Origin: Alphaproteobacteria bacterium
GTDB lineage: Bacteria > Pseudomonadota > Alphaproteobacteria > UBA2966
Assembly: GCA_030740435.1 (NCBI GenBank)
Contig: JASLXG010000031.1
Coordinates: 1 to 64,000, forward strand
Length of the DNA: 64,000 bases
Reading direction: 5' to 3'
Part shown: in pieces, positions 1 to 64,000 of the stretch
Position numbering within the stretch: the stretch's first letter is position 1
Layout: each line of letters opens with the position of its first letter
Position numbers and translations under genes: made by a program
The notes under the pieces: model-generated
Told to the model about the DNA's origin: nothing
What the model saw: the letters and a program-made list of their open reading frames with translations, nothing else
Database searches by the model: none

Positions 1-165
1 TCGCCTACGATTTGCTACGATACGAATGCTATCTGGGAAATATCGGTTGAGAACTACTTTGCCAAGATCAAGGAATTCCGGGGCATCGCCACCCGCTACG
101 ACAAGACCGATACCAGCTACGCCGCAAACTTGAACCTCGCCGCCACCATCATTGCCATGCGCTAA
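1..165 (+). mobile_element. C-terminal end of an IS5-family DDE transposase (cut by window start)
   Basis: Frame 1 is open from the first base and ends in TAA at 163-165. The last ~38 residues read VENYFAKIKEFRGIATRYDKT and then an Ala/Asn-rich helix. This is the typical C-terminus of IS5/IS1182-like DDE transposases, including the catalytic glutamate region (VEN). The first ~15 residues match the family less well, so a junction inside the first 50 bases is possible. The stop overlaps the stop codon of the convergent mlaA (162-164), so the insertion sits exactly at the mlaA 3' end. No terminal inverted repeat could be identified with confidence. Confidence 0.75.
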
Positions 166-1282
166 TTGTCAACAGGCCCTAGCATAGGATATGGTACAAA
201 CCTTGGGGGCAGGTCAGTCTCGCTCCCGCCGCCCTCGCCGGCCAGCACCTGGCGGTCCTGCAAGGCGTAGGCGCGGTTCTGGAAATAGGCGGCGCGCAAC
301 GCGGCGTAGTAGTCCACCGAGCCCTCGCGCAGGTCGTGCAGCGAGACCAGCAGGGCCTCGCGCTGGCTGGTCGCCTGGCTGCCTTGGCGGGCGATGGTGG
401 CACCCCGGCTGAACCAGTAACCGAAGGGGTCGATGACCGCATCGACGGCACTGCCCAGGCCGTCGCGGCCCGTGCTGGGGCCCAGCAGCGGCAGCATCAG
501 GTAGGGCCCCGAGCCCACGCCCCAGGCGTGCAGCGTCTGCCGAAGTCGGCGCCGTGGCGCCCCAGACCCAGGTGCTCGGCCATGTCGAAGAGGCCCAAGA
601 GGCCGATCGTCGAGTTGATCACGAAGCGCCCGGCCGTGGTGCCGGCATCGGCCAGTTCCAATTGCAGCACGTCGTTGATGATGATCACCGGTGCCCCCAG
701 GTTGGCCAGAGCCCGGGCCAGGGCCGCTTTGGCCGGCCGCGGCACGACGAAGCCGTAGACCGCCGCCAGCGGCCGCAGCACCATGATGTCGAGGCCGTCG
801 TTGAAGGCGAAGACGGTGCGGTTGAGGCCTTCCAGGGGATCGTTTTCATTGGCCGGCTCGACCGGTTCGACCGGCTCGGCGACGGGAACTGGTTGGGCCG
901 GCGCTGCCCGCACGACAGGAGCTGTGCTCCGCAGCAAGCCGGGAAAGCGCGCGGTCGCGGTTTGCCTGAGTGCGCCGGCCACCTCGGGAGCGGCCTGGCC
1001 GGCGGCGGCCATGATGGCCTCGGCCTGGCCGGGGTGGCGGCTAAGCGCCGCGGTGACGACGGTGGCCAGGTCGGTCTGCAGGCGGCGATGGCTTTGCTGC
1101 AGCCGCTGGCGGGCCAGGTTGGGGTTGCCGAGCCGGTGGGCCAGTGCCATCTCGCGGGCCGCCGTCTGGTGCTCGTTCTGGACCGTCACGGTAATGGCGC
1201 TTGCCACCTCGGGCGGTACCTGGGCCCGGAGCGGCGTGGCAATCAGGACCAAGACGGCCAGCAGGGCCGGCCCCAGCCGCAT
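162..1282 (-). pseudogene. mlaA: MlaA (VacJ)-type outer-membrane phospholipid transport protein, frameshifted
   Basis: MlaA removes misplaced phospholipids from the outer leaflet of the outer membrane and passes them to MlaC. The start is ATG at 1282-1280, overlapping the sel1 stop as TGATG. A signal peptide ending LRAQ is followed by ~120 extra residues (a helical stretch and a Pro/Val/Glu linker). The MlaA domain starts near residue 144 (NDPLEGLNRTVFAFND). Around 539-541 one base is missing: the upstream frame runs into a false C-terminus, while the other frame resumes with GSGPYLMLPLLGPS, which is classic MlaA, and continues to 162. Restored length is ~373 aa against the usual ~250. No lipobox cysteine is visible, unlike most MlaA proteins. 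The frameshift may be a sequencing error. The 3' end abuts an IS5 remnant. Confidence 0.85.
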
Positions 1283-2115
1283 CAGTTGCTGCGGCGTTTG
1301 GCCGTCCAGGTGGCGGAGCGGCTTTCGGCTTCGCTGACCTGGGCCGGTGTCATGCGTTGGCGCAGCGCCTTGGCGTTCTCGCCGGCCGCGGCCTCGCCCG
1401 CGCGGGCCGCCAGTAACGTCCACATCAGCGCCGCGACGTCGTCGCGAACGACGCCTTCGCCGCGGGCATAGCGCGTGCCCAGGCGGCTTTGGGCGCGCAT
1501 GTGGCCCTGTTCGGCGGCGCGCTGGAACCATTGCACGGAGGTCGCCAGGTCGCGGGCGACGCCCTTGCCGTCGCGATAGAACTTGCCCAGGTTGTACTGC
1601 GCCTTGGCGAAGCCCTGTTCGGCCGCCATCCGGATCCACTCGACGGCTTCGCCCAGATCCTTGGCCACGCCCAGGCCGTAGGCGTACATCTTGCCCAGCG
1701 TGTACTGCGAACGGGCCAGGCCCTGGCCGGCGGCCTGGCGCAGCAGCCCCAGTGCCTGCTCGAAGTCGCGGGCCACGCCGTCGCCGGCGATGTGGAGGTT
1801 GGCCAGGTTGTGCTGGGCCGGGCCGAACCGCTGGGCGGCCGACTTCCGCCACCAATCGATGGCCTGGTCGCGGTCCTGGCGCACCCCCTTGCCCTCGTCG
1901 AAAAGCACACCGAGATTGTATTGGGCGCGGCGGTCGCCCTCTTCGGCCAGCGGCTGCCAGTGCTTGAGGGCAGCGCCGAAATCGGCCTTCTGATAGGCTG
2001 TCCAGCCCTCGTCGAAGCCGGCCCGGGCGCTGCCGGAGGTGCCGAGAACGAGGGCCAGGGCGAGAATGGCGCCGCCGAACGGCCGGAGAATTCGAGGTCG
2101 TCTGGGAGTGGGCAT
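1282..2115 (-). CDS. Sel1-repeat (SLR) periplasmic protein
   Basis: 277 aa with an N-terminal signal peptide (hydrophobic residues ~14-32, cleavage near SARA-G). About six Sel1-like repeats follow, with the recurring pattern A-x2-LG-x2-Y-x2-G-x-GV-x-D at intervals of ~36 residues. Sel1 repeats form alpha-solenoids that bind other proteins; no catalytic motif is present. The gene lies between mlaC (16 nt upstream) and mlaA (1-nt overlap), so it is cotranscribed and probably translationally coupled to mlaA. Its position suggests, but does not prove, a role in assembling or regulating the Mla shuttle. The last ~40 residues after the repeats are Ala/Arg-rich and carry no recognisable motif. Confidence 0.9.
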   Translation of the reverse strand: MPTPRRPRILRPFGGAILALALVLGTSGSARAGFDEGWTAYQKADFGAALKHWQPLAEEGDRRAQYNLGVLFDEGKGVRQDRDQAIDWWRKSAAQRFGPAQHNLANLHIAGDGVARDFEQALGLLRQAAGQGLARSQYTLGKMYAYGLGVAKDLGEAVEWIRMAAEQGFAKAQYNLGKFYRDGKGVARDLATSVQWFQRAAEQGHMRAQSRLGTRYARGEGVVRDDVAALMWTLLAARAGEAAAGENAKALRQRMTPAQVSEAESRSATWTAKRRSN

Positions 2116-2131
2116 CTCCGTCCTACCTCCG

Positions 2132-2797
2132 TCAGTTACTGGCCACCGCCGAGAGCTTGTTGGTGCGGGCCCTCAGCGCGCTGAGCAGGCCGTCGAAGCC
2201 GCGCGACTTGATGACGGTGGAAAATTCCGCGCGCTGGGTGACCGCCATGCTGACGTCCTCGACCATGACGTCGATGATGCGCATGCGGCCGTTGCGCTGG
2301 CGCACCCGCCAGTCGCACTCCAGCGGCGGCCCGCTGGGCCGGCCGATGCGGGTGCGCACCAGCGCGTCCTTTTTTCCGGCGGCGCGGCTGGTGGTTATGG
2401 TGAAGCTCTCGCCGGCATAGCCGCCGAGCCGTGAGGAATAGGTCTGCAGGACGAAATTGGCGAACAGCGTCTGGTATTCGCCGCGCTGGGCCTCGCTGGC
2501 CCGGCGCCAGTGCCTTCCCAAGGTGAAGCGGCCGATGAATTCAAGATCGAAGCCTTGCCTCAGCAGCTCGCGCAGCTTGGCCTCGCGCTCGGCCAGAGGC
2601 TGGTCGGCACCGCGCAGGATGACGATGGCCTTGCCCCCCAAGGTTTTGAGAAACTCGGCCGCCTGGTCGGGGGCCGTCGCCGCCAGGGCTCCGCCGGGCA
2701 GCCCGGGGAGCGCCGTTTGCAGGGCCAGCGCCAGGCCCAGGAACAGCGCCGCCGCGCCGGGCAAGCCATGCCGGAACCGGCGCTGCCAGCGGCTCAT
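2132..2797 (-). CDS. mlaC: MlaC-type periplasmic phospholipid-binding protein (Ttg2D family)
   Basis: 221 aa from the ATG at 2797, chosen because AAGGTGGGG precedes it at a suitable distance and a clean signal peptide follows (Arg-rich start, hydrophobic core ~14-35, Ala-rich cleavage site). Longer in-frame starts up to 2953 would place unlikely sequence before the signal. The mature part has the Ttg2/MlaC layout: an LR-x-GFDLEFIGRF-x-LG-x-HWRRAS segment, then YQTLFANFVLQTYSSRL, and a C-terminal part resembling ...RNGRMRIIDVMVEDVS. MlaC carries phospholipid between MlaA in the outer membrane and the MlaFEDB complex in the inner membrane, whose likely genes lie at 25.6-29.3 kb. It is the first gene of the mlaC-sel1-mlaA operon. 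Confidence 0.9.
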   Translation of the reverse strand: MSRWQRRFRHGLPGAAALFLGLALALQTALPGLPGGALAATAPDQAAEFLKTLGGKAIVILRGADQPLAEREAKLRELLRQGFDLEFIGRFTLGRHWRRASEAQRGEYQTLFANFVLQTYSSRLGGYAGESFTITTSRAAGKKDALVRTRIGRPSGPPLECDWRVRQRNGRMRIIDVMVEDVSMAVTQRAEFSTVIKSRGFDGLLSALRARTNKLSAVASN

Positions 2798-2899
2798 CCG
2801 CCCCACCTTGCCATGTCTCTGACCATGGCCCAATGTTTCCATCTTCGACGGTCCGGTGCAACCTTTGTGGTGGCGGCAACGAATTCGTGATGATGGTAG

Positions 2900-3072
2900 C
2901 GGTTGGCCGGAATATGGTTTCCAAGCAAGGAGATAGATGTCATGGAAAGGCAATAGTGTATAAATATGTGGATAACTTGTTGAGAATATGTGCCTCGTTT
3001 GTAATGTTATTCACAGTTTTCTTGAGAAATACGTAATTTTTTTATTGATACATGATCATTGTTTTGACAATA
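2900..3072. other. AT-rich island with two perfect DnaA boxes; candidate origin or DnaA-regulated region
   Basis: In a GC-rich window this ~170-bp stretch is strongly AT-rich, with a run of seven T near 3035. It holds TGTGGATAA at 2967-2975 (reverse complement of the DnaA box TTATCCACA) and TTATTCACA at 3007-3015 (fits TTATNCACA), in opposite orientations 31 bp apart. TTGACAATATTTT at 3061-3073 looks like promoter sequence. It lies in a 1-kb gene-free interval upstream of the minus-strand mlaC, so it could equally be the promoter region of that operon. Only two boxes were found, fewer than in a typical oriC. Confidence 0.45.
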
Positions 3073-3099
3073 TTTTACCCGCACGCAACAGCGTGGGAG

Positions 3100-3657
3100 T
3101 TCGTAGGTTGGTTCGGGTGTCGCCGGGTTTCGGCTTGGCGGCAATCGAGCGAACTGGAACTCCGCAGGAAGGCGCGGCCACCGCCAGGTGGCGGGGCCTT
3201 CCGGCCAGGACGGCAGGTTCTCCATCCGGTGGCAGGATCGCCTGGCAGAAGACGGGGGTCTTACGGGGCAACCGATTTCGCAGGGGGATCAGATCACCGG
3301 ACCGGGACCGCCGGGGCACGGCAAGACCCTTTTCGGAGGGAGGCGCCGGCTTTGGCGCGGACCCGGAAGCGGGGGCACCTGGCCCAAATGGCTGCGGCTC
3401 CGCCAGGTGTCGTGGCCAGGAAGGCGGGAGCTTCCACCGGGGGGGACGGCCGCAGCGACGAAGCCAAACTCCGTTTCGGCGGAACGCGGCCCGGGCGTTG
3501 CGGCGGGAACCCAGGCCGGAGAGTGTGCGGACCGGAAGGATGCTTGGTCCCTCGGGATCGGGTGTTTGCGGCCGGGAAGCAGACAATCCCTTGGAGAATT
3601 CGGCACTCGTGCCAAGCCACCCGGGCGCCAAGCGTGTGAGGGGCTAGACCGGCTCCT
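3100..3657. other. GC-rich gene-free stretch, unexplained
   Basis: About 560 bases with long open frames on both strands, but the translations are Pro/Arg/Gly-rich, have no domain-like pattern and lack good ribosome sites, so no gene is called. The sequence is rich in GG and CC blocks with local inverted repeats, for example GGCGCC-GGCTTT-GGCGC near 3341-3357. The block CCGCCAGGTG-x-CG-x-GGCC occurs near 3180 and again near 3400. I checked for RNase P RNA and tmRNA signature blocks and saw none. It could be a structured RNA, a decayed repeat or spacer. Confidence 0.3.
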
Positions 3658-3720
3658 GGACGTCAGGGGTGTCTCTCGCGGGACACAGCATGGGTCCCAC
3701 TCTCATGCCCCCTGACGTCC
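3658..3720. repeat. 63-bp inverted repeat folding as a three-way junction
   Basis: The outer stem is GGACGTCAGGGG (3658-3669) with CCCCTGACGTCC (3709-3720), 12 perfect base pairs. Inside are two hairpins: TGTCTC/GGGACA (3670-3675 with 3680-3685, loop TCGC) and CATGGG/CTCATG (3689-3694 with 3702-3707, 7-nt loop), each 6 bp with one G-T pair. Linkers are CAG and C. All 63 bases are accounted for by three stems, which is unlikely by chance. There is no T-run after it, so it is not a simple terminator. A structured RNA, a REP-type element or a protein-binding site are all possible. Confidence 0.6.
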
Positions 3721-3724
3721 TTCA

Positions 3725-3780
3725 TTTATTGGACCCTCACTTCTTATTTGGACCCTCACCGCGCGCGCGCATCCGCGCGC
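3725..3780. repeat. 19-bp tandem direct repeat followed by an alternating GC hairpin
   Basis: GGACCCTCAC occurs at 3731-3740 and 3750-3759, each preceded by a TTATT or TTATTT block, giving a period of 19. It is followed at once by GCGCGCGCGCATCCGCGCGC (3761-3780), whose ends pair as GCGCGC/GCGCGC. The elements sit between the three-way-junction repeat and the DUF2267 gene (stop at 3848). On the minus strand they lie downstream of DUF2267 and may act in termination, but no T-tract is present. Confidence 0.45.
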
Positions 3781-3847
3781 TTGGCCGCGGCAACCTTCGA
3801 AGAGTCCCTACCGGGTGTGCTCTTGTGGGCTCGATCCCCGAATCCTC

Positions 3848-4276
3848 TCACTTCTTGCCATCGGCGAATAGTTCCTTGAGGCCGGGGGGAAGCGCCGCGA
3901 TGACGGCTGTGCTGCGGGCCGAATCGAGGCGCGGTGCCAGCAGGGCGAAAACGTCCTCGACGATGCTGTCGGGTGGAAAATGGTGCGGGGTCAGCCGGCG
4001 CACCACGGCGTCGTGCAAGTTGCCTCCCGAGGTGCTGGCGGCCGACCCCTCGCCGGGTTGCCAGTGGCCTACGAAAATGGCGCAGACGATGGGCGGCAGG
4101 CCGTCGGCAAAGGCGATGGCCTGGGCCGTCGTCAAGTGATCGCGAAACTCATGCAAAACGGCCCGCAGCATGGCGTAACATTGGTTTTGGGTCTCCAGCA
4201 GCGCGCGTTGCTTGAGTTCGTCCAGGAGCTGCCCGAATTGCTGCGATGCCAGTTCAATTTCCTGCGGCATGGTCAT
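3848..4276 (-). CDS. DUF2267-family protein
   Basis: 142 aa from ATG at 4276, preceded by GGAGGA about 8 nt upstream. The body matches the DUF2267 pattern: a helix with YAMLRAVLHEFRDHLTTAQA, then ADGLPPIVCAIFVGHW, and a C-terminal helical repeat (DSIVEDVFALLAPRLD). The function of the family is unknown; members are often small stand-alone helical proteins of 120-150 aa. The start codon shares a CATG palindrome with the divergent MFS gene. No signal peptide or membrane segment is seen. Confidence 0.75.
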   Translation of the reverse strand: MTMPQEIELASQQFGQLLDELKQRALLETQNQCYAMLRAVLHEFRDHLTTAQAIAFADGLPPIVCAIFVGHWQPGEGSAASTSGGNLHDAVVRRLTPHHFPPDSIVEDVFALLAPRLDSARSTAVIAALPPGLKELFADGKK

Positions 4277-5621
4277 GACTGAGATTCCTCCGACTTCAGG
4301 CCCCACAAAAGCCGCCTCGCTGGCCGCCCGCCTGCCGTTCTACTACGGCTGGCTGGTCATCGCCGTGGCCTTCGTGACCATGGCACTGGCGGTCAATTCC
4401 CGCACCTCGTTTTCGCTTTTTTTCCCCACCATCCTCGATGAATTCGGCTGGTCGCGGGGGGTGACGGCAGGCGTGTTCTCGGCCGGATCGTTCTCGGTGG
4501 TGGTCATGGGGCCGGTCTTCGGTGCCCTGATGGATCGTTTTGGGCCGCGTTTGGTGGTGTCATTAGGGGCCTGCTCGGTGGCGCTGGGCCTGATCTTGGC
4601 CACCCACGCCACCTCGCCTGTCGAATTCTATGCCACCCTCGGCCTCATGGTGGTGGGCGGATCGGCGGCGGCCAGCTACCTCGGCCACTCGATGTTTCTC
4701 GCCAACTGGTTCGTGCGCCGGCGCGGCCTGGCCGTCGGTATTGCTTTCTCAGGCGTCGGCGTCGGCGCCATCCTGGTGCTGCCCTGGTTGCAGGGTGTCA
4801 TCGACCAGTCGGGCTGGCGCCAGGCCTGTTTGGCGCTGGCGCTGATCGTCGTGGTGGTGGTGATCCCGCTCAATCTTCTGGTGCCGCGCCTGCGGCCCGA
4901 GGTCCTGGGCTTGGCGGCCGACGGTGGCACGCCCGTTGACGACCATGGGGCCGAGCCAAGCGCCGCCGCTGCGGTCGTCGACCGGGCCTGGGCCGAGACC
5001 GATTGGACGCTGCGCCGGGCCGTCCGTACGGCCCGCTTCTGGTGGGTCGTCGCCGCCTATTTCACCTCGCTTTTTGCCTGGTACGCGGTTCAGGTGCATC
5101 AAACCAAATTCTTCATTGATGTCGGGTTCGGTGCCGATCTGGCGGCAAAGGCGCTCGGCCTGGTCGGCCTCTTCGGCGTTGTCGGCCTGATCGGCCTGGG
5201 CGCGCTCTCGGACCGCATCGGCCGCGAGTGGGGCTGGACGCTCGCGCTCTCGGGCTTCATGGTCTGCTATCTGGCGCTGATCGCCATCAGCTTCGCCCCG
5301 TCGCTGCCGCTGCTCCTCGTCTCGGTGGCGGGGCAGGGGCTTTTGGGCTACGGCCTGGCGGGGCTCTACGGCGTCATTGCCAGCGACATTTTCGCCGGCT
5401 CGCGTTTCGCCACAGTCTTTGCCGTGCTGGGCCTGGGCGGCAACCTGGGGGCCGCCTCGGGGCCCTGGCTGATGGGCCTGAGCTTCGACATGAGCGGCAG
5501 TTACGTGCCGGCTTTCACGCTCTGTCTCGGGCTCTGTTGCGTCTCCATCGCCTGCATCTGGATGGCGGCACCGCGCAAGGTGAGATTGGTGGCGGGCCAG
5601 GCTCGGCGCCGGGCTGCTTAG
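4275..5621 (+). CDS. Major facilitator superfamily transporter (OFA/monocarboxylate-like)
   Basis: 448 aa with ~12 hydrophobic segments in two halves of six, separated by a hydrophilic loop around residues 215-250. The first segment begins FYYGWLVIAVAFVTMALA, and the loop between segments 2 and 3 has the MFS signature (GALMDRFGPRLVV); the matching loop in the second half is GALSDRIGREWGW. FYYGW at the N-terminus is typical of the oxalate:formate antiporter / monocarboxylate branch. Substrate is unknown. The start is ATG 4275 (or 4269); both overlap the DUF2267 start. The stop TAG (5619-5621) is the first triplet of the palindromic element downstream. Confidence 0.85.
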   Translation: MTEIPPTSGPTKAASLAARLPFYYGWLVIAVAFVTMALAVNSRTSFSLFFPTILDEFGWSRGVTAGVFSAGSFSVVVMGPVFGALMDRFGPRLVVSLGACSVALGLILATHATSPVEFYATLGLMVVGGSAAASYLGHSMFLANWFVRRRGLAVGIAFSGVGVGAILVLPWLQGVIDQSGWRQACLALALIVVVVVIPLNLLVPRLRPEVLGLAADGGTPVDDHGAEPSAAAAVVDRAWAETDWTLRRAVRTARFWWVVAAYFTSLFAWYAVQVHQTKFFIDVGFGADLAAKALGLVGLFGVVGLIGLGALSDRIGREWGWTLALSGFMVCYLALIAISFAPSLPLLLVSVAGQGLLGYGLAGLYGVIASDIFAGSRFATVFAVLGLGGNLGAASGPWLMGLSFDMSGSYVPAFTLCLGLCCVSIACIWMAAPRKVRLVAGQARRRAA

Positions 5622-5766
5622 AGCGGTGAGCGTTTTATGCGAATCGCTCAAGGCCGCGACCGCGGCCCGCCGGTCGTCCGGCGCGCCCGCGCAGGCGCGG
5701 ACCAATTGGTTCGCTGCCGTGAGCGACAAAAACTAGAGTGGATCTCATTTCAAGAGATCCGCTCTA
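5619..5766. repeat. 148-bp palindromic element with terminal inverted repeats TAGAGCGG, forming several hairpins
   Basis: The element starts with TAGAGCGG (5619-5626) and ends with CCGCTCTA (5759-5766), its exact inverse. Inside, in order, are hairpins TGAGCG/CGCTCA (5627-5632, 5645-5650), GGCCGCG/CGCGGCC (5652-5667), CGCCGG/CCGGCG (5668-5683), CGCGCC/GGCGCG (5682-5699) and CTAGAGTGGATCTC/GAGATCCGCTCTAG (5733-5767, 14 bp with one G-T pair). It fills the whole gap between two convergent genes. The TAG of each terminal repeat is the stop codon of the adjoining gene. It probably also works as a bidirectional terminator. It resembles a small non-autonomous palindromic repeat. Confidence 0.65.
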
Positions 5767-7152
5767 GTCCTCCCCAAATATCCGCCCCGGGTTGAGGATG
5801 TTGTTGGGATCGAAGAGCGCCTTCAGCTTGCGCATCATCTCGAGCTCGGCCGGGCTGCGGCTGAGCTTGAGGTAGGGGCGCTTCTGGAAGCCGATGCCGT
5901 GTTCGGCCGAGATCGAGCCCTGGCGCTCGCCGGTCAGCTCGTAGATGACGTCGTAGGGCGTGATGTTGGGGCCGCCCCGTTGCACCTCGCCGGGCTTGAC
6001 CAGGACATGCAGGTTGCTGTCGCCGATGTGGCCCAGCACGACCAGCCGGTGGTCGGGCCAGATCTCGCCCAGCCGCTGCTCGGTGGCCGCCACGAAGTCC
6101 TCCATGCGGCTGATGGGTATGCTGACGTCGAAGATGGCGGCCGGCATCATGAGCTGAACCGCCTCCAGCGCCAGGTCGCGGATCTGCCACAGCTTGGCCA
6201 CCTCGGCTTGCGACTTGGCCACCACCGCCTCGACCAGCAGACCGCGCTCGTGGGCCAGCGCCAAAGCGTCCTCCAGGGCCTGGCGGTCGGCCGCCGGGTC
6301 GCTGCCTTGGGATTCCAGCAAAACGAAATAGTCCTGGCTGAGCGGAAAGGGGAACTCGATGCCGGGGCTGGCCTCGGCCACCAGTTCCATGTAGCTGCGC
6401 CAGAGCAACTCATAGGCGCTGAGCGCCCCACCCAACTGTTCGCGCATCAGCCTTAGGAAATCGACAACGGCGGCGAAACTGGGCAACGAGCAAAGCGCCA
6501 CCGATTGGCTCGACTGTTGCGGATGCAGCCGCAGCACGGCGCGGGTGACCACGCCCAGCGTGCCTTCGGCGCCGATGAACAGGTGCTTGAGGTCGTAGCC
6601 GGTATTGTTCTTGATCACCTTGTTCAGGTTCGAGAGCACGGTGCCGTCAGCCAACACCGCCTCCAGCCCCAGCACCAGATCGCGCGTCATGCCGTAGCGG
6701 ATTACCCGGTTGCCGCCGGCGTTGGTCGAGATGTTGCCGCCGATGGTGCAGGAGCCGCGGCCGCCGAGGTCGAGCGGGAAACTGTAGCCCTCGGCCTCGG
6801 CGCGCTCCTGGATGGTTTGCAGCACGCAGCCGGCCTCGACCGTCATGGTGCCCGAGGGGCCGTCGACTTCTTCGATGGCGTTCATGCGTTCCAACGACAG
6901 CACCACTTCGCCGTCCAGCGGGATGCCACCCTGCACCAGGCCGGTCATGCCGCCCTGGGTGACGACGCCGACGCCGGCCCGGTTGCAGGCCGCCAGCACC
7001 CGGCTGACCTCGTCGGTGTTTGCCGGGCGAACCACGGCCAGCGGCCGGCCCATGCTGATGCCCATGACGTCCTGGACGTAGCGCTCGCCGATGTCCTCGC
7101 CGGTCAGCAGGCCCGCCGGGTCGACCACGGCTGCCAATTCTTCCGCCAACAT
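5764..7152 (-). CDS. FAD-linked oxidoreductase, GlcD / D-2-hydroxyacid dehydrogenase family
   Basis: 462 aa from ATG 7152 with GAGGAG just upstream; the longer frame to 7299 lacks support. The N-terminal half is a PCMH-type FAD-binding domain with GGMTGLVQGG and LDLGGRGSCTIGGNISTNAGGNRVIRYG. The C-terminal half is the FAD-oxidase C domain with GHIGDSNLHVLV, and the end has EHGIGFQKRPYL, including the His residues of the 2-hydroxyacid dehydrogenase active site. Family members oxidise D-lactate, glycolate or D-2-hydroxyglutarate and pass electrons to a quinone or ETF; the substrate here is not known. It lies 49 nt downstream of the acyl-CoA ligase, so the two are probably one operon. The stop lies in the palindromic element. 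Confidence 0.88.
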   Translation of the reverse strand: MLAEELAAVVDPAGLLTGEDIGERYVQDVMGISMGRPLAVVRPANTDEVSRVLAACNRAGVGVVTQGGMTGLVQGGIPLDGEVVLSLERMNAIEEVDGPSGTMTVEAGCVLQTIQERAEAEGYSFPLDLGGRGSCTIGGNISTNAGGNRVIRYGMTRDLVLGLEAVLADGTVLSNLNKVIKNNTGYDLKHLFIGAEGTLGVVTRAVLRLHPQQSSQSVALCSLPSFAAVVDFLRLMREQLGGALSAYELLWRSYMELVAEASPGIEFPFPLSQDYFVLLESQGSDPAADRQALEDALALAHERGLLVEAVVAKSQAEVAKLWQIRDLALEAVQLMMPAAIFDVSIPISRMEDFVAATEQRLGEIWPDHRLVVLGHIGDSNLHVLVKPGEVQRGGPNITPYDVIYELTGERQGSISAEHGIGFQKRPYLKLSRSPAELEMMRKLKALFDPNNILNPGRIFGED

Positions 7153-7201
7153 GTCGTTGTCTCCTCGGTAACTGTGTTCTTTGTCGGCGGGCCGGCGCAG
7201 G

Positions 7202-8716
7202 TCAATCCCGCGGCAATTGGTGTTTGAGCACCTTGCCGGTGGCGTTGTGCGGCAGCTCGTCCATGAAAAGTACCTGTTTGGGCACCTTGTAGCGGGCAAG
7301 CTGGCTGCGGCAGTGCTCGACGATGGCGCCTTCGTCCAGGTTGGCGCCCTCCTTCAGTACCACGCAGGCGCGGCCGACCTCGGCCCACTTGTCGTCCGGC
7401 ACGCCGATGACGGCGTTCTCGAAGACCCCGTCGAGCTGGTAGATGACGTTCTCCACCTCGACCGGATAGACGTTCTCGCCGCCCGAGATGAACATGTCCT
7501 TGGTGCGGTCGACGATGTAGTAGTAGCCGTCCTCGTCCTGGCGCGCCGCATCGCCGGTATGGAACCAGCCATCGCTGAAGAACTCATGGTTGGATTCGGC
7601 GCGGTTCCAGTAGCCCGGCGTCACCGTCGGCCCCTTGATCAAAAGCTCGCCGGTCTCGCCGGGTGCGACCTCGCGCACCTCCTCGTCGCAGATCTTGAGC
7701 CGCGTGTGCAGCGGCGGCAGGCCGGAAGAGCCGACTTTCTCCAGCGCCTTGTCGCCCGACAGCATGAGGCCCAGGGGCCCCGTCTCGGTCATGCCCCAGC
7801 CCTGCTGCAGCGTCATGCCCTTGGCGCCGTACTCCTCGATCAGGGCCAGCGGCGCCGCCGCGCCGCCGACGCCCAGGCAGATCACGTGGCTGAGATCGGC
7901 GGTGGCGAAGCCGGGCTCCTGGGCCATCATCAAGAAGTTCGTCGGCACCCCCAGCAAATGGGTCAGGTGGAGCTCCTTGTCCGAAAGGAGATCCAGGAAA
8001 TGGCCGGGATCGAAGGTGCGCATGACGACGTTGCAGCCGCCGGTGTGGAAGGCCGGATTGGCATAGACGTTGAGGCCGCCGGTGTGGAAGGTGGGCAGCA
8101 CCACCAGGTTCTTGGAATGCACCGTGATTTCCACCGTCATGGCGCAGTGGATGGCGTTGAACAGCGCCATTTGGTAGGTGATCATGGCGCCCTTGGGCCG
8201 GCCGGTGGTGCCCGAGGTGTACATCACCGTCCAGATGTCGGTGATATTCAGGTCAGGCGTCTGGTATTCTCCGGCCGCCGCCGCCAGGCCGGCCTCGTAG
8301 TCGCTGTCGCCGCCATTGGCCAGGCTGGCGATGCGCGGCAGGCCACAGAGCTTTTGCACTTCTGCCGCCTCCGCTGCGAACTCGAGGCCGTATATCAGCG
8401 CCTTGGGCGTGGCGTCGTTACAGATGAATTCCAACTCGGGCACCACCAGGCGCCAATTCAGCGGCAGGAAGATGGCGCCGATGCGGCGGCAGGCGAACTG
8501 GATCTCGAAGGCGTCGATGTCGTTGTGGCAGAGCACCGCGATGCGGTCGCCGACACCGATCTTCAGGCCGTGCTGCAGGTAAAGCGCCGCCCGATCGATG
8601 CGCCGGTCAAATTCGAGATAGCTCAGGCGGCGCTTGGAGGCCAAGTCGTGCACCGCCTCGCGACCCGGCGAATAACGGGCGTGGTGGGCGATCCAGTCCT
8701 CGGACGCGATGCTCAC
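7202..8716 (-). CDS. AMP-dependent acyl-CoA synthetase/ligase
   Basis: 504 aa, full length for class I adenylate-forming ligases. Visible motifs are the P-loop-like YTSGTTGRPKGAMITY (~residue 173), the A5-type GWGMTETGP, the A7/A8 region GWFHTGDAARQDEDGYYYIVDRTKDM with ISGGENVYPVEVE, and the C-terminal catalytic lysine in LPHNATGKVLKHQL. It should activate a carboxylic acid to its CoA thioester through an acyl-AMP; the acid cannot be read from the sequence. First gene of a likely two-gene operon with the FAD oxidoreductase. Confidence 0.9.
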   Translation of the reverse strand: MSIASEDWIAHHARYSPGREAVHDLASKRRLSYLEFDRRIDRAALYLQHGLKIGVGDRIAVLCHNDIDAFEIQFACRRIGAIFLPLNWRLVVPELEFICNDATPKALIYGLEFAAEAAEVQKLCGLPRIASLANGGDSDYEAGLAAAAGEYQTPDLNITDIWTVMYTSGTTGRPKGAMITYQMALFNAIHCAMTVEITVHSKNLVVLPTFHTGGLNVYANPAFHTGGCNVVMRTFDPGHFLDLLSDKELHLTHLLGVPTNFLMMAQEPGFATADLSHVICLGVGGAAAPLALIEEYGAKGMTLQQGWGMTETGPLGLMLSGDKALEKVGSSGLPPLHTRLKICDEEVREVAPGETGELLIKGPTVTPGYWNRAESNHEFFSDGWFHTGDAARQDEDGYYYIVDRTKDMFISGGENVYPVEVENVIYQLDGVFENAVIGVPDDKWAEVGRACVVLKEGANLDEGAIVEHCRSQLARYKVPKQVLFMDELPHNATGKVLKHQLPRD

Positions 8717-8842
8717 AAAAATTTCTCCCCAAATAAGGTTTACCCTATTGATGCATGGCCTGGATTATGGCGTCCAGGGCTTGGGCCGAAGGGGTCGGCG
8801 GCGCCCCTGCTGCGCTGACGGTTTCGTCGGATTTGGATCGCG

Positions 8843-10588
8843 CTAAGCGCCGCCCCGGCGGCCGCCGTAATCCGTTTCCTCGGTCCACCGCAGCAGCGCC
8901 GCGGCGTCCATGGGGCGGCTGATGAAGTAGCCCTGGGCCTCGGTGCACTGGAGGTTTTCCAAAAGCTTCCAGGTCTCGATGTCCTCGATGCCCTCGGCCA
9001 CTACCGAGAGCCCCAGGTTGCGCCCCAGATCGACGATCGAGCGCACGATTACGGCATCGTCGTTGATCTCACGCATATTGAGCACGAAGGACTTGTCGAC
9101 CTTGATCTCGCTGACCCGCAAGCGGCGGATGTAGGCCAGCGAGGAGTAGCCGGTGCCGAAGTCGTCGATCGAGATGCGCACCCCCATCTCGTGCAGCTTG
9201 TCGACGGTTTCGGTGGCCCGGGCGACATCGGAGATAATGGCGCTTTCGGTGATTTCCAGAACCAGTCCGCGGGCCGGCACGCGCCACTTTTCCAGCAAGC
9301 GCGCGATCTGTTCGGAAAAGCTGCGGTCATGCAGCGTTACCGGCGATAGATTGACCGAGACGGGAATGTCGAGGCCGATCTCGAGCCATTCGCGGTGCTG
9401 CTTGAGGGCGGCCTCGAGCACCCAGGCGGTCAGCGGCTCGATGATGCCGGTCTGCTCGGCCAGGGGAATGAAGACGTCGGGGGTGACCAGGCCGTGCTGG
9501 GGATGGTTCCAGCGCAATAAGGCCTCGACGCCGGCGATGCGCGGCGGCTTGAAGGTGACCTTGGGCTGGTAATTCAGCACCAGTTCGTTCTGGGTGATGG
9601 CATGGCGCAAATCGCCCGACAGCGAAAGCTGGCGCACGTGGGTTTCGTCGTCGTCGGCGACTTGGCCGTAATATACGGCATAGCCGGTGGCGTTGCGTTT
9701 GGCGGCGAACATGGCGGTGTCGGCGTGGCGCATCAGTGTCGAGGCGTCGTTGCCGTGGGTGGGGAAGACGGCGATGCCGATGCTGATGCCGGTGGCCAGG
9801 CGATGGCCCTGGATGGTCAAGGGATCCTTGAGCGCCTCGATGGCCTTCTCGGCCGCCTTGATGGCGCCTTCCCCGGTGGCGCCCGAGGGCAGCAATTCGG
9901 CAAATTCGTCACCGCCGATGCGGGCCAGGGTATCGGATTCACGCGTCACCACCAGCAGCCGTTTGGCCACCTCGGCCAGCAATTCGTCGCCCACGGCGTG
10001 GCCCAGCGTGGCGTTGACCTCGCGAAAGCCATTGAGATCCATCATCAGCACCGCCACCTGGCGGTTCTCCCGCTTGCTCAGCGCCACACCCTGATCCAGG
10101 CGATCGAGAAACAACGCCCGGTTGGGCAGCGCCGTGAGGGGGTCGTAGATCGAGAGACGTGTGAGCTTGGCTTCGGCCTCGGCCGCCTGCTTCTCGGCCC
10201 GCGAGGTGCGGATGGCGCCGAGCAGGCTGCGGCTCAGGCGGTCGGCCGAGATTTCGCTGGGTTTGAGGCAGTCGGCGGCGCCGGCCTCCAAAAGCTCGAT
10301 CATCATCGCTTCGGGGTGTTCGCCGTTGATCATGATGACCGGCCTGTCGACGCCGGCATGATAAAGCTCGCCCAGCGTGTCGACGCCGGCCTCGTGGGTC
10401 AGCCCGGTATCGAAAAAGGCGCAGTCGTAGGTGCCGCCGCTGAGCGCCGCCACCGCCAGTTCCCTGGCCTCGGCATCGTTGATGTCGAGGTCGAGCGTCG
10501 ATTCGGCCAGGGCGCGCTGCAAGGCATCGCGCTCGCTCGGTCGCGCTGCGGCAATCAGAATCTTCAGCGGTTCCACGGTCACGGCCAA
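8843..10588 (-). CDS. Receiver-GGDEF-EAL protein (c-di-GMP turnover)
   Basis: 581 aa. Residues ~5-125 resemble a response-regulator receiver, with a candidate phospho-acceptor Asp60 (CAFFD) and a C-terminal ...GAADCLKP segment. The GGDEF domain (~140-310) has an intact active site GGDEF at 225-229 and an upstream RESD that fits the RxxD inhibitory site. The EAL domain (~330-575) has E355-A-L, the [10 protein letters not shown] loop and the VVAEGIE segment, so both synthase and phosphodiesterase activities look possible. No membrane segment. The ~280 nt upstream carry an AT-rich patch near 10740-10800, probably the promoter. It faces the same way as the CHASE2 cyclase gene upstream but is separated from it by ~280 nt. 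Confidence 0.9.
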   Translation of the reverse strand: MAVTVEPLKILIAAARPSERDALQRALAESTLDLDINDAEARELAVAALSGGTYDCAFFDTGLTHEAGVDTLGELYHAGVDRPVIMINGEHPEAMMIELLEAGAADCLKPSEISADRLSRSLLGAIRTSRAEKQAAEAEAKLTRLSIYDPLTALPNRALFLDRLDQGVALSKRENRQVAVLMMDLNGFREVNATLGHAVGDELLAEVAKRLLVVTRESDTLARIGGDEFAELLPSGATGEGAIKAAEKAIEALKDPLTIQGHRLATGISIGIAVFPTHGNDASTLMRHADTAMFAAKRNATGYAVYYGQVADDDETHVRQLSLSGDLRHAITQNELVLNYQPKVTFKPPRIAGVEALLRWNHPQHGLVTPDVFIPLAEQTGIIEPLTAWVLEAALKQHREWLEIGLDIPVSVNLSPVTLHDRSFSEQIARLLEKWRVPARGLVLEITESAIISDVARATETVDKLHEMGVRISIDDFGTGYSSLAYIRRLRVSEIKVDKSFVLNMREINDDAVIVRSIVDLGRNLGLSVVAEGIEDIETWKLLENLQCTEAQGYFISRPMDAAALLRWTEETDYGGRRGGA

Positions 10589-10869
10589 TTCTTAGACGTT
10601 CGGCCGCTCGGTGTGAAAGGCCAGGATATGCGTTCGTGAGGCCATTCTGGCGTCACCTCAATCCTCCCAAGGATCGTCCTCGTCGTGGCAGCGGGCATCC
10701 TGGAACTCTAAATTCGGTCCTCTTGCGCGCCGACCGCCAATCTTATGCAATGTATAGGGGGGATGGTAAATAACTCTTTAACGGCCGCCGTGGCGGTTAA
10801 CCCGCCCTTGCTGCCGAATCGCCCGCCCTCAGCATAATCCAGGCGCCGGCCCGGTGCCAGTTCGCCCGC

Positions 10870-13098
10870 TTATTTCGAGGTGGCGACGAAGACGCCGTCC
10901 CAGTTGGGGTCAGGGGGCTCGGCCTCGTAGGCCGCGATGCGTTCTTCGTAGAGACCGTGCAGCACCTCGAATTCGTCGGCGCCGTCCAGGCGGCGGCATT
11001 CGGCCAGCGATTGCCGGGCGCGCTGCCACTGCTGGGCGCGGTAGCTGTGCAGCATCTCTTCGTGGCGCACTACCAGGGTGCGGAAGGCCGGATCGTCGAG
11101 TTTGCCGCGGTCGCCGACCAGGGAGAAGATGCGCACCGCCTCCTCCTTGCCTTTGACGGCGATGAGATCGAGCTCCAGCGTGGCGAAGTCGCGGGCCTCG
11201 ATCTGGGTTTGCTCGCCGATGACGATGCCGACGCCGTAGTTCTTGGACTGGCCCTCGAGCCTGGACGCCAAATTGACGGCATCGCCCAGCACCGAATAGT
11301 CGAAGCGCTGTTCGGCCCCCATGTTGCCGACGCAGCATTCGCCGGTGTTGAGGCCGATGCCGATGTTGATGGGAAAAAAGGGTTTCTGTTCGGCCTCGCG
11401 CTCGGCCTTGATCTCGGCGTTGAGGCTTTCCAGCCGCTCGAACATGGCGATCGCCGAGGCGCAGGCGTTGGCGACGTGTTCGCCGTCGTCCAGTGGCGCA
11501 TTCCAAAAGGCCATGATGCAGTCGCCCATGTACTTGTCGATGGTGCCGCGGCGCGAAAGAATCATGTCGGTCATGGGCGTGAGAAAGCGGTTGATCAGGT
11601 TGGTCAGGCCTTGGGGGTCGGTCTTGAACTGCTCGGAAATCGTGGTGAAGCCGCGGATGTCGGCGAACAGCAGCGTCATGTCGCGCATCTCGCCGCCCAG
11701 CATCAGGCGATCGGGGTCGGCGGCCAACTGCTCGACTAGGGCCGGCGAGAGATAGCGGCTGAAGGCGCCCCTAACCTGCTGGCGCTCGGCCTCGCTGCGC
11801 AGATAGTTGATGAGCGAGCCCGAGAGATAGATCAGCAGCACCACCAGCGAGGGTGAGACAGGATCGAGAAGCAGTTGGTAGTTGGCGAACATGAGCCACG
11901 AGGCCGTGATGGCGATGACGATGCCCATAACGGCGATCAGGGCGCACGACAACGCTCCCAGCCAGGGCAACAGGGCGATCAAGGCGCCGCCCAGCACGAT
12001 CAGAAAGACGATCTCCAGGCCATTGGCCCAGTCCGGCCGTTCGAGGAAGTAGCTGAGCACGATCTGCTCCAGCGCCGCGATGTGGACCAGGGCCCCGGCC
12101 TGGGCCGGATTGAGCGGTGTCGCCCGCAGATCCTTGAGGCCGGCGGCGCTGGTGCCGATCAGCACCAATTGCCCCTCGACCCGGCTCTTGTCGAAATCGT
12201 CGGCGAACACGGTCCAGACCGGCACCACCCGGTCGGGCACGTCCTTGGTGTAGTGCAGCCAGATGCGGCCGTTGGCGTCGGTGGGCACCACCAGGTCGCC
12301 GATCTTGACGTGGTTGAGGCCGGTCTTTTCGCCATAGGCGGTTTCGCCGCTGGCGCCCGAGGACTTGATGATGGTGGTGCGCGCGCCCTGCGCCACCCGC
12401 AGCAATTCGGCCGGCAGCGAGGGGTAGATCCGATCGCCCTTGCGGAACAGCAGCGGCACCCGCCGCACGATGCCGTCGGGCTCCGGCACCAACGTGAAGC
12501 TGCCGTTGCCCGCCGCCGCCTTCTCGATCGCCGCCAGGTTGGTCACGGCGCCCTGGTAGGCCGGCAGGAAGGGCTTGGGATCGTCGCCGGCCAGGGCGAA
12601 GCTGCCCTTGGCCAGGGGCTCGCCGCCGCCCTCTTCGGTGGTCAGCACGAAGCCCGTAACGACGTTGATCTGGGCCATGACCTGGGCCAGCATCGCGTCG
12701 TGGTCGGGTAAGCTTTCGGCCCGCTCACGCAGCGCCATGATTTCCGGTGTCTCGGGCCAGATCGGCAGCACGTTGGCGGGCGAGGTGCGGTCAGCCTCCG
12801 CGAAGACGATGTCGAAGGCAATGGCGACGGCGCCGGCGTTGGCCAAGCGGACCAGCAATTCGGCCACTTGAGTGCGCGGCCAGGGCCATTGGCCGAGGCG
12901 GCTCAGGCTTTCGTCGTCGAGGTCGATGAATTTCACCGGTGCCGGCTCATAGGGTCGCGGCTTGATGCGCTGGTAGATGTCGGAGACCTTGAGCTGGACC
13001 TCTTCCACCGGGCCGGGAAAAGTGCCGCGCACCAGGAGTGCCAGGCCCAAAATGGCCAGCGGTATCAGGATATGAAGCCAGGGCCGCAGCCGGTGCAT
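10870..13098 (-). CDS. CHASE2-domain class III adenylate/guanylate cyclase
   Basis: 742 aa. One N-terminal membrane segment (~8-24), an extracytoplasmic CHASE2 sensor domain (~30-345, including VKFIDLDDESLSRLGQWPW and LVLIGTSAAGLKDL), three C-terminal membrane segments (~358-435) and a cytosolic cyclase catalytic domain (~470-650). Metal-binding aspartates are D480 (FADIRGFT) and D526 (DKYMGDCIMAF); Lys522 beside the latter favours ATP as substrate. VLGDAVNLASRLEG is the usual transition-state region. The last ~90 residues form a helical tail. The ligand is unknown. The ~300-nt gap to the divergent rpiR gene is AT-rich just upstream of the start (13130-13190) and should hold the promoter. Confidence 0.92.
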   Translation of the reverse strand: MHRLRPWLHILIPLAILGLALLVRGTFPGPVEEVQLKVSDIYQRIKPRPYEPAPVKFIDLDDESLSRLGQWPWPRTQVAELLVRLANAGAVAIAFDIVFAEADRTSPANVLPIWPETPEIMALRERAESLPDHDAMLAQVMAQINVVTGFVLTTEEGGGEPLAKGSFALAGDDPKPFLPAYQGAVTNLAAIEKAAAGNGSFTLVPEPDGIVRRVPLLFRKGDRIYPSLPAELLRVAQGARTTIIKSSGASGETAYGEKTGLNHVKIGDLVVPTDANGRIWLHYTKDVPDRVVPVWTVFADDFDKSRVEGQLVLIGTSAAGLKDLRATPLNPAQAGALVHIAALEQIVLSYFLERPDWANGLEIVFLIVLGGALIALLPWLGALSCALIAVMGIVIAITASWLMFANYQLLLDPVSPSLVVLLIYLSGSLINYLRSEAERQQVRGAFSRYLSPALVEQLAADPDRLMLGGEMRDMTLLFADIRGFTTISEQFKTDPQGLTNLINRFLTPMTDMILSRRGTIDKYMGDCIMAFWNAPLDDGEHVANACASAIAMFERLESLNAEIKAEREAEQKPFFPINIGIGLNTGECCVGNMGAEQRFDYSVLGDAVNLASRLEGQSKNYGVGIVIGEQTQIEARDFATLELDLIAVKGKEEAVRIFSLVGDRGKLDDPAFRTLVVRHEEMLHSYRAQQWQRARQSLAECRRLDGADEFEVLHGLYEERIAAYEAEPPDPNWDGVFVATSK

Positions 13099-13402
13099 CG
13101 GCTTTGCCTACGTGTCATCGGGGGGGGATGTCAACCGCGCCTGAATCAAAAATTTCAAAATGACCGTGATTTGAATCATTTGTTGCATCGATGCCCTGGG
13201 GCGGCTATCGTGATCCTTCTTTGGAGGGTTGACGCGAGTTTCTGCCCGGGGGAAGCGAGGCGACGCAGCCCGGGGGGTCGGGAGCGTGGGCCACGGATCC
13301 GGCGCAACACCCGGATCCGCGGCCCGCACGCCCGGAAAACAACGCTTAGCGATCCGGTTGCCGAAAAAAACCGAAACCAGATGCTGCCCGGGGGGCATAG
13401 GA

Positions 13403-14305
13403 ATGGTTGAGTTGGTCCACGTGACCGAGCGTATCCAAGCCGAGTTTCCGCGCCTCTCGCCGCAGCTCAAGCGCGCCGCCCGATATGTTCTCGACAGCCC
13501 CGACGAGGTCGCCCTCAATTCCATGCGCGCCGTGGCCAAACGGGCCGACGTCCACCCCTCGGCCCTGGTCAGGCTGGCCAAGGAACTGGGCTTCAAAGGA
13601 TACGTGGCGCTGCGCGAGCCCTTCCGCGAGACGCTGCGCCGGCGCCCGGAACGCTATGCCGAACGGGCGCGCAACCTGCAGGCCCGGGGCGGCGGAGAGT
13701 TGGGCGAGCTCTATCGCGAACTGATCGTGGCCGGCAACGACAATATTGCCGGCACCTTCGCCGATTGCTCGCCCCAACGCCTGGCCAGGCTGGCGGCCAC
13801 CATGGAGGCGGCCGGCCACATCTACGTCGTGGGCATGCGCAAGTGCCTGCCCGTGGCCTTCTACATCCACTATGCCTGCCGCATGTTCCACCCCGGCGTC
13901 ACCCTGCTGGGCGGCTTTGCCGGAACCCTGGCCGACGAGCTTCGCGAACTGGGGCCCGACGATATGCTACTGGCCATCAGCTTCGACCCCTACACCCGCG
14001 AGACGGTGCGCACCGCCCGCCACGCGGCGGCGCTCGGCGCCACCGTGGTGGCCATCACCGACAGCCCGCTGTCGCCCCTGGCCGAAGTTGCGGCGGAGAC
14101 CCTGGTGGTGGCCAACGCCAGCCCCTCGTTCTTTCGCTCGCTGGTGGCAGCCATGGCACTGGCCGAGGCTATCGTCGCTTTTCTGCTGGCGCGGGGCGGT
14201 GATCAGGCCATCGCGACGCTGACCCAGACCGAGGCCCAGCTCGACGGCTTCGGCACCTACCAGCAGCGGCCCGAGCGCCAGGCGGCCGGGCGGCGGAGCC
14301 GCTGA
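13403..14305 (+). CDS. RpiR/MurR-family transcriptional regulator (HTH + SIS)
   Basis: 300 aa from ATG 13403; the frame is open upstream to 13229 but that part is Arg/Pro-rich and implausible. Residues ~5-80 are the RpiR helix-turn-helix (SPQLKRAARYVLDSPDEVALNSMRAVAKRADVHPSALVRLAKELGF), and ~125-260 a SIS sugar-phosphate-type domain (IYVVGMRKCLPVAFY...). Regulators of this family often control catabolic genes beside them. It overlaps the aminotransferase start as TGATG, so it is the first gene of that operon and probably regulates it. Confidence 0.9.
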   Translation: MVELVHVTERIQAEFPRLSPQLKRAARYVLDSPDEVALNSMRAVAKRADVHPSALVRLAKELGFKGYVALREPFRETLRRRPERYAERARNLQARGGGELGELYRELIVAGNDNIAGTFADCSPQRLARLAATMEAAGHIYVVGMRKCLPVAFYIHYACRMFHPGVTLLGGFAGTLADELRELGPDDMLLAISFDPYTRETVRTARHAAALGATVVAITDSPLSPLAEVAAETLVVANASPSFFRSLVAAMALAEAIVAFLLARGGDQAIATLTQTEAQLDGFGTYQQRPERQAAGRRSR

Positions 14306-15654
14306 TGGGCCACATCCTGCAACGCCAACTCGATGCCGAGCTGCCGGTGGCGGTGGCCGGCGATGGAGTCTACCTGATCGACGAGAGTGGCAAGCGCTAC
14401 CTCGACGCCTCGGCCGGGGCCGCGGTCTCGGCGCTGGGCCATTCCGACGCGCAAGTGCGCCGGGCCATCGTCGAGCAGGTCGAAAGCCTGGCCTTCGCCC
14501 ACACCTCGTTCTTCACCACCCGGGTGGCCGAGGAACTGGCCGAGCATTTGGCCCAAGCCGCGCCGACGGGGCTGGAGCAGGTGTTTTTCATCAGCGGCGG
14601 TTCCGAGGCCATCGAGGCGGCGCTCAAGCTCGCCCGCCAGTACTTCGTCGAACAGGGCCAGCCCCAGCGCCGCCACTTCATCGCCAGGCGCCAGAGCTAT
14701 CACGGCAATACGCTCGGCGCCCTGGCCGTCGGCGGCCACCCGGCGCGGCGTGCCATCTATGCGCCCTTGCTGATCGAAACCACCCACATCTCGCCTTGCT
14801 ACGCCTACCGTGGCCAGGACCCGGATGAAAGCGAGGAACAATACGGCCGGCGCCTGGCCGACGAGCTGGAGGCCGCCATCCAAAGCCTGGGGCCCGACAG
14901 CGTCACCGCCTTCGTGGCCGAGACGGTGGTCGGCTCGGCGCTTGGCGCGGTGCCGCCGGTGGCCGGCTATTTCCGTCGCATCCGCGAGGTCTGCGAGCGC
15001 TACGGCGTGCTGCTGATCCTCGACGAGGTGATGTGCGGCATGGGCCGCACGGGAACCCTCTTTGCCTGCGAGCAAGAGGGCGTGGTGCCCGACCTGGTGT
15101 GCGTCGCCAAGGGACTGGGGGCGGGCTACCAGCCGATCGGCGCGGTGATCGCCAGCCGGCACATATACGACGCCTTGCGCCAGGGCTCGGGCGCCCTGCA
15201 GCACGGCCACACCTACATCGGCCACCCCGTGGCCTGTGCCGCCGCCCTGGCCGTGCAACGCGCCATCGTCGAGCGCGATCTGCTGGCCAACGTGGTGGCC
15301 CAGGGCGAGCGTCTCGAGGCGGCGCTATACGAGCGTTTCGGCAACCACCCCCATGTCGGCGACATTCGCGGCCGCGGCCTCTTTCGGGCCATAGAGTTGG
15401 TCGCCGACCGCGAGACCAAGCGGCCCTTCGATGTGGCCGACAAACTGCACGCCCGCATCAAGGCCGAGGCCATGGCGGGTGGCCTGATCTGCTATCCGGC
15501 CGCCGGCTCGGCGACCGGCGAGGCCGGCGATCACGTGCTGCTGGCCCCGCCCTATATCATCCAGGCGGCCGAGATCGACGATATCGTCGAACGCCTGGGA
15601 GTTGCCGTCGACGCCTGCTTGGTCGACATCGGCGCTACAGGGAGGGCAGCCTGA
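14305..15654 (+). CDS. Class III pyridoxal-phosphate aminotransferase
   Basis: 449 aa. The layout is that of omega-amino-acid:pyruvate aminotransferases: [19 protein letters not shown] for phosphate binding, [24 protein letters not shown], and the PLP lysine in [20 protein letters not shown], followed by [17 protein letters not shown]. The amino donor is not known. Its operon partners (RpiR regulator, TAXI-type TRAP components, universal stress protein) suggest uptake and transamination of an organic amine or amino acid. It starts inside the rpiR stop (TGATG) and ends in TGATGA, which also starts the next small frame. Confidence 0.9.
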
Positions 15655-15815
15655 TGAAAATACCCCACATGTTTGGCCGCAGACCGACCGCCGCGACGGT
15701 CCTGGCCCACGACCACATCGGTTTCGCGGCGATCTCCAGCGGCCACAACGCGACAGCCGCAGAAAGCGAACGTTTCAACCCCGACCATCAGCAAATGGAG
15801 GACTGCACGTTATGA
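15654..15815 (+). CDS. Possible 53-residue small protein coupled to its neighbours
   Basis: The frame [18 protein letters not shown]... starts with an ATG that shares its A with the aminotransferase stop, and ends in TGA inside ATGA, whose ATG starts the TAXI binding protein. Both overlaps are those of translationally coupled genes. The product has no membrane segment and no recognised motif. The GGAGG that serves the next gene lies within it (near 15797). It may be a real small protein, a device for coupling, or chance. Confidence 0.35.
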
Positions 15816-17275
15816 AGAAATTGGCTCTCACAACCGGTGCCGTGGCGTTCGCCGCGGCGCTCGGTCTCGGCGCCCTGGCGTCCGGCCCCGTCGCCGCCCA
15901 GGGCAACTTCATCACCATCGGCACCGGCGGTGTCACCGGCGTCTACTATCCTACCGGCGGCGCCATCTGCCGCCTGGTCAACAAGAAACGCAAAGAGCAC
16001 GGCATCCGCTGCTCGGTCGAGAGCACCGGCGGCTCGGTCTACAACCTCAACACCATCCGGGCCGGCGAGCTCGACATGGGCGTGGCGCAGTCGGACTGGT
16101 AGTACCACGCCTACAACGGCACCAGCAGATTCAAGGCGAAGGGGCCGTTCAAGGGCCTGCGGGCGGTCTTTTCCGTGCATCCCGAGCCCTTCACCGTGGT
16201 GGCCCGGGCCGATGCCGGCATCAAGACCTTCAACGACCTCAAGGGCAAGCGGGTCAACATCGGCAATCCCGGATCCGGCCAACGCGGCACCATGGAAGTG
16301 GTGATGGCGGCCCTGGGCTGGACCAAAAAGTCCTTTGCCCTGGCTTCCGAGCTCAAGTCGGCGGAACAGTCGCAGGCGCTTTGCGACAACAAGATCGACG
16401 CCATGGTGTTCACCGTGGGTCATCCCAGCGGCTCGATCAAGGAGGCCACCACGACCTGTGACAGCGTCATCGTCGAGGTCTCGGGGCCGGCCATCGAAAA
16501 GCTGGTCAACGACAACGACTACTACCGCCACGCCGTGGTTCCGGGCGGCATGTATCGCGGCAACGCCAACGACACCAAGACCTTCGGCGTCGGCGCCACC
16601 TTCGTCAGCTCGACCAATGCCCCGGCGGCCATCCGCACGGCGATTTTGCCGTTCCTCTTCATCTTCAACACCGAACTTCTGATGATCGGCATCGAAAACG
16701 CTTTCCATCTGGTGCTGACTATCGTCGTGGCGGTGGGGGCCATGCTGACTTTCGCGGCGGCCACCCAGGGTTTTTTTCTGGTCAAGTGCCGGTTGTGGGA
16801 GATTGCCGCCCTGCTGCTGGTCGCCTTCACCCTGTTCCGGCCCGGCTTTTGGTGGGACATGGTCTATCCGGCGCTGGAATCGGCGCCGGCCAAGGGCATC
16901 TACAAGATCGTCGAGGCGGTGCCGCCGGGCGGCCACATTCGCATCCGGGTGACCGGCGAGAACCTCGACGGCGACGCCGTGGACAAGACCGTGATGCTGC
17001 AGATCGACGCCGGCGCCGACGGCGCCGCCCGCCTGGCCGGAGCCGGCCTCGAACTGCGCCAGGAGGAGGGCAAGATGATCGTCGACAACGTCGTCTTCGG
17101 TAGCTCCGCCGAGCGCCAGAAGATCGATTTCGATTGGCAGATCGCCAGCGTCGAGCGCAAGGCCGATCGTCCGCCCAGGCAGCTCATGTACCTGCCGGCG
17201 CTGCTGCTCTTTGGGGCGGTGTTCGTGCTGCAGCGGCGGCGGCGCCAGGGCGGCGATGCCGGCGCCGCGGCCTAA
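15812..17275 (+). pseudogene. TAXI-family TRAP binding protein fused by deletion to the C-terminus of its permease, with an in-frame amber codon
   Basis: Start ATG 15812 (GGAGGA upstream), signal peptide to VAAQ. The TAXI domain follows: [29 protein letters not shown], then TAG at 16100-16102 (codon 97) where family members have Gln (SDWQYHAYNG), so CAG to TAG is likely. The frame stays intact after it. Near 16625 the TAXI sequence stops (FVSSTNAPA) and continues as the last membrane segments of a DctM-like permease (ILPFLFIFNTELLMIGI...) plus a DUF3394-type tail (RIRVTGENLDGDAVDKTV). The rest of TAXI and most of the permease are missing. A deletion between two adjacent genes explains this. 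Uptake by this locus is probably lost. Confidence 0.8.
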
Positions 17276-17289
17276 CCGGAGGGGACGTC

Positions 17290-17718
17290 ATGTACAAGGA
17301 CATACTGCTGGCGCTCGACATCAACGACGAGGCGACCTGGCACAAGGCACTGCCGGTAGCCGACGAGCTGCGGCGCAACTTCGCGGCCAATCTGCATGTG
17401 CTCACCGTGGTGCCCGATTTCGGCATGAGCATCGTCGCCCAGCACTTCCCCGCCGACTTCGAGAAAAAGGCGCTGGCCGAAGCCAAGGCCAGGCTGGAAG
17501 CCCTGGTCGGCGAGAACCTGGACGACCTGGGCAACGTGCGGCTGGTGGTCGAGCAGGGTTCGGTCCACAAGGAGATCGTGGTGGCCGCCAAGCTGGTGGG
17601 GGCCGATCTCATCGTCATTTCGTCCTCCAAACCGGGCTTGCAGGACTACCTGCTGGGACCCAACGCCGCCCAAGTCGTGCGCCAGGCCGAAAGCTCGGTA
17701 TTGGTGGTTCGAGACTGA
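17290..17718 (+). CDS. Universal stress protein (UspA family)
   Basis: 142 aa from ATG 17290 with GGAGGGG upstream. A single Usp domain: MYKDILLALDIND at the N-terminus, a middle EQGSVHKEIVVAAKLVGADLIVI, and the C-terminal nucleotide-loop region SSKPGLQDYLLGPNAAQVV...SSVLVVRD. The usual Gly-Ser of the ATP loop is Gly-Pro here, so ATP binding is uncertain. Usp genes commonly accompany TRAP-TAXI transporters; it lies 14 nt after the broken TAXI/permease fusion. Confidence 0.88.
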   Translation: MYKDILLALDINDEATWHKALPVADELRRNFAANLHVLTVVPDFGMSIVAQHFPADFEKKALAEAKARLEALVGENLDDLGNVRLVVEQGSVHKEIVVAAKLVGADLIVISSSKPGLQDYLLGPNAAQVVRQAESSVLVVRD

Positions 17719-17732
17719 CCCGAGACAGCACA

Positions 17733-17762
17733 GAAAAAGCCACCGCCGATCCGGCGGTGGCT
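17733..17762 (-). terminator. Rho-independent terminator of the cytochrome c gene
   Basis: AGCCACCGCCG (17738-17748) pairs perfectly with CGGCGGTGGCT (17752-17762), loop of 3. On the minus strand the stem is followed by TTTTT (complement of 17733-17737), so it terminates the leftward cytochrome c transcript. Read rightward after the usp gene it lacks a T-run but could still slow polymerase. Confidence 0.8.
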
Positions 17763-17791
17763 GTTCGCTGCCGAGAGGTTCTGCGGCGTGT

Positions 17792-18178
17792 CTACTTGGT
17801 TGCCTTTTTGAGGTAGGCGATGACGTCTGCCCGCTGTTTGGTCTTTTTGAGGCCGGGGAAGGTCATCTTGCCCTTCTTGATCACGGCTTTGGGCTTTTTG
17901 ATGTATTTGTCCATGATGGCGTCGTCCCAGACGATGCCCGACGCCTTGATAGCCTTGGAAAACTTCTTGTAGCCGGCGGCGGTGCCCGCCTTGCGCCCGA
18001 AAACGCCGTGCAAATTGGGGCCGACCTTGTGCTTGCCGCCCTTTTTGACGGTGTGGCAGGCCTTGCACTTGTTGAACACCTTCTTGCCCTTGGCCGCGTC
18101 GCCGGCCGCCAGTGCCGAGGTGCTGGAAAGCGCAATAAGGCAGGCCGCGCCGATGCCAATCAGCTTGTTCGTGGTCAT
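17792..18178 (-). CDS. Class I cytochrome c (c2/c-550 type)
   Basis: 128 aa. Signal peptide ending ALAA-G, then a small lysine-rich cytochrome. The haem site is C38-K-A-C41-H42, and Met105 in [10 protein letters not shown] is the likely sixth ligand. The size (~104 aa mature) fits soluble periplasmic electron carriers of the c2 family. The strong positive charge is usual for carriers that dock to acidic oxidases or reductases. The gene is followed by a clear terminator. The cytochrome P460 gene upstream on the same strand makes a functional link possible. Confidence 0.92.
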
Positions 18179-18392
18179 TGAAAGCTCTCCTATCTACCGC
18201 TGTCCGCGGGTTCACACCATAGTCGCCACCCCCTCGCGACCGAGCGGCGTGTGTAGCACAGGCGGTGGCGAAATGTAAGCGGACTTTGCGGCCGAAATAA
18301 GCCCGGCGGTGGCGGCTTCCTTGCGGTTGCCGCCACCGCCGGTCCACTGGAGGGAAGGGCGGGTCTCCCCCAGGGAACGAAGGCTCTGCCGC

Positions 18393-19277
18393 CTACAGGC
18401 GGTGCTCCTCGGGCAGGAAGAAGAGATGGTCCTGGTCCTCCACCGAGGCGTGGCACTCGATGCAGAAAGCGACCGTGCCCGAATTCTTGCCGCCCGTGGT
18501 GCCGAAGACGCTGCCGTTGGGCAGGACCATGGAATAGCGCCAGTTGCCGCTCGGCTTGTTGAAGCCGGCCGCCATCTTTTCCATGGTAAAGAGCGGCCCG
18601 GCAACCACTCGGCCGCTGGCGTTGGCGACGAAACTGTCCTTGGCCAGCATGGCGCCGACCGGCAGCGGGCCGGCCTTTTCGTATTTGCCGTAACCTTGGG
18701 CCAGGGCGTTGCCGAAGTTGTTGACGTAGCGCCCGCCGTGGGTGTCCGAGACGTAGGGCCGCAGCGAAAAACGGCTCCAATCGGCATAATCGCCGACATA
18801 GCTCAGGCCCGACTTGGCGTAGGCCGCCCTGAGCGCCTGGCGGGCGCAATCGTAGGCCGCCACGGCCTCGGCCTGGGTCAGTTCGGGAACCTCGGCGGCG
18901 GCGCAGGGGTTGCAGGCCTGAGTGGCGCAGGGGTTCTTGGCAGCACACGGATTGCAGCCTTTGGCGGCGCAGGGGTTCTTGGCCGCCACCTTCATCAAAC
19001 GCGGTACCACGCAGGCGGCGCTTTTGGCGGCACAAGGATTACAGGGATTGCAAGCCTTGGCGGCACAGGGATTACAGAGATTACAGGGATTACAGGGATT
19101 CTTGGCCGCGCAGGGATTTTTCGCGGCGCAAGGGTTTTTTCCGGCGCAGGGGTTCTTCGCCGCGCAGGCCGCCCGCGACGCCATCGGCGCCACCACGGCC
19201 GTGGTTGCCACCGTACCGATACCCAGCATGATGGGGATGACCGTCGTCGTTAGCAGCCGGTTGTGAATGGATTTCAT
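18393..19277 (-). CDS. Cytochrome P460-family protein with an N-terminal Cys-rich NPC repeat domain
   Basis: 294 aa from ATG 19277. Residues 1-35 are a signal peptide. Residues 37-126 are a low-complexity domain of repeated (AAK)NPC and CNPC units with 18 cysteines. Residues ~133-294 are a cytochrome P460 domain: YADWSRFSLRPYVSDTHGGRYVN, VGAMLAKDSF, TMEKMAAGFN, WRYSMVLPNGSVFGTT, and the haem site C272-I-E-C-H276 near LFFLPEEHRL. P460 proteins are periplasmic c-type haem enzymes, some of which oxidise hydroxylamine. The NPC domain is not part of P460 and looks like a metal- or disulphide-rich module; its role is unknown. The divergent FGE-like gene starts 166 bp away. Confidence 0.85.
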   Translation of the reverse strand: MKSIHNRLLTTTVIPIMLGIGTVATTAVVAPMASRAACAAKNPCAGKNPCAAKNPCAAKNPCNPCNLCNPCAAKACNPCNPCAAKSAACVVPRLMKVAAKNPCAAKGCNPCAAKNPCATQACNPCAAAEVPELTQAEAVAAYDCARQALRAAYAKSGLSYVGDYADWSRFSLRPYVSDTHGGRYVNNFGNALAQGYGKYEKAGPLPVGAMLAKDSFVANASGRVVAGPLFTMEKMAAGFNKPSGNWRYSMVLPNGSVFGTTGGKNSGTVAFCIECHASVEDQDHLFFLPEEHRL

Positions 19278-19443
19278 GGCAAGGCGCCCTTCCCGTTTTG
19301 AATGTTTCCAACTTGAATTGCCTGGCCCTAACTTATGTCGGCCATCGGCCCTTGCCGATTCACGCCTATTCACGTGTGCGTGAGTTGACAGGCTGCGCTC
19401 CGGCGCCCGACCATGACTGGCGGAGGCAGCAGGGGAGTTGGCC

Positions 19444-20304
19444 ATGACGAGCGGGGTTTCACGCCGCGGCCTGGCGGCCGCCCTGGTGGCTGCCGCCATG
19501 GCGCTGGCTCCTGTCGGCAGGACGGCCCCGCTACCCGAGGTCATCGCCATCCCCGGCGGCCCCTTTATCATCGGCTCCGACCGGGCCGAGCGCGAGAGCG
19601 CCTACCGCCTGGACGAAGCCGCCTACGGCCATTCCATTACCCGCCGGCGCGGCTGGTACGAGGCCGAAGGCGAACGCCGGCTGGCCACCACCGCCGCCTT
19701 CACCATCACGCGCAACCTCATCACCAACGCCCAGTACGCCGATTTCATCGCCGCCACCGAACACGCCGCACCCGAGGTCGACGCCGGCACTTGGGCCTCC
19801 TACGGCCTTATCCATCCCTTCAGCCGCAGCCGCCGCCACGCCTGGCGCCAGCGCCGGCCGCCGCCGGGACGCGAGCGGCACCCGGTGGTTCTGGTCTCGC
19901 ACTTCGATGCCCTGGCCTATGCCGCCTGGCTGGGCCGCACCACCGGCCGCAACTGGCGCCTGCCCAGCGAGAAGCAATGGCTGAAGGCGGCCCGGGGCAG
20001 CGACGGCGCGCGCTTTCCCTGGGGCAACCATTTCGATCCCACGCGCCTCAATAGCGCCGACCGCGGCCCCTTCGACACCGTGGCGGTAGGCAGTTTTCTC
20101 CGCGGTGCCAGTCCCTTCGGCCTGCTCGATGGCGCCGGCCAGGTTTTCGAGTGGACGGCGACCGCCAGCGGTCCAAAGAAATTCATCGTCAAGGGCGGCT
20201 CGTGGGACGACAAGGGCTGCGGCGTTTGCCGGCCGGCGGCGCGCCACGCCCGCCCCGCCGGCCTCAAACACATCCTCATCGGATTTCGTTTGGTGCGGGA
20301 ATAG
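19444..20304 (+). CDS. Formylglycine-generating-enzyme-like (SUMF1/FGE-sulfatase domain) exported protein
   Basis: 286 aa from ATG 19444, with GGGGAG upstream. A twin-arginine-like start (SRRGL) and hydrophobic stretch suggest export. The FGE-sulfatase fold is shown by IPGGPFIIGSD, ITRNLITNAQYADFI, HFDALAYAAWLGRTTGRNWRLPSEKQW, ARFPWGNHFD and FIVKGGSWDD...RPAARHARP...IGFRLV. The only two cysteines are C259 and C262 (GCGVC), close to where true FGEs carry their copper-binding pair but spaced CxxC. It may modify a protein, bind metal, or be a non-enzymatic relative. It is divergent from the P460 gene. Confidence 0.8.
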   Translation: MTSGVSRRGLAAALVAAAMALAPVGRTAPLPEVIAIPGGPFIIGSDRAERESAYRLDEAAYGHSITRRRGWYEAEGERRLATTAAFTITRNLITNAQYADFIAATEHAAPEVDAGTWASYGLIHPFSRSRRHAWRQRRPPPGRERHPVVLVSHFDALAYAAWLGRTTGRNWRLPSEKQWLKAARGSDGARFPWGNHFDPTRLNSADRGPFDTVAVGSFLRGASPFGLLDGAGQVFEWTATASGPKKFIVKGGSWDDKGCGVCRPAARHARPAGLKHILIGFRLVRE

Positions 20305-20354
20305 GTGGTAGCCTTGGAAATTCCCCGACACCGAGCCTTGAGAGGCTGCGGCCG

Positions 20355-20678
20355 ATGAGCGATGATACGCACGACCGATCCAGGATCTGGCTGGTGCGCC
20401 ATGCCTATGCGTTCTCGCTGGTGCTGGTGCCGGTCTGGGTGATCGACTTCTTCCTGCCGGGGGGCTGGTCCTCGTTCTGGTTGACGATGCTCTGGTTGGC
20501 GGCCTTTGCCGGGCATTACTTTTTCGTCCGGGCGCTGGGCAGCAGCGATGCCTGGGCCCGCGACCGGGCCCTCGACCTCAAGGTCAAAAGCTACGACGTG
20601 CGCCACATCCAAGAGATCGAACGAAGCGCCGCCGAAGGCAAATGGCCGGGAAAACGGGGCCCCGAACTCGATCGTTGA
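20355..20678 (+). CDS. Small 2TM-domain membrane protein
   Basis: 107 aa from ATG 20355. Two hydrophobic segments (about residues 20-37 and 42-60) joined by the short loop LPGGWSSFW, then a charged cytosolic tail. The layout matches the 2TM domain family of unknown function. It follows the FGE-like gene by 50 nt on the same strand. A GGGCGC/GCGCCC hairpin lies 50 nt downstream. Confidence 0.6.
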   Translation: MSDDTHDRSRIWLVRHAYAFSLVLVPVWVIDFFLPGGWSSFWLTMLWLAAFAGHYFFVRALGSSDAWARDRALDLKVKSYDVRHIQEIERSAAEGKWPGKRGPELDR

Positions 20679-20728
20679 TATCGCGTGAAATGGGCGGTGC
20701 AGTGATGCTACCGGGGGGCGGAGGCCAA

Positions 20729-20744
20729 GGGCGCGGATGCGCCC
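20729..20744. terminator. GC hairpin between convergent genes, possible terminator
   Basis: GGGCGC (20729-20734) pairs with GCGCCC (20739-20744) around the loop GGAT, in the gap between the 2TM gene and the convergent TRAP-associated membrane gene. There is no T-tract on either strand, so termination is only a guess from position. Confidence 0.35.
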
Positions 20745-20769
20745 GCCCGGCGAGGGGCCCTAGCAAAAA

Positions 20770-21252
20770 CTAAAACCGCTTGGGTTTGTCGTCGGGCGGA
20801 CCCTCGGGCATGGTGTCGAAGGCCCGGATGATGGCCGTGACGCGGAAGGTGTAGCGCAGCCAGAGCAGGCAGACCGCGGCCACCACCCATTTGTCGAGCG
20901 TGCCGAGTTGGGTGGCCAGGGCATCGCTGGCCAGGATCAAGCAGGCCATGGGCGGCGCACTGACGGCGTAGAACGCAGCATAGGGGTTCTTGGTCAGGCC
21001 TAGGAATAGCGCCGTCAGAAACATCGACAGACAGTAGAAGGTCAGCGCCGTGGCTATCAGGTCGCCGGCCGGATCGAGCTTGGCTATGGCCACCAGCGTC
21101 CAGATGCCAAACAGCGAGGCCAGGAACCAGGTGTAGATGAAAAGCTCGCTCTTGGCCTGGCGGCGGTTGAGCTTGGCGACCTTGATCAGATAGGGCGTTT
21201 TGTCGTCGTTCCAGACGTACTTCCGGATAAAGGTGTACCAGTTCGACGTCAT
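20770..21252 (-). CDS. Four-helix membrane protein at the end of a TRAP transporter operon
   Basis: 160 aa with about four hydrophobic segments (FIYTWFLASLFGIWTLVAIA, an ALTFYCLSMFLTALFLGL stretch, FYAVSAPPMACLILAS, and VVAAVCLLWLRYTFRV). No family was recognised. The N-terminus is charged and cytosolic in appearance. It lies 28 nt after dctQ on the same strand, so it is likely cotranscribed and may be an accessory subunit. Confidence 0.6.
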   Translation of the reverse strand: MTSNWYTFIRKYVWNDDKTPYLIKVAKLNRRQAKSELFIYTWFLASLFGIWTLVAIAKLDPAGDLIATALTFYCLSMFLTALFLGLTKNPYAAFYAVSAPPMACLILASDALATQLGTLDKWVVAAVCLLWLRYTFRVTAIIRAFDTMPEGPPDDKPKRF

Positions 21253-21280
21253 CGCGACGCCGCCCAGCGCTGTCGCAAAG

Positions 21281-21940
21281 TCAGGCCTCGACGGCAGCTT
21301 CCTCCTGCGCCTTTCTCGCCTTTTCGGCTCGCTTGGCCTGGTCCTCCGGCCATTCCAGCGTCATCAGGTGGAAGCGCAGATCGCGCGGCCCAAAGATCAC
21401 CAGCACCGTTTCGAGCCACACCGCAAAGGCGGCCACGGCGGCCATGACCAAGCCGAACAGCAGCACCGACTTGATGATCCAGCGCATCGGCAGGCCGACC
21501 AGCGAGGCCGAGATCTCGTTGGTGATGAAGGCCTCGTAGGCATAGATGCCGGCGAAGTAGACCACCAATAGGGTGTAGGGAACCAAGAAGAAGGTGCAGC
21601 CGATGAACTCGACCAAGGCCTGGTTGAGGAAGGTCAGTTTTTCGCGCAGCAGATCGACGCGGACGTGGCGGTTGTTGACGTAGCCATAGCCCAGCACCAG
21701 GGCGAAAAGCGCCGTGTGGAAGTGCCACTCGAGCTCCTGGATGATGGTCGAATCGAAGAGGAAGCCGACCGGCCCAAAGGCCTCCATGAGCCAGACCTGC
21801 ATCTTGCCGATCTTGCGAAACAGCACGTCCCAGATGGTGAAGAAGACCAGCGGCAGGATGAACAGTGCCCCCCAGCGGCCGACGAAATCGACGAAACGGC
21901 TGAGGCCGGCGCTGAGGCGGATCATTTTTTCAACGGGCAT
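21281..21940 (-). CDS. TRAP transporter small permease (DctQ type)
   Basis: 219 aa from ATG 21940 (GGTGAG upstream). Four hydrophobic segments, with the DctQ features ALFALVLGYGYVNNRHVRVDLL and a conserved ...RWIIKSVLLFGLVMAAVAAFAVWLET. The C-terminal ~30 residues are a charged Lys/Ala/Glu helix. DctQ pairs with DctM in the inner membrane for sodium-driven uptake of organic acids. It lies 28 nt after dctM. Confidence 0.88.
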   Translation of the reverse strand: MPVEKMIRLSAGLSRFVDFVGRWGALFILPLVFFTIWDVLFRKIGKMQVWLMEAFGPVGFLFDSTIIQELEWHFHTALFALVLGYGYVNNRHVRVDLLREKLTFLNQALVEFIGCTFFLVPYTLLVVYFAGIYAYEAFITNEISASLVGLPMRWIIKSVLLFGLVMAAVAAFAVWLETVLVIFGPRDLRFHLMTLEWPEDQAKRAEKARKAQEEAAVEA

Positions 21941-21968
21941 AGAGCTCACCTTCTGCTGGCGACCGGAA

Positions 21969-23474
21969 TTACAATCCACCATAGACGACGCGGGGCAGCC
22001 AAAGCGCGACCTTGGGCAGTGTCAGGACGCCGATCAGGGCTACCAGTTGCAGGGTCACGAAGGGGATGATGCCCTTGTAGATGTTGGCGATCTTGACCTC
22101 TTCCGGGGCGATGCCCTTGAGGTAAAAGAGCGCGAAGCCGAAAGGCGGCGTCAGGAACGAGGTCTGGAGATTCACCGCCACCAGGATCAGGAACCAGAAA
22201 ATCATGCCTTCCTGCGAGACGTGGGTGCCGAAATCGAGACCCACCACCAGCGGTGCGAAGACCGGCAGGATGATCAGCGTGATCTCGATCCAGTCGAGGA
22301 AGAAGCCGAGTATGAAGACGATGCCCATGATCAGGATGAGGAGGCCCCAGGCGCCCAGGCCGGCCTGCAGGATCAAGTGCTCGACGATGTCGTCACCGCC
22401 CAGCGCCCGGAAGACGTAGGCGAAGCAGGTGGCGCTGACGACGATGAAGAAGATCATGCCGATGGTGAGCGCCGAGGTGTGGCTCACACCCCTGAGGATT
22501 TCCCAGCTGCAGCGCCGATTGGCCACGGCCAATATCACGGCACCGAAGGCGCCCACCGCGCCGGCCTCGCTGGGCGTCGCCCAACCCATCAGGATCGAGC
22601 CCTTGATCAGACCAATCAGAAAGACCGGCGGCAGAAAACTCTTCAACAGCAGCGGCGCCATCTCACCCCGCGGCACGTACAAGAGCTCCTTCGGCAGCGG
22701 CGGCGCGATACTGGGCCTGATGCTTGCGGCGATGACGATATAGGCGAGATAGAGGGCGGCCAGAAAGAGGCCCGGGCCCAGCGCCGACATGAACACGGTG
22801 CCGACCGAGACCGACATCAGGTCGGCCATGATGATCAGCATGATGCTGGGCGGGATCAAAATACCCAGCGTGCCCGAGGCGCAGATCACGCCTGTGGCCA
22901 GTTGCTGACTGTATTTTTGCTTCAACATGGTGGGTAGCGCCAGCGCCGTCATCATGGTTACCGAGGCGCCGATGATGCCGGTCATGGCGGCCAGGATGGT
23001 GCCCATGATGGTAACGGCCAGGGCCAGCGCGCCCGGTACCCGGCGCAGCAGCACCTGGCAGGAATAAAGCATGTCGTTGGCGACGCCCGAGCGCTCCATC
23101 ATCACGCCCATGAAGACGAAGGTGGGCACCGCCACCAGCACCAGGTTCTCGGCCGCCTGACCCCAGATGCGGGGCAGGAAGGCGAAGTATTGGGCCAGGG
23201 CAAAGACGTCCAGCGCGTAGCCAACCATGCCGTAGAGAAAGGCCAGGCCGCCCAGGATGAAGGCTACCGGATAGCCGGAAAAGAGCAGGATACCCAGGGT
23301 GCCGAACATGAAGACGGGCAGGAAGTCCTGCAACACGTAGAGCAGCGGCGCCTCGTCGTCCTTGCCCATGAAGACCAACAGCACGACCACCGTGACCATC
23401 ACGACCATGGGGATCAAAAGAACGAGAAGCGACTTGCCCTCGGGCTGTTCGGTTGTGGAAATCGGCTCCTGCAT
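21969..23474 (-). CDS. TRAP transporter large permease (DctM type)
   Basis: 501 aa from ATG 23474 (GGGAG upstream). The alternative ATG at 23507 lies 2 nt from a 30-bp palindrome that would bury its ribosome site, so 23474 is preferred. About 12 membrane segments with DctM landmarks: LVAVPTFVFMGVMMERSGV, TGIIGASVTMMTALALPTML, ASGTLGILIPPSIMLIIMADL, and WATPSEAGAVGAFGA. It forms the transport channel with DctQ; the substrate is probably a carboxylate. Confidence 0.92.
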   Translation of the reverse strand: MQEPISTTEQPEGKSLLVLLIPMVVMVTVVVLLVFMGKDDEAPLLYVLQDFLPVFMFGTLGILLFSGYPVAFILGGLAFLYGMVGYALDVFALAQYFAFLPRIWGQAAENLVLVAVPTFVFMGVMMERSGVANDMLYSCQVLLRRVPGALALAVTIMGTILAAMTGIIGASVTMMTALALPTMLKQKYSQQLATGVICASGTLGILIPPSIMLIIMADLMSVSVGTVFMSALGPGLFLAALYLAYIVIAASIRPSIAPPLPKELLYVPRGEMAPLLLKSFLPPVFLIGLIKGSILMGWATPSEAGAVGAFGAVILAVANRRCSWEILRGVSHTSALTIGMIFFIVVSATCFAYVFRALGGDDIVEHLILQAGLGAWGLLILIMGIVFILGFFLDWIEITLIILPVFAPLVVGLDFGTHVSQEGMIFWFLILVAVNLQTSFLTPPFGFALFYLKGIAPEEVKIANIYKGIIPFVTLQLVALIGVLTLPKVALWLPRVVYGGL

Positions 23475-23508
23475 GCCGGGCTCCCGAAGCTTATGGATCA
23501 CAGACATA

Positions 23509-23538
23509 GGCTGGAGTTTGCCATGGCAAACTCCAGCC
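23509..23538. promoter_or_regulatory. Perfect 30-bp palindrome between dctP and dctM
   Basis: GGCTGGAGTTTGCCA at 23509-23523 is followed directly by its exact reverse complement at 23524-23538. In the leftward dctP-dctM transcript this makes a strong stem just after the dctP stop (23590) and before the dctM start. No T-run follows, so it is not a classical terminator. The likely role is to protect the dctP message 3' end or weaken permease expression, since binding proteins are needed in excess. Confidence 0.75.
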
Positions 23539-23589
23539 CAGTCTCAAGAAAGCGGAAGGATGATTATCCGACCGCAGAGTTTAGTGCGT

Positions 23590-24651
23590 TTACTGCAAGT
23601 AGCCGTGATCCTTCCAGACCGCGTACTCGGCGCGGAAGGCCGAGATATGGGCGAGGATCTCCTTGAACAGCGGATCCTTGGCCGCCTGCTCCGCTTGCAC
23701 CGCTTCCCAGGCCTTCTTGACGGTGGCCAGGAACTCGGGCGACCAGCGATGGATGGTGACACCCTTGGCCTTCAGGGCCTTGAGCGCACCGGCCTGCAGG
23801 AACTCGCCGCGGGCCAGGATGTCCTTGACGCTGTTGCCGCAGGTGATCTCGATCATCGCCTGATGCTGTTTGGAAAGGCCCTCGAATTTGGCCTTGTTCA
23901 TCAGCAACTCGAGCACCGAGGATTGCTGATGCCAACCCGGGAAGTAGTAGTGCTTGGCGATTTGATAGAATCCGAGGTTGAGATCGATCGAGGGCGACGA
24001 GAATTCGGTGGCGTCGATGACACCGCGCTCGAGCGCCGGATAGATGTCGGCGGCCGCCAGCAATTGCGTGCTCACGCCCAGCTTTTGCATAACCTGGGCA
24101 CCCAGGCCGAAGAAGCGCATCTTCAGACCACGAAGGTCGGCAGCACTTTTGATTTCCTTGCGGAACCAGCCCGAGGCTTCCGGAGGAATGATGCCGCAAT
24201 GGAAGGCCTTGAGGCCATGCTGGGCGTAAATACGGTCGTAGATATCGTCAGCGCCGGCCTCGTAGAGCCAAGCCAGCATCTCGCCGGGGCCGGGGCCGAA
24301 CGGCACCGCCGTGTACCAAGCCAGGGCGGGAATTTTGCCAACGTGATAGCCGGCCGTGCCCCAGACCGCGTCGACGGCGCCGGCCTTGACGGCGTCGAAG
24401 CCCTCGAGCGACGGCACCAGGGCGCCAGGCTCGAAGAACTTGATCTCCAGCGAGCCGCCGGAGATGCGCTTGATGTTGTTTGAGAACCACGGGCCGGACT
24501 CGCCGATCACCGTCAGCTTCGAGCCGAAGGTGCTCTGCATTTTCCATTTGACCCGCTTGCCTTGCGCGTCGGCGGTGCTGGCCAGGGCAAGCGCAAACGT
24601 GCCTGCGAGGCCGGCAACGGCAACGGTCTTCAATAGCGACTTCATCTTCAT
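23590..24651 (-). CDS. TRAP transporter periplasmic binding protein (DctP type)
   Basis: 353 aa from ATG 24651 (GGGAGAGG upstream). Signal peptide ending ADAQ. The mature protein has the DctP/YiaO layout: WKMQSTFGSKL at the start, the signature around DLRGLKMRFFGLGAQVMQKLGVSTQLLAAADIYPALERGVIDATEFSSP, and YYFPGWHQQSSVLELLMN. The signature arginine in LKMRF should bind the substrate carboxylate. The sequence SPSIDLNLGFYQIAKHYYFPGWHQ resembles TRAP proteins for larger organic acids (mannitol/chloroaromatic-like subgroup). First gene of the operon. Confidence 0.92.
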   Translation of the reverse strand: MKMKSLLKTVAVAGLAGTFALALASTADAQGKRVKWKMQSTFGSKLTVIGESGPWFSNNIKRISGGSLEIKFFEPGALVPSLEGFDAVKAGAVDAVWGTAGYHVGKIPALAWYTAVPFGPGPGEMLAWLYEAGADDIYDRIYAQHGLKAFHCGIIPPEASGWFRKEIKSAADLRGLKMRFFGLGAQVMQKLGVSTQLLAAADIYPALERGVIDATEFSSPSIDLNLGFYQIAKHYYFPGWHQQSSVLELLMNKAKFEGLSKQHQAMIEITCGNSVKDILARGEFLQAGALKALKAKGVTIHRWSPEFLATVKKAWEAVQAEQAAKDPLFKEILAHISAFRAEYAVWKDHGYLQ

Positions 24652-24945
24652 ATTGCCTCTCCCTCGTTGACTTGAATGCCCCCCGCGATGTTCCTTGCCG
24701 GATGGCCTGGCACCGCTGTTTCCAGCCCAAAAGGTTTGGGTCGGCTGGCACTCCTCCATTAACGAGAAGCCATATTACACAACTCGCCTTACTTGGCAAC
24801 GGAAGAGGGCGATGATTTGTAATTGGCTGCCGGGCAGTATGATTGATCTTGCCGAGAAACCGCATGCCATGATTAGCCTCGACGGCCGGGGTTAACCTAC
24901 ACTCGGGCGAACTGGTTATTGCGGGATGGACAGGGAGGCCGAGGT
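24652..24945. promoter_or_regulatory. Divergent intergenic region between the TRAP operon and the Mla operon
   Basis: About 290 bases with an AT-richer middle (about 24765-24870). It must hold the leftward promoter of dctP and the rightward promoter of the gene at 24946. A short open frame (TTG start at 24695) is present but has no family or ribosome site. No clear operator palindrome was seen. Confidence 0.5.
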
Positions 24946-25644
24946 ATGGTGGTCCTGAACGAGCTTTCCGGCGGGCGCCTGCGCTCAATGCTGGCGGCTG
25001 GCCGGGATATCCTGGAATGCTACCGCGTGTTGGAGCGCGGCGGCCTCAACATCGTCGGCGAGGTGCTCAGGGAGGGTGGCACTTTCTACGAATGGAACCA
25101 CTACCCGGACGGTGACATCTTCGATCCCGAGAGCCACAGCCAGCACTACTACCACGCCCACCGGGCCGAGGAGCACGGCCACTTTCACACCTTCCTACGC
25201 CAGCCCGGCATGCCCAAGGGCAGCCGCCCCATGGCCAACAAAAGCAAGGAGAAGTGGCCCCGCGGCAAGGATGCACTGAGCCACCTGATCGCCATCTCGA
25301 TGGACGGCTACGGCTTTCCCATCCGGCTTTTCACCACCAACCGCTGGGTTACCGGCGAGTGCTGGTACCGGGCCGACGACGTCGTCGCCATGCTCGACCT
25401 TTTCGTCATCGACCACGCCGCGCCTTCGTGGCCGGTCAACCGCTGGGTCAGCGGCATGATCCGCCTCTTCCAGCCCCAAATCGCCGAGTTGGTGATCGAG
25501 CGCGATGCCACCATCAAGCGCTGGCGCGACGGCCACCCCGAGAGCGACGTCCTCGAAGATCGCCAGCTCGACATCACCTCGGTGCTGGATATCTCGGTCG
25601 AAGATCAAGTGACGGCGGTAGAGCAAGCCCTTGGCGAGGCTTGA
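24946..25644 (+). CDS. Conserved hypothetical protein (possibly DUF6969 family)
   Basis: 232 aa from ATG 24946, preceded by GGGAGG; an upstream TTG at 24919 is less likely. No signal peptide or membrane segment. The notable segment is HYYHAHRAEEHGHFHTFLR (~residues 66-84), a cluster of histidines and glutamates that could bind a metal. A second well-formed segment is HLIAISMDGYGFPIRLFTTNRWVTGECWY. I am not certain of the family name. It lies only 3 nt before mlaE, so it is cotranscribed with the phospholipid transporter genes. Confidence 0.6.
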   Translation: MVVLNELSGGRLRSMLAAGRDILECYRVLERGGLNIVGEVLREGGTFYEWNHYPDGDIFDPESHSQHYYHAHRAEEHGHFHTFLRQPGMPKGSRPMANKSKEKWPRGKDALSHLIAISMDGYGFPIRLFTTNRWVTGECWYRADDVVAMLDLFVIDHAAPSWPVNRWVSGMIRLFQPQIAELVIERDATIKRWRDGHPESDVLEDRQLDITSVLDISVEDQVTAVEQALGEA

Positions 25645-25647
25645 TTC

Positions 25648-26814
25648 ATGGTCATGAGTGACGGCGCCACATTCGCCGGCGACAGCCGGGCCGCCGGCTG
25701 GCTGCAGGTCGAGGAGCGCCAGGGACGGACCGTGGTTGCGGCCGGTGGGCGCTGGGACATCGCCAGCGCCGGCCGCCTCAAGCAGGAGCTCGGCCGCTTG
25801 GCTGCCGACCCCGGCCGGCCGCTGCAGCTCGATGCCGGTGCCATCGAGGCCATCGACACGGCAGGCGCCTGGGTGCTCTACAGCGCCATCAAGCGCTGGC
25901 GCGGCAGTGACGGCGGCCTCGATCTGGCCGCCCTGGCGCCGGTGGTGGCCGACATGCTGGCCCAGGTCGAGGCCAACGACCGGCCGCCCTTGCCGGCGCC
26001 GCCCCGGGTCAATGCCATCGTCCACATGCTCAGCAAGCTGGGCGCCAACACCGCCGAAGTAGCCCGCGAAACCATCGACCTGCTGGGCTTTTTCGGGCTC
26101 ATTTTCGCCACCATCGGGACCGTCCTGGTGCAGCCCCGCAGGCTGCGCCTCAAGCCGCTGATCTACCACATGGAATACGCCGGGCTGAATGCGCTGCCCA
26201 TCGTCGGGCTGATCTCGTTCCTCATCGGTGTGGTGCTGGCCTACCAGGGGGCGACCCAGTTGCAGCGTTTCGGGGCCGAGGTCTTCGTCGTCGACCTGAT
26301 CGCCGTCTCGATCCTGCGCGAGGTCGGTATCCTGCTCACCGCCATCGTCGTGGCCGGCCGCTCGGGCAGCGCCTTTACGGCCCAGATCGGCTCCATGCGC
26401 GTGCACGAGGAGATCGACGCCATGCAGACCATGGGCCTCGACCCGATGGAGCTCTTGGTGCTGCCGCGCTTGCTGGCCTTGGTCATTTCGCTGCCCTTGC
26501 TGGCTTTCCTCTCCGACCTGATGGGATTGTTGGGCGGCGGCCTGATGGCCTGGGTGGTGCTCGACATAACGCCCAGCATGTTCCTCGAACGCCTCAGCGC
26601 CTCGGTCAGTCTGTGGACCTTCGCCATCGGCATCATCAAGGCGCCGGTCTTTGCCTTTTTGATTGCCATGATCGGCTGTTACGAAGGTTTCCAGGTCTCG
26701 GGCTCGGCCGAAAGCGTGGGCTGGCGCACGACACGATCGGTGGTCGAGGGGATCTTCCTGGTGATGGTCGTCGATGCCGTCTTTTCCATCTTCTTCGCCT
26801 ACATCGGGGTCTGA
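25648..26814 (+). CDS. mlaE: MlaE-type permease with fused N-terminal STAS (MlaB-like) domain
   Basis: 388 aa. Residues ~10-100 are a STAS domain (VVAAGGRWDIASAGRL, LDAGAIEAIDTAGAWVLYSAIKRW), the role filled by the separate MlaB in E. coli. Residues ~125-388 are the MlaE/ABC-2-like permease: GLISFLIGVVLAYQGATQL, GSAFTAQIGSMRVHEEIDAMQTMGLDP and SGSAESVGWRTTRSVVEGIFLVMVVDAVFSI. It is the inner-membrane core of the lipid-transport complex. The start is ATG 25648 or 25654. It is followed by mlaF after 4 nt. Confidence 0.92.
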   Translation: MVMSDGATFAGDSRAAGWLQVEERQGRTVVAAGGRWDIASAGRLKQELGRLAADPGRPLQLDAGAIEAIDTAGAWVLYSAIKRWRGSDGGLDLAALAPVVADMLAQVEANDRPPLPAPPRVNAIVHMLSKLGANTAEVARETIDLLGFFGLIFATIGTVLVQPRRLRLKPLIYHMEYAGLNALPIVGLISFLIGVVLAYQGATQLQRFGAEVFVVDLIAVSILREVGILLTAIVVAGRSGSAFTAQIGSMRVHEEIDAMQTMGLDPMELLVLPRLLALVISLPLLAFLSDLMGLLGGGLMAWVVLDITPSMFLERLSASVSLWTFAIGIIKAPVFAFLIAMIGCYEGFQVSGSAESVGWRTTRSVVEGIFLVMVVDAVFSIFFAYIGV

Positions 26815-26818
26815 AGCG

Positions 26819-27604
26819 ATGACCGACGCCGACGCTCATGCTCATGACATCGCCATCCGAGTGCGCGGCCTGCGCACCCAGTTCGGCAGCCAGGTCATCC
26901 ACGACGATCTCGATCTCGACGTGCGCCGCGGCGAGGTGCTGGGCGTGGTCGGCGGTTCGGGCACCGGCAAGTCGGTGCTGCTGCGCACCATCATCGGCCT
27001 CAACCGGCCGGCGGCGGGCGAAATCGAGGTGCTGGAGCAAAATCTGACCCGGTCCACGGCGGCCCAGCGCCGCCGCATCGAGGAACGCTGGGGCGTGCTG
27101 TTTCAGGACGGCGCGCTGTTCAGCTCGCTGACCGTCTTTCAGAACATCCTGGTGCCGCTCAAGGAACACACCGATCTGGATATGCGGCTGATGTGCGAGA
27201 TCACCGACCTCAAGATCGGTCTCGTCGGCCTGCCGCCCGAGGCTGCCGACAAGTATCCCTCCGAGCTTTCCGGCGGCATGCGCAAGCGGGCCGGGCTGGC
27301 CCGGGCGCTGGCGCTCGATCCCGCCATCGTCTTTCTCGACGAGCCCACGGCCGGCCTCGACCCCATCGGCGCCGCCGCCTTCGACGAGCTGATTGCCCGG
27401 CTGCGGGCGGCGCTGGGGCTGACCGTTTTCATGGTCACCCACGACCTCGATTCACTGCACGCCATCTGCGACCGCATTGCCGTGCTGGCCGAGAAGCGTG
27501 TTATGGTTTGCGGGCCCATGTCGGAAATGCTGGTCAACGACCATCCCTGGATCCACGAATATTTCCACGGCCCTCGGGCCCGGGCCGCACAGGGCGGAAA
27601 CTAG
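26819..27604 (+). CDS. mlaF: MlaF-type ABC ATPase
   Basis: 261 aa from ATG 26819. Walker A GGSGTGKSVLLR, Q-loop in VLFQDGALFSSLTV, signature LSGGMRKRAGLARALA, Walker B IVFLDEPTAGLDP and H-loop MVTHDLDSL are all present, so it should be active. The GALFSSLTVFQNI and LSGGMRKRAGLAR segments are typical of the Mla/Ttg2A subfamily. It powers lipid movement by MlaE. The stop is TAG, then 14 nt to mlaD. Confidence 0.93.
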   Translation: MTDADAHAHDIAIRVRGLRTQFGSQVIHDDLDLDVRRGEVLGVVGGSGTGKSVLLRTIIGLNRPAAGEIEVLEQNLTRSTAAQRRRIEERWGVLFQDGALFSSLTVFQNILVPLKEHTDLDMRLMCEITDLKIGLVGLPPEAADKYPSELSGGMRKRAGLARALALDPAIVFLDEPTAGLDPIGAAAFDELIARLRAALGLTVFMVTHDLDSLHAICDRIAVLAEKRVMVCGPMSEMLVNDHPWIHEYFHGPRARAAQGGN

Positions 27605-27618
27605 GCTGAGGGGGAGGC

Positions 27619-28638
27619 ATGGAAACCCGCGCCAACCATATGCTGATCGGGGCCTTCGTGCTGCTCGTCGTGGCCGGCATCTTCGGTTTCGTGATCTGGC
27701 TGGCCAAGATCGAGATCGATCGCGAATTCTCCTACTACCACATCTATTTCGAGGGCTCGGTGTCGGGCCTGAACAAGGCCGGCGAGGTGCGCTACAAGGG
27801 CATCCCGGTGGGCAGCGTCAAGGAGATCGTCATCGATCCCCAGAACCCCAACCGGGTACGGGTGCGCATCGAGGTGGCGGCCAACACGCCGGTCAGGGAG
27901 GATTCGGAAGCCACGCTGGAGCTTCAGGGCATCACCGGCGTTTCCTACGTGCAGCTCTCGGGCGGCGATCCCAAGAGCCCCAAACTGAAGCGCAAAAAGG
28001 GTGAGGCCCTGCCCATCATCGCCTCGCGGCCGTCGCAGTTCGAGGAGTTGTTCGCCGGCGCGCCCGAACTCATCAACCGCGTCATCCTGCTGGTCGGCGA
28101 GGCCACCAAGATCTTCAGCCCGGAGAACCGCGTGGCCGTCGGCGACATCCTGGAGAACCTGCAGATCCTCAGCGCCTCCTTCGCCGACCGCTCGGCCAAG
28201 ATCGAGAGCATTATCGACGACGTCGAAAGAACCAGCCTCGAGGTGCGCCAGGCGGCGGCCCGGGCCAACAGCGTGCTCGAGGGTCTGACCGAGCAGATCG
28301 ACATCCTGGTCGAGGGCGCCGACACCACCATGGCGGTGGCGCGGGGCACCATGTCCGGTGTCGACCAGGTGTTGGACCAGGATATCAAGCTGTTCCTGGC
28401 CGATGCCCGGGCCACGGCGCATTCCTTCGCGCAGGTCGGCACTGAGCTTGATTCGCTGTTGCAGGACAACAGCGAGACCATCACCGGCTTCATGGGCGAG
28501 GGCCTATACGAATTCACCCGCATGATCACCGAGATGCGCCTGATGGTGACGAACTTCTCGCGGCTCACATCGCGCATCGAAAGCGACCCGGCGCAATTCC
28601 TGTTCGGCGATTCGCAGCATGGCTACAAGGCCAAATAG
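27619..28638 (+). CDS. mlaD: MlaD-type MCE-domain protein
   Basis: 339 aa. One N-terminal membrane anchor (~8-28), an MCE/MlaD domain (~38-120, with GLNKAGEVRYKGIPVGSVKEI and LELQGITGVSYVQL), then a long helical tail (~150-325) that is longer than in E. coli MlaD (183 aa). MCE proteins assemble as hexameric rings that hand lipid across the periplasm; the long helices may form a tube-like extension, as in other MCE proteins. Located between mlaF and the auxiliary lipoprotein gene. Confidence 0.92.
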   Translation: METRANHMLIGAFVLLVVAGIFGFVIWLAKIEIDREFSYYHIYFEGSVSGLNKAGEVRYKGIPVGSVKEIVIDPQNPNRVRVRIEVAANTPVREDSEATLELQGITGVSYVQLSGGDPKSPKLKRKKGEALPIIASRPSQFEELFAGAPELINRVILLVGEATKIFSPENRVAVGDILENLQILSASFADRSAKIESIIDDVERTSLEVRQAAARANSVLEGLTEQIDILVEGADTTMAVARGTMSGVDQVLDQDIKLFLADARATAHSFAQVGTELDSLLQDNSETITGFMGEGLYEFTRMITEMRLMVTNFSRLTSRIESDPAQFLFGDSQHGYKAK

Positions 28639-28652
28639 GAGGCACAGGCGCG

Positions 28653-29267
28653 ATGACAGGCAGAACATCGATCACGGGCCTCATGGCGGTGCTGCTGCTG
28701 AGTGCCCTGGCCGGCTGCACCGGCCTGGTGCCGGGCAGCGGGCCACCGGCCGATTACTACATGCTCTCGCCCAAGAGCACCTTCAGCGACAAGATCCCCG
28801 TGATCAACTGGCAATTGGTGGTCGAGGAGCCGCAGGCCTCGGGCGTGCTGGCCACCCAGCGCATCGCGCTGACGCGCCAGGACATGCGCATCCAATACTA
28901 CGCCGGCGCGCGCTGGACCGAAGCGGCGCCGCGCATGGTCCAGACACTGCTGGTCGAATCCTTCGAAAACACCAACAAGATCGTCGCCGTCGGCCGCCAG
29001 GCCGTGACTCTCAGGTCCGACTTCAACCTGAAAAGCGAGCTGCGCGAGTTCCAGGCCGAACTGGGCGGCGCCAAGCCCAAGGTGCGGGTCAGGATCAACT
29101 CCAAGGTCATCAAGATGCCCAAGCGCAAAATCATTGCGTCGCGCACCTTCGAGAGGCTGATCGAAGCCGAGGACGCCAGCATGGATGCCGTGGTCAGGGC
29201 TTTCGACAAGGCGCTCGGCAAGGTGCTCAAGCGGATCGTCGAGTGGACCCTGATGACGGCCAAATAA
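28653..29267 (+). CDS. ABC-transporter auxiliary lipoprotein (PqiC-like)
   Basis: 204 aa. Signal peptide with lipobox LSALAGC (Cys ~24), so it should be a lipoprotein. The rest fits the ABC-type transport auxiliary component family: YYMLSPKSTF, LATQRIALTRQDMRIQYYAGARWTEAAPRMVQTLLVESFEN, and a C-terminal helix. Partners of MCE systems such as PqiC and LetC-type proteins belong to this family and sit in the outer membrane. It is the last gene of the Mla operon and follows mlaD by 14 nt. Confidence 0.85.
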   Translation: MTGRTSITGLMAVLLLSALAGCTGLVPGSGPPADYYMLSPKSTFSDKIPVINWQLVVEEPQASGVLATQRIALTRQDMRIQYYAGARWTEAAPRMVQTLLVESFENTNKIVAVGRQAVTLRSDFNLKSELREFQAELGGAKPKVRVRINSKVIKMPKRKIIASRTFERLIEAEDASMDAVVRAFDKALGKVLKRIVEWTLMTAK

Positions 29268-30058
29268 GGCCGGGATCCGGGGGCGCGCTCTACGACCGCA
29301 TCGGCGTCGGCTACGACGGCACGCGCCGGGCCGATCCGGGTTTGGCAGGCGAGTTGCACGATCATCTTGGGCCGGCCCCCGGCGCCGTCCTCGACCTCGC
29401 CTGCGGCACCGGCAACTACACCTCCGCCCTGGCCGCCCGGGGCCGCCGCATGATCGGCCTCGACCGCTCGCCGCAAATGCTGGCGCAGGCCCGGCTCAAG
29501 GGGGCCGAGCCCCGGGTGCTGGCCGACGCCGCCCGGCTGCCCTTTGCCGAGGCCGCTTTCAGCGGCGCCATCTGCGTTCACGCCGTGCACCACTTCGCCG
29601 ATCTGAGGGCGGCCCTGGCCGAGGTCGGCCGGGTGCTGGCCCCCGCCGCCCGGCTGGTGATCTTCACCGGCTTTCCCGAACAGGTGCGCAGTTATTGGCT
29701 GAACGCCTATTTCCCCGTCGCCCTCGAACGTGCCGCCCTGCTGGTGCCGTTAGAGACCGAGATCGCCCAGGCCCTGGCGGCGGCCGGATTCGGGCCGCCC
29801 AGGGTGCTGCCCTGGCAGGTCAAGCCCGATCTCGTCGATCTCTTCATGTATGCCGGCAAGCACCGGCCCGAGCTCTATTTCGACACCGCCGTGCGCCGTG
29901 GCATCTCGACCTTCGCCAATCTGGCCGACGCGGCCGAGGTCGAAGACGGCCTGGCGCGATTGCGCGCCGACCTCGACAACGGGCGTTTCGAGACCATCGC
30001 GGCCGGCTATGGCAGTACCGTGGGCGACTACAGTTTCATGATTGCCGGCAAGGCCTAA
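29243..30058 (+). CDS. Class I SAM-dependent methyltransferase
   Basis: About 265-271 aa. SAM-binding motif VLDLACGTGNYTSAL, acidic residue in MIGLDRSPQML, ADAARLPFAEAAFS and ICVHAVHHFADLRAALAEVGRVLAP, the Methyltransf_11 / UbiE-like pattern. The target is not evident. The start is uncertain: no ATG lies near the N-terminus, and the only usual candidate is GTG 29243 inside the lipoprotein gene. The stop overlaps the stop of the convergent ferredoxin reductase. Confidence 0.75.
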   Translation: MDPDDGQIRPGSGGALYDRIGVGYDGTRRADPGLAGELHDHLGPAPGAVLDLACGTGNYTSALAARGRRMIGLDRSPQMLAQARLKGAEPRVLADAARLPFAEAAFSGAICVHAVHHFADLRAALAEVGRVLAPAARLVIFTGFPEQVRSYWLNAYFPVALERAALLVPLETEIAQALAAAGFGPPRVLPWQVKPDLVDLFMYAGKHRPELYFDTAVRRGISTFANLADAAEVEDGLARLRADLDNGRFETIAAGYGSTVGDYSFMIAGKA

Positions 30059-31017
30059 AGATCGAGCGTAAGCTCCGGGGTTTTGGCCCGCGAAATGCAG
30101 ATGCACATCTGGCCTTCGGCCTGTTCGTCGGCGCTCAGCGTGTGGTCGCGGTGGTCGGGCTCGCCTTTCAGCACCTTGGTGGCGCAGAGGCCGCAGATGC
30201 CCATCTTGCAGTCGAAGTCGGCCTCGACCTTGGCCTCGAGCAGCACCTCGAGGATGCTCTCGCCCGCTGGCACCGTGTAGCTGATGCCGGACTTGGCCAG
30301 GGTGACTTCGATGGCTACATCTTCGGGCTTGGATTGGCCGGCCTTGAAGAGCTCGTAATGGACTGCGGCCTCGGGCCAGCCCCATTCGTGGGCCTTCTCG
30401 CGTACCGCCCCGATCAGGCCGGCGGGGCCGCAGACGTAAAGCTGGCAGCCCTCGGGACGCTTTTCCAGCAGGCCTTCGAGATCGATGCCCTGGGCCGGGT
30501 CGCCGCCGTCGAAGGCAAGGTGCGCGCGAGCTCCGAGCAGCGCCTCGATGTCGGCGCGAAAGGCCATGTCGGCCGGCGAGCGGGTGACGTAGTGGAGCTC
30601 GAATTCTCGCTCCTGCAGCGCCAATACGCGGGCCATGCTGAGGATCGGCGTGATGCCGATGCCGCCGGCGATAAGCAAGCTGGGCCCGCCGCTTTCGCTC
30701 AGCGGAAAATGGTTCTTGGGCTCCGAGACCGCGAGCTCATCGCCCTCGCGGATGCCCTCGTGCATGAAGGCCGAGCCGCCGGTGCTGTTCGCATCCCTCA
30801 GGATACCCAGCCGATAACGCCCCGCCTCGGCCGGCGAATTGACCAGCGAATAGGAGCGTTTGTCACGGCTGCCGTCGGGCAGGGTGACGGCTACGTCGAC
30901 GTGGGCCCCGGCCGTGAACGGGGGCAGCGTTGCGCCGTCCGCCGCCACCAGGTCGAAAACCTTGATGGCCGGGGTCGCCTCGACGATCTTCTCGACCTTC
31001 AATGTTAGATCGTTCAC
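30055..31017 (-). CDS. Ferredoxin reductase with C-terminal plant-type [2Fe-2S] domain; likely electron donor to BoxB
   Basis: 320 aa. Flavin-binding RSYSL at 54-58, NAD(P)-binding AGGIGITPILSMAR (~117-130) and CGPAG (196-200), then a plant-type ferredoxin domain at the C-terminus with Cys270, Cys275, Cys278 and Cys305 or 307. This order (reductase then ferredoxin) is that of phthalate dioxygenase reductase and of VanB, as well as PaaE. Classical BoxA instead has two [4Fe-4S] clusters. Being 31 nt downstream of boxB in the same operon, it probably supplies electrons to BoxB; this is inferred from position. Confidence 0.85.
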   Translation of the reverse strand: MNDLTLKVEKIVEATPAIKVFDLVAADGATLPPFTAGAHVDVAVTLPDGSRDKRSYSLVNSPAEAGRYRLGILRDANSTGGSAFMHEGIREGDELAVSEPKNHFPLSESGGPSLLIAGGIGITPILSMARVLALQEREFELHYVTRSPADMAFRADIEALLGARAHLAFDGGDPAQGIDLEGLLEKRPEGCQLYVCGPAGLIGAVREKAHEWGWPEAAVHYELFKAGQSKPEDVAIEVTLAKSGISYTVPAGESILEVLLEAKVEADFDCKMGICGLCATKVLKGEPDHRDHTLSADEQAEGQMCICISRAKTPELTLDL

Positions 31018-31048
31018 GGGTTTCTCTCCGCCGCGACCGTCTTGGCGG

Positions 31049-32464
<1,416 letters not shown>

Positions 32465-32467
32465 GGT

Positions 32468-34117
32468 TCAGATCCTTCCCTTGTCGAATTTGGCGCGATC
32501 GCCGCTGCCGTAGCGTTGCAGGGCACCCTCGGCACCCACCGCGTTGGGGCGCTGGAAGATCCAGTTCTGCCAGGCCGTGAGGCGGGCGAATATCTTGGTT
32601 TCCATGGTTTCCGGACCGCCAAAGCGCAGATTGGCTTCCAGGCCCACCAGGGCGTCGGGCGAGAAGCTGGAGCGTTCCTCCAAGGCCAGGCGAACCTCGT
32701 CTTCCCAGTCGATGTCGTCGGGGATGAAAGTGACGAGCCCGAGCTGGTCGGCCTCCTCGGCCTCCAGGTCGCGGCCGATGGCGCTCCGTAGCGTCTCGAG
32801 GTGCTGCGGATCATCGAGGAAACGCGCCTCCAGGCGGCTCAAGCCGTGTCCCATGGGGTAGCTTTCGAAGTTGAGCTCGGTCAGCCCGAGCGCCGCCGGC
32901 GGCCGGTTGTCGCCCTCCACCCGGCCTTCCAGCATGTAACTGCGGTCGGCCGCCAGGACGAGTTCCAGGAGTGTGCCGACGAAGCAGCTGCCGGGCTCGA
33001 TCAGCGCGATCAGCGAGCGCGAGCTGAGATCGAGGCGTTTCAATGTGCGTTTGAGGTAAAGCGTCACCTCGCGCACGAACCAGTTGTCGGCCTGGGCCGC
33101 CAGGGCGGTGTCGGCCGCCGCCACGAGTTCAGCCTGGCCTTCCGTGCGCAGCACCCAGGTGCCGATCTCGGGCTCGTTGAAGCGCAGGTGCAGCATGGCA
33201 TCGTCGAGTTCGCGGGCCAGCGCCAGCGGCCAGAAACCGGCGCCCTGGGCGAGCATGGCGGCGGCCTCGGTGGGTGACGCCTGTTCGGGCCCACGGACCA
33301 CGATGGTGGCCATGCCGGCGGCCCGGTCGATGGCCACGGCAACGGTCGAATATTCCAAACGGTCGCCGTCGATACGCCGCTCCAGCGGCTTCAGCTCAAC
33401 CCCGGCGGCCTCGGCCGGGCGGTCGCTGCGGGCCGCAAGTTCGGCTCCCAGTTCCGCCACCCGTGCGGCCATCCGCGAGGTCGGCACGACCTCGTCGACC
33501 AGCCGCCAGTCGACGGCACGGGCGCCCTTCAGACCCTCCTCGACGGTGCAGAAGAAATCCGCCCGGTCGCGCCGCACCCGGCGCTTGTCGACCAGCCGGG
33601 TCAGGCCGCCGGTGCCCGGCAGCACCGCCAGCAGAGGCACTTCCGGTAGCGCCACGTTGGTATTGCCGTCGTCGGCCATGATGATGTAGTCGGTGGCCAA
33701 GGCGAGCTCGTAGCCGCCGCCGGCACAAGGGCCGTTGATGGCGGTAAGGTATGTCTGGCCCGAATTTTCCGTAGCGTCCTCGATACTCAGCCGGGTCTCG
33801 TTGGTGAACTTGCAGAAGTTGACCTTATGGCCGTGGCTCGAGCTCGCCAGCATGCGGATGTTGGCACCGGCCGAAAACACCCGCTCCTTGCCCGAGGTGA
33901 TGACCACGGCGCCCACTTCGGGGTGCTCGAAGCGCAGGCGCTGAACGGCGTCGTAGAGCTCGATGTCGACGCCCAAGTCGTAGGAATTGAGTTTTAGCTC
34001 ATAGCCCGGCGCCAGGCCGCCCGCTTCGTCCACGTCCCAGGCCAGGGTGGCGACGGGGCCTTCGACGCTAAGCCGCCAGTGGCGGTAGCGGCTGGGCTCG
34101 GTGCGGAAGTCGATCAT
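32468..34117 (-). CDS. boxC: Benzoyl-CoA-dihydrodiol lyase (2,3-epoxybenzoyl-CoA dihydrolase) BoxC
   Basis: 549 aa, the usual BoxC length, made of two crotonase-type regions. The N-terminal one contains VFSAGANIRMLA and INGPCAGGGYELALATDYIIMADD, which form the oxyanion site; the second includes LIEPGSCFVGTLLELVLAADRSYML. BoxC opens the epoxide ring hydrolytically with loss of formate. First gene of boxC-boxB-reductase on the minus strand. boxD and benzoate-CoA ligase genes are not recognisable next to it. Confidence 0.92.
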   Translation of the reverse strand: MIDFRTEPSRYRHWRLSVEGPVATLAWDVDEAGGLAPGYELKLNSYDLGVDIELYDAVQRLRFEHPEVGAVVITSGKERVFSAGANIRMLASSSHGHKVNFCKFTNETRLSIEDATENSGQTYLTAINGPCAGGGYELALATDYIIMADDGNTNVALPEVPLLAVLPGTGGLTRLVDKRRVRRDRADFFCTVEEGLKGARAVDWRLVDEVVPTSRMAARVAELGAELAARSDRPAEAAGVELKPLERRIDGDRLEYSTVAVAIDRAAGMATIVVRGPEQASPTEAAAMLAQGAGFWPLALARELDDAMLHLRFNEPEIGTWVLRTEGQAELVAAADTALAAQADNWFVREVTLYLKRTLKRLDLSSRSLIALIEPGSCFVGTLLELVLAADRSYMLEGRVEGDNRPPAALGLTELNFESYPMGHGLSRLEARFLDDPQHLETLRSAIGRDLEAEEADQLGLVTFIPDDIDWEDEVRLALEERSSFSPDALVGLEANLRFGGPETMETKIFARLTAWQNWIFQRPNAVGAEGALQRYGSGDRAKFDKGRI

Positions 34118-34353
34118 GGCGGGCCTCGACGGGTATTAGATTAATAACGATTCGCAAAAGGTATTATAATGCATATTTCAGCCGGTGCAAGCACTATTTT
34201 GCGTTTCAAGATTGGCCGGGTTTTGGCCCTGGAGGAAGGCGGCCGAAACCTGGTGAAGTCTTGTTCCGCAACCTTGGCGGTGCCATATTTGTGATCTAGC
34301 AACACCTTGTTCGCTAAATTTTGGGATGAAACCTGCGGTGCAGGAGATCAAGC
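34118..34353. promoter_or_regulatory. AT-rich divergent promoter region between boxC and hicB
   Basis: The first 60 bases (34135-34190) are very AT-rich, with TATAAT at about 34164 on the plus strand and overlapping TTATAATAC on the minus strand. Transcription of boxC and of the hicB side probably both start here. No clear operator for a benzoyl-CoA regulator was identified. Confidence 0.5.
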
Positions 34354-34587
34354 ATGCGCGTTCATGTGCTCGCCAAGTGGGATGACGAGGCTAAAGTCTG
34401 GGTGGCCACCAGCGACGACGTGCCGGGGCTGGTCACCGAAGCTGAAAGCCGGGAGGAACTGATCGAAATCCTCCGCGTGCTGGTTCCCGAGTTGTTGGAG
34501 GCAAACGATGTCTGGGAGGAGGGCGCCGTGCCGGGCGTTCCCATCGAACTGCTGGCGACCTGGCAGGAGCGTATCTCCCTCCGCTAA
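34354..34587 (+). CDS. HicB-like antitoxin (DUF1902 type)
   Basis: 77 aa. The small alpha-beta fold typical of HicB: MRVHVLAKWDDEAKVWVATSDDVPGLVTEAESREELIE. It lacks an obvious C-terminal DNA-binding domain, as in the DUF1902 branch. It is followed after 3 nt by a HicA toxin gene, the antitoxin-first order of many HicBA pairs. It should bind and mask the HicA nuclease. Confidence 0.8.
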   Translation: MRVHVLAKWDDEAKVWVATSDDVPGLVTEAESREELIEILRVLVPELLEANDVWEEGAVPGVPIELLATWQERISLR

Positions 34588-34590
34588 CGC

Positions 34591-34791
34591 ATGGCGGATT
34601 TCGCCCCCAAACTCAGGAAGATGTTGCGCGACGCCGGATGTTCTGCGGTCGGCAGGGGGCGCGGCAAGGGCAGCCACGAGTTCTGGCACGAACCGAACAG
34701 CGGCAAGAGGTTCGCCGTCCCACAAAAGATCAAGTCGCGGCATACGGCCAACGAGATCCTGAGGCAGGCGGGATTGGCGAAAGCGTTTTAG
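34591..34791 (+). CDS. hicA: HicA-type mRNA interferase toxin
   Basis: 66 aa. The HicA double-stranded-RNA-binding-like fold is shown by KLRKMLRDAGCSAVGRGRGKGSHEFWHEP, with the catalytic His29 in GSHE, and by the C-terminal RHTANEILRQAGL. HicA cleaves mRNA when freed from HicB. The genes lie at the left edge of the lower-GC island with the HEPN pair. Confidence 0.85.
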   Translation: MADFAPKLRKMLRDAGCSAVGRGRGKGSHEFWHEPNSGKRFAVPQKIKSRHTANEILRQAGLAKAF

Positions 34792-34989
34792 GAACCAAAC
34801 CTTCCTCGAGTCCCGATTTCAAACAATTTTGCGCCAAAGTCGGTCTCTCATTTCTATGATACCGCACCGACATGACCGTGCTCTGGGGTTGACTTGATGG
34901 CAGGGGATAATGGAGGTTGTGTCGTGACGGAACGTACCGGGGCGCGCTGAAATGGTGAATAGTGGGAAAGCGCCCAACGGGGACGATCA

Positions 34990-35772
34990 ATGAACACTCC
35001 CGAGCCTTTGACGGAACAAAACGTTCTGCACAATCAGATGATCAATGCCGACGAGTCCGATCTCGCCACGTTGAGGGACATCGTTTGGAAACTGAGAAAG
35101 CTGGACCGCAAGCTCGGAAACGACTTCAGTACCCGCATGTCGCTTCAGATTGGGCTTATGGCGATTGGGGAACGCGAGGAGGCCGATTCCCTGACGGAGT
35201 CGTTGTTGGGTCTCTGTCCAAAGCAGAACCCCATCGATATTGCGATGTTTGCTGGATCCCTCGCGGGTTTGCTCCGCCTAGACGAAGCACACTTGGTCAT
35301 TAGACGGCTTTTCGAGTCGTCCGGACGTCGTGTCATGCCCTATTTGATCGGTGCCGCCACCCACTGCGCCGCCCTTGAGGGAGACGCTGATTGGATGGCC
35401 GAACTTGCAGAAATGACCTCCGACGAAAGTAATTCATCTGCCTCGGAGATCCTGGAAGTTCTGAATGTGGCTGAGCTTGTAGATCACTTCGCCCCTCACC
35501 AGAACATTGTCAACCAGATCATGCGGTCGCATCAATGTGGCTCCAAGATCGCGAGGTGTTTGCGCGAAAAGGGAGATGAGGCTCTTTCGGTAATCCGATA
35601 TGTACCGAGTTCTCGGGCGAAGCGAACAGAACTTCAAACCGAAATTCGGCTAGCCCTTTCCGCCTACTACAAGTCGGTGGGCCTCGACCCGAGCATATGT
35701 CTCTCACATTTCTCGACTGCGATCTTGCCTCACCCGGTAGCCATAACGGAGCAGGATGGCGTTGCGGCGTGA
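34990..35772 (+). CDS. Unrecognised helical protein encoded with a HEPN protein
   Basis: 260 aa, not recognised. Predicted mostly alpha-helical, possibly TPR-like (repeated helix pairs such as ADSLTESLLGLC and DEAHLVIRRLFESSGRRVMPYL). No signal peptide or membrane segment. Codon use is less GC-rich than in the neighbouring genes, suggesting transfer. Its stop overlaps the start of the HEPN gene (GTGA), so the two are coupled. Position beside HicBA suggests a defence or toxin-antitoxin role, but nothing in the sequence proves it. Confidence 0.6.
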   Translation: MNTPEPLTEQNVLHNQMINADESDLATLRDIVWKLRKLDRKLGNDFSTRMSLQIGLMAIGEREEADSLTESLLGLCPKQNPIDIAMFAGSLAGLLRLDEAHLVIRRLFESSGRRVMPYLIGAATHCAALEGDADWMAELAEMTSDESNSSASEILEVLNVAELVDHFAPHQNIVNQIMRSHQCGSKIARCLREKGDEALSVIRYVPSSRAKRTELQTEIRLALSAYYKSVGLDPSICLSHFSTAILPHPVAITEQDGVAA

Positions 35773-36152
35773 GAATAGGCGCCAATTTTGTCGCCATCGC
35801 GCGGCGCCTCATGAGGGACGCGCACACGGAGGCCGAGTGGCGCACTGTCATCAATCGCTGCTACTACGGTGCCTTTCGCACCATGCGCGGATACGCGAGA
35901 ACTGTGGGCTTTGTTGTTGATAGAAATCGTTCCGTGCACCGGCACCTCATTCAATTTCTTCACGCGTCGGATGACGCCACTTTGAACCAGTGCGCCGACC
36001 TTCTGTTCAACCTTCGGACTCTGCGTGAGATTTCCGACTATGACGAACCGGGAGGGATCACCAAGACCGACGCGCAGGGTGCCATCGAGGATGCTGCCGA
36101 CATCATCGAAGAGAAGTTGGTCGAAATCGAGGCTAAGAAGAAGATCAGGTAA
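35769..36152 (+). CDS. HEPN-domain protein, candidate RNase toxin
   Basis: 127 aa from GTG 35769, which overlaps the stop of the preceding gene. The HEPN-like pattern is INRCYYGAFRTMRGYA followed by R52-N-R-S-V-H57, an Rx4H motif of the type that forms the RNA-cleaving site of HEPN nucleases. The remainder is helical and ends in a Lys/Glu-rich tail. HEPN toxins usually pair with MNT nucleotidyltransferases; here the partner is a different, unrecognised protein. Confidence 0.7.
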   Translation: MRIGANFVAIARRLMRDAHTEAEWRTVINRCYYGAFRTMRGYARTVGFVVDRNRSVHRHLIQFLHASDDATLNQCADLLFNLRTLREISDYDEPGGITKTDAQGAIEDAADIIEEKLVEIEAKKKIR

Positions 36153-36258
36153 CCCCTGTTTGGGATCGCAGGCACCGTGAGGGCGATCCGATTCTTCTTT
36201 CGAGTTCAGCCAATTGTGACTTGGCAGCGGCGGCATATGACGGCAGCATGCCGCCGTC

Positions 36259-37155
36259 ATGAAATCGTGGTTATTTTTTCTTCTGGCGGCCTCGCTGCTG
36301 TCGCCCGGCTTGGCCCGGGCGGAAACCGTCACCGACTGCGACCGGTGGGCCGCCGCCCCTGGCGATCCCGATCGGCTGGCGCCGGGCGTGGCGGCGGCTG
36401 AGCTCGACTTCGGTGCCGCCGTCGCGGCTTGCCGCCAGGCCCTGGCCGGTGCTCCCGGCAATGCTCGCTTGGATTATCAGTTGGGCCGGTTGCTGGCTGC
36501 TGCCCGTGATCCGGCCGGTCTTGGGCACCTCGAACAGGCGGCAGCCAAGGACTACCGCGCGGCCCAGCATCTTTTGGGCTTGATTCTCGGCTCGGACTAT
36601 CTGGGTGCCGCCGATGGCAAACGCTCGCGCGCCCTGATCGGCCAGGCGGCGGCGGCCGGGCACACTGCTTCCCAGGTTCATTTTGGGCGGCTTTATTTGG
36701 AAGGCAGCGGGGTGAAACGCGATCTTGCCACGGCGCTACGCTGGTACCGGGCGGCGGCCGACCAAGGCAGTCCGGAAGCCGCCCTGGCCCTGGCCGAGGC
36801 CCACCTGGCCGGCGAGGGCGTGGCCAAGGATGCGGCCCGGGCTTTCGCCTACCTGGCGCTGCCGCTGGCGGCCGGCGACAACCGTGCCCGCACCCTGGCG
36901 GCCAGTCTTTATGTCTTGGGCGAGGGCGTTGCCGCCGATCCCGCCAAGGGCCGCGAGCTGCTCGAGGCGGCGGCCGGCGAGGGCCATCTGGGGGCCGCCC
37001 TCAACCTCGGTATCTACCATCAGTCGGGCGTCTTCTCGGGCAATCAGGGCAAGCCCACGGAAGCGGACCGCGAGGCGGCGCGGGACTGGCTCTGCCGGGC
37101 CGGCCTCCAGGGCCGCCGGGCGCGGCGCGAGTACATCGGCGGCGGTTGTCCCTAG
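36259..37155 (+). CDS. Sel1-repeat exported protein (first of a tandem pair)
   Basis: 298 aa. Signal peptide ending ARAE, a short N-terminal Cys-containing part, then about five Sel1-like repeats (for example ASQVHFGRLYLEGSGVKRDLATALRWYRAAADQGS), ending in CRAGLQGRRARREYIGGGCP. Binding scaffold with no enzyme motif. It precedes a similar gene by 17 nt, and the two share signal-peptide layout and repeat spacing, suggesting duplication. Confidence 0.85.
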   Translation: MKSWLFFLLAASLLSPGLARAETVTDCDRWAAAPGDPDRLAPGVAAAELDFGAAVAACRQALAGAPGNARLDYQLGRLLAAARDPAGLGHLEQAAAKDYRAAQHLLGLILGSDYLGAADGKRSRALIGQAAAAGHTASQVHFGRLYLEGSGVKRDLATALRWYRAAADQGSPEAALALAEAHLAGEGVAKDAARAFAYLALPLAAGDNRARTLAASLYVLGEGVAADPAKGRELLEAAAGEGHLGAALNLGIYHQSGVFSGNQGKPTEADREAARDWLCRAGLQGRRARREYIGGGCP

Positions 37156-37172
37156 GGCACCCAGTGAACGCC

Positions 37173-38174
37173 ATGCTGAATACCACCCGCCTTGCCTTGT
37201 TTTTCGTTGCCGCCCTGTTGCTGGCCGGCGGCGAATCCCGTGCCGGGCCGGCGCAGGGGTGCCTGGGCGCCGATTCCCAGGCCGCGCCGCCGGCCGCTCT
37301 CGATGCCGCCTCGCGGGCTTTCGGGCGGCTGCACTACAGGGCCCTGGCGGTGGCTTGCGCCGAGGCCCTGGCGGCCAAGTCTGACGATCGGGATCTCCGC
37401 TTCCGGCGTGGTCGGGCGCTGCTGCTGGCCGGTCGGCCGCAGGGGCTGGCCGACCTCGAGGTGGCGGCCCGGGCGGATTACTTGCCGGCGCTGCGCCTGC
37501 TGGGGGTGGCGCACCGTTCGGGGCTGGCGCCGGTGGATTGGGGCCGGACCCGGCAGTGGCTGAGCCAAGCCGCGGCGCTGGGCGACGCGATTTCGCAGTT
37601 TGGCCTGGCTGAGCTTTTGGCGGCCGGCGAGGGCGGCGCCGCCGATCCCGGGGCGGCGCTCGCGTGGGTGCAAAAGGCGGCCGCCCAGGGGCATCCCCCG
37701 GCGCTCCTCGAGCTCAGCCTCAGGCACCAGCGCGGCCACGGCGTGGCGGCTGACGCCGAGCTTGCCTTCGAGCTGCTCAAACAGGCCCTGGCAGCCGAGC
37801 TGCCCCGGGCCATCCAGGCCCTGGCGCTGATCTACCTGCGGCCGGGCGGGGATGCCGCCCGGCGGGCCGAGGGGCTGGCGCTGCTCGAAAGCCTGGCGGC
37901 CGAGGGCAATGCCACCGCCAGCATCACCCTGGCCCGGCTTTATTTGAAGGGCGGCGGCGTCAAGCGCGACGCCGCCAAGGGGCTGGCGCTGCTCGAGCCG
38001 CTGGCCCGGGCCGGCGACCTCAAGGCTCGCCTCGAACTCGGCCACCTTTTCTTCGAGGGCTACTACGTGCACCGCGACACCGCCCGCGGCAGCCACTGGT
38101 ACTGCCTGGCCGGCGGCCCCGGCGCCCGTCACTTCGACGCCTACCACCGCGGGGAGACGTTGGACTGCAAGTAA
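37173..38174 (+). CDS. Sel1-repeat exported protein (second of a tandem pair)
   Basis: 333 aa from ATG 37173. Signal peptide ending SRAG, then repeats such as AISQFGLAELLAAGEGGAADPGAALAWVQKAAAQGHPPALLELSLRHQRGHGVAADAELAF and ASITLARLYLKGGGVKRDAAKG. It ends in a Cys-containing tail (HWYCLAGG...LDCK). Same architecture as the preceding gene. Its stop lies 6 nt before the convergent vapC stop. Confidence 0.85.
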   Translation: MLNTTRLALFFVAALLLAGGESRAGPAQGCLGADSQAAPPAALDAASRAFGRLHYRALAVACAEALAAKSDDRDLRFRRGRALLLAGRPQGLADLEVAARADYLPALRLLGVAHRSGLAPVDWGRTRQWLSQAAALGDAISQFGLAELLAAGEGGAADPGAALAWVQKAAAQGHPPALLELSLRHQRGHGVAADAELAFELLKQALAAELPRAIQALALIYLRPGGDAARRAEGLALLESLAAEGNATASITLARLYLKGGGVKRDAAKGLALLEPLARAGDLKARLELGHLFFEGYYVHRDTARGSHWYCLAGGPGARHFDAYHRGETLDCK

Positions 38175-38180
38175 AGGCAG

Positions 38181-38561
38181 CTACCAGAGCCGCGAGACGC
38201 CGTAGCGGTCCAGCTTGGCGTTCTTGCTGACCAGGCGGCAGTCCTCCATACGCGCTTGAACCGCCAGCACGCGGTCGAAGGGATCGCGGTGCTTTTTGTC
38301 GAACGGCAGGTCGGCGTATGCCGCACAATGCCCGGGTGTGATGTCGAGGAAGCTGAAGTTCGATCCGTTCATTCCCTCGATCAATGGGGCAGGCAGGACG
38401 AGCTTTCCCGATCCCTGCTTGATGGCGATCTCCCAGGCGCTTGCGACGCTCACCCAGATATTGTTGGCGCTCTCCGCCATGGCCTCGTTGGCTGCTGTCG
38501 ATAGCCGGGCGGGATCAAACAGCGCCCACAGCGCGGCATGCGTGTCGAGCAGCAGGCGCAT
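38181..38561 (-). CDS. vapC: VapC-family PIN-domain toxin
   Basis: 126 aa. PIN acidic residues: Asp6 (MRLLLDTHAALWAL), Glu in SVASAWEIAIKQGSGKL, Asp in HRDPFDRVLAVQA and a C-terminal Asp (NAKLDRYGV). These coordinate metal for cleavage of RNA, usually tRNA or rRNA. The ATG overlaps the antitoxin stop (TGATG), giving coupled synthesis. Confidence 0.9.
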   Translation of the reverse strand: MRLLLDTHAALWALFDPARLSTAANEAMAESANNIWVSVASAWEIAIKQGSGKLVLPAPLIEGMNGSNFSFLDITPGHCAAYADLPFDKKHRDPFDRVLAVQARMEDCRLVSKNAKLDRYGVSRLW

Positions 38562-38797
38562 CACTTAATCAAGTCGCCGAAGATCTCCTCCGGCGGTATT
38601 TTCTCGTCCCACCCAGGGGGTTGTTCGGAGAGATGCGCCGCCCAGATCCCCAACCGGCGAGGTGGTTTCTCCTCCACCGGCACCAGGCGAACCGCCGGTT
38701 TGCCGTTGCGCGCGACGATTACCTCCTCGCCGGCTTCGGCGGCCCGGACCAGCTCCGAGAGGCAGGACTTGGCTTTGTGCATATTTACGGTACGCAT
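38561..38797 (-). CDS. Phd/YefM-type antitoxin of the VapC toxin
   Basis: 78 aa from ATG 38797 (MRTVNMHKAKSCLSELVRAAEAGEEVIVARNGKPAVRLVPVE), the Phd/YefM DNA-binding N-terminus; the C-terminus ends IPPEEIFGDLIK and should wrap the toxin. The frame is open further upstream, but this start fits the family. It should repress its own promoter by binding the palindrome 31 bp upstream at 38829-38858. Confidence 0.9.
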   Translation of the reverse strand: MRTVNMHKAKSCLSELVRAAEAGEEVIVARNGKPAVRLVPVEEKPPRRLGIWAAHLSEQPPGWDEKIPPEEIFGDLIK

Positions 38798-38828
38798 CCG
38801 ACGGCTCCGGGTTTGATAACCAGTTGGT

Positions 38829-38858
38829 CTTAGCTTAGCTAACATTAGCTAAGCTAAG
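38829..38858. promoter_or_regulatory. Palindromic operator of the Phd/VapC operon
   Basis: CTTAGCTTAGCTAA (38829-38842), spacer CA, then TTAGCTAAGCTAAG (38845-38858), a perfect 14-bp inverted repeat. Each half is itself built of overlapping TTAGCTAA-like units. It lies immediately upstream of the antitoxin start (38797), where an autoregulated toxin-antitoxin operator is expected. Confidence 0.8.
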
Positions 38859-38900
38859 GTTCGAAACAGATGCAAGTCAGGTCCGGCCTGATGCCGCCCC

Positions 38901-40487
38901 CTATCCCGCCTCGCCGTCGGCCTCCTGGTATTCTGCCCTGAGAACGTTCTTCTGGATCTTGCCCACCGCCGTCTTGGGCAACTCGTCGACGAAGCGGATC
39001 AGGCGCGGCCGCTTGAAGTTGGCCAGGTGCTGGGCGCAAAAATCGATTAGTTCCTGCTCGGGCAACCGGGCGCCCTCCTTCAGTTGTACGTGTGCCGCCG
39101 CCACTTCGCCCCAGCGCCGGTCGGGAATGCCGAAGACGGCGCACTCGACCACCTCGGGGTGCTGGTAGAGGATGTTCTCGATCTCCTTGGGGTGGATGTT
39201 CTCGCCGCCCGAGATGAACATGTCCGAGCGCCGGTCCATCAGCGTAACGAAGCCGTCCTCGTCGACCGTCGCCAGATCGCCGGTCCAGCCCCAGTCGTCA
39301 CCCCGGCGAAAGTATTCGGCGGTGCGTTCGGGGTCTTTGTAGTACTCCGTCATCATGTGGTCGCCGCGGCTGACGATCTCGCCCACCTCGCCGGGCGCGA
39401 TGGGCCGGCCTTCTGGGTCGACCACGGCCACCTCCATGGTGCTCGGCGGGCGCCCGATGGAGCCCAGCTTTTCGGGCAGGTATTCCGGCGGCATCATGGT
39501 CAGCGGGCAGCCCTCGGTCTGGCCGTAATTGGCGGTGATGGCGAGCTGGGGAAAGCGCTGGCGCAGTTCCTCGAGCAAGGCCAGCGGCATCGGCGAGCCG
39601 CCGTAGCCGATTTTGCCGAGGCGGCCGAAGAGCTCGGCATCGAAGGCGGGATCGTCGAGCAGCATGGTCAGCATGGTGGGCACGAAGAAGGTGGCGATCA
39701 CGTGGTGGCGCCTGATGATGTCCTGGAAGGCCTCGGTGCTCCACTGCGGCAGCAGCACCGCCGTGGCCCCGGCCAGTACCGTACCGTGGTACCAGACCGC
39801 CAACGCGGCGGCGTGGAACATGGGCGTGATGACGGCGTTGACGTCGTGCTCGCTGATGCGGTGGTCGAGCACCGTGGCCAGCCCGGCGTGCCAGCGGCAG
39901 CGGTGGTGCGAAACGGCGCCCTTGGGGAAACCGGTGGTGCCGCCGGTGAAACAGATGGCCGAGGGGTCGGTGGAACGGAGCGCGATGCCGGGATGATCGC
40001 TCGAGGCCGGGGCCAGGAAATCGGCAAAGCGCGTGGCGCCCGCCAGGGCTTCTTGCGGCCCCGAGCCCTCGGCGTCGTCGGCCCCGAAGTCGTCCTCGCC
40101 GTTGATCAGCACAACGTGTTCCAGACCGCCGATCTTCTCCAGTGCCTGGGCCGCCACAGGGGCGAAGGGCCGCTCGACGAGCAAAACCTCGACGTCCATC
40201 TTGTCGAGCACGTAGGCCAGCTCGTCGGCCGTGTAGCGGAACGAGGCATGGGCCAGCACCAGGTTGGTGCGGGCGGCGCCGAAGTGGATGATGGGGTAGG
40301 CGGCGACGTTGCGCGCCATCAGGCAGAGCTTGGCCTGGGGTCCGAGTCCCAGTGCCATGAGGGCGTTGGCGCAGCGGTTGGCCTGGGCGTCGAGGGTGGC
40401 GTAGTCAAGTTCGATGCCGCCCGAGATCAGGGCCGGCTTCTGCGGAAAGCGGTTGGCGTTAAGGCGCAGCATTTCGCCGATCAGCAT
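38901..40487 (-). CDS. AMP-dependent acyl-CoA synthetase/ligase
   Basis: 528 aa from ATG 40487 (MLIGEMLRLNANRFPQKPALISG), a usual N-terminus for the family; the open frame further upstream is not used. Motifs: ICFTGGTTGFPKGAVSHH (P-loop-like), NYGQTEGCPLTM, WGWTGDLATVDEDGFVTLMDRRSDMFISGGENIHPKEIE, and the C-terminal lysine in LPKTAVGKIQKNVL. The substrate acid is unknown. It is about 4.8 kb from the box genes, so a role in aromatic acid activation is possible but unproven. The region upstream also serves imuA. Confidence 0.88.
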   Translation of the reverse strand: MLIGEMLRLNANRFPQKPALISGGIELDYATLDAQANRCANALMALGLGPQAKLCLMARNVAAYPIIHFGAARTNLVLAHASFRYTADELAYVLDKMDVEVLLVERPFAPVAAQALEKIGGLEHVVLINGEDDFGADDAEGSGPQEALAGATRFADFLAPASSDHPGIALRSTDPSAICFTGGTTGFPKGAVSHHRCRWHAGLATVLDHRISEHDVNAVITPMFHAAALAVWYHGTVLAGATAVLLPQWSTEAFQDIIRRHHVIATFFVPTMLTMLLDDPAFDAELFGRLGKIGYGGSPMPLALLEELRQRFPQLAITANYGQTEGCPLTMMPPEYLPEKLGSIGRPPSTMEVAVVDPEGRPIAPGEVGEIVSRGDHMMTEYYKDPERTAEYFRRGDDWGWTGDLATVDEDGFVTLMDRRSDMFISGGENIHPKEIENILYQHPEVVECAVFGIPDRRWGEVAAAHVQLKEGARLPEQELIDFCAQHLANFKRPRLIRFVDELPKTAVGKIQKNVLRAEYQEADGEAG

Positions 40488-40600
40488 CTCGGTACGTTCC
40501 CCGGTACGACTGTTTCTCCCCCCGTGGTTCTGATGTTTGGAGGTTTTTGGCGCTCTGTTCAAGAGCTTTCGGGCCTTGACTCGGGGTCGGAGAGGGATTA

Positions 40601-40615
40601 GAACAAAATAAGAAC
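40601..40615 (+). promoter_or_regulatory. LexA (SOS) box GAAC-N7-GAAC upstream of imuA
   Basis: GAAC at 40601-40604 and GAAC at 40612-40615 with exactly 7 bases between (AAAATAA). This direct repeat is the known alphaproteobacterial LexA site. It lies 44 bp before the imuA start, in an AT-rich stretch, as expected for a repressed promoter. It is the only such site noticed in the window. Confidence 0.85.
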
Positions 40616-40658
40616 ATTTAACAACAAGAAAACCAGACCAGGTTATGGGAGGAGAGCA

Positions 40659-41483
40659 GTGCCCCATCCCGGCAAGGCCGCCGTGCTCGCCGATCTGCGC
40701 CGCCGCATCGCCGGCCCCGCCACCAATTCCGCCCCCGGCAGTGCCGGCGGGGTCACAACAGGGTTGCCGGGGGCGGAAATGGTGGCGGGGGGCTGTTTGC
40801 ACGAGGTGGTGGCGGGGCCGGCCGGTGCTGGCGCGGCCCTGGCTTTCGCCAGCCTGCTGCTGGCCCGCCTGGCCGCTCCGGAGGGGCAGGCGGCGCCCGT
40901 GCTGTGGTGCCAACGCCTTGACGACGTCCATGAGCGGGGGGCGCTTTATGGTCCCGGGCTGGCCGCCTTCGGCCTCGATCCGGGGCAATTGATCGTGGCC
41001 CGCGGGCGCCGCGATGCCGAGGTCCTGTGGGCCATGGAGGAGGGCTTGCGCGTGCCCGCCCTGGCGGCCGTGCTGGGCGAGGTCGAGGCCCTTGATTTTA
41101 CTTCCAGCCGGCGCCTGCAACTGGCCGCCGGAGCCAGTGGCGTCACCGCCCTGGTGCTGCGCCAGGACGGCGAGCTGGGGTCCACGGCGGCGGCCACGCG
41201 CTGGCGGCTGGCGCCGCTGGCCGGGGCTGCGCTGAAGAATTCAATCGGGGACGAGGTTTCGCGGCGCTCGCGCTGGCATCTCGAACTTTTGCGCTGCCGG
41301 GGCGGAGCGCCGGCGGACTGGCAGGTGGAGTGGCACGATGAAACGGGTGATCTCGCTGTGGCTGCCGAGCTTCAGCAGCGACCGGATCGAGCGCCGGAGG
41401 AGGCGCTCGTCAACAATCGAGCGCCGGAGGAGGCGCTCGCCAACGAACAAGCGCCAGCGCCGGCCCTCGCCGTCGCCAGCTGA
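40659..41483 (+). CDS. imuA: ImuA, RecA/SulA-like mutasome component
   Basis: 274 aa from GTG 40659 with GGAGGAG upstream. Fits ImuA: an N-terminal LADLRRRIAG helix, then LHEVVAGPAGAGAALAFASLLLARL, VLWCQRLDDVHERGALYGPGLAAFGLDPGQLIVARGRRDAEVLWAMEEGLR, and a C-terminal W-rich part (WQVEWHDETGDL). ImuA is thought to link the mutasome to RecA or the polymerase. It overlaps imuB by 146 nt, an unusually long overlap that carries a duplicated 30-bp unit. SOS control is shown by the LexA box. Confidence 0.88.
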   Translation: MPHPGKAAVLADLRRRIAGPATNSAPGSAGGVTTGLPGAEMVAGGCLHEVVAGPAGAGAALAFASLLLARLAAPEGQAAPVLWCQRLDDVHERGALYGPGLAAFGLDPGQLIVARGRRDAEVLWAMEEGLRVPALAAVLGEVEALDFTSSRRLQLAAGASGVTALVLRQDGELGSTAAATRWRLAPLAGAALKNSIGDEVSRRSRWHLELLRCRGGAPADWQVEWHDETGDLAVAAELQQRPDRAPEEALVNNRAPEEALANEQAPAPALAVAS

Positions 41484-43038
41484 ATCCGCTGCGGCGGCGT
41501 TGGCTGTCGTAGTCGAGGATCATGGCGCCTTGCGGCTGGCGGCGGTCAATGCCGCGGCCCGGGCCGGCGGCGTCGGGCCTGGCCTGACGCTGGCCGATGC
41601 CCGGGCGCTGGTGCCCGGCCTCGAGGTGCTGGCGGCCGAGCCGGCGGCCGAGGCGGCGGAACTGGCTGCCCTGGCCGACTGGTGCGGCCGCTATTCGCCC
41701 TGGGCGGCGGTCGATGCGGCGGTCCAGCCCAGCGGCGCCGGGCTCTGGCTCGACATCAGCGGCTGCGCCCACCTGTTCGGCGGCGAGGCGGCGCTGCTCG
41801 ACGATCTCGGCGCGCGCATCCGGGGCCTGGGTTTTGCCGCCCGGGCGGCGCTGGCCGACACGCCGGGCGCGGCCTGGGCGGTGGCCCGCTTCGGCACCGC
41901 GGAAAGCGGGCCGCTGGTACCGCCGGGCCGCACCCGCCAGGTCCTGGCCGGCCTGCCGCTGAGCGGCCTCAGGCTGGCGCCCGAGGTGGCCGAGGCGCTC
42001 TACCGGCTTGGCTTGCGGCGTATCGGCGATCTCTACGGCCTGCCCCGGGGGCCGCTGGCGGCGCGTTTCGGCGAGAGCCTGGTGGGGCGCCTCGACCGGG
42101 CCCTGGGCCAGGCCGCCGAGCCCATCTCGCCGCGCTTGCCGGTGGCGCCGCTGCGCGAGCGCCTGGCTTTTGCCGAGCCCATCGGCCGGGCCGAGGATAT
42201 CGCCGCCGGCCTGGGACTTTTGTTGCAGCCGCTGATGCGGCGCCTGGAGCGCCAGCAACTCGGCGCCCGGCGGCTCGAGCTCAACCTCTTTCACGTCGAC
42301 GGCAAGCTCAGCCGGGCGGCCGTTGGCAGCAGCCGGCCAAGCCGCGATGGCGCCCACTTCGAGCATCTCTTCGACGAACGCCTGGAGGGCCTGGAAGCCG
42401 GCTTCGGCATCGACGTCATGATCCTGGCGGCGGCCGCCACGCAGCCCCTGGCACCGGCCCAGCTCGGCCTGGAACGGGGGACGGCCGGGCGAACCGGCCG
42501 CGATCAAGACGAAACGGCGGCTGAGCTCGGCCCCCTGGTCGATCGCCTGGGCAACCGCCTGGGCCGCCGCCGCGTGATCCGCCTGGCGCCCTGCCAGAGC
42601 CATCTGCCGGAGCGCGCCTGGGCGGCCCGGCCGGCTCTCGCGCCGGCCAGCGCCGAGGAGGACGAAGCCCGCAGCCAGGGCCGGGCTCGACCGCTGCCGC
42701 CCCGGCCGTTGCGCCTCTTCCCCCGGCCCCAGGCCATCAGCGCCACGGCCATGGTGCCGGACGGGCCGCCGGTGCAGTTCCGCTGGCGCCGCCAAGTGCA
42801 CCGCGTCTTGCGTGCCGAGGGCCCCGAACGCATCGCCCCGGAATGGTGGCACGAGCAGGCAGTGATCGAAAACGCCGTGCTGGAGACCCCTTGGGACCGG
42901 GCAACGCGCGACTACTTCCGCGTCGAGGACAGCCAGGGCGGCCGTTTCTGGCTCTACCGCGAGGGCCTCTACGGCCCCCAGCCCGACGGCCCGGGCTGGC
43001 AGCCGCCGCGCTGGTATCTGCACGGCGTGTTCGGGTAA
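41338..43038 (+). CDS. imuB: ImuB, Y-family polymerase-like mutasome protein
   Basis: 566 aa. Starts MKRVISLWLPSFSSDRIERRRR..., the usual ImuB N-terminus, then an extra ~30-residue Arg/Ser-rich insert from tandem repeats (RIERRRRRSSTIERRRRRS). The rest matches ImuB: VVEDHGALRLAAVNAAARAGGVGPGLTLADARALVPGL, YSPWAAVDAAVQPSGAGLWLDISGCAHLFGG, LRRIGDLYGLPRGPLAARFG. ImuB lacks polymerase activity but binds the sliding clamp and brings in DnaE2. Ends with a helix W-Y-L-H-G-V-F-G. Part of the LexA-controlled operon. Confidence 0.9.
   Translation: MKRVISLWLPSFSSDRIERRRRRSSTIERRRRRSPTNKRQRRPSPSPAESAAAALAVVVEDHGALRLAAVNAAARAGGVGPGLTLADARALVPGLEVLAAEPAAEAAELAALADWCGRYSPWAAVDAAVQPSGAGLWLDISGCAHLFGGEAALLDDLGARIRGLGFAARAALADTPGAAWAVARFGTAESGPLVPPGRTRQVLAGLPLSGLRLAPEVAEALYRLGLRRIGDLYGLPRGPLAARFGESLVGRLDRALGQAAEPISPRLPVAPLRERLAFAEPIGRAEDIAAGLGLLLQPLMRRLERQQLGARRLELNLFHVDGKLSRAAVGSSRPSRDGAHFEHLFDERLEGLEAGFGIDVMILAAAATQPLAPAQLGLERGTAGRTGRDQDETAAELGPLVDRLGNRLGRRRVIRLAPCQSHLPERAWAARPALAPASAEEDEARSQGRARPLPPRPLRLFPRPQAISATAMVPDGPPVQFRWRRQVHRVLRAEGPERIAPEWWHEQAVIENAVLETPWDRATRDYFRVEDSQGGRFWLYREGLYGPQPDGPGWQPPRWYLHGVFG
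41386..41444 (+). repeat. 30-bp tandem duplication inside the imuA/imuB overlap
   Basis: The unit ATCGAGCGCCGGAGGAGGCG plus the following CTCGYCAAC (29 nt shown) occurs at 41386-41414 and again at 41416-41444, a period of 30. GCGCC and GGCGC within it can pair. As 30 is divisible by 3 it adds 10 residues in both reading frames: RAPEEAL... to ImuA and IERRRRRS... to ImuB. It is therefore tolerated in two overlapping genes at once. Confidence 0.75.
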
Positions 43039-43064
43039 GCCAGGGACCGGCAAAGGAGGCAGGC

Positions 43065-43298
43065 ATGGCAAAATTGACGATCACAGGCCTGGATGAGGCC
43101 GTCATCGAGGTCCTGCGAGAACGGGCAAAGGCCCACGGTCATTCGTTGCAGGACGAAGTCCGGCAGATTCTGGCCCAGGCAGTGGGGCCGCCGCGCGCCG
43201 ACAACCCGCGCGCCGTGGCCGACCGCATCGCCGCCATGACCCCCGACGTGCCCCAGACCGACAGCGCCGAGCTTTTGCGCCAGGACCGCGAACGATGA
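43065..43298 (+). CDS. FitA-like ribbon-helix-helix antitoxin without adjacent toxin
   Basis: 77 aa with AGGAGG upstream of ATG 43065. MAKLTITGLDEAVIEVLRERAKAHGHSLQDEVRQILAQAV is the FitA/VapB-type ribbon-helix-helix pattern. The usual PIN toxin does not follow; the next 50 bases hold only a start codon overlap (ATGA) and then the convergent xre gene. It is either an orphan antitoxin or a remnant. It lies between imuB and dnaE2. Confidence 0.75.
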   Translation: MAKLTITGLDEAVIEVLRERAKAHGHSLQDEVRQILAQAVGPPRADNPRAVADRIAAMTPDVPQTDSAELLRQDRER

Positions 43299-43348
43299 GC
43301 GGTACTACCGCATTCGAGGTTCCCGGCAACGTCCCTTTTCCGGGCGGG

Positions 43349-43927
43349 CTAAACCAAGTCGTCGAGATCCACCTCGAGCGCTGCTGCCAGGCGGTGCAAC
43401 AGCTTGAGCGAGCCCTGGCGCCGGCCGGTCTCGATCTGCGAGAGATAGGCCGGCGTGGTGGCGATCTCCGCCGCCAGTTTCCGTTGCGTCAAACCGCGGT
43501 ATTCGCGAAAGACCTTGATCGGGTTGGCGCCGTCGATCAGGCGATCGACGATGGCCAGCGGCAGGCTTTCTTCGGCGCGCTCCTTGGCGGCGTCGTATGC
43601 GGCGGTGTCTTCGGCCTCTTCGGTATCTTCGTTAATGCCGTGCACCAAGGAATTACGCATGGTTTGCCAAGAGGCGATTTCTTTTTGCAGCTTATCGGCA
43701 GATACAGTTTCAAAAAGTTTCTTCCAGTACGCGGCCATAGGTATGGACGCATGAGGGGAGTCGGAGCGCTTTCGGCCTTCCTCCGCCGCCCCCTTTCGCG
43801 CGTACTCCAGCAACGCTGCAAAAGCCTCAACCGGCAAAACTGCAAAGGCCGCTTTGCCGTCGCGCCCGGCGATCAACTGTATCGGGATCTCAGTGTCAGT
43901 CCGATCCTTGCTGCTGGGCTTCACCAT
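43349..43927 (-). CDS. XRE-family helix-turn-helix antitoxin
   Basis: 192 aa. The C-terminal third is an XRE helix-turn-helix (NPIKVFREYRGLTQRKLAAEIATTPAYLSQIETGRRQGSLKLLHRLAAALEVDLDDLV). The long N-terminal part (~residues 1-120) is charged and helical and may bind the toxin. It follows the RelE toxin gene by 9 nt, the toxin-first order of HigBA-like pairs. It should repress the pair through the upstream operator. Confidence 0.85.
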   Translation of the reverse strand: MVKPSSKDRTDTEIPIQLIAGRDGKAAFAVLPVEAFAALLEYARKGAAEEGRKRSDSPHASIPMAAYWKKLFETVSADKLQKEIASWQTMRNSLVHGINEDTEEAEDTAAYDAAKERAEESLPLAIVDRLIDGANPIKVFREYRGLTQRKLAAEIATTPAYLSQIETGRRQGSLKLLHRLAAALEVDLDDLV

Positions 43928-43936
43928 GTTTCGTCC

Positions 43937-44203
43937 TCATCTTCTCTTGCGCGGTTTGTAGACGTCGCCGCGCGGCTCGATCGCCAGGACGTCCAATATG
44001 CCGTCGTCGATCTCGAAAATCACCCGCCAGCCACCGATGCGGAGCCGCTGGCCCGGCCGGTTCGTCAGGGGCCTTACGTCGAGACCGTGGCCGGCAGGAT
44101 CGGCGGCGATGGCAACGATGGCCTGGCGGATTTGCCCGGCCGCTTTCGGCTGCATACGACGCAAAACCCGGGCAGGGGTCCGTTTGAGCGTTACCTCCAG
44201 CAC
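43937..44203 (-). CDS. RelE-family toxin
   Basis: 88 aa from GTG 44203. RelE-like fold: VLRRMQPKAAGQIRQAIVAIAADPAGHGLDVRPLTNRPGQRLRIGGWRVIFEIDDGILDVLAIEPRGDVYK. The family cleaves ribosome-bound mRNA. It is encoded with the XRE antitoxin, antisense to the imu operon, and starts 80 bp from the divergent dnaE2. Confidence 0.88.
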   Translation of the reverse strand: MLEVTLKRTPARVLRRMQPKAAGQIRQAIVAIAADPAGHGLDVRPLTNRPGQRLRIGGWRVIFEIDDGILDVLAIEPRGDVYKPRKRR

Positions 44204-44211
44204 GACAAAAA

Positions 44212-44260
44212 TATAGCTATTCGCTGTAGTAATGTCAAATCAATGAAGCAATTAGCTATA
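44212..44260. promoter_or_regulatory. AT-rich divergent promoter with TATAGCTA/TAGCTATA inverted repeat
   Basis: TATAGCTA at 44212-44219 and its inverse TAGCTATA at 44253-44260 flank 33 bp of AT-rich sequence between the RelE gene (start 44203, minus) and dnaE2 (start 44284, plus). The spacing suits an operator bound by the XRE antitoxin with DNA looping or dimer contacts. It is the only intergenic space directly before dnaE2. Confidence 0.55.
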
Positions 44261-44283
44261 CTTAAAATGCTGGAATCAACCCC

Positions 44284-47200
44284 ATGACCGGCTACGCCGA
44301 ACTTCAAGTGACCAGCAATTTCTCCTTCCTCTGCGGCGCCTCGCACCCGGAGGAACTGGTGGCCGAGGCGGCGGCCTTGGGGCATGAGGCGGTGGCTATT
44401 ACCGACCGCAACACCTTCGCCGGTGTGGTGCGGGCCCACGTGGCGGCGCGCGATGCCGGGATTCGGTTGCTGGTCGGCGTGCGCCTGGATTTGCACGACG
44501 CTCCCAGCCTGCTCGCCTTTCCCCGCGACCGGGAGGCTTATGGCCGGCTCTCGCGGCTCTTGACACTGGGCAAGCGGCGCGCCCCCAAGGGCGAATGCGA
44601 GATCGGCCTGGAAGACCTGCTGGGCGAGGTCAACGGGGCTGCGGCCGGGCAGATCCTGATCGTCCTGCCACCGCCCCAGCTCGACCCTGGCGCCGAATTC
44701 ACTCAGAGCCTGCGCGACCTCGAGCGCCGGGCCGCCGGATCGGTCTACTTGGCGGCGCATTATCTCTACCGCGGTGACGACCGCCGCCGGCTCAGGCGCC
44801 TGGCCGGCCTGGCCGCCATGTGCGCGACGCCACTGGTGGCGACCAACGACGTGCTGGCCCACGCCGCCTGGCGCCGGCCATTACAAGATGTGCTGACCTG
44901 TATCCGCGAGCACTGCACCATCGACGAGGCGGGCTGGCGCTTGCAGGCCAACGCCGAGCGCCACCTCAAGCCGGCGGCCGAGATGGCGCGGCTCTTTGCC
45001 GACTACCCCGAGGCCCTGGAACGGGGCCGCGAGATCGCCGCCCAGGCCGCCTTCAGCCTCGAGGAATTGCGCTACGACTACCCCGACGAAGTGGTGCCCG
45101 GTGGGCGCACGCCACAGGCCGAGCTCGAACGCCTGAGCTGGCAGGGCGCCGCCGGGCGCTACCCCAATGGCCTCCCCGAACGCGTGCGCGGGCTGGTGGC
45201 GCGCGAGCTCGAATTGATCGCCGAGCTCGGCTACGCGCCCTACTTTCTTACCGTCCACGACATCGTCCGCTTCGCGCGGGCGCGCGGCATCCTCTGCCAG
45301 GGCCGCGGCTCGGCCGCCAATTCGGCGGTCTGCTATTGCCTCGGCATCACCGCCGTCGATCCCGACCGCATCGATTTGTTGTTCGAGCGCTTCGTCTCGG
45401 CCGAGCGCAACGAGCCGCCCGACATCGACGTCGACTTCGAGCACGAGCGCCGCGAGGAGGTGATCCAGTACATTTACGAGAAATACGGCCGTGACCGCGC
45501 CGGCCTGACGGCCACCGTCATCAGCTACCGCACGTGCAGCGCGGTGCGCGAGGTCTGTAAGGCGCTGGGCCTGTCGCAGGATGTGGCCGGGGCGCTGGTC
45601 GGTACCGTCTGGGGTGGCGGCCGCAGCCGCGAGCGGCTGGCCGAGGAGCGGGTGCGCCAGGCCGGCCTCGATCCCGCCGACCGGCGGCTGGCCATGGCGC
45701 TGGAGCTGGCCCACGAGCTCAGGCGCTTTCCCCGGCATCTCTCGCAGCACGTCGGCGGCTTCGTCATCACCCGCGGGCCCTTGAGCGAGCTCTCGCCCAT
45801 CGCCAACGCGGCCATGGCCGACCGCACCGTCATCGAATGGGACAAGGACGACCTCGATGCGCTGGGCATCCTCAAGATCGACGTGCTGGGCTTGGGCATG
45901 CTGAGCTGCGTGCGCAAGGGCTTCGAGCTGATTGCCCGGCATTACGGCCGCCGGCTCGACCTGGCCAGCGTGCCGGCCGAGGACAGCCGGGTCTACGACA
46001 TGCTGTGTAGGGCCGATTCGGTGGGCGTCTTCCAGGTCGAAAGCCGGGCCCAGATGTCGATGCTGCCGCGCCTCAAGCCGCGCGATTTCTACGACCTGGT
46101 GATCGAGGTGGCGATCGTGCGGCCCGGTCCCATCCAGGGCGACATGGTGCATCCTTATCTGCGCCGCCGTTCGGGCGAGGAGGCGGTCGACTATCCCTCG
46201 CCCGAGCTCGAGGAGGTGCTAGGGAAGACGCTGGGCGTGCCGCTCTTCCAGGAACAGGCCATGCGCATCGCCATGGTCGGTGCCGGCTTCTCGGCCAGCG
46301 AGGCCGACGGCCTGCGGCGCGCCATGGCGACCTTCCGGCGCAGCGGCCAGATCCAGAATTTCCGCCAAAAATTCATCGACGGCATGGTCGAGCGCGGCTA
46401 CCAGCAAGACTTCGCCGAACGCTGCTTCAAGCAGATCGAGGGCTTCGGCGAATACGGCTTCCCCGAATCCCACGCCGCCAGCTTCGCGCTGCTGGTCTAC
46501 GTCTCGGCCTGGCTTAAGTGCCATTATCCCTCGGCCTTCGCGGCGGCGCTTCTGAACAGCCAGCCCATGGGCTTCTATGCGCCGGCCCAGATCGTCCGCG
46601 ACGCCCGCGATCACGGCGTCAAGGTGCGGCCGGTGGATGTCAACCACAGCGACTGGGACTGCACCCTCGAGCGTCACGAGAGCGGCGTGGCGCTGAGGCT
46701 CGGCCTGCGCCAGATCAAGGGCTGCAAGCAGGACCACGCCGAGCAACTGGTGGCGGCGCGCGACCGCCCCTACGAGGACGTCTTTGACCTCTGGCGGCGG
46801 ACGGGCCTGCCGGCGGCGGCGCTCGAGATCCTGGCCCGGGGCGATGCCTACCGCTCGCTGGGGCTCAGCCGCCGGGCCGCCTTCTGGGCCGTGCGGGGCC
46901 TGGCCGATGCGCCGCTGCCGCTGTTCGCCGCGGCCGAACGCCGCGCCGCTCAGGCACGCTTCCAGCCCGAGGCCAGCGAGGCCAACGTAAAGCTGCCCGA
47001 GGCAGCGCTGGGCGAGCAGGTGATCGACGACTATGCGGCGCTGCGCCTCAGCCTCAAGCGCCATCCCCTGGCGCTCTTGCGGCCCGGCCTCGAGGCGGCC
47101 GGCGTGCTGCCGACGGCTGACCTCGCCAACGTCGCACCCGAGAGCTGGGTCACGGTGGCCGGCCTGGTGATCTGCCGCCAGCGCCCCGGTACCGCCAGCG

Positions 47201-47478
47201 GCGTCGTCTTCGTCACCATTGAGGACGAGACCGGTGTCGCCAACCTGGTGGTCTGGCCCAAGGTCTTCGAGCGCTACCGCAAGGCCGTGCTGCGCTCGCG
47301 CCTGATGCAGGTACGCGGCACGGTGCAGCGCGAGGGCCTGGTCATCCACCTCATCGCCCAGCGCATCGAGGACATTTCCCAGCGCCTGGGCGAGTTGGCG
47401 GCGGGCCAGGGCGAAGGTGCGCCGGCGCCGTCCAGGGCGCAGGCCGGCGGCGGATTCAGGTCCCGCGATTTCCGCTGA
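44284..47478 (+). CDS. dnaE2: DnaE2, error-prone replicative-type DNA polymerase
   Basis: 1064 aa, the normal DnaE2 length. Order of domains: PHP (YAELQVTSNFSFLCGASHPEELV), polymerase palm and fingers (LCQGRGSAANSAVCYCLGIT, RNEPPDIDVDFEHERREEV with catalytic aspartates, KIDVLGLG, VEVAIVRPGPIQGDMVHPYLRRR), helix-hairpin region (KLKQ-like GCKQDHAEQLV), and C-terminal OB fold (WVTVAGLVICRQRPGTASGVVFVTIEDETG). It does translesion synthesis with ImuA and ImuB after DNA damage. Here it is separated from them by the antitoxin and TA genes and has no LexA box of its own. Confidence 0.95.
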   Translation: MTGYAELQVTSNFSFLCGASHPEELVAEAAALGHEAVAITDRNTFAGVVRAHVAARDAGIRLLVGVRLDLHDAPSLLAFPRDREAYGRLSRLLTLGKRRAPKGECEIGLEDLLGEVNGAAAGQILIVLPPPQLDPGAEFTQSLRDLERRAAGSVYLAAHYLYRGDDRRRLRRLAGLAAMCATPLVATNDVLAHAAWRRPLQDVLTCIREHCTIDEAGWRLQANAERHLKPAAEMARLFADYPEALERGREIAAQAAFSLEELRYDYPDEVVPGGRTPQAELERLSWQGAAGRYPNGLPERVRGLVARELELIAELGYAPYFLTVHDIVRFARARGILCQGRGSAANSAVCYCLGITAVDPDRIDLLFERFVSAERNEPPDIDVDFEHERREEVIQYIYEKYGRDRAGLTATVISYRTCSAVREVCKALGLSQDVAGALVGTVWGGGRSRERLAEERVRQAGLDPADRRLAMALELAHELRRFPRHLSQHVGGFVITRGPLSELSPIANAAMADRTVIEWDKDDLDALGILKIDVLGLGMLSCVRKGFELIARHYGRRLDLASVPAEDSRVYDMLCRADSVGVFQVESRAQMSMLPRLKPRDFYDLVIEVAIVRPGPIQGDMVHPYLRRRSGEEAVDYPSPELEEVLGKTLGVPLFQEQAMRIAMVGAGFSASEADGLRRAMATFRRSGQIQNFRQKFIDGMVERGYQQDFAERCFKQIEGFGEYGFPESHAASFALLVYVSAWLKCHYPSAFAAALLNSQPMGFYAPAQIVRDARDHGVKVRPVDVNHSDWDCTLERHESGVALRLGLRQIKGCKQDHAEQLVAARDRPYEDVFDLWRRTGLPAAALEILARGDAYRSLGLSRRAAFWAVRGLADAPLPLFAAAERRAAQARFQPEASEANVKLPEAALGEQVIDDYAALRLSLKRHPLALLRPGLEAAGVLPTADLANVAPESWVTVAGLVICRQRPGTASGVVFVTIEDETGVANLVVWPKVFERYRKAVLRSRLMQVRGTVQREGLVIHLIAQRIEDISQRLGELAAGQGEGAPAPSRAQAGGGFRSRDFR

Positions 47479-47529
47479 CCCGAAGTCGAATCGCCTGCTA
47501 TAACCGCGGCACCGTCGAGCCAGCCCTGG

Positions 47530-49698
47530 GTGACTCAGTTGAGCAACGCCGCGCCCGAAGCAACAGATCCCGAACTCGAAGCCGCCATGGCGCGCCACCG
47601 CGCCGGCGACCTCGACGGCGCGCGCGAACTTTACCAGGGCCTGCTGGCGGCCCGGCCCGAACGCCCCGACGTGCTCAACCTGCTGGGCATGGTGGCGCGC
47701 CAGTCGGGCCAAATCGACCAGGCCGTGGAGCTCTTTCGCCGCGCCGCCCGGGCCGATCCCGCCAATCCCATCAACCAGTTCCAATTGGGCGAGGCGCTGC
47801 GCGCCAAGGGTCCCGACTCCGCTCTCGCCGCCATTGCCGCCTACCGCCGCGCCGTCACCATCGAGCCCCGCCTGGTCGACGCCCACACCAACCTGGGCCT
47901 CACCTGCCTGGCCCAGGGTTTTCTGGGCGAGGCGGTGGAATCTCTGCGCCACGCTGCGGCGCTGGAGCCCGAGGACGCCGGCAATCAGGCCAATCTGGGC
48001 ATTGCGCTGCGCGAGACCTTCGAGCCCGAGGACGCGGTTGCCGCGCTGGCCCGCGCCCACCGCCTGGCGCCGGCCCACCCGGCCTACGGCGCCTACCTCA
48101 AGGCCATGCTCGAGGAAGGCGGATTCGTGACGGCACCGCCGAGCGCGCGGCGCGAGTTGGAGGCCGCTTTTGCCCGCGAGGACGTCGATCACCAGGCCCT
48201 GGCCCCGGCCGCCGCCGCGCTGCTCAAGCTCTCGCCCAGCTTCCAGGGCCTGCTGGCCCTGGCCGCCAGCGAGCACATCGAGATGCTGCCCGCCGCCGTG
48301 GCCGGCGCCAGCTTCGACGAGGAGTTCGAGAGCCCGCTGTGGGCCGGCCTCCTGCGCCACAGCCTGATCATGGATCCCGAGCTCGAGGGCCTGCACACCC
48401 GGCTGCGCCAGGTCGTCCTCGAGGAGGGCCGGTCGCAGCTCCCCAGCGAGGACTTCGTGGCCGAACGCAAGGCCCATTTCGTCTCGGCTCTGGCCATGCA
48501 GGCCCACCGCGCCGACTACCTGTGGCCGGAAAGCGGTGACGAGGGCGCCATGGCCGGCGTGGTGACCAAGGGCGTCGCCCGCCGCCTGGGCGAGTTGGGC
48601 CAGGGAGGCGTTGCCGCCATGCCCGACCCCTCGCTCTGGCACCAGCTCATCATCGCCGCCTGCTATCGGCCGCTCAGCGAGATCGAGAACGCCGACCGCC
48701 TGCTCGGCATCGACGTCGCCAGCCAGCCGCCCTACCTGCGCCGGCTGCTGGTGCAGCAGCTATTCGAGCCGGCCCGCGAGGCCACGCTGGCGGACACCAT
48801 CGGCCGCGCTGGCGACGGCGAGGTCGGGGACACGGCCATGTCCGGCCCCGTACCACGCTGGGCCTCCTGCAGTCTGCCCGAGGCGGTGCCGCTGGGGCTG
48901 CGCCTGGCCGGCCGCTTTCCCGAGCGGGCGCCGCCGGAATTCGCATTCCAGCCCATGCGCGTGCTGCTGGCCGGGGCGGGCAGCGGCCAGGGCGCCATCG
49001 AGCTGGCGGCCGGCCTGCCCGAGAGCGAGGTCGTGGCGGCCGATGCGAGAATCGACAATTTGGCTTATGCGGCCCGCAAGGCGGAACGCTACGGGCTGGA
49101 AAACCTCTCCTTCGTGCAGGCTGGCGCTGCCGACCTGGCGGCGCTGGGCAAACGGTTTCATCTGATCGACAGCGGCGAGTTGCTCTTGGGCCCAGGGGCA
49201 GGCACGGATGCCGAGACTCTGGCGCTGCTGGCCGGATTGCTGGAGCCCGAGGGCGTGTTGCTGGCCGGCGTCTACAGCGGGCCGGCCCGGGCGGCCCTGG
49301 CGGCGGGCCGCGAGGCGGCCGCGAATATTGTTGCGGAGCCGCCGCTTGAGCGCTTGCGCAAGGCGCGGCACAGCCTGCTCGCCGGCGAGGCACCATCGCC
49401 GCTGGCCGCCTGGCCGGCGTTTTACGCCCAGGCCGGGGCCACGGAACTCCTGTACGGCTCGGGCGGCAGCGCGTTTGATCTGGCCCAATTGGCCGCCGCC
49501 GCGGGGGCCGCCGGCCTGCAAGCGCTGGGCCCGGACATCGACGATCCCCACCTGGCAGCCACCTACCAGGAGCGTTTCGCCGACGACGAGCGGCTCGACA
49601 ATCTGGCCAACTGGGCCGCCCTGGAAGCCGAACAGCCGGAACTCTTCGGCCCCGTTCTCAGGCTGTGGTGTCAGAAACGGGAAACGCCGACCGAGTAG
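47530..49698 (+). CDS. TPR protein with C-terminal methyltransferase-like domain
   Basis: 722 aa from GTG 47530. Residues ~15-190 hold about five TPR repeats (GDLDGARELYQGLLAARPERPDVLNLLGMVARQSGQIDQAVELFRRAARADP...). The middle is helical. Residues ~470-580 resemble a SAM-binding fold (VLLAGAGSGQGAIELAAGLPESEVVAADARIDNLAYAARKAERYGLENLSFVQAGAADL). Known relatives combine TPR with a methyltransferase-like domain and are of unknown function. No signal peptide. Stop is 6 nt from the convergent VWA gene. Confidence 0.7.
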   Translation: MTQLSNAAPEATDPELEAAMARHRAGDLDGARELYQGLLAARPERPDVLNLLGMVARQSGQIDQAVELFRRAARADPANPINQFQLGEALRAKGPDSALAAIAAYRRAVTIEPRLVDAHTNLGLTCLAQGFLGEAVESLRHAAALEPEDAGNQANLGIALRETFEPEDAVAALARAHRLAPAHPAYGAYLKAMLEEGGFVTAPPSARRELEAAFAREDVDHQALAPAAAALLKLSPSFQGLLALAASEHIEMLPAAVAGASFDEEFESPLWAGLLRHSLIMDPELEGLHTRLRQVVLEEGRSQLPSEDFVAERKAHFVSALAMQAHRADYLWPESGDEGAMAGVVTKGVARRLGELGQGGVAAMPDPSLWHQLIIAACYRPLSEIENADRLLGIDVASQPPYLRRLLVQQLFEPAREATLADTIGRAGDGEVGDTAMSGPVPRWASCSLPEAVPLGLRLAGRFPERAPPEFAFQPMRVLLAGAGSGQGAIELAAGLPESEVVAADARIDNLAYAARKAERYGLENLSFVQAGAADLAALGKRFHLIDSGELLLGPGAGTDAETLALLAGLLEPEGVLLAGVYSGPARAALAAGREAAANIVAEPPLERLRKARHSLLAGEAPSPLAAWPAFYAQAGATELLYGSGGSAFDLAQLAAAAGAAGLQALGPDIDDPHLAATYQERFADDERLDNLANWAALEAEQPELFGPVLRLWCQKRETPTE

Positions 49699-49704
49699 CC
49701 CCCG

Positions 49705-50883
49705 TCAGCGATTGAGTTCGCGCATGCCGCGGTCCAACCCCTCGAGGGTCAGCGGGAACATGCGCTCGGCCATCAACTGCTGGGTCATCTGTAGCGATGG
49801 CGTGTATTCCCAGTGGCGCTCGGGCACCGGGTTGAACCAGACCACGTTGGGGAAGTGGTCGAGCACGCGCTGCAGCCAGAGCTGGCCGGGTTCTTCGTTC
49901 CAGTGCTCGACGGAGCCGCCGGGGTAGACGATCTCGTAGGGGCTCATGGTGGCGTCGCCGACGAAGACGACTTTGTAGTCGGGGCCGTAGGTGTGCAGCA
50001 CGTCGTAGGTCGGGAAGCGCTCGGAATGGCGGCGGAAATTGTCCTTCCAGACGCTCTCGTAGAGGAAGTTGTGGAAGTAGAAGTATTCCATGTGCTTGAA
50101 CTCGGCCCGGGCGGCCGAGAAGAGCTCGGTGACGGTGCGCGTGAAGTCGTCCATCGAGCCGCCGTTGTCGAGGAACAGCAGCACTTTGATCTTGTTGTGG
50201 CGCTCGGGCACCATCTTGATGTCGAGGTAGCCGCCGTTGTTGGCCGTCGAGCGGATGGTGTCGGGCATGTCGAGCTCGAGTTCGGCGCCCTCGCGGGCGA
50301 AGCGGCGCAGGCGCCGTAGCGCAATTTTTATGTTGCGCGTGCCCAGTATTACCGAATCGTCGAGGTTGCGGTATTCGCGCTTGTCCCAGACCTTGACGGC
50401 GCGGCGGTGGCGCGAGCCGTCCTGGCCGATGCGGATGCCTTCCGGGTTGTAGCCGTAGGCACCAAATGGAGACGTGCCGGCGGTGCCGATCCACTTGCTG
50501 CCGCCCTGGTGGCGGCTTTCCTGTTCCTCGAGGCGTTTCTTGAACTCCTCCATGAGCTTTTCCCAGCCGCCCATGGCCTCGATCTCGGCCCTCTCCTCCT
50601 CGGTCATGGTGAGCTCGGCCAGCTTGCGCAGCCACTCCTCGGGGATCTCGGCGACGATGCCGTCCTCGGGCGGCTCCAGGCCCTTGAAGCAATGGCCGAA
50701 GACGACGTCGAACTTATCGAGATTGCGCTCGTCCTTGACCAGCGTCGAGCGCGAGAGGTAGTAGAAATGGTCGATGTTGTAGGCCGCGCAGCCGGCCCGC
50801 ATGGCGTCCATCAGCGTCATGTATTCCTTGAAGCTGACGGGCACCTTGGCCTTGCGAAGTTCGTAGAAGAATTCCGTGAACAT
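49705..50883 (-). CDS. VWA-domain protein (CoxE-like), partner of the MoxR ATPase
   Basis: 392 aa. The C-terminal half is a von Willebrand A domain with a MIDAS-like DNGGSM (IKVLLFLDNGGSMDD) in place of DxSxS. The N-terminal part is helical and charged (FYELRKAKVPVSFKEYMTLMDAM...). MoxR-VWA pairs act as chaperone-like machines that insert metals or remodel proteins, for example CoxD/CoxE in CO dehydrogenase. The target here is unknown. It lies downstream of moxR on the same strand. Confidence 0.85.
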   Translation of the reverse strand: MFTEFFYELRKAKVPVSFKEYMTLMDAMRAGCAAYNIDHFYYLSRSTLVKDERNLDKFDVVFGHCFKGLEPPEDGIVAEIPEEWLRKLAELTMTEEERAEIEAMGGWEKLMEEFKKRLEEQESRHQGGSKWIGTAGTSPFGAYGYNPEGIRIGQDGSRHRRAVKVWDKREYRNLDDSVILGTRNIKIALRRLRRFAREGAELELDMPDTIRSTANNGGYLDIKMVPERHNKIKVLLFLDNGGSMDDFTRTVTELFSAARAEFKHMEYFYFHNFLYESVWKDNFRRHSERFPTYDVLHTYGPDYKVVFVGDATMSPYEIVYPGGSVEHWNEEPGQLWLQRVLDHFPNVVWFNPVPERHWEYTPSLQMTQQLMAERMFPLTLEGLDRGMRELNR

Positions 50884-50919
50884 GGCGTGCTCCGGGCGGG
50901 CCGGCTCTCTGCTCCGCGC

Positions 50920-51762
50920 CTACTGGCCGCGCTTGGTCATGAAGGCCAGGCGCTCGAAAAGGTGAACGTCCTGCTCGTTCTTGAGCAAAGCACCATGCAG
51001 CGGCGGGATCAACTTTTTCATGTCGCGGGTGCGCAGCAGGTCGGGCTCGACGTCTTCCACCATCAGCAGCCTGAGCCAGTCGATGAGCTCGGACGTCGAG
51101 GGCTTTTTCTTCAGGCCCGGCACTTCGCGGATCTCGAAGAAGACATTCAGCGCCTCGGTCAGCAGATCGCGCTTGAGGTCGGGGTGGTGGACGTCGACGA
51201 TCTGCTCCATGGTCTCGCGGTCGGGGAAGCGGATGTAATGGAAGAAGCAGCGCCGGAGGAAGGCGTCGGGCAGCTCCTTTTCGTTGTTCGACGTGATCAT
51301 GACGATGGGCCGGTGGGCCGCCTTGATCACCTTCTTGGTCTCGTAGACGAAGAACTCCATGCGATCGAGCTCGAGCAGCAGGTCGTTGGGAAATTCGATG
51401 TCGGCCTTGTCGACCTCGTCGATCAGCAGCACCGGGCGCTGATCCGATTCGAAGGCATCCCAGAGCTTGCCGCGGACGATGTAGTTCTGGATATGGTGCA
51501 CGCGCTCGTCGCCGAGCTGGGAATCCCTGAGCCTGGAGACGGCGTCGTATTCATAGAGCCCCTGCTGGGCCTTGGTGGTCGACTTGATGTGCCATTCAAT
51601 CAGCGGCCGGTCCAGCGCCCTGGCCACCTCGATGGCCAACATGGTCTTGCCGGTGCCGGGCTCGCCCTTGATCAGCAGCGGCCTTTCCAGGGTGATCGAG
51701 GCATTCACGGCGACCATCAGGTCGTCGGTGGCGACATAGGTATCGGTACCTTCGAATTTCAT
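50920..51762 (-). CDS. MoxR-family AAA+ ATPase
   Basis: 280 aa from ATG 51762. Walker A KGEPGTGKTMLAIEVA, Walker B VLLIDEVDKADIEFPNDLLLELD, sensor 1 VMITSNNEKELPDAFLRRCFFHYI with Arg finger. It is a MoxR/RavA-type AAA+ protein with intact ATPase motifs. It works with the VWA protein encoded just downstream (36 nt). Confidence 0.92.
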   Translation of the reverse strand: MKFEGTDTYVATDDLMVAVNASITLERPLLIKGEPGTGKTMLAIEVARALDRPLIEWHIKSTTKAQQGLYEYDAVSRLRDSQLGDERVHHIQNYIVRGKLWDAFESDQRPVLLIDEVDKADIEFPNDLLLELDRMEFFVYETKKVIKAAHRPIVMITSNNEKELPDAFLRRCFFHYIRFPDRETMEQIVDVHHPDLKRDLLTEALNVFFEIREVPGLKKKPSTSELIDWLRLLMVEDVEPDLLRTRDMKKLIPPLHGALLKNEQDVHLFERLAFMTKRGQ

Positions 51763-51868
51763 TACTTCACACCAAAGGAGTTCTTGGGAAGGGTGTCGGG
51801 GAGTGCCCCCAGGGGGGCCAGCGGACAATAAGGTGGACCCCGACCGCGATCAAGCCTTGATGGCGGAA

Positions 51869-52924
51869 TCAGCTCCTGCCGCCGGCCGCCATGATGGCCC
51901 GGGCCCGGACCAACAGCGGCTTGGCTTGGTCGTAGCGCTCCTGGGCCCTGAGCACCTCGGCGAGCTGGAAAAGCGCGCTGGCCAGGCGGCCGTTGGCACC
52001 GCCGTAGGCCTGCTCGATAAGCGCCAGCGCCCGCCGCAAGGGCGGCTCGGCGTGGCTCAGACGGCCGGCCGCGCGCTCGACCTGGCCCAGTCGGCCGAGC
52101 GGCTCGATCAGCGAGGGATGCTCGGCCCCCAAGGCATATTCCACCAGCGCCAGGGATTCCCTCAACTGCCTGGCGGCCGCGACATAGCGCCCGGCCCGGG
52201 CCTCGGCCTCGGCGCTACGGTCCAGGATCTCGGCCCGCAACACTGCATCGTCGCCGGCCCGCTTGAGGGCGATGCGGAAATGATCGGCGGCCTGGCGCCG
52301 CCGGCCCAGGCGCGAAAGCGCGGTGGCGATGCCGGCCAGGGCCCGGGCAGCGGCCGGGCCGGTGCTGGCTTGGTCACGCTCATAAAGCGTCAAGGCCTGG
52401 TGAAAACGTGTCTTGGCTTCTTCGTGGCGGCCGGCCTCGAGATCGATCTCGGCCAGTTTCTCCAGGGCCGCCGCCTCGGCCTGATCGAGCTTCGCAGCCT
52501 GGGCGATGGTTTGCAGGCGGTGCAACAGGAGTTCCGCCTGATCGGCCCTGCCGGCCGAGCGCTGCATATCGGCCAGGCTGTCGAGAACCGGCATCAACTC
52601 GGGACCTTTGCCATGCTTCTTTTCCAGCGCCGCCAGGGCGCGCCGGCCCAAGCCAATGCCTTCTTCGAGCCGGCCCAGGAGGCCGTAAACGGCGCTCAGG
52701 TTGAAGAGCATGTTGACGGTACTGTCGTGATCGGCGCCGAACTCGCTTTGCGCCAACTCCAGCGCCCTTTCGGCGAAGGGCGTGGCGGCGGCGATGCGGT
52801 GGGCGGCGAAATGCCCGCTGAAGCGCTGATAGGCTTGGCCGAGCTCGGGCGATTGGGCGTGCGTGCCCGACGGCTGCAACAGCAGCACGCAAAAGGCGAC
52901 GAACAGGAAAACACGCAACCCCAT
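51869..52924 (-). CDS. TPR-repeat exported protein
   Basis: 351 aa from ATG 52924 (MGLRVFLFVAFCVLLLQPSGTHAQ, a clear signal peptide); the longer frame to 52960 is less likely. The mature protein is built from kinesin-light-chain-like TPRs (SVYGLLGRLEEGIGLGRRALAALEKKHG, AEHPSLIEPLGRLGQVERAAGRLSHAEPPLRRALALIEQAYG). No catalytic motif. It is divergent from the amino-acid transporter. Confidence 0.82.
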   Translation of the reverse strand: MGLRVFLFVAFCVLLLQPSGTHAQSPELGQAYQRFSGHFAAHRIAAATPFAERALELAQSEFGADHDSTVNMLFNLSAVYGLLGRLEEGIGLGRRALAALEKKHGKGPELMPVLDSLADMQRSAGRADQAELLLHRLQTIAQAAKLDQAEAAALEKLAEIDLEAGRHEEAKTRFHQALTLYERDQASTGPAAARALAGIATALSRLGRRRQAADHFRIALKRAGDDAVLRAEILDRSAEAEARAGRYVAAARQLRESLALVEYALGAEHPSLIEPLGRLGQVERAAGRLSHAEPPLRRALALIEQAYGGANGRLASALFQLAEVLRAQERYDQAKPLLVRARAIMAAGGRS

Positions 52925-53107
52925 GGCCGTGTCGACAAAGCCCCCATGGCGGATCGGCACGAAACGACTTGCGGTGCCCTAGACGGAAAGTGGCGGCCTG
53001 TCAATCGCGGCGGCATATCGGGCGGCCAGCGGCGCGGCGGCTTGCAGCGCTGGGGAAAGCCTTCTAACGTCGCCCGCGGATGCCGCTTCGGCGGACGGGA
53101 GGACATC

Positions 53108-53884
53108 GTGGCCGAACAAAATGCCGCCCTGGTGGTCGAGGACCTGCACAAGAGTTTCGCCGCGCTGGAGGTGCTGAAGGGCGTCTCGCTGGCGGCCCGG
53201 GAAGGTGGCGTGCTCTCCATCATCGGCGCCTCGGGTTCGGGCAAGAGCACGCTGCTGCGTTGCATCAATCTTCTCGAAATCCCGGATTCCGGCCGCGTCT
53301 GGGTGGCCGGCGAGTTGATCGCCATGAAAGAACGCCGGGACGGCATGGCCGAGCCCGCCGATCCGCGCCAGGTCGACCGCCTGCGCACCAAGCTGGGCAT
53401 GGTCTTCCAGAGCTTTAATCTCTGGTCCCACATGACGGTGCTGGAAAACGTCGTCGAGGCGCCCGTCCACGTGCTCAAGGTGGCCAAGGCGGAGGCCGAA
53501 GAGCGGGCGCTGGCGCTGCTCGACAAGGTAGGCATCAGCGACAAGCAGGGCCACTACCCGGCGCATCTTTCGGGCGGCCAGCAGCAGCGCGCCGCCATCG
53601 CCCGGGCCCTGGCCATGGAACCCGACGTCATGTTGTTCGACGAGGCCACCTCGGCCCTCGATCCGGAGCTGGTGGGCGAGGTGCTGAAGGTCATCCGCGA
53701 CCTGGCCGACGAGGGCCGTACCATGATCCTGGTGACCCACGAGATGGGCTTTGCCCGCGAGGTCTCCAGCGAGGTGATTTTCCTGCACCAGGGCCGGGTC
53801 GAGGAGCAGGGCCCGCCGGCCCAGGTCTTCGGCCAGCCACGCTCCGAACGCTGCCGCCAGTTCCTGGCCGCACATATCAGTTGA
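53108..53884 (+). CDS. Polar amino-acid ABC transporter ATPase (HisP/GlnQ type)
   Basis: 258 aa from GTG 53108, with GGGAGGA upstream. Walker A GASGSGKSTLLRC, Q-loop MVFQSFNLWSHMTV, signature LSGGQQQRAAIARALAMEP, Walker B VMLFDEATSALDPELVGEVL and H-loop LVTHEMGFAREV, all as in HisP/GlnQ. It energises the two permeases at 54846 and 55536. First gene of an ATPase - binding protein - permease - permease operon. Confidence 0.93.
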   Translation: MAEQNAALVVEDLHKSFAALEVLKGVSLAAREGGVLSIIGASGSGKSTLLRCINLLEIPDSGRVWVAGELIAMKERRDGMAEPADPRQVDRLRTKLGMVFQSFNLWSHMTVLENVVEAPVHVLKVAKAEAEERALALLDKVGISDKQGHYPAHLSGGQQQRAAIARALAMEPDVMLFDEATSALDPELVGEVLKVIRDLADEGRTMILVTHEMGFAREVSSEVIFLHQGRVEEQGPPAQVFGQPRSERCRQFLAAHIS

Positions 53885-53953
53885 CGCCCGGGGGCGGAGG
53901 GAGGAACGTAGCGGGAAATATCCGGCACGCCTCAAGCCAAGGGAGGAACCCCC

Positions 53954-54736
53954 GTGAAGAAACTGCTCGTCGCCATCGCCGCTGCCGCCGTCCTGGCCAT
54001 CGCCGCCGGGCCGACCGCCGCCAAGGACTGGTCGAAAATCCGCATCGGCACCGAAGGCGCCTACCCGCCGTTCAACTTCATCGACAAGAGCGGCAAGCTG
54101 CAGGGCTTCGACGTCGATATCGCCAAGGCGCTGTGCGCCCAGATGAAGGCCCAATGCACCTTCGTGGCGCAAGACTGGGATGGCATCATTCCCGCCCTGA
54201 TGGCCAAGAAGTACGACGCCATCATCGCCTCCATGTCGATCACCGAGGAACGCAAGAAGAAGGTCTCCTTCAGCAAGAAGTACTACACCACGCCGGCCAA
54301 GTTCGTGCGCAAGTAGGGCTCGGGCATCGAGATCAACGCCGCCAGCCTCAAGGGCAAGACGGTCGGTGTGCAGCGCGCCACCATCCACGAGAACTTCCTG
54401 CGCGACAACTACGGCAAGATCGTCGAGATCAAGTCCTACGACACCCAGGAGAACGCCAACCTGGACTTCAGCGCCGGTCGCGTCGACCTGCTGCTGGCCG
54501 ACAGCGTGGCCCTGCTGGAGGGGCTGTTGAATACCCCAGCCGGCAAGAACGCAGAGTACATAGGGCCCGACTTCACCGATCCCAAGTGGTTCGGCGACGG
54601 TGCCGGCATCGCCGTGCGCAAGGGTGACGGCGACCTGGCCGCCGCCTTCACCAAGGCCATCGCCGCCATCCGCGCCAACGGCACCTACCAGAAGATCAAC
54701 GGCAAGTACTTCAAGTTCGACGTTTACGGTAAGTGA
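53954..54736 (+). pseudogene. Amino-acid ABC transporter periplasmic binding protein interrupted by an in-frame amber codon
   Basis: Starts GTG 53954 (GGGAGGA upstream). Signal peptide ending TAAK, then family features: [79 protein letters not shown] at 54314-54316 is codon 121, after which the frame runs intact through VGVQRATIHENFL and ends TAA-like at 54736. Total 260 codons is the usual size. Before the stop only half of a two-lobed protein is made. The codon may be a mutation of CAG or AAG, a sequence error, or suppressed. Confidence 0.8.
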
Positions 54737-54752
54737 ACCTAGGTTCGTTGTT

Positions 54753-54788
54753 GGGCGCCACTGATCGTTTTCGCGGTCGGTGGCGCCC
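54753..54788 (+). promoter_or_regulatory. 15-bp stem-loop between the binding-protein gene and the permease genes
   Basis: GGGCGCCACTGATCG (54753-54767) pairs with CGGTCGGTGGCGCCC (54774-54788) with two G-T pairs, loop TTTTCG. It lies between the binding-protein stop (54736) and the permease start (54846), without a downstream T-run. Its likely effect is to stabilise the upstream message so the binding protein exceeds the permeases, as at the dctP-dctM palindrome. Confidence 0.7.
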
Positions 54789-54820
54789 GCGCCTTGGCCC
54801 GCGCCTTGGCCCGCGCCTTG
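54785..54820 (+). repeat. Three tandem copies of GCCCGCGCCTTG
   Basis: The 12-bp unit occurs at 54785-54796, 54797-54808 and 54809-54820 without interruption. The first copy overlaps the 3' arm of the hairpin. It lies just before the permease start (54846). As a 12-bp unit it keeps the frame, and it is probably a slippage product of no fixed function. Confidence 0.7.
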
Positions 54821-54845
54821 GTATGAACCCCGCCGGTCCCGGGTG

Positions 54846-55532
54846 ATGGATCTTCACGGCTTCGGCTGGATGCTCGGCGTCGGGCTTTGGATGACCATCC
54901 GGGTGGCGCTGGCCTCGGTCGCGGTGGGCCTGGTGCTGGGCCTCATTGGTGCCGCCATGAAGCTATCGGGCTCGCGCACGGCGCGGGCCGTGGCCGGCGG
55001 CTACACCACCATCATCCGCGGCGTGCCCGAGCTTTTGCTGCTGCTGATCTTGTTCTTTGGCGGCACCATGGCCTTGCAGAGGATCTTCGAGCTCCTGGGC
55101 CATGACGAATATGTCGAGGTCAGCGCCTTCGGGGCCGGGGTGGCGACGCTGGGCTTCGTCTTCGGCGCTTATGCCACCGAGGTCTTCCGCGGTGCCATCC
55201 TGGCCGTGCCGCCGGGCCAGATCGACGCCGCCCGGGCCGTCGGCATGGGGCGGGTGCTGCAGTTTCGGCGCATCCTCTTGCCCCAGGTCTGGCGCTACGC
55301 GCTGCCGGGGCTGGGCAACCTGTGGATGGTGCTGCTCAAGGACACGGCCCTGATCTCGGTAGTCGGGCTCGACGAGATCATGCGCAAGGCCAGCATCGCC
55401 GCCGGGGCGACGCGCGAGCCGTTTACCTTTTACGCCGCGGCGGCGCTGATCTTTCTCGGCCTGACCGTGGTCTCGATGGCCGCCCTGCAATACTCCGAGA
55501 ACCGCGCCGGCCGCGGCTTCGGCAAGCTTTAG
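54846..55532 (+). CDS. Amino-acid ABC transporter permease (HisQ type)
   Basis: 228 aa from ATG 54846. Five hydrophobic segments and the inner-membrane loop EVFRGAILAVPPGQIDAARAVGMGRVLQFRRILLPQVWRYALPGLGNLW, the EAA-type ATPase-binding loop. The segment GGYTTIIRGVPELLLLLILFFGG is the usual HisQ/HisM N-terminal signature. It forms a heterodimer with the next gene product. Confidence 0.9.
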   Translation: MDLHGFGWMLGVGLWMTIRVALASVAVGLVLGLIGAAMKLSGSRTARAVAGGYTTIIRGVPELLLLLILFFGGTMALQRIFELLGHDEYVEVSAFGAGVATLGFVFGAYATEVFRGAILAVPPGQIDAARAVGMGRVLQFRRILLPQVWRYALPGLGNLWMVLLKDTALISVVGLDEIMRKASIAAGATREPFTFYAAAALIFLGLTVVSMAALQYSENRAGRGFGKL

Positions 55533-55535
55533 GGG

Positions 55536-56234
55536 GTGGCGGTGGATTTCGAGCTCATGGTGACAAGCATTCCCAGGCTGCTGGAAGGCGCCGTGCTGAC
55601 GCTGCAACTGGTGTCACTGTCGTTGATCCTGGGCATCATGCTGGCTTTGCCCCTGGCGCTCTGTCGGGTGTCGCGCCATCCTGCGCTGTGGATGCCGGTC
55701 TACGGCTATATCTTTTATTTTCGCGGCACGCCGCTGTTGGTGCAGATCTTCCTGACCTACTACGGCCTGGGCCAGTTCGAGGCGGTGCGGGAGAGTTTTC
55801 TCTGGCCCGTGCTGCGCGAGGCCTATTGGTGCGCCATCATCGCCTTCACCATGAACACGGCGGCCTACACGGCCGAGATCCTGCGTGGCGGCATTCTGGC
55901 GGTACCGGCTGGCGAGGTCGAGGCGGCGCGGGCCATGGGCATGTCGCGCCTTTTGCTCTATCGCCGCATCATCCTGCCCCGGGCCATGCGCATGGCGCTG
56001 CCGGCCTATGGCAACGAAGTGATCCTGATGCTCAAGGCCAGTGCGCTGGCCAGCACCATCACGCTGTTGGACCTCACCGGTGTGGCCCGGGTGATCGTGG
56101 CCCGCAGCTTCGCACCTTACGAGCTGTTTTTGACCGCCGGCGTTATCTACCTGCTCATGACCTTCGCCGTGACGCGCGCCGTCCGCGAGGCCGAGTACCG
56201 CCTCAGCCCCCACCTGCGGCCGCCGCCGCTTTAG
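55536..56234 (+). CDS. Amino-acid ABC transporter permease (HisM type)
   Basis: 232 aa from GTG 55536, 3 nt after the previous stop. Same fold: YIFYFRGTPLLVQIFLTYYGLGQF, EILRGGILAVPAGEVEAARAMGMSRLLLYRRIILPRAMRMALPAYGNEVILMLKASALAST. It completes the ATPase, binding protein and two permeases. Its stop lies 8 nt from the convergent EAL gene. Confidence 0.9.
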   Translation: MAVDFELMVTSIPRLLEGAVLTLQLVSLSLILGIMLALPLALCRVSRHPALWMPVYGYIFYFRGTPLLVQIFLTYYGLGQFEAVRESFLWPVLREAYWCAIIAFTMNTAAYTAEILRGGILAVPAGEVEAARAMGMSRLLLYRRIILPRAMRMALPAYGNEVILMLKASALASTITLLDLTGVARVIVARSFAPYELFLTAGVIYLLMTFAVTRAVREAEYRLSPHLRPPPL

Positions 56235-56241
56235 CTAAATT

Positions 56242-58083
56242 TCAGCTTGCTTGTTTTGCCGAGCGGGCCTCGGCGATGCGCCGCAAGAGCGCCTCCATGT
56301 GGGCTGCCGGCAGGGGTTCGGAATATAGGAATCCCTGGGCCTCGTCGCAGTTGAACTGCTTGAGACGCGCCAGTTGCTGTGGTGTCTCGACACCCTCGGC
56401 CACCACCGTCAGGCCGAGCTTGCCGGCCATGGCAATGACGGCCTCGACGACCGCGGCGTCACTCTGCTCCGAGGTCATCTTGGCGATGAACGAGCGGTCG
56501 ATCTTGACGGCCTTGATGGGCAGCCGCGTGAGGTAGCTGAGCGAGGAATAGCCGGTGCCAAAATCGTCGATCGAGAAGCTGACGCCGCGCACCGCCAATT
56601 GCTCCATCGCGGCGATAACGCTGCCCACGTCACGGATCAGCGAACTCTCGGTGATCTCCAGGTTCAGGTGGCGGCCCGCGAGGCCGCTTTCGTCGATTAT
56701 CTTCTCGACCTTGTCGGCGAAGCCCGGGTCGTGCAACTGGTGGCTGGAGACGTTGACACCGATGCAGCCCACGTCGAGGCCTGAATCCAACCAGGCCTTG
56801 GCCTGGCGGCAGGCCGTGCCGAGCGCCCAGTCGCCGATCGGGCCGATGCTGTGGGCCTGTTCGGCCAGCGCGATGAATTTCTCCGGCGGCACCGACCCCA
56901 GGCCCTCGTGCGACCAGCGCGCCAGCGCCTCGATGCCGGCGATGCGCCGGTCCTTGAGCGTCACCTTGGGTTGGTAGACCAACTCCAGCTCGCCCCGCTC
57001 GACGGCCTTGCGCAGCGCCAGCTCGAGCTCGAAGCGCTCGTCCGCGGCGCGTTTCATGTCGGGGGTGCAGAAATGGTAGCGCTCGCCACCCTCGCGCTGC
57101 GAGCGGAACAGTGCGGCGCTGGACTGGCGTAGCAGGGTTTCGGCGTCGGCGCCGTCGAAGGGGTAGACGCTGATGCCGATGCTGGCCGTCAGGTGGGTCT
57201 CGCGGCCCTCGGCCTCGAGCGGCCGGGCAAAGGCGGCCAGAATGCGCTGAGCGGCGCCGATCACCTGGTTGAGGTCGCGGGCCGCCGGGATCAGCACCAC
57301 GAACTGGTCGACACCGAGGCGGGTGATGGTGGTGTCGGGTCCGCTGCCGGCCAGCAGCCGCTCGGTCACCAATTGATAAGCGTCGTCGCTGTCGTCTCGG
57401 CCCACCACGTTGTACATCAACTCGAAGCGGTCGAGGCCGACCAGCAGCACCGCCGCCAGACCGCCGTCGCGGTCCGAGCGCCCGGCGGCGGCGCGCAATT
57501 GGCTGCGAAAGTGGGCCAGGCCGCTGAGCTCGCCGAGGCCCTGGTGGATGCTTTCCTCGGCATTGGCGGCCGTGGCCGGCTGCGCCGCGGGGCGACAAAG
57601 TTCCTGCTCGGCGATGGCGGCCAGGCGTTCCAGGCGCTGGCGCTGGCGCTCGCCGAAAGGGCGGTTGCCGCGATCCGCCAGGGCCACGGCGCCCAGCGGC
57701 CGGCCGGCGCTATCGTGCAGCGGCAGACCGACGAAGAAACCCAAGTCCGCCGTCGCTCCAGCTTCCCCGCCGGGCGCTGACAACACCATCTCGTCGTTGC
57801 GCAGGACCCGGGCGATGAGGTCGCTCAGTGGCGGCAGCACCGTCGCATCGACGCCGACGGCGCCCTTGAAGCAGAGCCCGCCGCCCTCGGCCACGGCAAT
57901 GCCGGCGATGGGCATGTCGAAGATGTCGGCGGCCAACGCCGTCAAACGCTCGAAGTGGTCCTCGCCCGCGCGGAACGACAGTTCGGCGCCGCTCGCGGCA
58001 TTCTCGTTTGCCACGGATGCGGCATCGGCCTGCTCGGCCAGGCGGACGATGTTTGTTTTGACGGGGGCCATCGCCGGTAACAT
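56242..58083 (-). CDS. GAF - degenerate GGDEF - EAL protein, likely c-di-GMP phosphodiesterase
   Basis: 613 aa. GAF domain ~30-165, a GGDEF-like domain ~190-345 in which the active site is G257-V-D-Q-F (GVDQF), and EAL domain ~355-600 with E385-[12 protein letters not shown] and VVAEGVE. The broken GGDEF should not make c-di-GMP but may bind GTP and activate the EAL domain, as in related proteins. No membrane segment. It is the second c-di-GMP protein of the window. Confidence 0.9.
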
Positions 58084-58159
58084 GCCACGAGGTGGTTAAT
58101 AGTCAGTGACCAGCCCGCGGGCTAGGGACGTAATACGCGAAATATCCTAAACTGCGCCC

Positions 58160-59173
58160 GTGCGAACCCTATTGCCTCTCCTGTTGGCCCTTCTGGGCTT
58201 GGCCTCGAGCGGCTGCCTGCCGCGCCAGCAGGAGGCCGGGCCGCCCTTTGCCGAGCCCATCTTCTCGCGCGGCCGTATCGTCACCGGCGACGACCACCGG
58301 CTGCCGGTCGAGCGTTGGGCACCGGCCGGCCGGCCGCGGGCCGTGATGGTGGCGCTGCATGGCTTCAACGACTATCGCCAGGCTTTCGCCGCCGCCGCCG
58401 CCTGGTGGGCCGAACGCGGCCTGCTCGTCTATGCCTACGACCAGCGCGGCTTCGGCGAGACGGTGGAGGTGGGCATCTGGGGCGGCACAGACAACATGGT
58501 CGGCGATCTGGTTGACGTCGTGCGGGCGGTGCGCCGACGCCATCCGGACCCGCCCATCGTGTTGCTGGGTTCGAGCATGGGCGGCGCCGTGATCCTGACG
58601 GCGCTGGGCGCGGCGGAGACCGGGCCCGCTTCACCACGTGACTTCCTCGAGCGCGAGGTCGCAGGCGCCGTGCTGCTGGCGCCCGCCATCTGGGGGCGCA
58701 AGGTTCTGCCGCCCGGCTATGCCGAGGCGCTGTGGTTTGCCACCCACCTGGCCCCCTGGCGGCGCTATTCCGGCAGTGGCCTCGGCATCAAGCCTTCCGA
58801 CAACGTCGAGATGCTGCGGGCCTTGGGCCGCGATCCCCTGATCATCAAGGAAAGCCGCAGCGATGCCGTTTGGGGCCTGGTCGAGCTGATGGACGCGGCG
58901 CTGCAGGCGGCGCCGCGGGTAGAAAAACCGTTGCTGGTGCTCTACGGCGAACGTGACGAAGTGATACCCGAGAACGCCACCCGCCTGATGATGGCCCGGC
59001 TGTCGGCCGGGCGCCGGCTGGTCATCTACCCCGAGGGCTATCATATGCTGTTGCGTGATCTGCAGGCCGAGACGGTTTGGCGCGACGTGCTGGCCTGGAT
59101 AGAGGACAGCGGCGCGGCCTTGCCCTCGGGCTTTGAACGTCCGCCCGAGGTGGCCGAAATAGGCGCCAAGTGA
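58160..59173 (+). CDS. Alpha/beta-hydrolase lipoprotein (monoacylglycerol-lipase-like)
   Basis: 337 aa from GTG 58160. Signal peptide with lipobox LASSGC. Alpha/beta-hydrolase elements: [10 protein letters not shown] (oxyanion His-Gly), nucleophile elbow GSSMGG, acid in [14 protein letters not shown] and the His in [11 protein letters not shown]. The hydrolase_4 layout is that of monoacylglycerol lipases. Substrate unknown. Followed 31 nt later by malate synthase. Confidence 0.85.
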
Positions 59174-59204
59174 GAGACGGAATAACAACGGGGAAGCGAA
59201 CGGT

Positions 59205-60839
59205 ATGACAGAGAACGAATTGGCCCGGGCGGCCGAGGGCGTGGAGGTGCTGGGCGAATTGGGGCCGGGCTTTGATCGGATCCTCAGCCCCGAGGCCATT
59301 GGCCTGGTGGCCATGCTGGAGCGCCGCTTCGGCGACGAACGGCGTCGCTTGCTGGCCCGTCGCGAGGAGGTGCAGGCCCGGCTCGACGCCGGCGAAAAGC
59401 CCGATTTTCTGGCCGAAACGGCGGCCGTGCGGGCGGCCGACTGGCGCGTCGCACCCTTGCCCGATGATTTGCTCGACCGCCGGGTCGAGATCACCGGCCC
59501 GGTCGACCGCAAGATGGTCATCAACGCCCTGAACTCGGGTGCCAGCGTCTTCATGGCCGATTTCGAGGATGCCACAACACCGACCTGGTCCAATCTCATC
59601 GAGGGCCACATCAATCTGCGCGACGCGGTGCGCCGCGAGATCGAGTTTCGCGATCCCAACTCGGGCAAGGAATACAGCCTGGCCGACAAGACCGCGACGC
59701 TGCTGGTGCGGCCCCGCGGCTGGCATTTGCAGGAAAACCACGTGGCCATCGAGGGCCGGCCCATATCGGCCTCGCTGTTCGACTTCGGGCTCTACTTCTT
59801 CCACAACGCCCGGGCCCTTTTGCAACGCGGCAGCGGGCCCTATTTTTATCTGCCCAAGCTGGAGAGCCATCTCGAAGCTCGGCTCTGGAACGATGTCTTC
59901 GTGGCGGCCCAGGAGGCCCTGGGCGTGCCCCAGGGCAGCATCAAGGCGACGGTGCTGATCGAGACCATCCTGGCGGCCTTCGAGATGGACGAGATTCTGT
60001 ATGAGCTGCGCCAGCATTCGGCCGGCCTCAATTGCGGCCGCTGGGACTACATCTTCAGCTTCATCAAGAAGTTCCGCCACGACCCGGCCTGCGTGCTGCC
60101 CGACCGGGCCGAGGTCGGCATGACGCGCCACCTGATGCGCTCCTACAGCCTGCTCACCATCAAGACCTGCCACCACCGCGGCGTCCACGCCATCGGCGGC
60201 ATGGCGGCCCAGATCCCCATCAAGAACGATGCCGAGGCCAACGAAGAGGCCCTGGCCAAGGTGCGCGCCGACAAGGAACGCGAGGCCGGCGACGGCCATG
60301 ACGGCACTTGGGTGGCCCATCCCGGACTGGTGCCCATCGCCAAGGCCATCTTCGACGACAAGATGCCCGAGGCCAACCAGATCGCCCGTCAGCGCCAGGA
60401 CGTGGCGACTAAGGCTGCCGACCTGCTCGAGGTGCCCGAGGGGCCCATCACCGAGGCCGGCTTGCGCCAGAACGTCAACGTCGGCATCCGCTATCTCGAA
60501 GCCTGGCTGCGCGGCGTCGGCTGCGTGCCGCTCTATAATCTCATGGAGGACGCCGCCACGGCCGAGATCTCGCGCTCCCAGGTCTGGCAATGGATCCGCC
60601 ACGGCGCCAGCCTGGACGACGGCCGCGTCATCGATCGCGACCTGTTCCAGGCCGTGCTCGAGGAGGAGATGGCCGGGATCAAGGCCGAACTGGGGGACGA
60701 GGCCTATGCTGCCAGCCGTTTCGAGGCCGCCAGCGGCATTTTCGCCGAACTCATTACGACTGAGGACTTCGTCGATTTTCTCACCTTGCCGGCCTACGAA
60801 ATGGTGGCCGCGGAGGCATCGGCGGGTAGTTCGGCATGA
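59205..60839 (+). CDS. aceB: Malate synthase A
   Basis: 544 aa, the usual length for isoform A. It condenses glyoxylate with acetyl-CoA in the glyoxylate shunt. Recognisable blocks: [112 protein letters not shown] and [19 protein letters not shown]. No icl gene is in the window. It overlaps the next gene by 4 nt. Confidence 0.95.
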
Positions 60840-61783
60840 AGATCGGCATCCTGGGTGCCGGCGCCATGGGCTGCGTCTACGGCGCCCACTTTCATGAAGC
60901 CGGCCACGAGGTCTGGCTGATCGACCGCTGGGCCGAGCACGTGGCCGCCATCGCGGCGAACGGCCTCAGGGTCGAGGGCATGAGCGGCGACCGCACGCTG
61001 GACATCGCCGCCAGCGGCGACCCGGCCGAAGTCGGCGCTTGCCAGCTGGTGGTGGTTGCCACCAAGGCCGACGACACCGAAGTTGCGGTGCGTGGCGCGG
61101 CGGCGCTGATGGGCAACCAGACCAACGTCCTGGTCATCCAGAACGGCCTGGGCGCGCTCGAGCGCATGGCGCCGCTGGTGCCGCCGGAACGTCTCATCCT
61201 GGGCATCGCCGGCGGCTTCGGCTCCTCGGTCGAGGAGCCCGGCCGGGTGCACCATAACGGCATGAGGTTCGTGCACATGGCGGCCGCCGAGGGGGCCGCC
61301 GACGGCCGCGTGCGGGACTGCGTCGAGATATGGCGGGGCGCCGGCTTCACGGCCGAAGCCTTCGACGACGCCCAGTCGATGATCTGGGGCAAGATGCTGG
61401 GCAACATCGCCTTCTCGGCCGTCTCGACGGTGACCGGCCTCAGGCTGGGTCAGGTAGTTTCGAACCCCGAGGCCTTCGCGCTTTCCTGTGCCTGTGTCGA
61501 GGAGGCGGCGGCCCTGGCGGCGGCCAAGGCCATAACATTGCCCTACGACGATCCCATCGCCTTCATCCGCGACTTCGCCGGTGGCATGCCCAAGGCCCGG
61601 CCCAGCGTCATGCTCGACCTGCTGGCCGGCCGGCGCTCCGAGATCGATTACCTCAACGGCGCCGTGGCCCGCGAGGCGCCCTTGCTGGGTCTCGAGGCGC
61701 CGGTCAACGCGGTAATGGCCCAGGCCGTCAGGGCGCTGGAGCAAAAAGCGGCTGATCTGGGTCAGGCCTACGGCGTGGTCTGA
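60836..61783 (+). CDS. Ketopantoate reductase-family (PanE/ApbA) dehydrogenase
   Basis: 315 aa starting inside the malate synthase stop (ATGA). NAD(P)-binding [25 protein letters not shown] at the N-terminus, [19 protein letters not shown], the catalytic Lys in [16 protein letters not shown], and a C-terminal domain with [25 protein letters not shown]. It may be a true 2-dehydropantoate reductase or a relative acting on another 2-oxoacid; coupling to malate synthase rather than to pan genes leaves this open. Confidence 0.88.
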
Positions 61784-61789
61784 CCCGCT

Positions 61790-62443
61790 CTAGTCTTCGC
61801 TGAGGTGCAGTTTCAGGCCGTCGCGAATGTGCAGGATCATCTCCCTGTGCGCCTCCTCCGGCTTTCCCTTGGCGATGACCTCGTAGATCTTCAGGTGCGC
61901 CTCGGGATCGGGGCGCACATTGCCGCTCTGGGTCATGGCGAAGAGCCAGAGCGATATGCCCCGGTGCCAAAGATTCTCGAACATCTCGAGCAGCACCGGA
62001 TTTCCGGTCTTTTCGACGATCAGGCGGTGGATGGCGCGGTTGATGATGAATTCATCCTTGAGCGTGCGCTCGTCCGGTTGCAACTCGGCGTCGACGCTGG
62101 CCTTTAGCTCGGCAAGCGTTTCGGCCGAGGCGTTGGCGGCCAGCAGGTAGGCGGCATGGCCCTCGATGGCTTCGCGGGCGCCGTACATGGCCCGAACTTC
62201 CTGGTCCGAGATATCGCGGATGGAAAAGCCCTTGCGGCCGGACTGCAACAATATGCCTTCCTGCTCCAGGCGCAGCAGGGCCTCCCGCACCGGTGTGCGG
62301 CTGACATTGATCTCGGCCGCGATCTGTTCCTGGATCAGGCGTTCGCCCGGCTGGATCTCGCCGTCGACGATGGCCGATAGGATCTGCTCGTAAACGTAGA
62401 TCGCTAGTCGCGGTTGAACGTTGGGGGCGCGTCTAAACTTCAT
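61790..62443 (-). CDS. GntR-family regulator with FCD ligand-binding domain
   Basis: 217 aa. Winged helix with YVYEQILSAIVDGEIQPGERLIQEQIAAEINVSRTPVREALLRLEQEGILL, then an FCD helical domain (MYGAREAIEGHAAYLLA, HRLIVEKTGNPVLLEMFENLWHR) with the His residues that usually bind a metal. It is divergent from ridA and probably represses it through the operator at 62465-62481. Its stop codon is the TAG of a TAGAGCGG motif also seen in the palindromic element at 5.6 kb. Confidence 0.92.
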   Translation of the reverse strand: MKFRRAPNVQPRLAIYVYEQILSAIVDGEIQPGERLIQEQIAAEINVSRTPVREALLRLEQEGILLQSGRKGFSIRDISDQEVRAMYGAREAIEGHAAYLLAANASAETLAELKASVDAELQPDERTLKDEFIINRAIHRLIVEKTGNPVLLEMFENLWHRGISLWLFAMTQSGNVRPDPEAHLKIYEVIAKGKPEEAHREMILHIRDGLKLHLSED

Positions 62444-62464
62444 GCTTTGCCTCTTCCAGCAAGG

Positions 62465-62481
62465 TACTGTATACAGGATAC
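62465..62481. promoter_or_regulatory. Putative operator of the GntR/FCD regulator upstream of ridA
   Basis: TACTGTATACAGGATAC at 62465-62481 contains the palindrome TGTATACA (62468-62475) and GTAT-N5-ATAC (62469-62481). FCD-type GntR proteins bind short sites rich in GTATAC. It touches the ridA start (62482) and lies 22 bp from the divergent gntR start, as expected for autoregulation. A similar ATACAGTAT stands at 63032-63040. Confidence 0.6.
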
Positions 62482-62889
62482 ATGGTAGTCTTGTCAGCTT
62501 CCGGAAGCGGCCGATTCGAAAAAGCGGGCTCCTACGCCCGGGCCAAACGCGTGGGGCCGTTCGTCTACATCGCCGGCACCACCTCGATGCACAAGGGCGA
62601 ACTCCACGCGCCCTATGACATTTACGAGCAAAGCGTCTTCATTTTCAAACAAATCGAGATGGCGCTGGGCGCCGTCGGTGCCGAGCTGCGCCACGTCGTG
62701 CGGACCAAAGCCTACGTCACGGACATGCGCGACGCCGGCGGCTTCATCCGGGCCCACGGCGAAACCTTCAAGGACATCGAACCCGTGCTGACCGGCGTCG
62801 AGGCTGGTTTGACCACGCCCGGAATGATGGTCGAGATCGAGGTCGACGCCATCATCCACACGCCCGACGGCGAGATCTCCTACGACTGA
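62482..62889 (+). CDS. RidA-family (YjgF) enamine/imine deaminase-like protein
   Basis: 135 aa. RidA fold: VGPFVYIAGTTSM, IYEQSVFIFKQIEMALGAVGAELRHVVRTKAYVTDM (with Arg that binds carboxylate) and TPGMMVEIEVDAIIH. Family members detoxify reactive enamines from amino-acid breakdown, or act in specific catabolic pathways. Located between the GntR operator and the LivM gene, it may belong to an amine degradation operon. Followed by a hairpin at 62954-62969. Confidence 0.9.
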   Translation: MVVLSASGSGRFEKAGSYARAKRVGPFVYIAGTTSMHKGELHAPYDIYEQSVFIFKQIEMALGAVGAELRHVVRTKAYVTDMRDAGGFIRAHGETFKDIEPVLTGVEAGLTTPGMMVEIEVDAIIHTPDGEISYD

Positions 62890-62953
62890 CAGCGAATCCG
62901 AGCGATCAATTCGTGCTCGCTATCGAGGCCGCGGCGGGACCAGGAAATAGGTC

Positions 62954-62969
62954 CGGCGCCCTGGCGCCG
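62954..62969 (+). terminator. GC hairpin after ridA, possible terminator
   Basis: CGGCGCC (62954-62960) pairs with GGCGCCG (62963-62969), a 7-bp stem with a loop of two (CT), followed by TTTGCC. The T-run is short. It lies 65 nt past ridA and before a new AT-rich promoter near 63030, so it may end the ridA transcript. Confidence 0.45.
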
Positions 62970-63031
62970 TTTGCCCTTCTCGGCGAGATTTTCGTTTGCC
63001 GCTGAGCGTCGCGACTGCTATCCTTCATTGG

Positions 63032-63040
63032 ATACAGTAT
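63032..63040. promoter_or_regulatory. Possible second site of the GntR regulator, upstream of the transporter genes
   Basis: ATACAGTAT is an inverted repeat (ATAC-A-GTAT) in the AT-rich stretch 63020-63065, about 75 bp upstream of the next small frame. It resembles the GTAT/ATAC site before ridA. If bound by the same regulator it would join the transporter to the ridA regulon. Confidence 0.45.
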
Positions 63041-63114
63041 TCAATTCAACAAGAAAAAAATACTGATCGAATCCCTTCGGGAGGGGCATACGGGCCAAGG
63101 GGGAGGCGGGCAAA

Positions 63115-63225
63115 TTGAGCAAGTGGGAATGGGGCGAGTGGCGACGGGACTTGGCCGACGCTGTCTCGCCGATTGCCGGCCATTGGACGCCTGGCGACAT
63201 CCTTGCCACTGAGCCCGAGACTTAG
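63115..63225 (+). CDS. Possible 36-residue Trp-rich small protein before the LivM gene
   Basis: TTG start at 63115 with GGGGGAGG a few bases upstream, ending in TAG at 63223-63225, 4 nt before the LivM start. The product LSKWEWGEWRRDLADAVSPI... has four Trp in 36 residues and no membrane segment. The good ribosome site and close spacing favour translation, either as a small protein or as a leader coupled to the permease gene. No relative is recognised. Confidence 0.4.
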   Translation: MSKWEWGEWRRDLADAVSPIAGHWTPGDILATEPET

Positions 63226-63229
63226 GCGC

Positions 63230-64000
63230 ATGTCGGTCGAGGTTGGCGCAGCCAGTGCTCCAGGAATGAGGGGCATCGATCGGCGGACCCGTGAGTGTGC
63301 GCTCTCGCTGGGCATCCTATTTCCACTGATCCTCGCCGTCATCGGCCTCGCCTCGGTCACCGAACTCGTTGGGCGCGAACTCCTGCTGCTGGGTTGCGTC
63401 AACATCATCGCCGCCGCCGGACTGGGATTGTTCTGCGGCACCAGCGGCATCCTCTCCTTCGGCCATGTCGCGTTTTTTGGCATCGGCGCCTACGTTTCGG
63501 CCTGGTTCACCTTGCCCCCCGGCATGAAATCCTTCCTCCTCGCCGACATGCCGATGTTCGTGCAGCAGGCGGAGTGGTCGCTGCCGCTGTCGATCCCGGT
63601 GGCGGTGCTGGCCAGCATGCTGGTCGGCGCCGTTTCCGGCGTCGTCATGATGCGCTTGCGCGATACCTCGGCGGTCATCGCCAGTTTCGGGCTGGTGGTC
63701 ATCGCCTATTTGTTTTTTATCGGCGGCAAACCCCTGACCAACGGCAAGCAGTCGCTATATGGCATTCCGACCGAACAGGCGACCTGGCCGGTCTTCATCG
63801 GCGCCCTGGCGATCGCCCTGGCCGCGGCCTTCTATTTGAAGAGCACGCGCCTGGCCCGCAATATGGAAGCCACACGGGACGAGGAGCAGGCTTCGCGTTC
63901 GATCGGCATCGAGCCGCAATTTCATATCTTCGTATTTTGGGTGGCGAGCGCCGGCATCGTCGGCCTGGCGGGCGCTTTGTTCGGCCATGTTACCGGCGTC
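63230..64000 (+). CDS. Branched-chain amino-acid ABC transporter permease (LivM type), cut by window end
   Basis: At least 257 aa from ATG 63230 (or 63266), open to the window end. Hydrophobic segments and the LivM/LivH signature ILSFGHVAFFGIGAYVSAWF; also MRLRDTSAVIASFGLVVIAY and the loop NMEATRDEEQASRSIGIEPQFH, which contacts the ATPase. The substrate may be a branched-chain amino acid, urea or a related compound; the RidA and GntR neighbours suggest a nitrogen compound. Confidence 0.88.
   Translation, partial: MSVEVGAASAPGMRGIDRRTRECALSLGILFPLILAVIGLASVTELVGRELLLLGCVNIIAAAGLGLFCGTSGILSFGHVAFFGIGAYVSAWFTLPPGMKSFLLADMPMFVQQAEWSLPLSIPVAVLASMLVGAVSGVVMMRLRDTSAVIASFGLVVIAYLFFIGGKPLTNGKQSLYGIPTEQATWPVFIGALAIALAAAFYLKSTRLARNMEATRDEEQASRSIGIEPQFHIFVFWVASAGIVGLAGALFGHVTGV

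Follow-up and report, generated by a model that had tools for sequence, protein, structure and literature searches.

The window that we analysed is a 64,000-nucleotide stretch of the Alphaproteobacteria bacterium contig JASLXG010000031.1, in which the minus-strand gene at 18393..19277 encodes an exported 294-residue protein (export was read by eye from the translation). Residues 1-36 (19170..19277) form an N-terminal export signal region, seen as a hydrophobic stretch without a visible lipobox; an export signal and multiple cysteines were likewise recognised by eye in the sequences of the orthologues. The translation has 21 cysteines, 18 of them within residues 37-126, which comprise 12 NPC, one NLC and 8 AAK triplets. 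The original prediction, an 18-cysteine NPC array at residues 37-126 joined to a cytochrome P460 domain, was thus borne out by the translation and by Pfam; the cysteine content of the array stood, but not its continuity as a single array. There are instead two blocks of Cys triplets, residues 37-85 (19023..19169) and residues 101-126 (18900..18977), with the segment SAACVVPRLMKVAAK (residues 86-100; 18978..19022, minus strand as for all parts of this gene) between them, and this segment carries a C-x-[VI]-P-R-L motif conserved in the alignment. Cysteines of the array are mostly three or six residues apart and alternate with lysines (successive spacings in the protein are 6,6,6,6,3,3,3,5,3,3,7,14,5,3,6,5,3). 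In the AlphaFold2 model the first array block had pLDDT <50, the segment at 86-100 was a helix with pLDDT ~90, and the P460 part was largely >90.

The remainder of the protein (residues 127-294; 18396..18899) is a cytochrome P460 domain. Residues 186-286 matched Pfam Cytochrome_P460 (PF16694) with 32.5 bits (cut-off 27), and a Foldseek search of the PDB with the domain model placed McP460 (6hiu) first (E 1.5e-4, probability 1.00), the further leading matches being the P460 and c'-beta structures 9hrk, 7ead, 7s5o and 2je2. A haem c site, CIECH, lies at residues 272-276 (18450..18464), and its CxxCH is invariant across the aligned fusions. Alignment of the fusions with PDB chains placed Lys213 (18639..18641) at the haem cross-link position: all 17 fusions have it, and it lies opposite the cross-linking Lys (VKE) of Nitrosomonas europaea P460 (2je2/8gar), where the c'-beta chains have Met or Phe; the assignment of Lys to P460 and of Phe or Met to c'-beta proteins at this position follows PMC11928373. 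Since this Lys is invariant where c'-beta has Met or Phe, the array-bearing domain resembles P460 rather than c'-beta proteins in its sequence. E233 is, in 15 of the 17 fusions, a candidate for the distal carboxylate that P460 enzymes need to oxidise NH2OH; it is Arg in the other two, and alignments to different PDB chains disagree at this residue. The fold, the CxxCH site and the cross-link-position Lys are thus common to the fusion and to the cytochromes P460 of N. europaea (2je2) and M. capsulatus (6hiu), whereas the N-terminal Cys array and the C-x-[VI]-P-R-L segment are features of the fusion itself. The words "fusion" and "copper" are absent from a 2025 review of P460 and c'-beta proteins, and in the literature that we searched there was no mention of "NPCAAKNPC" and nothing relevant on a repeat with P460; the review and the text search support the earlier suggestion that such a combination lies outside the P460 family as described. 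The same genome has a second P460 gene, which has no array.

Two further genes named by the original prediction were found where it had placed them. The adjacent gene on the same strand (17792..18178) encodes a small c550-like cytochrome c (PF00034) that occupies the same place in five related loci (L033, L034, L035, L038 and L041), and the divergent gene at 19444..20304 (plus strand) encodes an exported FGE-like protein (PF03781, E 1.5e-39) with only two cysteines, which form a single CxxC. The most informative partner, a DUF6969 gene (PF22308; 24946..25644, plus strand), had been missed; it is separated from the fusion gene by a TRAP transporter, on the far side of which it lies. These genes belong to a conserved block with the order TAXI/TRAP transporter, UspA, cytochrome c, NPC-P460, FGE-like protein, DUF6969, the universal-stress-type protein (UspA) being encoded at 17290..17718 (plus strand), and relatives at the family and class level keep this block, though locally rearranged. 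At 15602-17275 of the window the TAXI solute-binding and large TRAP membrane genes look truncated and joined relative to those of the congener (L035 5420-6415 and 2912-5338), which may reflect a deletion or an assembly collapse. Elsewhere in the window, ORFs at 30055-34117 resemble by eye BoxA/BoxB/BoxC of aerobic benzoyl-CoA degradation.

The FGE-like protein shares with the formylglycine-generating enzyme superfamily its domain and a sequence relationship to solved members. Its motif GGSWDDxGCG[VI]CR is common to the FGE-like relatives near DUF6969 genes, and the CxxC is present in the close homologues except one (L131), which has no such pair. True formylglycine-generating enzymes have a C-x4-C active-site copper pair near GGSW, whereas this clade has CxxC there; because of this difference the chemistry of the FGE-like protein may not be the same, and a function as a true formylglycine generator is unsupported. 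The exported FGE-like CxxC protein is the alphaproteobacterial partner of the array.

Matches to the fusion protein were present in 11 of 61 genomes near that of the window, and relatives at the level of genus, family and class had NPC-P460 fusions with 16 to 30 NPC-type units. Because the array is conserved in other genera and families, its origin by chance is excluded. Between the window and its congener we counted 39 synonymous and 10 non-synonymous codon changes in the array, numbers that are indicative only, the repeat alignment being partly arbitrary, and 43 synonymous and 15 non-synonymous changes in the P460 part. The letters around the cysteines can be replaced altogether: a class relative (genome G021, locus L045) shares the P460 domain and the VPRL segment but spells its array GACGACGAKK, and Cys arrays beside DUF6969 at three further loci (L178-L180) are spelled KPCAAK, CCAAEG and CAAC. 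The spacing of the cysteines is conserved: where the retrieved loci contain NPC triplets, neighbouring cysteines are mainly 6 (510), 3 (337) or 5 (88) residues apart. Simple-repeat expansion was ruled out by the codon comparison together with the retention of cysteines while letters change. This had also been the proposed ground for refutation (a simple-sequence expansion unconserved in orthologues); the array is kept in the orthologues and the prediction survived.

Searching named genomes for NPCAAKNPC gave at least 80 loci which, among the matches listed, came from alpha-, beta- and gammaproteobacteria, Rokubacteria, Nitrospinota and others; a few of them are likely chance matches. The products among these listed loci fell into three groups. 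P460 sequence was present in 19 of the 80, the array being N-terminal to P460 in alphaproteobacteria; one P460 had an additional NPC block inside the domain (L122) and another had arrays at both ends (L124). In 28 of the 80 the array was fused to a SoxA/TsdA-type cytochrome c (PF21342), usually on both sides, in beta- and gammaproteobacteria. The third group consisted of free exported peptides, and the window's own genome encodes one on another contig (C21), 75 residues long with 10 Cys, in which we found no Pfam family, bufferin families included, and which has no DUF6969 gene adjacent to it. The array is a mobile module that is not specific to P460. We also observed that the free-peptide gene (G000:C21, L031 8259-11161) is flanked by genes for a TVP38-type membrane protein, a mercuric-reductase-like flavoprotein and a histidine kinase, a gene order kept in the congener (L032), and that flavoprotein/TVP38-like neighbours occur in 9 of the 80 NPC loci listed. 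DUF3179 genes were often near NPC cytochromes (10 of the 80 loci listed, including L088, L062, L063, L066 and L125). A genome that lacks DUF6969 has a long NPCAAPNPCAAP array (L189, G107:C65), possibly part of an unrelated NPC protein.

DUF6969 was the most frequent neighbour of the array, being present, among the matches listed, in 35 of the 80 NPC loci; the subset with a cytochrome c fusion had it at 18 of 28. Of 399 sampled genomes, 20 had DUF6969, 14 of these 20 had the NPC pattern, and the pattern was found in 53 genomes overall (Fisher p 2e-9 with kinship ignored, the 14 genomes spanning about ten families); within the class, 90 of 385 sampled genomes had DUF6969. For a neighbour test we took DUF6969 loci from 40 genomes chosen regardless of NPC and looked for an exported Cys-repeat ORF within 4 kb, and did so too in 20 control stretches, almost all of them from the same contigs at a distance of 30 kb. 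Such an ORF was found at 18 of 40 loci under a strict definition, or 23 of 40 under a relaxed one (repeat only), versus 0 of 20 controls; some 17-22 of the 40 loci had no Cys-repeat within 4 kb. Several of the Cys arrays near DUF6969 were not of NPC type (GGSHAGDC as well as the KPCAAK, CCAAEG and CAAC spellings), and there are genomes with NPC arrays that have no DUF6969 (e.g., G107 and G322).

The DUF6969 protein of the window has no visible export signal and, on its sequence, is probably cytoplasmic. H70, H72, H79, H81 and H113 are invariant across 129 distinct sequences, and H52 and D60 are conserved at 99% and 98%. Its structure model had a mean pLDDT of 92.6, and searches for a known fold yielded nothing significant in the PDB (best sequence match E 0.4, best fold match E 0.5); literature searches with "DUF6969" gave no mention and nothing relevant. 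Judged from sequence and model, DUF6969 may fairly be taken as a metal-binding protein of unseen fold, and potentially a new partner family, while calling it an enzyme would be a guess. At one locus (L046 9864-10358; G048:C10, about 169911-170297) a broken-looking DUF6969 match in two pieces lies by a P460 fragment match, perhaps a degraded copy or a frameshift.

Among the closest described counterparts of the array are the bufferins and the Buf_EGKCG/oxazolin precursors, MNIO-modified copper-binding RiPPs that, like the array, are exported and Cys-rich and often have tandem repeats (PMC12452194). The same MNIO survey reported unexplained Cys-rich precursors and chimaeras of the architecture Buf1|Cytochrom_C|FGE-sulfatase, i.e., bufferins with Cytochrom_C and FGE-sulfatase domains (PMC12452194), and a few array loci contain an MNIO operon. 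At one (L184), genes for an MNIO (382 bits with the BufB model, cut-off 310), DUF2063, DoxX, an exported GCGAKCGAK peptide and DUF6969 lie in a row; in Gallionella (L086) a DUF2282 bufferin operon adjoins an NPC cytochrome, followed by thioredoxin and DsbD_TM; and at a third (L175) an NPC cytochrome and DUF6969 lie about 5 kb from a DoxX-DUF2063-MNIO cluster. At the locus of the window the differences are plain: neither DUF2282 nor any Buf Pfam family was found in the P460 fusion, HMM and tblastn searches found no MNIO (PF05114) in the window's genome (G000) or in its relatives G001, G002 and G004, and the usual companion of the array is DUF6969. An MNIO is thereby ruled out as the modifying enzyme here, and the array, which has neither the precursor signature nor an MNIO beside it, is not a bufferin by this definition. 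It may, by analogy, work like one.

We consider it somewhat probable (about 0.55) that the Cys array is a bufferin-like periplasmic thiolate buffer for a metal, most likely Cu(I), tethered to haem proteins. Several lines of evidence favour a metal buffer: the array is conserved with variable copy number and synonymous-biased codon change; cysteines are kept while the array letters change; haem proteins of two unrelated kinds, P460 and SoxA/TsdA cytochrome c, carry the array; and it is linked to DUF6969 and to bufferin operons, with published bufferin chimaeras as precedent. Against it count the lack of MNIO in the genomes of the window and of three relatives, the free NPC peptide without an adjacent DUF6969 gene, the DUF6969 loci without a Cys-repeat, the NPC genomes without DUF6969, and the fact that we recognised no known copper exporter or regulator next to the locus. 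From this context we infer that binding of copper or another metal is the best of the roles originally offered for the cysteines, which had included a disulphide rod and an anchor. In such a mechanism the exported thiolate array would bind a soft metal, probably Cu(I), close to a haem protein, and its tethering to a P460-family haem c enzyme would buffer the metal next to that protein; the same module would be deployed both free, in exported peptides, and flanking SoxA/TsdA-type cytochromes. DUF6969 rather than an MNIO maturase would be the regular companion, assisting before export, with the exported FGE-like CxxC protein as an addition in alphaproteobacteria. A tentative and rather doubtful extension is that DUF6969 represents a novel metalloenzyme of the cytoplasm, acting before export to modify Cys-repeat proteins, the P460 fusion included, or to load them with metal, as a counterpart of MNIO with an unrelated fold.

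The main rival, though unlikely, is a structural role in which inter- or intramolecular disulphides shape the array into a rod, a mesh or an anchor and so keep the haem protein in place in the envelope. The periplasm is oxidising, some arrays have thioredoxin and DsbD-type genes nearby, the first block is disordered in the model, and the 6-NPC repeat protein CdeC of Clostridioides difficile undergoes redox-dependent self-assembly (PMC7677010). However, CdeC as described is a protein of the spore exosporium that has no haem domain, and its likeness to the array is limited to the tandem Asn-Pro-Cys triplet; furthermore, copy number varies freely among close relatives, and the recurrence of free peptides of ~75 residues by MNIO or DUF6969 genes is something for which structural disulphide proteins have no obvious need. 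It is improbable that the cysteines instead serve in thiol redox or reactive-nitrogen chemistry, scavenging NO, persulphide or peroxide or protecting the haem cross-link during P460 turnover: one paper (PMC5872139) describes P460 chemistry as limited by NO, and arrays are attached to haem protein families that handle N and S compounds, but the free peptides and SoxA/TsdA fusions offer no one common substrate and no nitrosative-stress genes were recognised as conserved neighbours. A neutral low-complexity spacer that merely distances the haem domain from the membrane, which the range of 16 to 30 units and the arrayless paralogue might suggest, is very improbable and already disfavoured by the retained cysteines in replaced letters, the synonymous bias and the spread over many families with recurrent partners.

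Returning to the metal-buffer reading, the recurrence of Cys arrays with DUF6969 suggests an unrecognised metal- or thiol-handling system in the style of the bufferins. If this is true, the bufferin idea would be widened from small peptides to haem enzymes, DUF6969, whose modelled fold has no PDB counterpart, would gain a function, and metal or thiol handling would be linked to P460 and SoxA/TsdA-type cytochromes, proteins known from nitrogen and sulphur metabolism.
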